DNA of 14,195 nucleotides from Candidatus Curtissbacteria bacterium RIFCSPLOWO2_01_FULL_38_11b. GTDB taxonomy: Bacteria > Patescibacteriota > Microgenomatia > Curtissbacterales > GWA2-41-24. Shown here in pieces: positions 1 to 14,195 of the stretch; the stretch's first letter is position 1, and the number at the start of each line of letters is the position of its first letter. A program made the translations under genes and the position numbers. The notes under the pieces are model-generated. The model had not been told where the DNA came from and searched no databases. It saw only the letters and a list, made by a program, of their open reading frames with translations. Where the stretch lies: the NCBI GenBank assembly GCA_001774995.1, contig MFBO01000003.1, positions 1 through 14,195 of the forward strand, read 5' to 3'.

Positions 1-90
1 TTGGAATATAAATAGAAAATAGACAGCAACAATAATAATTATTAAACTTGCTGCAGCAATAATATATGTACTTTTATAAGACCTTTGCAT
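1..90 (-). CDS. N-terminus of a membrane-anchored protein (partial)
   Basis: A reading frame starts at an ATG at 90-88 and stays open for 30 codons to the window edge. The peptide begins MQRSYKSTYIIAAASLI and continues with a strongly hydrophobic stretch (residues 9-29, rich in I, V, A, L and F) after a short basic N-terminus, which is the look of a signal anchor or signal peptide. The start overlaps the 3' end of recO by 17 nt in another frame, so it would be translationally coupled to recO. No clear Shine-Dalgarno site is seen. The product cannot be named from 30 residues; it is probably a secreted or membrane-tethered protein. Confidence 0.5.
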   Translation of the reverse strand, partial: MQRSYKSTYIIAAASLIIIIVAVYFLFIFQ

Positions 91-712
91 TGATAAATCT
101 GGCAGTTTTTAATTTCCTTTCTGTTAAGTTTTCAATCATGCTATCAAGAAAAGACAAAAGTTTCAAATTGTTAGCTCTATTTAATTTTATTTTTCCATTT
201 GTGTTGTAATCATTTGCATTTTCAAGTTCAATGAACAATTGCTTTAGAGGTGAAGATACAAGCTGAGAGCTGGCAAGATAGCCAAGATTTTTAAGTAACT
301 TGATTTTAAAAACATTTGATATGTAACTGAAATTGTCGAGTGTGGATACTTTTTGGAGAAAATTCAAAAGCAAATAAAACACCTTTGAGCTTTTTTGGTT
401 TATCGGAGTTAACAGGTTAACAATTTCCAAAAGGTGATAAATATAGTTAACCTTTTCTGGTGTCAAATTTTCTATGCCGAAGGCTTTTTTAACTTCGACT
501 TCGGTTAGTAAATCAATATTTTTACCTTTGGCAATAAAGACTTCACACCAGTTTCCAAGTTCAACATGTCCTGATTTTTTTGAAGTCGGCCTTCTAACAC
601 CTTTAGCAATACAGGTTAGTTTACCATGATCTTTAGTATATAGAGTGAGTAATTTATCGGCTTCCCCTAAATTTTTCTGCAAGAGTATGATGCCTTCAGT
701 TTTAAAATACAT
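74..712 (-). CDS. recO: DNA repair protein RecO
   Basis: The 212-residue product matches RecO, the cytosolic mediator that loads RecA onto SSB-coated single strands together with RecR. The N-terminal OB fold is recognisable at residues 1-75 (MYFKTEGIILLQKN, then GEADKLLTLYT, then GKLTCIAKGVRRPTS). The rest is the helical RecO C-terminal domain. It is somewhat shorter than the E. coli protein (about 240), and I see no four-cysteine zinc cluster, as is common in many lineages. Unlike most genes here it has a good ribosome-binding site (GGGGTGAT, 5 nt before the ATG), and that site lies partly inside a hairpin at 722-746. recO follows the DUF4012 gene on the same strand after a 173-nt palindrome-rich gap, so it may not share that operon's transcript. 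Confidence 0.88.
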   Translation of the reverse strand: MYFKTEGIILLQKNLGEADKLLTLYTKDHGKLTCIAKGVRRPTSKKSGHVELGNWCEVFIAKGKNIDLLTEVEVKKAFGIENLTPEKVNYIYHLLEIVNLLTPINQKSSKVFYLLLNFLQKVSTLDNFSYISNVFKIKLLKNLGYLASSQLVSSPLKQLFIELENANDYNTNGKIKLNRANNLKLLSFLDSMIENLTERKLKTARFINAKVL

Positions 713-721
713 AATTAATCA

Positions 722-746
722 CCCCATCGAGATTAACTCGATGGGG
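722..746 (-). promoter_or_regulatory. hairpin overlapping the recO ribosome-binding site
   Basis: A perfect 10-bp inverted repeat (CCCCATCGAG at 722-731, CTCGATGGGG at 737-746, 5-nt loop) lies just upstream of recO. In the recO mRNA the 3' arm ends in GGGG, the first half of the Shine-Dalgarno sequence GGGGTGAT. Folding would therefore occlude the site. Whether this is real regulation or the edge of the neighbouring palindromic element is not decided by the sequence. Confidence 0.5.
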
Positions 747-757
747 ACCCCATGAAC

Positions 758-860
758 TACCACTGCTTAACAGCAGTGGTATCCTCAGGCTTCGCCTTCG
801 GCAAGTACGTAATTGTTCAATTCACCCACGGATAAAAACCCGTGGTACTCTTGAACAATT
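758..860 (-). repeat. palindrome cluster resembling the ends of a gene-less IS200/IS605-type element
   Basis: Two strong palindromes are seen. TACCACTGCT (758-767) pairs with AGCAGTGGTA (772-781) around a 4-nt loop. AATTGTTCAA (811-820) pairs with TTGAACAATT (851-860), enclosing an inner stem CCACGG/CCGTGG (826-831/840-845). Between them is a small GCC-TTC-GGC palindrome. Read on the minus strand, the second hairpin is followed by GTTCAT, which resembles the right end and omega-RNA 3' hairpin of IS200/IS605 (tnpB-type) elements, with the other palindrome as left end. No tnpA or tnpB is present, so at most this is a non-autonomous remnant. The family assignment is inference; the palindromes are directly visible. 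Confidence 0.5.
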
Positions 861-885
861 ATAGAAGAAAAACATAGCTTCCTAT

Positions 886-2715
886 CTAAATTTTAACAAT
901 AAATTCCTTATCTGTTTCAAGCAGGAATGGCTTTTGCTTTTTGCCAAAAGCCTCGATCTGGTAGGAGTGAGCAGGAGTCCCTGGCTGTTTTTGGATAAGA
1001 AGTTTATAATTGTTTTCAACTTTGAGAGGAACAGTATATTCAAGCTCTACTTTGGCAGTTCCTTCAGGCCTAATTGTTAAGAATCCCTCAAAAACAGTTT
1101 TATTAAGATCAACTGACGCCGTTAAGGCAACTTCTAAACCTTCGGATTTTGTTAATGTTGACCCTTTTGGAACATATATTCTTATAAAGTCTCTGTAAAT
1201 ACCGGAAAGACACAATCCCCCTTTCCTTTCCAAAGAGCAATTATCACCGCGCCTTGGATACTTGTATTCAATGGTAACTTTCTTTTCAATATTGTCATCT
1301 TTACCTTTTTTGATAACTTGCTTTATTTCTTCTGTGATATAAAGATTTGATTTGGCACCGGCAAAATTCGCTTCGTTGATATGGATGTAATCACCATCAA
1401 ATTCGTAAAGTCTGCCTGCGAAATTGATTTTCTCTGCAGCTTCTTGGGATCTGGCATCTTTAAAATATAGCAGGAGATCCTTTTTTTGTAGAGATACCAT
1501 TATGGTATTTAATATGTTTGGCCAAGTCGATTTTGGGGCTTCGAATGTTTTGGCCATCATTTGTTGCATTAAAACACCGATTATCCCTTTTCGACCACTT
1601 TTTTCAAATGCAACCGGCTGGTCTGCATATTTTTCCAGTTCATATATTATTTGGGGACAAGCACATTCTTCTACTTCTTCTGCCGTAAATTTTGTGCCAA
1701 CCGCTTCTATCGGCCCAAGTACATTTATCATGGCCAAAACAAATCGGGTATCAAGAGCAATAATTCCGTCAATATCTTTTGGTCCTGAAGAACTTTGGTA
1801 AAGCTCTTCAAATTGATAAACGGAAGCTAAATAATCAGGAGATAGATTTGAATCACGTATGTTGAAAGTTGGAACATTGGGTAAGTATTTTAATATTGGA
1901 GCCGGAGCCGGAATTTTTTTGGTCAAGGAATTATCTAGCTCGTAAATATCCTGAGAGCCTTCTGATTCTATATTACCCTTGTTGACTTTAAAAATAGCGT
2001 AGGCTGTTATAAAACCCCCTGATGGTCTTAATTCTTTATCATTCAACAGTAAAATTAAATATTTCTTTTCAGCAGATGCTCCCATGATTTCTGGCAGAAC
2101 TTCAATTAAAGGCTTGGCTTCAACAATAAATGATTCGATTTGGTCTATAGTCGTTTTGGCAGATTGTAGTTTTGAGCCGGGTTTTGCGGGCAAGAAATTT
2201 GGATAACGCCAGGATTGAATTTTGTCAATTTGAACTCTTGCGATTTTAAGGTCGGATCCGATTTCATCAAGCTTGGGGGTAACTTTTGCAAGCGTCTCTA
2301 TACCTTGGGCTATTCTTTCTTGAGCGGTTCCCCCTAAAAATGTACCTTCACCTTTAAAACCCAATACATCAGCATAAGGTGTAATTGCTTCTGTTAAGGT
2401 TTGTGCCGCATCTAGAGCAGCTATTGCAGCAGAAACTGCTCGCTGGCTATCTGCTACATACCAACCAAAAACCGGTAATACTCTTATAGGTGTAAATATA
2501 ATTAGTGACCATTTAATGTATTGAAAATCTCTCTTTGCATCTTTTATATAAGCTTTGGTTGCATCCAGATCCTGTAATTTGGCAGCACCTGCTACTTTAA
2601 CTGTCGATGATAATGCACGTTTAGCTAATATACCGGTTAAAACAGCCAGTACTAAATAAAAGAAGATTATTAAAATTAAAGCCTTTTTAATTTTGTTGGG
2701 TAATTTGATTAACAT
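886..2715 (-). CDS. DUF4012 membrane-anchored protein of a polysaccharide operon
   Basis: This 609-residue protein has one N-terminal transmembrane helix (about residues 11-31) and a large, probably extracytoplasmic, body. A second weakly hydrophobic segment at 68-86 may contact the membrane. The hallmark of the DUF4012 family is visible at residues 225-240: NDKELRPSGGFITAYA (family pattern N-x-E-L-R-P-x-G-G-F). The family is known from exopolysaccharide clusters of Actinobacteria and CPR bacteria; its biochemical role is not established. It is the last gene of the four-gene minus-strand operon, 10 nt after the sugar transferase, with no good Shine-Dalgarno site. A role in assembling, anchoring or ligating the surface glycan is inferred only from context. 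Family call is confident, function is not. Confidence 0.85.
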   Translation of the reverse strand: MLIKLPNKIKKALILIIFFYLVLAVLTGILAKRALSSTVKVAGAAKLQDLDATKAYIKDAKRDFQYIKWSLIIFTPIRVLPVFGWYVADSQRAVSAAIAALDAAQTLTEAITPYADVLGFKGEGTFLGGTAQERIAQGIETLAKVTPKLDEIGSDLKIARVQIDKIQSWRYPNFLPAKPGSKLQSAKTTIDQIESFIVEAKPLIEVLPEIMGASAEKKYLILLLNDKELRPSGGFITAYAIFKVNKGNIESEGSQDIYELDNSLTKKIPAPAPILKYLPNVPTFNIRDSNLSPDYLASVYQFEELYQSSSGPKDIDGIIALDTRFVLAMINVLGPIEAVGTKFTAEEVEECACPQIIYELEKYADQPVAFEKSGRKGIIGVLMQQMMAKTFEAPKSTWPNILNTIMVSLQKKDLLLYFKDARSQEAAEKINFAGRLYEFDGDYIHINEANFAGAKSNLYITEEIKQVIKKGKDDNIEKKVTIEYKYPRRGDNCSLERKGGLCLSGIYRDFIRIYVPKGSTLTKSEGLEVALTASVDLNKTVFEGFLTIRPEGTAKVELEYTVPLKVENNYKLLIQKQPGTPAHSYQIEAFGKKQKPFLLETDKEFIVKI

Positions 2716-2725
2716 GGTTAAACTT

Positions 2726-3376
2726 TTAAACAGCGCCTGTGCCTATTATCATTGAAAATGGTGTTTTTGCTATTATCCACAAATCATAAACTATTGATCG
2801 CCTTTTGACATAGACAGCATCCATCTGGGCTCTTTTGTCGAAGTTAATATGCGACCTGCCTGAAACCTGCCAAGGACCGGACGCACCTGGTCTTGCCACT
2901 AAAATTAGTTTAGCGAATTTTTTGGTTTGGGGATAGACGGTTTGCTGGTGCTTAAGTTCATCGGGCTGATAAGCTCTTGGCCCGACAAGTGACATGTCGC
3001 CTTTTAAAACATTAACGAGTTGGGGCAGTTCGTCAATTGAAAACCTTCTTAGGATTTTACCAATCGGTGTTACTCTTGGGTCATTTGTAAGTTTGAAGCT
3101 ATTTTCTTGATATTGCTTTTTGAGCTTGGGATTATTTTCCAGATATTGCCGCGCATGAACTGTCTTACCTCTTATCCTATACATATGCATACTTCTAAAT
3201 TTAAGCATTTTGAAAAGTCTACCATTTTTACCTACTCTTGTAGGGCGATAAAATATTGGACCCGAAGAAGTTAGTTTAATTAAAACAGCAAAAATGGCAA
3301 TTAGAGGAAAACACAGAATCAAAGCAAGAAAACTGCCAATAATGTCTATAAACCGTTTGGCAAAATCGTAGAACAT
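2726..3376 (-). CDS. initiating sugar-phosphate transferase (bacterial sugar transferase family)
   Basis: The enzyme is expected to move a hexose-1-phosphate from a nucleotide sugar to undecaprenyl phosphate at the inner face of the membrane, the first step of glycan assembly. At 216 residues it is the minimal form (PglC-like), lacking the extra transmembrane domains of WbaP/WcaJ. It has one hydrophobic, probably re-entrant N-terminal helix (about 10-35), then SSGPIFYRPTRVGKNG, the LKFRSM motif (58-63), the catalytic Asp-Glu pair in SIDELPQL (D115, E116), and KGDMSLVGPR (125-134). The C-terminal ARPGASGPWQVSGRS segment (161-175) is also typical. It sits 19 nt downstream of manC and 10 nt upstream of the DUF4012 gene, consistent with one operon. 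The exact sugar is not predictable. Confidence 0.93.
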   Translation of the reverse strand: MFYDFAKRFIDIIGSFLALILCFPLIAIFAVLIKLTSSGPIFYRPTRVGKNGRLFKMLKFRSMHMYRIRGKTVHARQYLENNPKLKKQYQENSFKLTNDPRVTPIGKILRRFSIDELPQLVNVLKGDMSLVGPRAYQPDELKHQQTVYPQTKKFAKLILVARPGASGPWQVSGRSHINFDKRAQMDAVYVKRRSIVYDLWIIAKTPFSMIIGTGAV

Positions 3377-3395
3377 AAGGTGAAAATCTTGTGAA

Positions 3396-4496
3396 TTATA
3401 GGTAGTCGTTTTTGTTTTGGGATTTCAAATGTTCAATGACCTTTTTTACTTCGTTAGTTTTATCTTTAGCACAAACCAAAAGTGCATCTCGGGTGTCTAC
3501 AATAACTAATCCTTTTACTCCTACGGCTGCGACCAGTTTATCTTTTAAAGTTGCATAAATTAAGCTGTCTTTAACATCAATCTCAAGAACTTCTCCTTGA
3601 ATAATATTGTCCTCCGGTTTTGTGGCCATTTCATCTTTAAGTTCTTTCCATGTGCCAACGTCTCTCCAACCAAGATCGGCGGAGATTACAATTTGATCAT
3701 GACCCGTCAGTTTCGAATTAATTGCAAAATCTATTGAATTTTTGGGAATTTTTGAGTATTCGTTGGTTAGAACCGGCTCTTGTTTGGATGTACCCCAAGC
3801 TTTTTGGATTTTATTGAGAGGTTCAACGGCTTCCTTAAAATATTTTTCGAAAAACCTAATCATTTTCTTTGCCGACCAAAGTGAATAACCAATGTGCCAC
3901 AGATATTCCCAGGATTCTGCAAACTTTTTAGCTTCACTAAATTGGGGCTTTTCGATTTGTGTTACAAATTCAAAGATTCCAAGCCCATTGACATTTTTGA
4001 TCATTTTGCCGACTTTGAGATAACCCAGAGCTACACTTGGAAATGTAGGTCTCACCCCAATTTCTACAAATTTATCGAGTTCATGAGCCGTTTTGTCGGC
4101 TAGTTCAATTGCTTTAATAAATTCCTTTTCATTTTTGACTACATGATCACTCCAAAGACCTAAAACATTGGGGTTTGAAAATTTTTTATCCAAAACTATA
4201 GCGGCTAATCCAATTGCGGCTGCGGTATCGCGCATTTCGGGCTCAACTATAATATTTTCTAAGGGGATTTCGGGAGTTAATTTAGCAATCCAGCCGACGT
4301 TGTCTCTGGTTGTTACAGGAAAGATTTCCTGAGGAGAAAATTTACTTTTCAACCGTTTAATCATCATTTCAAAAGTTGACTGATTTTCTATTAGAGGTTG
4401 AAATTGTTTAGGTAAATTTTTGCGGCTCATTGGCCACATGCGGGTACCAGCGCCTCCGCAAAATAAAGCGATTTTAAGATTCGTTGAATTAGACAT
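3396..4496 (-). CDS. manC: mannose-1-phosphate guanylyltransferase
   Basis: It makes GDP-mannose from GTP and mannose-1-phosphate in the cytosol. The nucleotide-binding signature GGAGTRMWPMSRKNLPKQF starts at residue 14, an SDH metal/phosphate motif is at 116-118, EKP is at 182-184, SIDFAI at 254-259 and DLGWRDVGTW at 274-283. A short C-terminal beta-helix follows, and the separate phosphomannose isomerase domain of bifunctional enzymes is absent (366 residues). Two usually conserved stretches are altered: the PETGYGYI-like motif reads PSVALGYL (153-160), and the WNSGIF-like motif reads WHIGYS (200-205). The start overlaps the end of the upstream glycosyltransferase by 8 nt, so the two are probably coupled. 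ManC is the best name, but a different hexose-1-phosphate substrate is possible. Confidence 0.85.
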   Translation of the reverse strand: MSNSTNLKIALFCGGAGTRMWPMSRKNLPKQFQPLIENQSTFEMMIKRLKSKFSPQEIFPVTTRDNVGWIAKLTPEIPLENIIVEPEMRDTAAAIGLAAIVLDKKFSNPNVLGLWSDHVVKNEKEFIKAIELADKTAHELDKFVEIGVRPTFPSVALGYLKVGKMIKNVNGLGIFEFVTQIEKPQFSEAKKFAESWEYLWHIGYSLWSAKKMIRFFEKYFKEAVEPLNKIQKAWGTSKQEPVLTNEYSKIPKNSIDFAINSKLTGHDQIVISADLGWRDVGTWKELKDEMATKPEDNIIQGEVLEIDVKDSLIYATLKDKLVAAVGVKGLVIVDTRDALLVCAKDKTNEVKKVIEHLKSQNKNDYL

Positions 4497-5586
4497 ATTT
4501 ACGTACCAGATCTTTTAGCTTTTTCACAAAGGACATTCTTGAAAAGTTAAGTGCGTTTTTTCTGATATGGGCTTCATTCCATTTTACCCGAGATGCACAT
4601 TTAATTGCATCTTTGAGTGATTCCCCGTCTTGACTGTCATAAAAAACGCCGGTTTTTCCTTCAATGACAATTTCTACAACTCCACCCTTTCGATAGGCGA
4701 TTACTGGTTTACCACAGCATTGTGCTTCAAGCGCGGCAATTCCGAAATCTTCCTCTTGGGTAACAATTAGCGCTTTTGCGTTTCTGTAGTAATTCCTCAG
4801 TTGGCCGCGAGTTACTCTTCCTAAAAATTTGATGTTTTTACTTTTTGCAGCTATTTTTTGCAAACGATTTTTGTCTGGACCATCGCCGATAATAAATAAT
4901 TTTATATCTGAAGATATCGCTGCCTTAATTGCAATATCGACTTTTTTCCATTTAACCAAGCGCGTAACAACTAGGTAATAATTTTGATTTTTTAATTCCC
5001 AATTGTGAATTTTGGCAGGTCTAAAAAAATTGCTATTGGCAAAAGGATAGATAATTTTTGAATCTCTTCCATAAATTTTTTTTATTTTTCCGGCGACATT
5101 TTGAGAGTTGGCAATATAATAATCAACTCTTTGAGCTGATACCTTATCCCATCTTTTAAGATTGGAAATGATAGGCTTCAAGGCAAATTTTAGATATATA
5201 GGAACATATTTACCCCCGACTTGATCCAACCATAAAAACCTCGGTATGGAGTTAACGTAACTGATGTGGACGGTTTTGGGTTTTGTGATAATTGATTTGG
5301 CAAAGCGGGTTGTTGAGGAAATTACTAAATCGTAATTTGAAAAATCAAAGCTTTCAAAAGCCAAAGGATAAAGAGGCAAAAGTACTTTATAGAATTTTGT
5401 GGCAAAAGGGATATTTTGGATAAAAGATGTGATGATTCTTTTAGGTTCTATCGAATTTGGTATCTTTTGCCAATTGACTAAAGAAGTATAAATTGGAGCG
5501 TCTGGAAAAATCGACGCTATTGTTGCAAAGAGGCTCTCAGCTCCTCCAACTTGGGTGAAGTCATCGTGTACGAGGGCTACTTTCAT
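4489..5586 (-). CDS. family 4 glycosyltransferase, possibly a mannosyltransferase
   Basis: This 365-residue GT-B enzyme opens with MKVALVHDDFTQVGGAE (GGAE at 14-17, acceptor-side loop) and FPDAPIYTS. It has TRLVKWKKVDIAIKA at the start of the C-terminal Rossmann domain (208-222), GDGPDKNRL (234-242) and the donor-binding EX7E motif EDFGIAALE (E279, E287). The N-terminal half resembles WbaZ-type mannosyltransferases, which fits the adjacent GDP-mannose gene, but the donor is inferred. It is the first gene of the operon; the start is fixed by an extended -10 box 8 nt upstream, with no Shine-Dalgarno site, implying a nearly leaderless mRNA. It is transcribed divergently from the first DUF5678-protease module. 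Confidence 0.9.
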   Translation of the reverse strand: MKVALVHDDFTQVGGAESLFATIASIFPDAPIYTSLVNWQKIPNSIEPKRIITSFIQNIPFATKFYKVLLPLYPLAFESFDFSNYDLVISSTTRFAKSIITKPKTVHISYVNSIPRFLWLDQVGGKYVPIYLKFALKPIISNLKRWDKVSAQRVDYYIANSQNVAGKIKKIYGRDSKIIYPFANSNFFRPAKIHNWELKNQNYYLVVTRLVKWKKVDIAIKAAISSDIKLFIIGDGPDKNRLQKIAAKSKNIKFLGRVTRGQLRNYYRNAKALIVTQEEDFGIAALEAQCCGKPVIAYRKGGVVEIVIEGKTGVFYDSQDGESLKDAIKCASRVKWNEAHIRKNALNFSRMSFVKKLKDLVRKYV

Positions 5587-5594
5587 TTATGAAG

Positions 5595-5603
5595 ATTATA
5601 TCA
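5595..5603 (-). promoter_or_regulatory. extended -10 promoter of the polysaccharide operon
   Basis: The minus strand reads TGATATAAT, a perfect TGn-TATAAT extended -10 box. The hexamer ends 8 nt before the ATG at 5586, so transcription should begin about 2 nt before the start codon. No clear -35 is seen, as is usual with extended -10 promoters. Confidence 0.6.
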
Positions 5604-5621
5604 GCGATGCTAAATTTGGTG

Positions 5622-5627
5622 TATAAT
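5622..5627 (+). promoter_or_regulatory. -10 box of the first DUF5678-protease module
   Basis: A perfect TATAAT lies 7 nt before the ATG at 5635, predicting a leader of about 1 nt. It is back to back with the promoter of the divergent glycosyltransferase operon; the two -10 boxes are about 21 bp apart, so a regulator bound here could affect both. Confidence 0.55.
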
Positions 5628-5634
5628 TGTTTTT

Positions 5635-5832
5635 ATGGCAATTGATTGGACCAAAATATTTCAAAAGTATAAAGGTAAGTGGGTGGCATTAAAAGACGAT
5701 GAAAAGACTGTTGTTGCTAGTGGCAGCACTGCCAAAGAAGCTTGGGAAAGGGCACAAAGCAAAGGTTTTAAGAAACCAATTCTAACCCGTATGCCCACCA
5801 AACTCATTCCCTATGTTGGCTTCGGGGTATGA
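5635..5832 (+). CDS. DUF5678-like small protein, module copy 1
   Basis: The 65-residue protein fits the DUF5678 pattern as I recall it: a short helix, then KYKGKWVALKDDEKTVVASG (beta hairpin), then STAKEAWERAQSKGF (helix), ending in KPILTRMP. No signal peptide or membrane segment is visible, so it should be cytosolic. Its stop overlaps the start of the protease gene by 4 nt (ATGA), a strong sign of translational coupling. A diverged paralogue with the same neighbour lies at 8408-8620. Function is not known to me; adaptor, chaperone, inhibitor or substrate of the protease are all possible. The family name is from memory of motif shape, not a search. Confidence 0.75.
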   Translation: MAIDWTKIFQKYKGKWVALKDDEKTVVASGSTAKEAWERAQSKGFKKPILTRMPTKLIPYVGFGV

Positions 5833-6224
5833 AATTTCGCTATAAGAAATACAGCCCTCAAGTTCTGCGTCCAGTTATTCCAATCGAAGTTATCTATGAA
5901 AGTAAAGCTGTACCATATGAAGTTCTAGTTGATTCGGGCGCAGATTCTAACATTTTTGATGCTCAAATTGCTCAGATTTTAGGCTTAGATTTACTTCTAG
6001 GGAAGCACGCTGAAGTTTCTGGAATCACTGGAGTCGAAGAATCTATGTATATTCACAATCTCGATATATTGGTTGGTGGTCATTTATTTAAGAACGTGGA
6101 GGTTGGTTTTCTTAAACATATGGGGCGTCTTGGCTACGGTGTCGTTGGGCAAAAAGGCTTCTTTGATTTGTTCGTGGTGAAATTTGATTTGAAGAAAGAG
6201 GAGATCGAACTGAAACCTCGATAA
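5829..6224 (+). CDS. retropepsin-like aspartic protease, module copy 1
   Basis: At 131 residues this is the size of a retroviral-type aspartic protease monomer, which supplies one catalytic Asp and works as a homodimer. The active-site motif VDSGADSNIF contains D35 (DSGAD, 35-39). The second hallmark, a hydrophobic-hydrophobic-Gly strand before the C-terminus, is YGVVGQKGFF (103-112), followed by a closing beta strand. No signal peptide is seen. Translation is coupled to the DUF5678 gene through ATGA. The last 113 nt are overlapped in antisense by the small CxxC gene at 6112-6330. Proteolytic activity is likely by family; the substrate is unknown. Confidence 0.8.
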   Translation: MKFRYKKYSPQVLRPVIPIEVIYESKAVPYEVLVDSGADSNIFDAQIAQILGLDLLLGKHAEVSGITGVEESMYIHNLDILVGGHLFKNVEVGFLKHMGRLGYGVVGQKGFFDLFVVKFDLKKEEIELKPR

Positions 6225-6330
6225 TTTCTTCTTGGATTTCTCTTCTTAATTCTTGCTTCGCATTAGTGTTGTTTTTCTTCCACTTTTTATGAGGTTTGCA
6301 TAAACCACAAGCAGATCTTCTTTTGACCAT
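6112..6330 (-). CDS. small CxxCKPHK protein, C-terminus antisense to the protease gene
   Basis: This 72-residue frame begins MVKRRSACGLCKPHKKWKKN: a basic N-terminus with a C-x-x-C-K-P-H-K motif (C8, C11, H14), then a charged helix KQELRREIQEEI. From memory, short bacterial proteins of unknown function share this Cys/His/Lys-rich start. A perfect extended -10 box (TGTTATAAT) lies 6 nt before the ATG, placing the predicted transcript start exactly on the A of the ATG, which supports a real gene. The second half (from about residue 37) is antisense to the end of the retropepsin gene and looks less protein-like, so it may be a short family core with an unselected tail. It follows the antitoxin gene by 24 nt. 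Role unknown, perhaps nucleic-acid binding. Confidence 0.5.
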   Translation of the reverse strand: MVKRRSACGLCKPHKKWKKNNTNAKQELRREIQEEIIEVSVRSPLSSNQISPRTNQRSLFAQRHRSQDAPYV

Positions 6331-6336
6331 ATTGGA

Positions 6337-6345
6337 ATTATAACA
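6337..6345 (-). promoter_or_regulatory. extended -10 box of the small CxxC gene
   Basis: The minus strand reads TGTTATAAT, a perfect TGn-TATAAT. The hexamer ends 6 nt before the ATG at 6330, so position +1 would be the A of the ATG (fully leaderless). Confidence 0.55.
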
Positions 6346-6354
6346 GCAGATTGT

Positions 6355-6627
6355 TTACTTGAATTGAACTCGTAAGGAGATATCAAGTGCTTGAGCAAGC
6401 CTCTTAAGAAGAGATAGTGAAGGTGTAGTATTTGCACTTTCAACTCGAGATATTACCGATTGTTTTGTATTTAATTTATCTGCTAACTGCTTTTGAGTAA
6501 GTCCTTTTTCAATGCGGGCACGAATAATCGCACGAGCAATTTCGTATTCAAGGCGAGACTCTTCGTATGCTTTCCTAAATTTAGGATCTTTTAGTAATAT
6601 TTTTTTGTGCGTATCCCAATCCATCAT
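6355..6627 (-). CDS. XRE-family antitoxin (HigA-like)
   Basis: The 90-residue protein has an N-terminal helical part (WDTHKKILLKDPKFRKAYEE) and a Cro/C1-type helix-turn-helix at about 36-85 (RARIEKGLTQKQLADKL, then TKQSVISRVESANTTPS, then LLKRLAQALDI). It would neutralise the toxin encoded just upstream and repress transcription. Toxin first, antitoxin second is the HigBA order. It has its own promoter in the 43-nt gap after the toxin gene, with a perfect dyad between -35 and -10 (6646-6661). The first of two consecutive ATG codons is 9 nt from the -10 box, so the mRNA would be nearly leaderless. Confidence 0.88.
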   Translation of the reverse strand: MMDWDTHKKILLKDPKFRKAYEESRLEYEIARAIIRARIEKGLTQKQLADKLNTKQSVISRVESANTTPSLSLLKRLAQALDISLRVQFK

Positions 6628-6636
6628 ATTAAGCTT

Positions 6637-6664
6637 ATCATATCACAATATTGTAATATTGCAA
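6637..6664 (-). promoter_or_regulatory. antitoxin promoter with operator palindrome
   Basis: On the minus strand a -35-like TTGCAA (6664-6659), a 16-nt spacer and an extended -10 TGATATGAT (6645-6637) precede the antitoxin ATG. The spacer holds a perfect inverted repeat, CAATATT-GT-AATATTG (6646-6661), a natural operator for an XRE dimer and so for autorepression. This position gives separate control of the antitoxin from the toxin. Confidence 0.65.
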
Positions 6665-6670
6665 GTATTT

Positions 6671-7021
6671 TTATTGCCTTTCCCTAAAATCCCTAAGTCT
6701 TCTTTCTGCTGTTTTTATCTCCTTGCGATCGGTTTTTTGTTTTTTCTTTTGAAATCCATGTAGTAAGAGAAAATTTTTATCAACAATTGCTACATAAAAA
6801 ATTCTGATACTATCACTTCCTAGTATTCTCAATTCCCAAAGTTCTGACCCTGTTAACTTCTTAGCGTAAGGCAAACCTATTCTAGTACCAAATTCTTTTA
6901 GTAAGTCCAGAGTATCGGCTACTTTTAACCTTGTTTTAAGTTCTAGGGAACCGATGAAATTAAATACAGGAGATGCTCCTTGTACTGTTTCGTAATAAAC
7001 TAATTTCCACTTTGAATCCAT
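6671..7021 (-). CDS. RelE-superfamily toxin (HigB / phage Gp49-like)
   Basis: The 116-residue protein matches the phage-derived Gp49-like / HigB group of ribosome-associated mRNA interferases. The diagnostic C-terminal half is clear: LPYAKKLTGSELWELRI (50-66), then SIRIFYVAI, then LLHGFQKKKQKTDRKEIKTA, where the lysine-rich loop and RIFY strand form the RNA-cleaving surface in the family. It sits 43 nt upstream of the XRE antitoxin. The start is supported by an extended -10 box 6 nt before the ATG. It appears intact. The C-terminus is longer and more basic than some members (ending RRLRDFRERQ). Confidence 0.88.
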   Translation of the reverse strand: MDSKWKLVYYETVQGASPVFNFIGSLELKTRLKVADTLDLLKEFGTRIGLPYAKKLTGSELWELRILGSDSIRIFYVAIVDKNFLLLHGFQKKKQKTDRKEIKTAERRLRDFRERQ

Positions 7022-7059
7022 TCTGGCATTCTAACAGAAAATAGGTCAGAAAATGCCAG
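7022..7059 (-). promoter_or_regulatory. toxin promoter with flanking dyad
   Basis: The minus strand reads TGTTAGAAT (7036-7028), an extended -10 box whose hexamer ends 6 nt before the toxin ATG (leaderless prediction). It lies between the arms of an inverted repeat, CTGGCATT (7023-7030) and AATGCCAG (7052-7059), a possible operator different in sequence from the antitoxin dyad. Confidence 0.5.
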
Positions 7060-7062
7060 TCT

Positions 7063-7130
7063 CGAAACTTAACCCTTCGATTCGCTTCGCTCAGGGTGGA
7101 CTTCCCTATTTCGATTGGCCTGTAGTTTCG
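7063..7130. repeat. REP-like palindromic repeat
   Basis: The gap between the NUDIX and toxin genes holds a CCCTTCG...CGCTCAGGG core (7073-7096), the sequence type of widely dispersed REP-like palindromes, enclosed by CGAAACT (7063-7069) and AGTTTCG (7124-7130). No gene is seen in it. A role as transcription attenuator or mRNA end is possible but not shown. Confidence 0.45.
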
Positions 7131-7153
7131 TTTTCACACGTAGGATTTTTAGC

Positions 7154-8104
7154 TTAACTTGAAGATGCTACTCTGCCTAGTTTCTCAATCAAACGCTGTT
7201 CTATTATCTTACGCTGTTGTTCAGTTAATGAGGCATAGACATTCCCCCTGCGTTTTAAGCGATTGATAACAAAACTAAACCAATCTTCCCCAAATTTCTG
7301 GCGACCGTATAAGGCCAAAATTGCTGCTCCATCGGATACAAAAACTTTGGAAAATTCCAAGACTTTTTTTCTAACCTCATCAGGATCGCTTAATACAAAA
7401 ACGCTTGCCCCCTCTTCTAAGTGTTGATCCATTTGTTGCTCTTGGATTTGCTTCTTTGTTAGTCGTGTCTTCGCCAGAAACATCATATCTTCGACTTTAG
7501 TTTTCATATCCTTTGTAAAACCTAAGCATTGGATATCGTTAATAGTTTCTTGAGATATTCCAGACTCCTCCGAAACTTCTCTGGTTACGGTTTTAAAAGG
7601 GTCGACATTGCCATTTTCATCTACATCTTCGGGTTCGACCGAACCTCCAAAAGTACTGACCCAGGTAGGATATTGGAATACAGTTCGACTTCTTCTTAGT
7701 AGAACTAGATGATTATCTGCAGTCGCCAGTAAGGCTGAGATGCTGAAATTTCTTGGTACTAGCTCAGGGTTAGTGTCTTGTAATTCTGTTTCATAGGTTC
7801 CGACAAAATCTTTATACTTGCCTCTTCCGAGCTTAATATGTAATTTATCATCTTTCACCTGTACTTCAATAAGATTAATTTTTGGTCTGTCGACAAGTTG
7901 ACCACCTCTTGCTTCAACTTCATGTCGTCTTTTTTCCCAATTATCATCGATTCTTTTTTGAATCTCTTTTGGTCTTATAATCGTCTCGCTAGTATCCTGG
8001 ATAACAATTTTATCTCTGGGAAAAGTTCCCACAATTGGCAGTTTAAAAAATGGGGTTACAATTTCCTTATTTCTAGCAGGCTCACCTGACTCAGCTTCCG
8101 ACAT
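7154..8104 (-). CDS. NUDIX hydrolase-like protein, NUDT22/Nudix9-like layout
   Basis: The 316-residue protein has a NUDIX core with GGSVEPEDV at 153-161 and REVSEESGI at 175-183 (catalytic REUxEExGU half intact: R175, E176, E179, E180). The usual GX5E spacing is broken by an insertion (VDENGNVDPF), and the first Glu is not in its usual place. Upstream, LHIKLGRGKYKDFVGT (88-103) resembles the LGLTxYxxxxGT element of NUDT22/Nudix9-type UDP-sugar hydrolases. That would make a nucleotide-sugar substrate plausible next to two sugar clusters; this is inference. A -10-like TAGAAT lies 7 nt before the ATG. The N-terminal 20 residues are polar with no signal peptide. It is monocistronic, ahead of the toxin-antitoxin genes. 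Confidence 0.75.
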   Translation of the reverse strand: MSEAESGEPARNKEIVTPFFKLPIVGTFPRDKIVIQDTSETIIRPKEIQKRIDDNWEKRRHEVEARGGQLVDRPKINLIEVQVKDDKLHIKLGRGKYKDFVGTYETELQDTNPELVPRNFSISALLATADNHLVLLRRSRTVFQYPTWVSTFGGSVEPEDVDENGNVDPFKTVTREVSEESGISQETINDIQCLGFTKDMKTKVEDMMFLAKTRLTKKQIQEQQMDQHLEEGASVFVLSDPDEVRKKVLEFSKVFVSDGAAILALYGRQKFGEDWFSFVINRLKRRGNVYASLTEQQRKIIEQRLIEKLGRVASSS

Positions 8105-8111
8105 TAATGTT

Positions 8112-8117
8112 ATTCTA
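8112..8117 (-). promoter_or_regulatory. -10 box of the NUDIX gene
   Basis: TAGAAT on the minus strand ends 7 nt before the ATG at 8104, predicting a 1-nt leader. It is not preceded by TGn and no -35 is evident, so this is weaker than the other sites but matches their spacing. Confidence 0.4.
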
Positions 8118-8154
8118 TCTCATTTCAAGATCTGCAGTTTTATTTTTTCGGTAA

Positions 8155-8182
8155 TTGACAAAAAACTTGCATATGGTAGTAT
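8155..8182 (+). promoter_or_regulatory. near-consensus promoter of a structured RNA
   Basis: A perfect -35 TTGACA (8155-8160), a 16-nt spacer and an extended -10 TGGTAGTAT (8174-8182) point to the plus strand. This is the most complete sigma-70-type promoter in the window. Predicted start is G8189, exactly at the 5' arm of the hairpin described next. Confidence 0.65.
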
Positions 8183-8188
8183 TGGTTT

Positions 8189-8295
8189 GTCTTATCTCCA
8201 TAGTCCAAACAAAAAACCTTCGAGATTGGAAGTCACTCGCCTAAAGGCGAAGTTTACAATCGTGTAAGAGGGCTACTTTGGATTGATAAGAGAAC
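8189..8295 (+). ncRNA. candidate structured RNA in the intergenic region
   Basis: The 303-nt gap 8105-8407 has no gene but contains a foldable transcript. TCTTATC (8190-8196) pairs with GATAAGA (8285-8291). AGTCCAAA (8202-8209) pairs with TTTGGATT (8277-8284, one G-U). Together they make a 15-bp closing stem with one 5-nt bulge. Inside, GATTG (8224-8228) pairs with CAATC (8257-8261), and CGCC-TAAA-GGCG (8238-8249) forms an apical hairpin. The predicted transcription start from the consensus promoter coincides with the first stem. No classical terminator is seen, so it could be a free small RNA or a leader of the DUF5678 gene at 8408. It fits no RNA family I can name; it is not tRNA-like. Confidence 0.5.
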
Positions 8296-8389
8296 TTACT
8301 AATTGAGCTATTTTTGACCTGCAAAAACAAGCATAATTGGTGCTTTAATTATATGTTAGCTTTTGACGTTTGAATAGCCTTGCGATAAC

Positions 8390-8398
8390 TGCTAAAAT
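8390..8398 (+). promoter_or_regulatory. extended -10 box of the second DUF5678-protease module
   Basis: TGCTAAAAT (TGn plus a near-consensus hexamer) ends 9 nt before the ATG at 8408, predicting a leader of about 3 nt. A TTGACG at 8363-8368 is too far (24 nt) to be its -35. The module may thus have its own start independent of the upstream RNA. Confidence 0.5.
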
Positions 8399-8407
8399 GC
8401 CACTGAG

Positions 8408-8620
8408 ATGAAAATTTCTTACGCAAAACTACAAAAAAGATACAGTGGCATGTATGTGCTTACCGATAAACCAGGAGGCAAAGTTGTTGCCGCATCTCGT
8501 AATTTAGGCAAAGCTTTCAAAGAGGCCGAAAAGAAGGGCTACAAATTACCTGCTGTTCAATACATACAACCTGTTGGGACTGTCGCCATTTATGAAGTTC
8601 AAATATCCCTACGAGATTAG
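8408..8620 (+). CDS. DUF5678-like small protein, module copy 2
   Basis: The 70-residue protein aligns with the copy at 5635-5832 without gaps over most of its length: RYSGMYVLTDKPGGKVVAAS against KYKGKWVALKDDEKTVVASG, then A-x(3)-A-x(2)-KG-[YF]-K-x-P. Identity is low, so the duplication is old or the copies arrived separately. Its end overlaps the protease gene by 29 nt rather than by 4, having a short C-terminal extension (QISLRD) relative to copy 1. No signal peptide. Function unknown; the constant protease neighbour is the main clue. Confidence 0.68.
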   Translation: MKISYAKLQKRYSGMYVLTDKPGGKVVAASRNLGKAFKEAEKKGYKLPAVQYIQPVGTVAIYEVQISLRD

Positions 8621-8996
8621 CTCTTCACTTGAGTTTGGCAATATCCCCAATATTTCTTTTTGGCTGAATGTTGATACTTCTAGTGGACTGGTTCCATTCT
8701 TTTTTCTCTTTGATACGGGAGCAGACGTTAGTTCCCTGCCAGTTTCTGCAGCTCAAAAATTGGCTATTGATTTGGATCAATGTCCGCAGATTCCGATGAG
8801 TGGATATGAAGGCACTACTATTTCGGTTTACAAATCCAAAATAAAAATTAATTTTAACAAAAAACCTTTGACTATACCGTGTGTTTTCCATCCTAATGAT
8901 AATGTACCAATTCTTATGGGCAGAGCGGGGATTTTAGATAGATTTAACATTCTAATGGATGGTAAGAGCAAAGAAATAACTTTTGAAGAAATTTAA
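8592..8996 (+). CDS. retropepsin-like aspartic protease, module copy 2
   Basis: From the ATG at 8592 the product is 134 residues. The start was chosen because it gives MKFKYPYE, matching MKFRYKKY of copy 1; an in-frame TTG at 8574 is less likely. The catalytic motif is FDTGADVSSLP (D41 in DTGAD), and the second hallmark is ILMGRAGILDRF (107-118), followed by a closing strand KEITFEEI, as in retroviral-type proteases acting as dimers. It has a longer, more hydrophobic N-terminal part than copy 1 (VPFFFLFDTG). The gene overlaps the DUF5678 gene by 29 nt and is convergent with the glycosyltransferase gene at 9116. Confidence 0.8.
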   Translation: MKFKYPYEISSSLEFGNIPNISFWLNVDTSSGLVPFFFLFDTGADVSSLPVSAAQKLAIDLDQCPQIPMSGYEGTTISVYKSKIKINFNKKPLTIPCVFHPNDNVPILMGRAGILDRFNILMDGKSKEITFEEI

Positions 8997-9075
8997 ACTG
9001 TGTGAAAAACCAAAACTGCCGCAATTTTTAGTAGAGGTAAATCAATCAATTTCTGTTTAGCATTTTTTGGTATTA

Positions 9076-9116
9076 TTGACAAAAATTATTGACAGAAAAG
9101 TTGCAAGGGCTATTTT
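9076..9116 (+). promoter_or_regulatory. tandem TTGACA boxes, possible antisense promoter
   Basis: Two perfect TTGACA hexamers occur 13 bp apart (9076-9081 and 9089-9094) in the gap between convergent genes. The second is followed after 16 nt by TATTTT (9111-9116). A transcript from here would run antisense into the glycosyltransferase gene. The -10 is weak, so this could be chance in AT-rich DNA. Otherwise I see nothing in 8997-9115, and no clear terminator. Confidence 0.25.
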
Positions 9117-10222
9117 CATGCAGATTGATAAACTTCCGAGGTCTCTTTGGCCATTTTGAGCCAAGAGTATATTTTTACTTGTTGATTACCTTCTTTGATC
9201 AGTTTTTCTTTTGTCCTGCTAACGATTAATACTTCTTCGATTTTCGAAGCTAAATCGTGAGGATCTTTAGGATCAAAATAGAAAGCAGCGTTGCCATAAA
9301 TTTCATGAAACACGGGAATATTTGAACAAAGTAGCGGTACCTTGGCAGCCATTGCATTTAGCCCTGGTATCCCAAATCCCTCAGCAAGTGACGGGAAAAT
9401 GTATGCTTGCGAGTTTTGGAAAAGTTTGATTAATTCTGACGGTCTTTTATAGTTTAAGATTTCAATTTTATCTTGTAAGTTTCTATTTTTAATTTCTCCT
9501 AATAGGCGATCAGAGAAAACATTGCGGGGAATGACTAAAATCAGTTTGAGCGTAGTTATATTGGCGAGATTAGATATTTTGAAAGCATTAAGTAGCAAAT
9601 TAATATTTTTGTGCGGATAGGCATTGCCGACATAAATGATCGTTGATCGTTGATCGTTGATCGTTGATCGTTGATCAGTAAAATATTCATCTTCGGCGGC
9701 TTCGTAGGTTACTACAATTTTTTGGGGCCTGATTTTAAAAGTTTTTATTAAATCCTCCTTGACAAAATTGGAGGGAACGATAATTTTTTTAGATTTTGTG
9801 ATGGCATTCTTGAAAATTCTGTGATAAGCTGCCCTTTTTAATTTAAAAAGTATAAAGTTTTTGGTAGTTGCAGATGTTTGGGGAAAGTGGTGATGAATTA
9901 AATCGTGAATCGTCACTATGAATTTGCCTCTATAAATAATCGGCACATTAAAGTGAGGTACATGTAAAAGGTCAAGATTTTGGCTTTTGAAAATTCCCGA
10001 CAATTTTGTCTGTTCTTCTAGTGAATACCAAGAAATGTCTGCTAAAACTTTAGTAAATTTTTTATTTGTAAACTTAAGATGAGACCAATTATTTTTATGA
10101 AGAAAAATAAAGTATTGGTTGTGCTTGTCAATTTTTTGCAAATTTTTTATTAAATTCTCGGTATAGACGCCGATTCCTGTCCCTTGGGGGCCAACAAATC
10201 TTGCGTCTATTCCGATCCTCAT
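9116..10222 (-). CDS. family 4 glycosyltransferase with an internal heptanucleotide repeat
   Basis: The 368-residue enzyme resembles MtfB-type family 4 transferases: MRIGIDARFVGPQGTGIGVY (1-20) with the TGIG acceptor loop, HDLIHHHFP (106-114), IIYVGNAYPHKNINLLLNAF (195-214), and EGFGIPGLNAMA (281-292). The second Glu of the EX7E donor motif is Asn (N289). I chose the ATG at 10222 over a GTG two codons earlier because GAGGGTG, a good Shine-Dalgarno site, is correctly spaced for the ATG. The linker between domains (about 182-195) is encoded by tandem 7-bp repeats, giving the repeated peptide DQRSTIN. It is last in the minus-strand glycan operon, separated from the family 2 gene by a 165-nt gap holding a dispersed palindromic repeat. 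Confidence 0.88.
   Translation of the reverse strand: MRIGIDARFVGPQGTGIGVYTENLIKNLQKIDKHNQYFIFLHKNNWSHLKFTNKKFTKVLADISWYSLEEQTKLSGIFKSQNLDLLHVPHFNVPIIYRGKFIVTIHDLIHHHFPQTSATTKNFILFKLKRAAYHRIFKNAITKSKKIIVPSNFVKEDLIKTFKIRPQKIVVTYEAAEDEYFTDQRSTINDQRSTIIYVGNAYPHKNINLLLNAFKISNLANITTLKLILVIPRNVFSDRLLGEIKNRNLQDKIEILNYKRPSELIKLFQNSQAYIFPSLAEGFGIPGLNAMAAKVPLLCSNIPVFHEIYGNAAFYFDPKDPHDLASKIEEVLIVSRTKEKLIKEGNQQVKIYSWLKMAKETSEVYQSA
9638..9679. repeat. 7-bp tandem repeat (GATCGTT, five full units) inside a glycosyltransferase gene
   Basis: Five perfect consecutive copies of GATCGTT (9638-9672) and a partial sixth (9673-9679) lie in frame in the coding sequence. Because 7 is not a multiple of 3, gain or loss of one unit shifts the frame and truncates the enzyme, so this is a candidate slipped-strand phase-variation site. 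Confidence 0.9.
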
Positions 10223-10236
10223 GTCCACACCCTCTT

Positions 10237-10378
10237 GTCATTCTGAAGAAACGACAGTGATTGAATGATCTTTTTTGTTGAGATTTTTTCGCGGAGTTTA
10301 CACTGAACAAATCTAGATCCTTCGCTCCTCTTAGGGTGACAAATGGTGAAGTGCTCAGAATGACGAAATTGAAGGATC
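10237..10378. repeat. dispersed palindromic (REP-like) repeat
   Basis: The gap between two glycosyltransferase genes holds nested inverted repeats: GTCATTCTGA (10237-10246) with TCAGAATGAC (10355-10364), and GATCCTTC (10316-10323) with GAAGGATC (10371-10378). Translated on the minus strand it gives the string CHPKRSEGS, a tell-tale of spurious proteins from this abundant repeat type in many genomes. No gene is present. It may fold in the mRNA and separate expression of the last gene. Confidence 0.65.
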
Positions 10379-10387
10379 ATAACGGAT

Positions 10388-11275
10388 TTACGCTGATAAA
10401 ACACGAATTCTTTCTAAGATTTTTAAAGAGACCAGAACCAGCCAATTTATATAAAACGGATATTTCTCTTTGAGGTGTTTTTTGTAAAATAGCTCCATGG
10501 AATGAACAGACTCATAAAGTGCTCTTTTTTTAGACTGTCGGGTCACTTTTGTTACATGTGCTGATGTTTGCTTCATTCCAGAAGCGGCACCTTTGTAATG
10601 AATAATTTTTGTACTAGGTGTATAAGCAATTTTAAATCCAGCTTGCCTAAATCGATAGCACCAATCAAGGTCTTCTCCATAAAAAAAGAAGTCTTCATCA
10701 AACAATCCTACTTTTTTGATATTTGCAGTACGTACAAACATAAATGCACCTACGCAAGATTCGATTTCGTGTTCAAGCTTATCTGAGATATGGCCCATTT
10801 GATATTGATCAAATAACTTGGTATTTGGAAAAACCCTAGACAGAGTTGAAAAGTGAGTAAAAGCTCTCCAAGGTGTCGGGTACAATCTACGGCAATCTCT
10901 GTCCAGCTTGCCGTTTGGAAGTTCTACCCTGCATGTAGCAACTGCAACATCTTTGTTTTTCTTCATAAGGCTAAACATTTTATCCAGGGTGTCGGATGAA
11001 AGGATTGTATCCGGGTTAAGTACTAGAATATAACAACCTTTTGCCTTCTTAATCGCCTGATTATTGGCTTTTGAAAAACCAACGTTTTTTTTATTGGCAA
11101 TTAAAGTTACCTCGGGGAAATCTTTTTTGACCATTTCTTTTGTTTTGTCATAAGAGTTGTTATCAACAACAAAAACTTCTACTTTTAAACTATTTATTGC
11201 TGATTTAATGGAAATTAGACAATCCTTGAGAAGCTCACGGGTATTGTAAGAGACAATGATTATAGAAATATCCAC
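10388..11275 (-). CDS. family 2 glycosyltransferase, rhamnosyltransferase-like
   Basis: The 295-residue GT-A enzyme has the standard order of motifs: ISIIIVSYNTRELLKDCL (3-20), VVDNNSYDKT (36-45), NVGFSKANNQAI (64-75), LNPDT (86-90, the DxD-equivalent metal/nucleotide site), and GLFDEDFFFYGEDLDWCYR (190-208), with the acidic base region ED at 201-202. WbbL-like rhamnosyltransferases share this pattern, but the sugar is not predictable. A basic and partly hydrophobic tail (HLKEKYPFYINWLVLVSL) may touch the membrane. The start is a GTG two bases after the stop of the upstream glycosyltransferase, with an AGGAAAAGG ribosome-binding site inside that gene. Confidence 0.9.
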   Translation of the reverse strand: MDISIIIVSYNTRELLKDCLISIKSAINSLKVEVFVVDNNSYDKTKEMVKKDFPEVTLIANKKNVGFSKANNQAIKKAKGCYILVLNPDTILSSDTLDKMFSLMKKNKDVAVATCRVELPNGKLDRDCRRLYPTPWRAFTHFSTLSRVFPNTKLFDQYQMGHISDKLEHEIESCVGAFMFVRTANIKKVGLFDEDFFFYGEDLDWCYRFRQAGFKIAYTPSTKIIHYKGAASGMKQTSAHVTKVTRQSKKRALYESVHSMELFYKKHLKEKYPFYINWLVLVSLKILERIRVLSA

Positions 11276-11277
11276 GT

Positions 11278-12468
11278 CTAGCCTTTTCCTACTTCTCTGT
11301 ATACCTTATCAAGTGTATTTGAAATTTTTTGCCAGCTGTAACTTTTGGCAACCAGGTGATAAGCCGCTTCTGATAATTTAGAACCGACTTTAGGATTTTT
11401 TAAAACCACTATAGCTTTTTGGGCCAGAGATTCTGCGCTCTGGGCAACGTAAGCATGTTCACCGTTAATAATATCTATGCCTTCGATTGCAAGATGTGTA
11501 CCCACAATAGGTGTCTTGGTAGCCATTGCCTCTAATATTTTATATTTTGTGCCTCGTCCATTTCTGATTGGCGCAAGTAAAACACTTGACTTGGCATAAG
11601 CGTCTCTGATGTCATCGACAGTTGAATCGACGATAATGTCTTTTGATCTTAGTTTTAAAATATCACTTGTTGGATTGCGGCCGACAATCCAAAGGACGGC
11701 ATTATCAACCCGGGATTTAATGTGCGGCCAGATATTTGTTGCCAGGTATATTGCTGCATCTCTGTTTGGCAACCATTTAAAATTTCCGACAAACAGAACT
11801 GTTGGTTTTTGTATTTTTTGTTTTTTGGTTCTAGCGAAAAAATCAAGATCGACCCCATTGGCAACTACATCAACAACCAGCGAAGGATTAAGACTCTGGA
11901 TAAATTTTTTATCGTCTTTGGACATTGCCGCAAGCCTTTTAGCTTTTCTCCAGTAATACTTTTCCCACCATTTAATTTTGACTACATCAAAATACAAAAA
12001 GGGTTTGATAAAAATTGCCCATTTAGGAAGACTTTCAACGAAGCGCTGATAAACGAGATATTCTATTACCTGTTCGACCAAAAAGATAGGTATTTTTGTT
12101 TGGGGAATATTAGGCATAACATAAAAAGTCTCTGCGTGAATCAAGTCGTATTTTTCTTTTGCCAATTCTTCTTTTATTTTGCTTTTAACAAACGGATCAA
12201 AATAGATACTAACCAGAAAAGGATAAGGGGTAATGATAGATAGAATAATATTTGCAGGAGACCATGCTTTGCGTCTTTTTAATGTGATAACTTTTCTGCA
12301 GTAAGGGATTAATTCCTTTACATGTTTTTCTTCTGATTTATCTCTAATGAATGAAGCGAGTGTTATTTCGTGTTTCGTGGATAAATTTTTAAGCAGATTA
12401 TATGTTCTTATCTGACCGCCGGAGACAAGAGGATAGGGCAGATATGGCGTTATCATTAATATCTTCAT
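11278..12468 (-). CDS. family 4 glycosyltransferase
   Basis: The 396-residue GT-B enzyme starts MKILMITPYLPYPLVSGGQ with the GGQIRTYNLL loop (17-26). NGVDLDFF (204-211) marks the domain boundary, and LFVGNFKWLPNRDA (225-238) opens the nucleotide-sugar domain. The donor-site segment is NGRGTKYKILEAMA (303-316), typical of the subgroup where Gly-Thr-Lys precedes a single Glu (E313). No membrane segment is predicted; the middle part (150-175) is rich in aromatic and basic residues, often seen in membrane-surface glycosyltransferases. It follows the PMT-like gene after 3 nt and precedes the family 2 gene by 2 nt, so it is firmly in the operon. Sugar specificity unknown. Confidence 0.9.
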   Translation of the reverse strand: MKILMITPYLPYPLVSGGQIRTYNLLKNLSTKHEITLASFIRDKSEEKHVKELIPYCRKVITLKRRKAWSPANIILSIITPYPFLVSIYFDPFVKSKIKEELAKEKYDLIHAETFYVMPNIPQTKIPIFLVEQVIEYLVYQRFVESLPKWAIFIKPFLYFDVVKIKWWEKYYWRKAKRLAAMSKDDKKFIQSLNPSLVVDVVANGVDLDFFARTKKQKIQKPTVLFVGNFKWLPNRDAAIYLATNIWPHIKSRVDNAVLWIVGRNPTSDILKLRSKDIIVDSTVDDIRDAYAKSSVLLAPIRNGRGTKYKILEAMATKTPIVGTHLAIEGIDIINGEHAYVAQSAESLAQKAIVVLKNPKVGSKLSEAAYHLVAKSYSWQKISNTLDKVYREVGKG

Positions 12469-12471
12469 ACT

Positions 12472-13914
12472 TCATTTTTTAATACACTCAAGAGATAGTT
12501 CGATGATTACATAATTATCTGTTTGTTCGATTACCTTGCAGTTTTTAGCAAAATTTTGAATACTAGAATCACTTACATCTACCGAAACAAGATATTTTGT
12601 ACCCTGATGTACGAAGTCTGCAAGAGGACGATCGACGATTGGGTAGCCGCGACGGTTCGTCTGATATAGAAATGCGGCATCGCCACCGTAAGGTGCTATA
12701 ACTGTTTCGTCCTTGGGGAGTAGTTGATCAACTGCTTGACCGGCTTCAACTATTTGGGGCCGATTTATCCAATAGTAGCCGCGGATTTCATAAAAACCGA
12801 AAGCATAGGTTGAAATGATCAAAAAAAGGGCCAGCATTGGCAAAATTATGCGCTGTATGTTTAAAGACTTATAGCTAAAAAGTAATTTAGTACCGTTTGC
12901 CATAAAAATCGCCAAAATCGGAATAGCGGGAATCTGGTAATAATCATGCCGAACATTGCCAGAGGCAAAAATAACAAAATAGATAACAGTTGAGATTAGC
13001 CATAAGAAATAAAAGCTTGCTTCTTTTTCTTTAAACTTGGTAAGAAATCCTAGAATAAAAAGAGCAAATCCGGAAGTTGTCAAGATAAGTTTCCCTAGTC
13101 TTTCGGCAATAAGCCATCTGAAAAAAGCACCCTTGAAACGAATGTTCCCATCATTTAACAAAAACTGCCAACTAGGGATACCTTCGGGAAAATTTAACAT
13201 CCAGATTCGCCAGGCGATAAAGGGGGTAAGAGACAATATTGCAAATATCCATAATTCAACTTTTTTTAAAAAAGACCATTTGTATTTATTAAATGATAAA
13301 TAAAGCAGGGGCAGGAAAAAGAACAATGCTATTGGCCAGGTTAATATGGCAACACTGGCAAAAATTGCCGAAAGAGCCAAAAATAGACGCTTTTTATCAT
13401 TCTCAAGCCACTTTATGAAAAAAAAGTAAAGTGCAAGAAGCGAGCTTACCATTAGAGGTGCCGGCAAAACAGTGGAGGAATAAAAAACATTGTAAGGAAG
13501 CGTTGCGAAGAAAAAAGAAGCTAGAGCCGCAGTTTGCAGGTCTGAAAGTTTCTTTACCACAAGGTAGAGAAATATTGTAGAAAATAAAGTAAAGGCTACC
13601 GTTGTCAGACGAGCGTAAATAGGTTCCGTATTTCCTGCTATTTTCCAAACAAAGGCAACAATAGCATTGTAGACTGGGAACTCAACGAATCTATATCCTT
13701 GAGGATTGTCTAGGCCATTTGCCTGAGAAGACATATCATCGTATTTTGGAACGAGAAGATTAAATCCATCCTTGACGAAATTTCTGGCAACCGCAGCGGT
13801 ATCTGCTTGTCTCCAAGAATGCCAGTCGGCAATTGGTCTATCTATTTTGTACAGTCTTAAGGCGAAAGCTAATAAAATGATTGCCAAAAGCAGAAAAATT
13901 TCTTTTTTCTTCAC
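12472..13914 (-). CDS. polytopic PMT/ArnT-like (GT-C) glycosyltransferase
   Basis: This multi-pass membrane protein is expected to transfer a sugar from a lipid-phosphate carrier outside the membrane, as in GT39/GT83 enzymes. I take the GTG at 13914 as start because it overlaps the stop of the upstream gene as GTGA and yields MKKKEIFLLLAIILLAFALR, a clean first transmembrane helix. That makes 480 residues. The conserved first loop D-W-H-S-W-R-Q-A-D-T is at 30-39, with D30 and D38 as candidate catalytic acids. About ten hydrophobic segments follow, with GNVRHDYYQIP near 319-329, then a soluble C-terminal domain (about 380-480). Donor and acceptor are unknown; a decaprenyl- or undecaprenyl-linked sugar is likely by family. 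Confidence 0.85.
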   Translation of the reverse strand: MKKKEIFLLLAIILLAFALRLYKIDRPIADWHSWRQADTAAVARNFVKDGFNLLVPKYDDMSSQANGLDNPQGYRFVEFPVYNAIVAFVWKIAGNTEPIYARLTTVAFTLFSTIFLYLVVKKLSDLQTAALASFFFATLPYNVFYSSTVLPAPLMVSSLLALYFFFIKWLENDKKRLFLALSAIFASVAILTWPIALFFFLPLLYLSFNKYKWSFLKKVELWIFAILSLTPFIAWRIWMLNFPEGIPSWQFLLNDGNIRFKGAFFRWLIAERLGKLILTTSGFALFILGFLTKFKEKEASFYFLWLISTVIYFVIFASGNVRHDYYQIPAIPILAIFMANGTKLLFSYKSLNIQRIILPMLALFLIISTYAFGFYEIRGYYWINRPQIVEAGQAVDQLLPKDETVIAPYGGDAAFLYQTNRRGYPIVDRPLADFVHQGTKYLVSVDVSDSSIQNFAKNCKVIEQTDNYVIIELSLECIKK

Positions 13915-14195
13915 GATTTTTGCTTTTTGGTTGCTAGGCTGACAGTAGCCAATAATATTGCAGTCAATATCCAATAAGTATAGGCAACTTTTGAAGCTTC
14001 AAAAACATCGATATAGATAGCATTGACTAGAAGTCCTACAGTAGCAGCGACAATGCCAGCAACAATGGTGGCATAAAAAATGTCGTTAATTTTTTTAAAA
14101 TTTGAAATTGAATACCAAATTGTATAGGCTAATATACCGAAAAATGTAAGAAAACCTAATAGTCCTGTTTCGCCTAAAGACCTTAGGAAATCGTT
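13911..14195 (-). CDS. C-terminus of an O-antigen ligase/polymerase-like membrane protein (partial)
   Basis: An open frame enters at the window edge and ends at a TGA at 13913-13911, leaving 94 residues. It starts NDFLRSLGETGLLGFLTFFG, close to the N-x-[FY]-L-x-x-x-x-E-x-G-x-x-G signature after the large loop of the O-antigen ligase (WaaL/Wzy) family. Two or three transmembrane helices follow, with VNAIYIDVFEASKVAYTYW between them and a basic tail ATKKQKS. The stop overlaps the next gene's GTG start by 4 nt. In the family these enzymes polymerise or ligate lipid-linked glycans outside the cell. Which of the two roles applies cannot be told from the C-terminus. Confidence 0.75.
   Translation of the reverse strand, partial: NDFLRSLGETGLLGFLTFFGILAYTIWYSISNFKKINDIFYATIVAGIVAATVGLLVNAIYIDVFEASKVAYTYWILTAILLATVSLATKKQKS

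Follow-up and report, generated by a model that had tools for sequence, protein, structure and literature searches.

The window analysed here is a 14,195-nucleotide stretch of a Candidatus Curtissbacteria genome that carries, on its plus strand, two gene pairs in which a small DUF5678 protein is followed by a retropepsin-like aspartic protease. The DUF5678 gene of pair 1 (5635..5832, 65 aa; Pfam PF18929, 42.2 bits against a cut-off of 23.2, E 7e-11) shares 4 nt (ATGA) with the frame of its protease (5829..6224, 131 aa; PF13650, Asp_protease_2, 28.6 bits against 24.3), which reads D-S-G-A-D at the catalytic site and V-G as second motif. Pair 2 consists of a DUF5678 gene of another lineage (8408..8620, 70 aa; PF18929, 25.5 bits against 23.2) and a protease with the catalytic motif D-T-G-A-D (8592..8996, 134 aa; PF13650, 26.6 bits against 24.3), with a 29-nt overlap if the protease is counted from the ATG at 8592; an alternative in-frame TTG start lies at 8574. 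Re-reading the sequence reproduced the coordinates, order, overlapping frames, sizes and motifs given for both pairs in the preliminary description, and all four products score above their Pfam cut-offs, in agreement with its naming of the two families. The toxin-antitoxin-like pair that it had placed between the gene pairs is there too, on the minus strand: an Xre-type HTH antitoxin-like gene (6355..6627; HTH_3, PF01381, E 1e-15) and a RelE/ParE-like (Gp49) toxin-like gene (6671..7021; PF05973, E 2e-21), both outside the module and context only, as is a minus-strand gene for a 316-aa NUDIX-domain protein (7154..8104; PF00293, 28.4 bits against 21.1).

The two copies are, as had been described, strongly diverged (identity 23% between the small proteins and 26% between the proteases), but, contrary to the preliminary description, they are not a duplication. 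The four paired proteases of this genome fall into four different groups of the protease tree, and the island at 5.6-9.0 kb forms a variable insert; the two glycosyltransferase blocks on either side of it are conserved in a family-level relative (G079), which in the 20 kb compared has pair 1 alone at this locus. Local duplication is thus ruled out by tree groups and synteny, and the two pairs belong to separate lineages of a single module. At the shared locus the copy 1 DUF5678 protein is 86% identical to its G079 orthologue, with a dN/dS of 0.02 and silent sites near saturation, and the protease is 72% identical, with a dN/dS of 0.14, which shows that pair 1 is under purifying selection. Relatives of the neighbouring toxin-antitoxin genes were found at only 3 of the loci searched, two of them near-identical and with no background count to set them against, so these neighbours are weak evidence for the function of the module.

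For the proteases, Pfam scores, catalytic motif, second motif and fold matches agree with the retropepsin class proposed earlier. Of the 135 paired proteases that reach 95 aa, all of single-domain size, 134 retain D-[ST]-G, the sole exception (L156) reading D-S-E; across 126 aligned rows the Gly of the hydrophobic-hydrophobic-Gly second motif is invariant (100%), and a further Gly, which we take from its alignment position to lie in the flap region, is kept in 95%. Profiles match FIV protease (E 9e-7) and also Ddi1, and there is a sequence match to Rickettsia APRc (E 7e-4). When the model of one pair (L088) was searched with Foldseek, the 50 matches listed were retroviral proteases, Ddi1 or APRc, with probability 1.00. 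Sequence and modelled fold together place these proteins with the retropepsin-like aspartic proteases (MEROPS A2, clan AA).

The small proteins likewise behave as one family, as had been supposed, since 29 of 30 diverged ones match DUF5678 (PF18929) at E≤0.1. Their hydrophobic C-terminal tail, P-x5-Y-[VI]-G, is partly conserved (Y 48%, V 44% and G 64% at columns 61-63). No PDB sequence matched DUF5678 better than E 0.57, and the window DUF5678 proteins have no DNA-binding Pfam family over cut-off (SpoVT_C, at E 0.05, falls below it). A HicB-type antitoxin fold was considered and found no support (hhalign probability 0.5% against one protein taken for HicB by eye).

The pairing of the two families is far above chance from whichever side it is counted, and the conserved pairing claimed at the outset was borne out. 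In 286 genomes of the same phylum, two separate Pfam searches found, for 31 of 43 DUF5678 matches, a protease immediately downstream, and reading the same 43 loci showed an intact protease at 33, a broken one at 3 and none at 7. With profiles built here, a DUF5678 gene lies directly upstream of 44 of the 48 proteases of the subfamily in those genomes, against about 0.01 expected by a rough estimate, which rules chance out as an explanation for the adjacency. All 4 proteases lacking the upstream gene have a membrane-anchor-like N-terminus, and no soluble protease without DUF5678 was found among the 43 soluble intact ones of these 286 genomes. One protease lies upstream of a DUF5678 gene, in reverse order (L180), and that gene has a downstream protease as well; natural fusions of the two were absent from the open frames of the loci examined. 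Because they stay together so faithfully, DUF5678 and the protease very probably work as one unit.

Loss runs mainly in one direction: an intact protease is absent at 10 of 43 DUF5678 matches and DUF5678 at 0 of 43 soluble intact proteases (Fisher p 0.001; 9 of 42, with p still 0.001, once the broken DUF5678 of L003 is set aside), an asymmetry that weakens to p 0.08 if the count takes in the 4 membrane-anchored proteases that lack DUF5678. These loss categories were assigned by reading the loci and then re-counted. DUF5678 without any trace of a protease occurs at 7 of the 43 phylum matches, at 9 of 80 loci on genome contigs (the 80 best among 87 relatives) and, in two other phyla, at 5 of 19 and 6 of 30, so the family can also have another role. 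One contig (L025, identical to L132) carries a protease scrap that was recognised by eye and that a search did not pick up; it is scored as broken among the 43 and as none among the 80.

In the wider set, from which 18 duplicate loci were dropped, there are 146 pairs and 35 DUF5678 frames scored as unpaired; two of the 35 (L041, L164) do have a protease, and the 146 still contain the near-duplicate couples L077/L078 and L173/L177 and the probably misbinned L137. For motifs and overlaps, 11 of the 146 proteases were set aside as shorter than 95 aa, at least one of them (L079) because its contig ends, and the remaining 135 include L036, which has an in-frame stop. Protease and DUF5678 frames overlap by exactly 4 nt in 52 of 135 pairs, and by any length in 92 of 135, an overstated figure obtained with the longest open frame; because every frame was begun at its earliest possible start codon, the overlap lengths are maximum values. 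A Shine-Dalgarno-like motif precedes 17 of 56 overlapping protease starts, a modest enrichment over the 14% seen at random positions. The conserved unit is probably translationally coupled.

A physical contact between the partners is suggested by one tandem model of a natural pair, made without control or replicate, which has a mean pLDDT of 87.4 and a pTM of 0.83. By our own estimate independent domains would give a pTM of about 0.6, since the protease makes up two thirds of the chain, and the value obtained suggests a defined interface between DUF5678 and protease, as the preliminary description had anticipated. The model was built from a shallow alignment (11 rows) with a one-residue linker and has the protease as a monomer with its dimer face exposed. 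The distance matrices of the partners are correlated (Mantel r 0.82, against 0.22 as the highest of 1000 shuffles). Mean-field DCA on 126 pairs gave top inter-protein scores above those of shuffles, but as shuffling breaks relatedness and the intra-protein signal is weak, this says little about coevolution.

The DUF5678-retropepsin cassette occurs in many bacteria with tiny genomes and in some of their distant relatives. Its distribution is patchy (30 of 286 genomes of the same phylum, with up to 5 DUF5678 matches in one), and it recurs in WOR-3 and Actinomycetota-type genomes. In the protease tree (130 rows, 126 paired and 4 membrane-anchored; 140 columns; a quick method that leaves 54 of 126 inner branches open), Actinomycetota copies nest among CPR ones with a support of 92, a branch that is not starred. 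The one carrier among 299 Pseudomonadota-type genomes, G288 in a bin named Rhizobium, owes its cassette to a contig that nests among CPR proteases and is probably misbinned. We infer that the cassette is mobile, no mobile element having been seen: searches of plasmid, phage and viral contigs, which reach close relatives, returned nothing credible, the 20 plasmid records listed of 57 having E values of 0.08-0.8.

Several known systems resemble the cassette in part. APRc of Rickettsia (PDB 5c9b/5c9d/5c9f) shares the retropepsin fold and the sequence match given above, and we know of no small partner for it. Up to E 1, the two window proteases match Asp_protease families in Pfam and, weakly, a single unrelated one; we take none of these to be the family of RimB. 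This Pseudomonas retropepsin-like protease is, in the available part of its description, encoded beside its working partner, as in the cassette, but the partner is the ATP-grasp ligase RimK and not a 65-aa DUF5678 protein (RimB/RimBK; PMC11957791). The RloA proteases of Pseudomonas aeruginosa are also bacterial and retropepsin-like, and one belongs to a conserved operon, but they are secreted with a signal peptide, have RloB and RloC as operon partners, and DUF5678 is not mentioned in the accessible part of the source (PMC12239564). The pSNCAPs (COG3577, COG5550, TIGR02281, TIGR03698) are prokaryotic clan AA proteases of about 120 residues for which the part of the source at hand mentions no small partner (PMC2642776), and the window proteases score far under the TIGR cut-offs (14.8 bits against 58 for TIGR02281, 19.2 against 57 for TIGR03698). 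With type II toxin-antitoxin systems the cassette shares two small, co-oriented, overlapping genes in fixed order with the putative controlling partner first, patchiness and several unrelated copies per genome; it differs in that its second gene encodes a protease, its toxin and antidote roles are putative, and its window DUF5678 proteins have no DNA-binding family over cut-off.

We hypothesise, with a probability of roughly 0.4, that this is a mobile two-gene proteolytic cassette in which DUF5678 acts in the manner of an antitoxin on a retropepsin that could do harm, binding and restraining it or serving as its chaperone. The first gene would yield the DUF5678 protein, and ribosomes reaching its end would re-initiate directly on the overlapping frame of the protease, DUF5678 thereby being made first and in step with the protease. 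A single-domain retropepsin presumably must pair with itself to be active, and DUF5678 may bind it and restrain it (or fold and hold it) until a signal frees it to cut a cellular target, with possible toxicity. The patchiness, the multiple unrelated copies, the variable island and the asymmetric loss agree with a cassette of the addiction or defence type, roles that the preliminary description had called conceivable; a chaperone or activator DUF5678 would yield the same loss pattern, and, unlike many addiction modules, the cassette was not found on plasmid, phage or viral contigs. The stronger proposal of a new toxin-antitoxin or abortive-defence module, with an HIV-protease-like toxin and DUF5678 as antidote, spread among CPR, WOR-3 and Actinomycetota-type bacteria, is doubtful.

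Pairing, coupling and modelled interface would fit equally well if DUF5678 were an adaptor or activator that brings the substrate or completes the active protease, making the pair a module of regulatory proteolysis, comparable to RimB with RimK or to protease-adaptor pairs, and not a toxin. According to the RimB paper, in the part available, the few bacterial A2 proteases that have been characterised involve further protein factors for their activation or work in cascades (PMC11957791). We consider such a role of DUF5678 somewhat unlikely, because a dedicated adaptor leaves unexplained why DUF5678 is often kept with the protease broken or gone, and because patchy copies, unrelated even inside a single genome, are unlike a core regulator. 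Should DUF5678 instead be the substrate, matured or destroyed by the protease, for example at the P-x5-Y-[VI]-G tail, the moderate conservation of that tail and the low confidence of residues 59-65, the end of DUF5678 in the model, would find an explanation. That stretch, however, sits at the artificial junction of the model, and a dedicated substrate should vanish with its protease, yet DUF5678 persists alone; proteases should also sometimes persist without DUF5678, and the soluble ones did not, which makes this reading improbable.

Hardly different in probability, and if anything a shade lower, is an anti-phage cassette in which infection frees the protease to kill or stall the host cell. 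The pair shares its variable island with toxin-antitoxin-like genes, which would suit this reading, as would the PADLOC models PDC-M52 and PDC-M08, candidates for defence systems that include a retropepsin-like protein: PDC-M52B matches 28 of 31 paired proteases and PDC-M08B 16 of 31 (E≤0.1), and PDC-M52A describes a small protein of 86 positions. However, the copy 1 protease matches the general family Asp_protease_2 (28.6 bits) at least as well as its PADLOC model (26.5 bits), and no PDC-M52 or PDC-M08 model is listed for the 48 different DUF5678 proteins scanned, 50 scans in all, so that the B protein resembles the cassette proteases while the A protein has no listed counterpart and the A-plus-B combination is not found. 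PDC-M52A matched nothing in a search of the genome studied here, a blank that carries little weight, and its single match in 398 genomes of the phylum of G288 is weak (E 0.004). Finally, the two genes might be passed on together as a selfish or a neutral unit whose products do not interact. Co-transmission alone would be expected to correlate partner distances, but gene order and proximity are maintained over deep divergence and in several phyla, the catalytic residues are kept and the tandem model reaches its pTM of 0.83, all of which leaves this account very improbable.

Few bacterial retropepsin-like proteases have been characterised, and those known, in the accessible part of the RimB paper, involve partner proteins (PMC11957791). 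With the pairing described here, a whole retropepsin subfamily gains a dedicated partner, and DUF5678 gains a functional context. Searches of open-access papers yielded no description of the pair, no paper joining DUF5678 with "aspartic protease" and none joining retropepsin with toxin-antitoxin; its single mention of DUF5678 is in an unrelated paper, to judge by the title and the start of the abstract. If DUF5678 is an inhibitor, it would be a naturally occurring protein that regulates a retropepsin, an enzyme class of medical relevance, and if the pair is toxic, retropepsin proteolysis would join the tools of bacterial addiction or immunity. As the pairs are small and easily expressed, the question is directly testable.

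The two gene pairs named in the preliminary description are real, and all four products match their Pfam families above the curated cut-offs. In pair 1, a DUF5678 gene, DUF1 (5635-5832, 65 aa), overlaps by 4 nt with the same-strand gene of the retropepsin-like protease PR1 (5829-6224, 131 aa; Asp_protease_2); in pair 2, a DUF5678 gene (8408-8620, 70 aa) overlaps by 29 nt with that of PR2 (8592-8996, 134 aa; Asp_protease_2), again on the same strand. Toxin-antitoxin-type genes do lie amid the pairs, since Pfam recovers an Xre-type HTH gene and a RelE/Gp49-like gene there, on the opposite strand, together with a NUDIX protein. The window is the entire contig C3 of a draft genome (0.54 Mb, 78% complete), and synteny with G079, the closest relative searched and a member of the same family, extends over the whole neighbourhood (RecO-like, DUF4012, sugar transferase, ManC-like, glycosyltransferases). 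An orthologous pair 1 stands there between the same two glycosyltransferases, with identities of 86% for DUF5678 and 72% for the protease; this interval also holds other genes, and PR2, the toxin-antitoxin-like genes and NUDIX had no match in the 20 kb searched. Because the content between the same two glycosyltransferases differs, the supposed island is a real variable insert. Between the window and G079, dN/dS is 0.02 for DUF1 and 0.14 for PR1, with silent sites near saturation, and both genes are under purifying selection. Genes that we take to be DUF4012-like recur near DUF5678-protease loci (window 886-2715; L002, L127 and L142), as seen in raw tblastn matches.

The same genome holds two more pairs, on contigs C37 and C36, and contig C14 carries a lone DUF5678 gene with an internal stop as well as one protease with no DUF5678 found nearby. 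We built a tree of 130 proteases, in which this genome's four paired proteases each belong to a different group. PR1 lies in a set of 53 rows (SH-aLRT 96), PR2 in one of 19 (SH-aLRT 95) and the C36 protease in one of three (support 96); the C37 protease, less well supported (85), sits with Levy- and Curtissbacteria sequences. Given these separate groups, and pair 1 standing in G079 with no PR2 match, local duplication was rejected, and the module that had been called duplicated represents two lineages instead. A similar arrangement is found at L046 (550-2669), where a canonical DUF5678-protease module adjoins a second such module that is distant in form.

Across 286 genomes of the phylum, two separate Pfam searches gave 43 DUF5678 matches in 30 genomes and 71 Asp_protease_2 matches in 47. 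Judged purely by coordinates, a same-strand protease match lies at most 600 bases downstream of 31 of these 43 DUF5678 matches; when the loci themselves were read, 33 proved to have an intact protease, three a broken one (one of these belongs to the 31) and seven none. Anchored instead on the protease subfamily (profile A2, E<=1e-10), DUF5678 lies directly upstream of 44/48 proteases against a rough chance estimate of about 0.01, so the adjacency is well above chance, and the small proteins belong to one family, since 29 of 30 diverged ones match Pfam DUF5678 at E<=0.1. All four proteases without DUF5678 (L057, L058, L063 and L151) carry a strongly hydrophobic, membrane-anchor-like N-terminal stretch, with a 19-residue Kyte-Doolittle mean of 2.1-2.6; among paired proteases, a mean above 1.6 occurs in 3/135. 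These four form a branch of the family apart, which is possibly autonomous; the genes that follow the protease in L057 and in L151 resemble each other and are, by eye, presumably TIG/IPT-like.

We collected 146 pairs, including two near-duplicate couples, and the protease reaches at least 95 aa in 135, of which 134 keep D-[ST]-G. The exception (L156, 1070-1477) reads D-S-E-A-A-G at the active site, is possibly inactive, and retains its DUF5678. Conservation across 126 aligned pairs is 100% for the catalytic Asp, 99% for its Gly, 100% for the second-motif Gly and 95% for a flap-region Gly. An overlap of exactly 4 nt, typical of translational coupling, is found in 52/135, and any overlap in 92/135, a count based on the longest open frame and therefore too high. 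The reverse order was seen once (L180), with a downstream protease present too. In the PDB, the profile of the protease picks up FIV protease, Ddi1 and Rickettsia APRc, and DUF5678 has no relative there by sequence. In L164 and L204, a variant protease has at its end what by eye is a zinc motif of SEC-C type (CPCGSGKKY) and follows a distinct DUF5678 form. Zinc-knuckle, retropepsin and reverse-transcriptase-like frames (by eye) in a CPR bin (L059, G185:C10) read as a contaminating eukaryotic retroelement.

In L088, a relative of pair 1, both genes share one frame with a single stop between them, and we modelled this tandem with the stop read as serine and an alignment including ten more natural in-frame pairs. 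The 195-residue model has a mean pLDDT of 87 and a pTM of 0.83; its DUF5678 part is mostly at pLDDT ~95, with a core of helix-strand-strand-helix-strand. Because two thirds of the chain is protease, we estimate a pTM of ~0.6 for independently floating domains. On that basis, this single shallow model suggests a confidently predicted placement of the partners relative to each other, in line with the interface sought for the proposed unit; its linker is one residue long, and the protease is modelled as a monomer, which leaves its natural dimer face exposed. The 50 Foldseek matches listed for it are retropepsins, Ddi1 or APRc. The partners' distance matrices agree (Mantel r 0.82, against at most 0.22 in 1000 shuffles); exchange of partners is therefore rare, but inheritance as a linked pair would by itself account for the correlation.

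A scan of contigs from species genomes with a close DUF5678 alignment was read for the best 80 of 87 loci, which come mostly from CPR-named lineages, several being named just 'bacterium' and three otherwise (Candidatus Subteraquimicrobium, WOR-3, 'Rhizobium'). Of these loci, 59 have a protease of at least 95 aa, nine a broken one or a remnant and nine none, and three meet a contig end. In the phylum of the Actinomycetota bin L110, DUF5678 occurs in 13/198 genomes (19 matches: 13 with protease, five with none, one broken DUF5678 beside one of the pairs), and in that of the WOR-3 bin L138 in 18/100 (30 matches: protease intact in 22, truncated in two, absent in six). In the phylum of the 'Rhizobium' bin it occurs in 1/299, that bin itself (Rhizobium sp. 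Q54), whose pair nests among CPR proteases in the tree and whose contig is probably misbinned. Plasmids, phages and viral contigs gave no credible copy in searches that reach close relatives only. The module has apparently moved between phyla. Stretches of 6.2 kb at L077 and L078, one base apart in bins named Daviesbacteria and Levyibacteriota, reflect either misbinning or very recent transfer. In two genomes (L040, L049) a lone DUF5678 gene adjoins an opposite-strand FolD-like gene (by eye), perhaps a fixed protease-free use.

What DUF5678 does for the protease can be weighed from how the partners are lost. In the 286 genomes, an intact protease is missing from 10/43 DUF5678 matches, and DUF5678 from 0/43 intact soluble proteases (Fisher p 0.001, unchanged at 9/42 with the broken DUF5678 of L003 set aside; 0.08 if the four membrane-anchored proteases are counted). 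Such one-sided loss would be expected if the soluble protease were harmful or useless without DUF5678, and it counts against a role of DUF5678 as no more than a substrate. It also speaks, less strongly, against a dedicated adaptor or activator, which we regard as the second, rather unlikely reading. Our first choice, with a probability of roughly 0.42, is an antidote-like restraint of the protease by DUF5678, a chaperone being included as its mild form; we prefer it because of the one-sided loss, the patchy distribution, the several unrelated copies per genome, the variable island and the apparent transfer between phyla.

The pair appears undescribed within the open-access literature searched, since DUF5678 is named there once, in an unrelated context, and never with 'aspartic protease'; no joining of a retropepsin with a toxin-antitoxin was found in it either. 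Two candidate defence systems in PADLOC, PDC-M52 and PDC-M08, include a retropepsin-like protein; their B proteins are resembled by 28/31 and 16/31 paired proteases, respectively, at E<=0.1, but scans of 50 DUF5678 proteins (48 different) listed no model of either system. We would class the protease among the retropepsin-like enzymes and treat the pair as a putative new form of partner-controlled bacterial protease; we would not yet place it in the toxin-antitoxin class, DUF5678 being a putative antidote only. The bacterial retropepsin-like enzymes RimB and RloA are likewise linked to operon partners, but those partners differ from DUF5678: two are ATP-grasp proteins, one of them a ligase, and the others are a phosphodiesterase and an inactive transglutaminase (PMC11957791, PMC12239564). 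In a CPR genome, a 437-aa open frame (L067, 1203-2516) combines, by eye, an ATP-grasp-like part with a retropepsin motif behind it and looks like a RimK-RimB type fusion; many of the long-frame Asp_protease_2 matches (428-547 aa), of which this is the one read, may be the same fusion.
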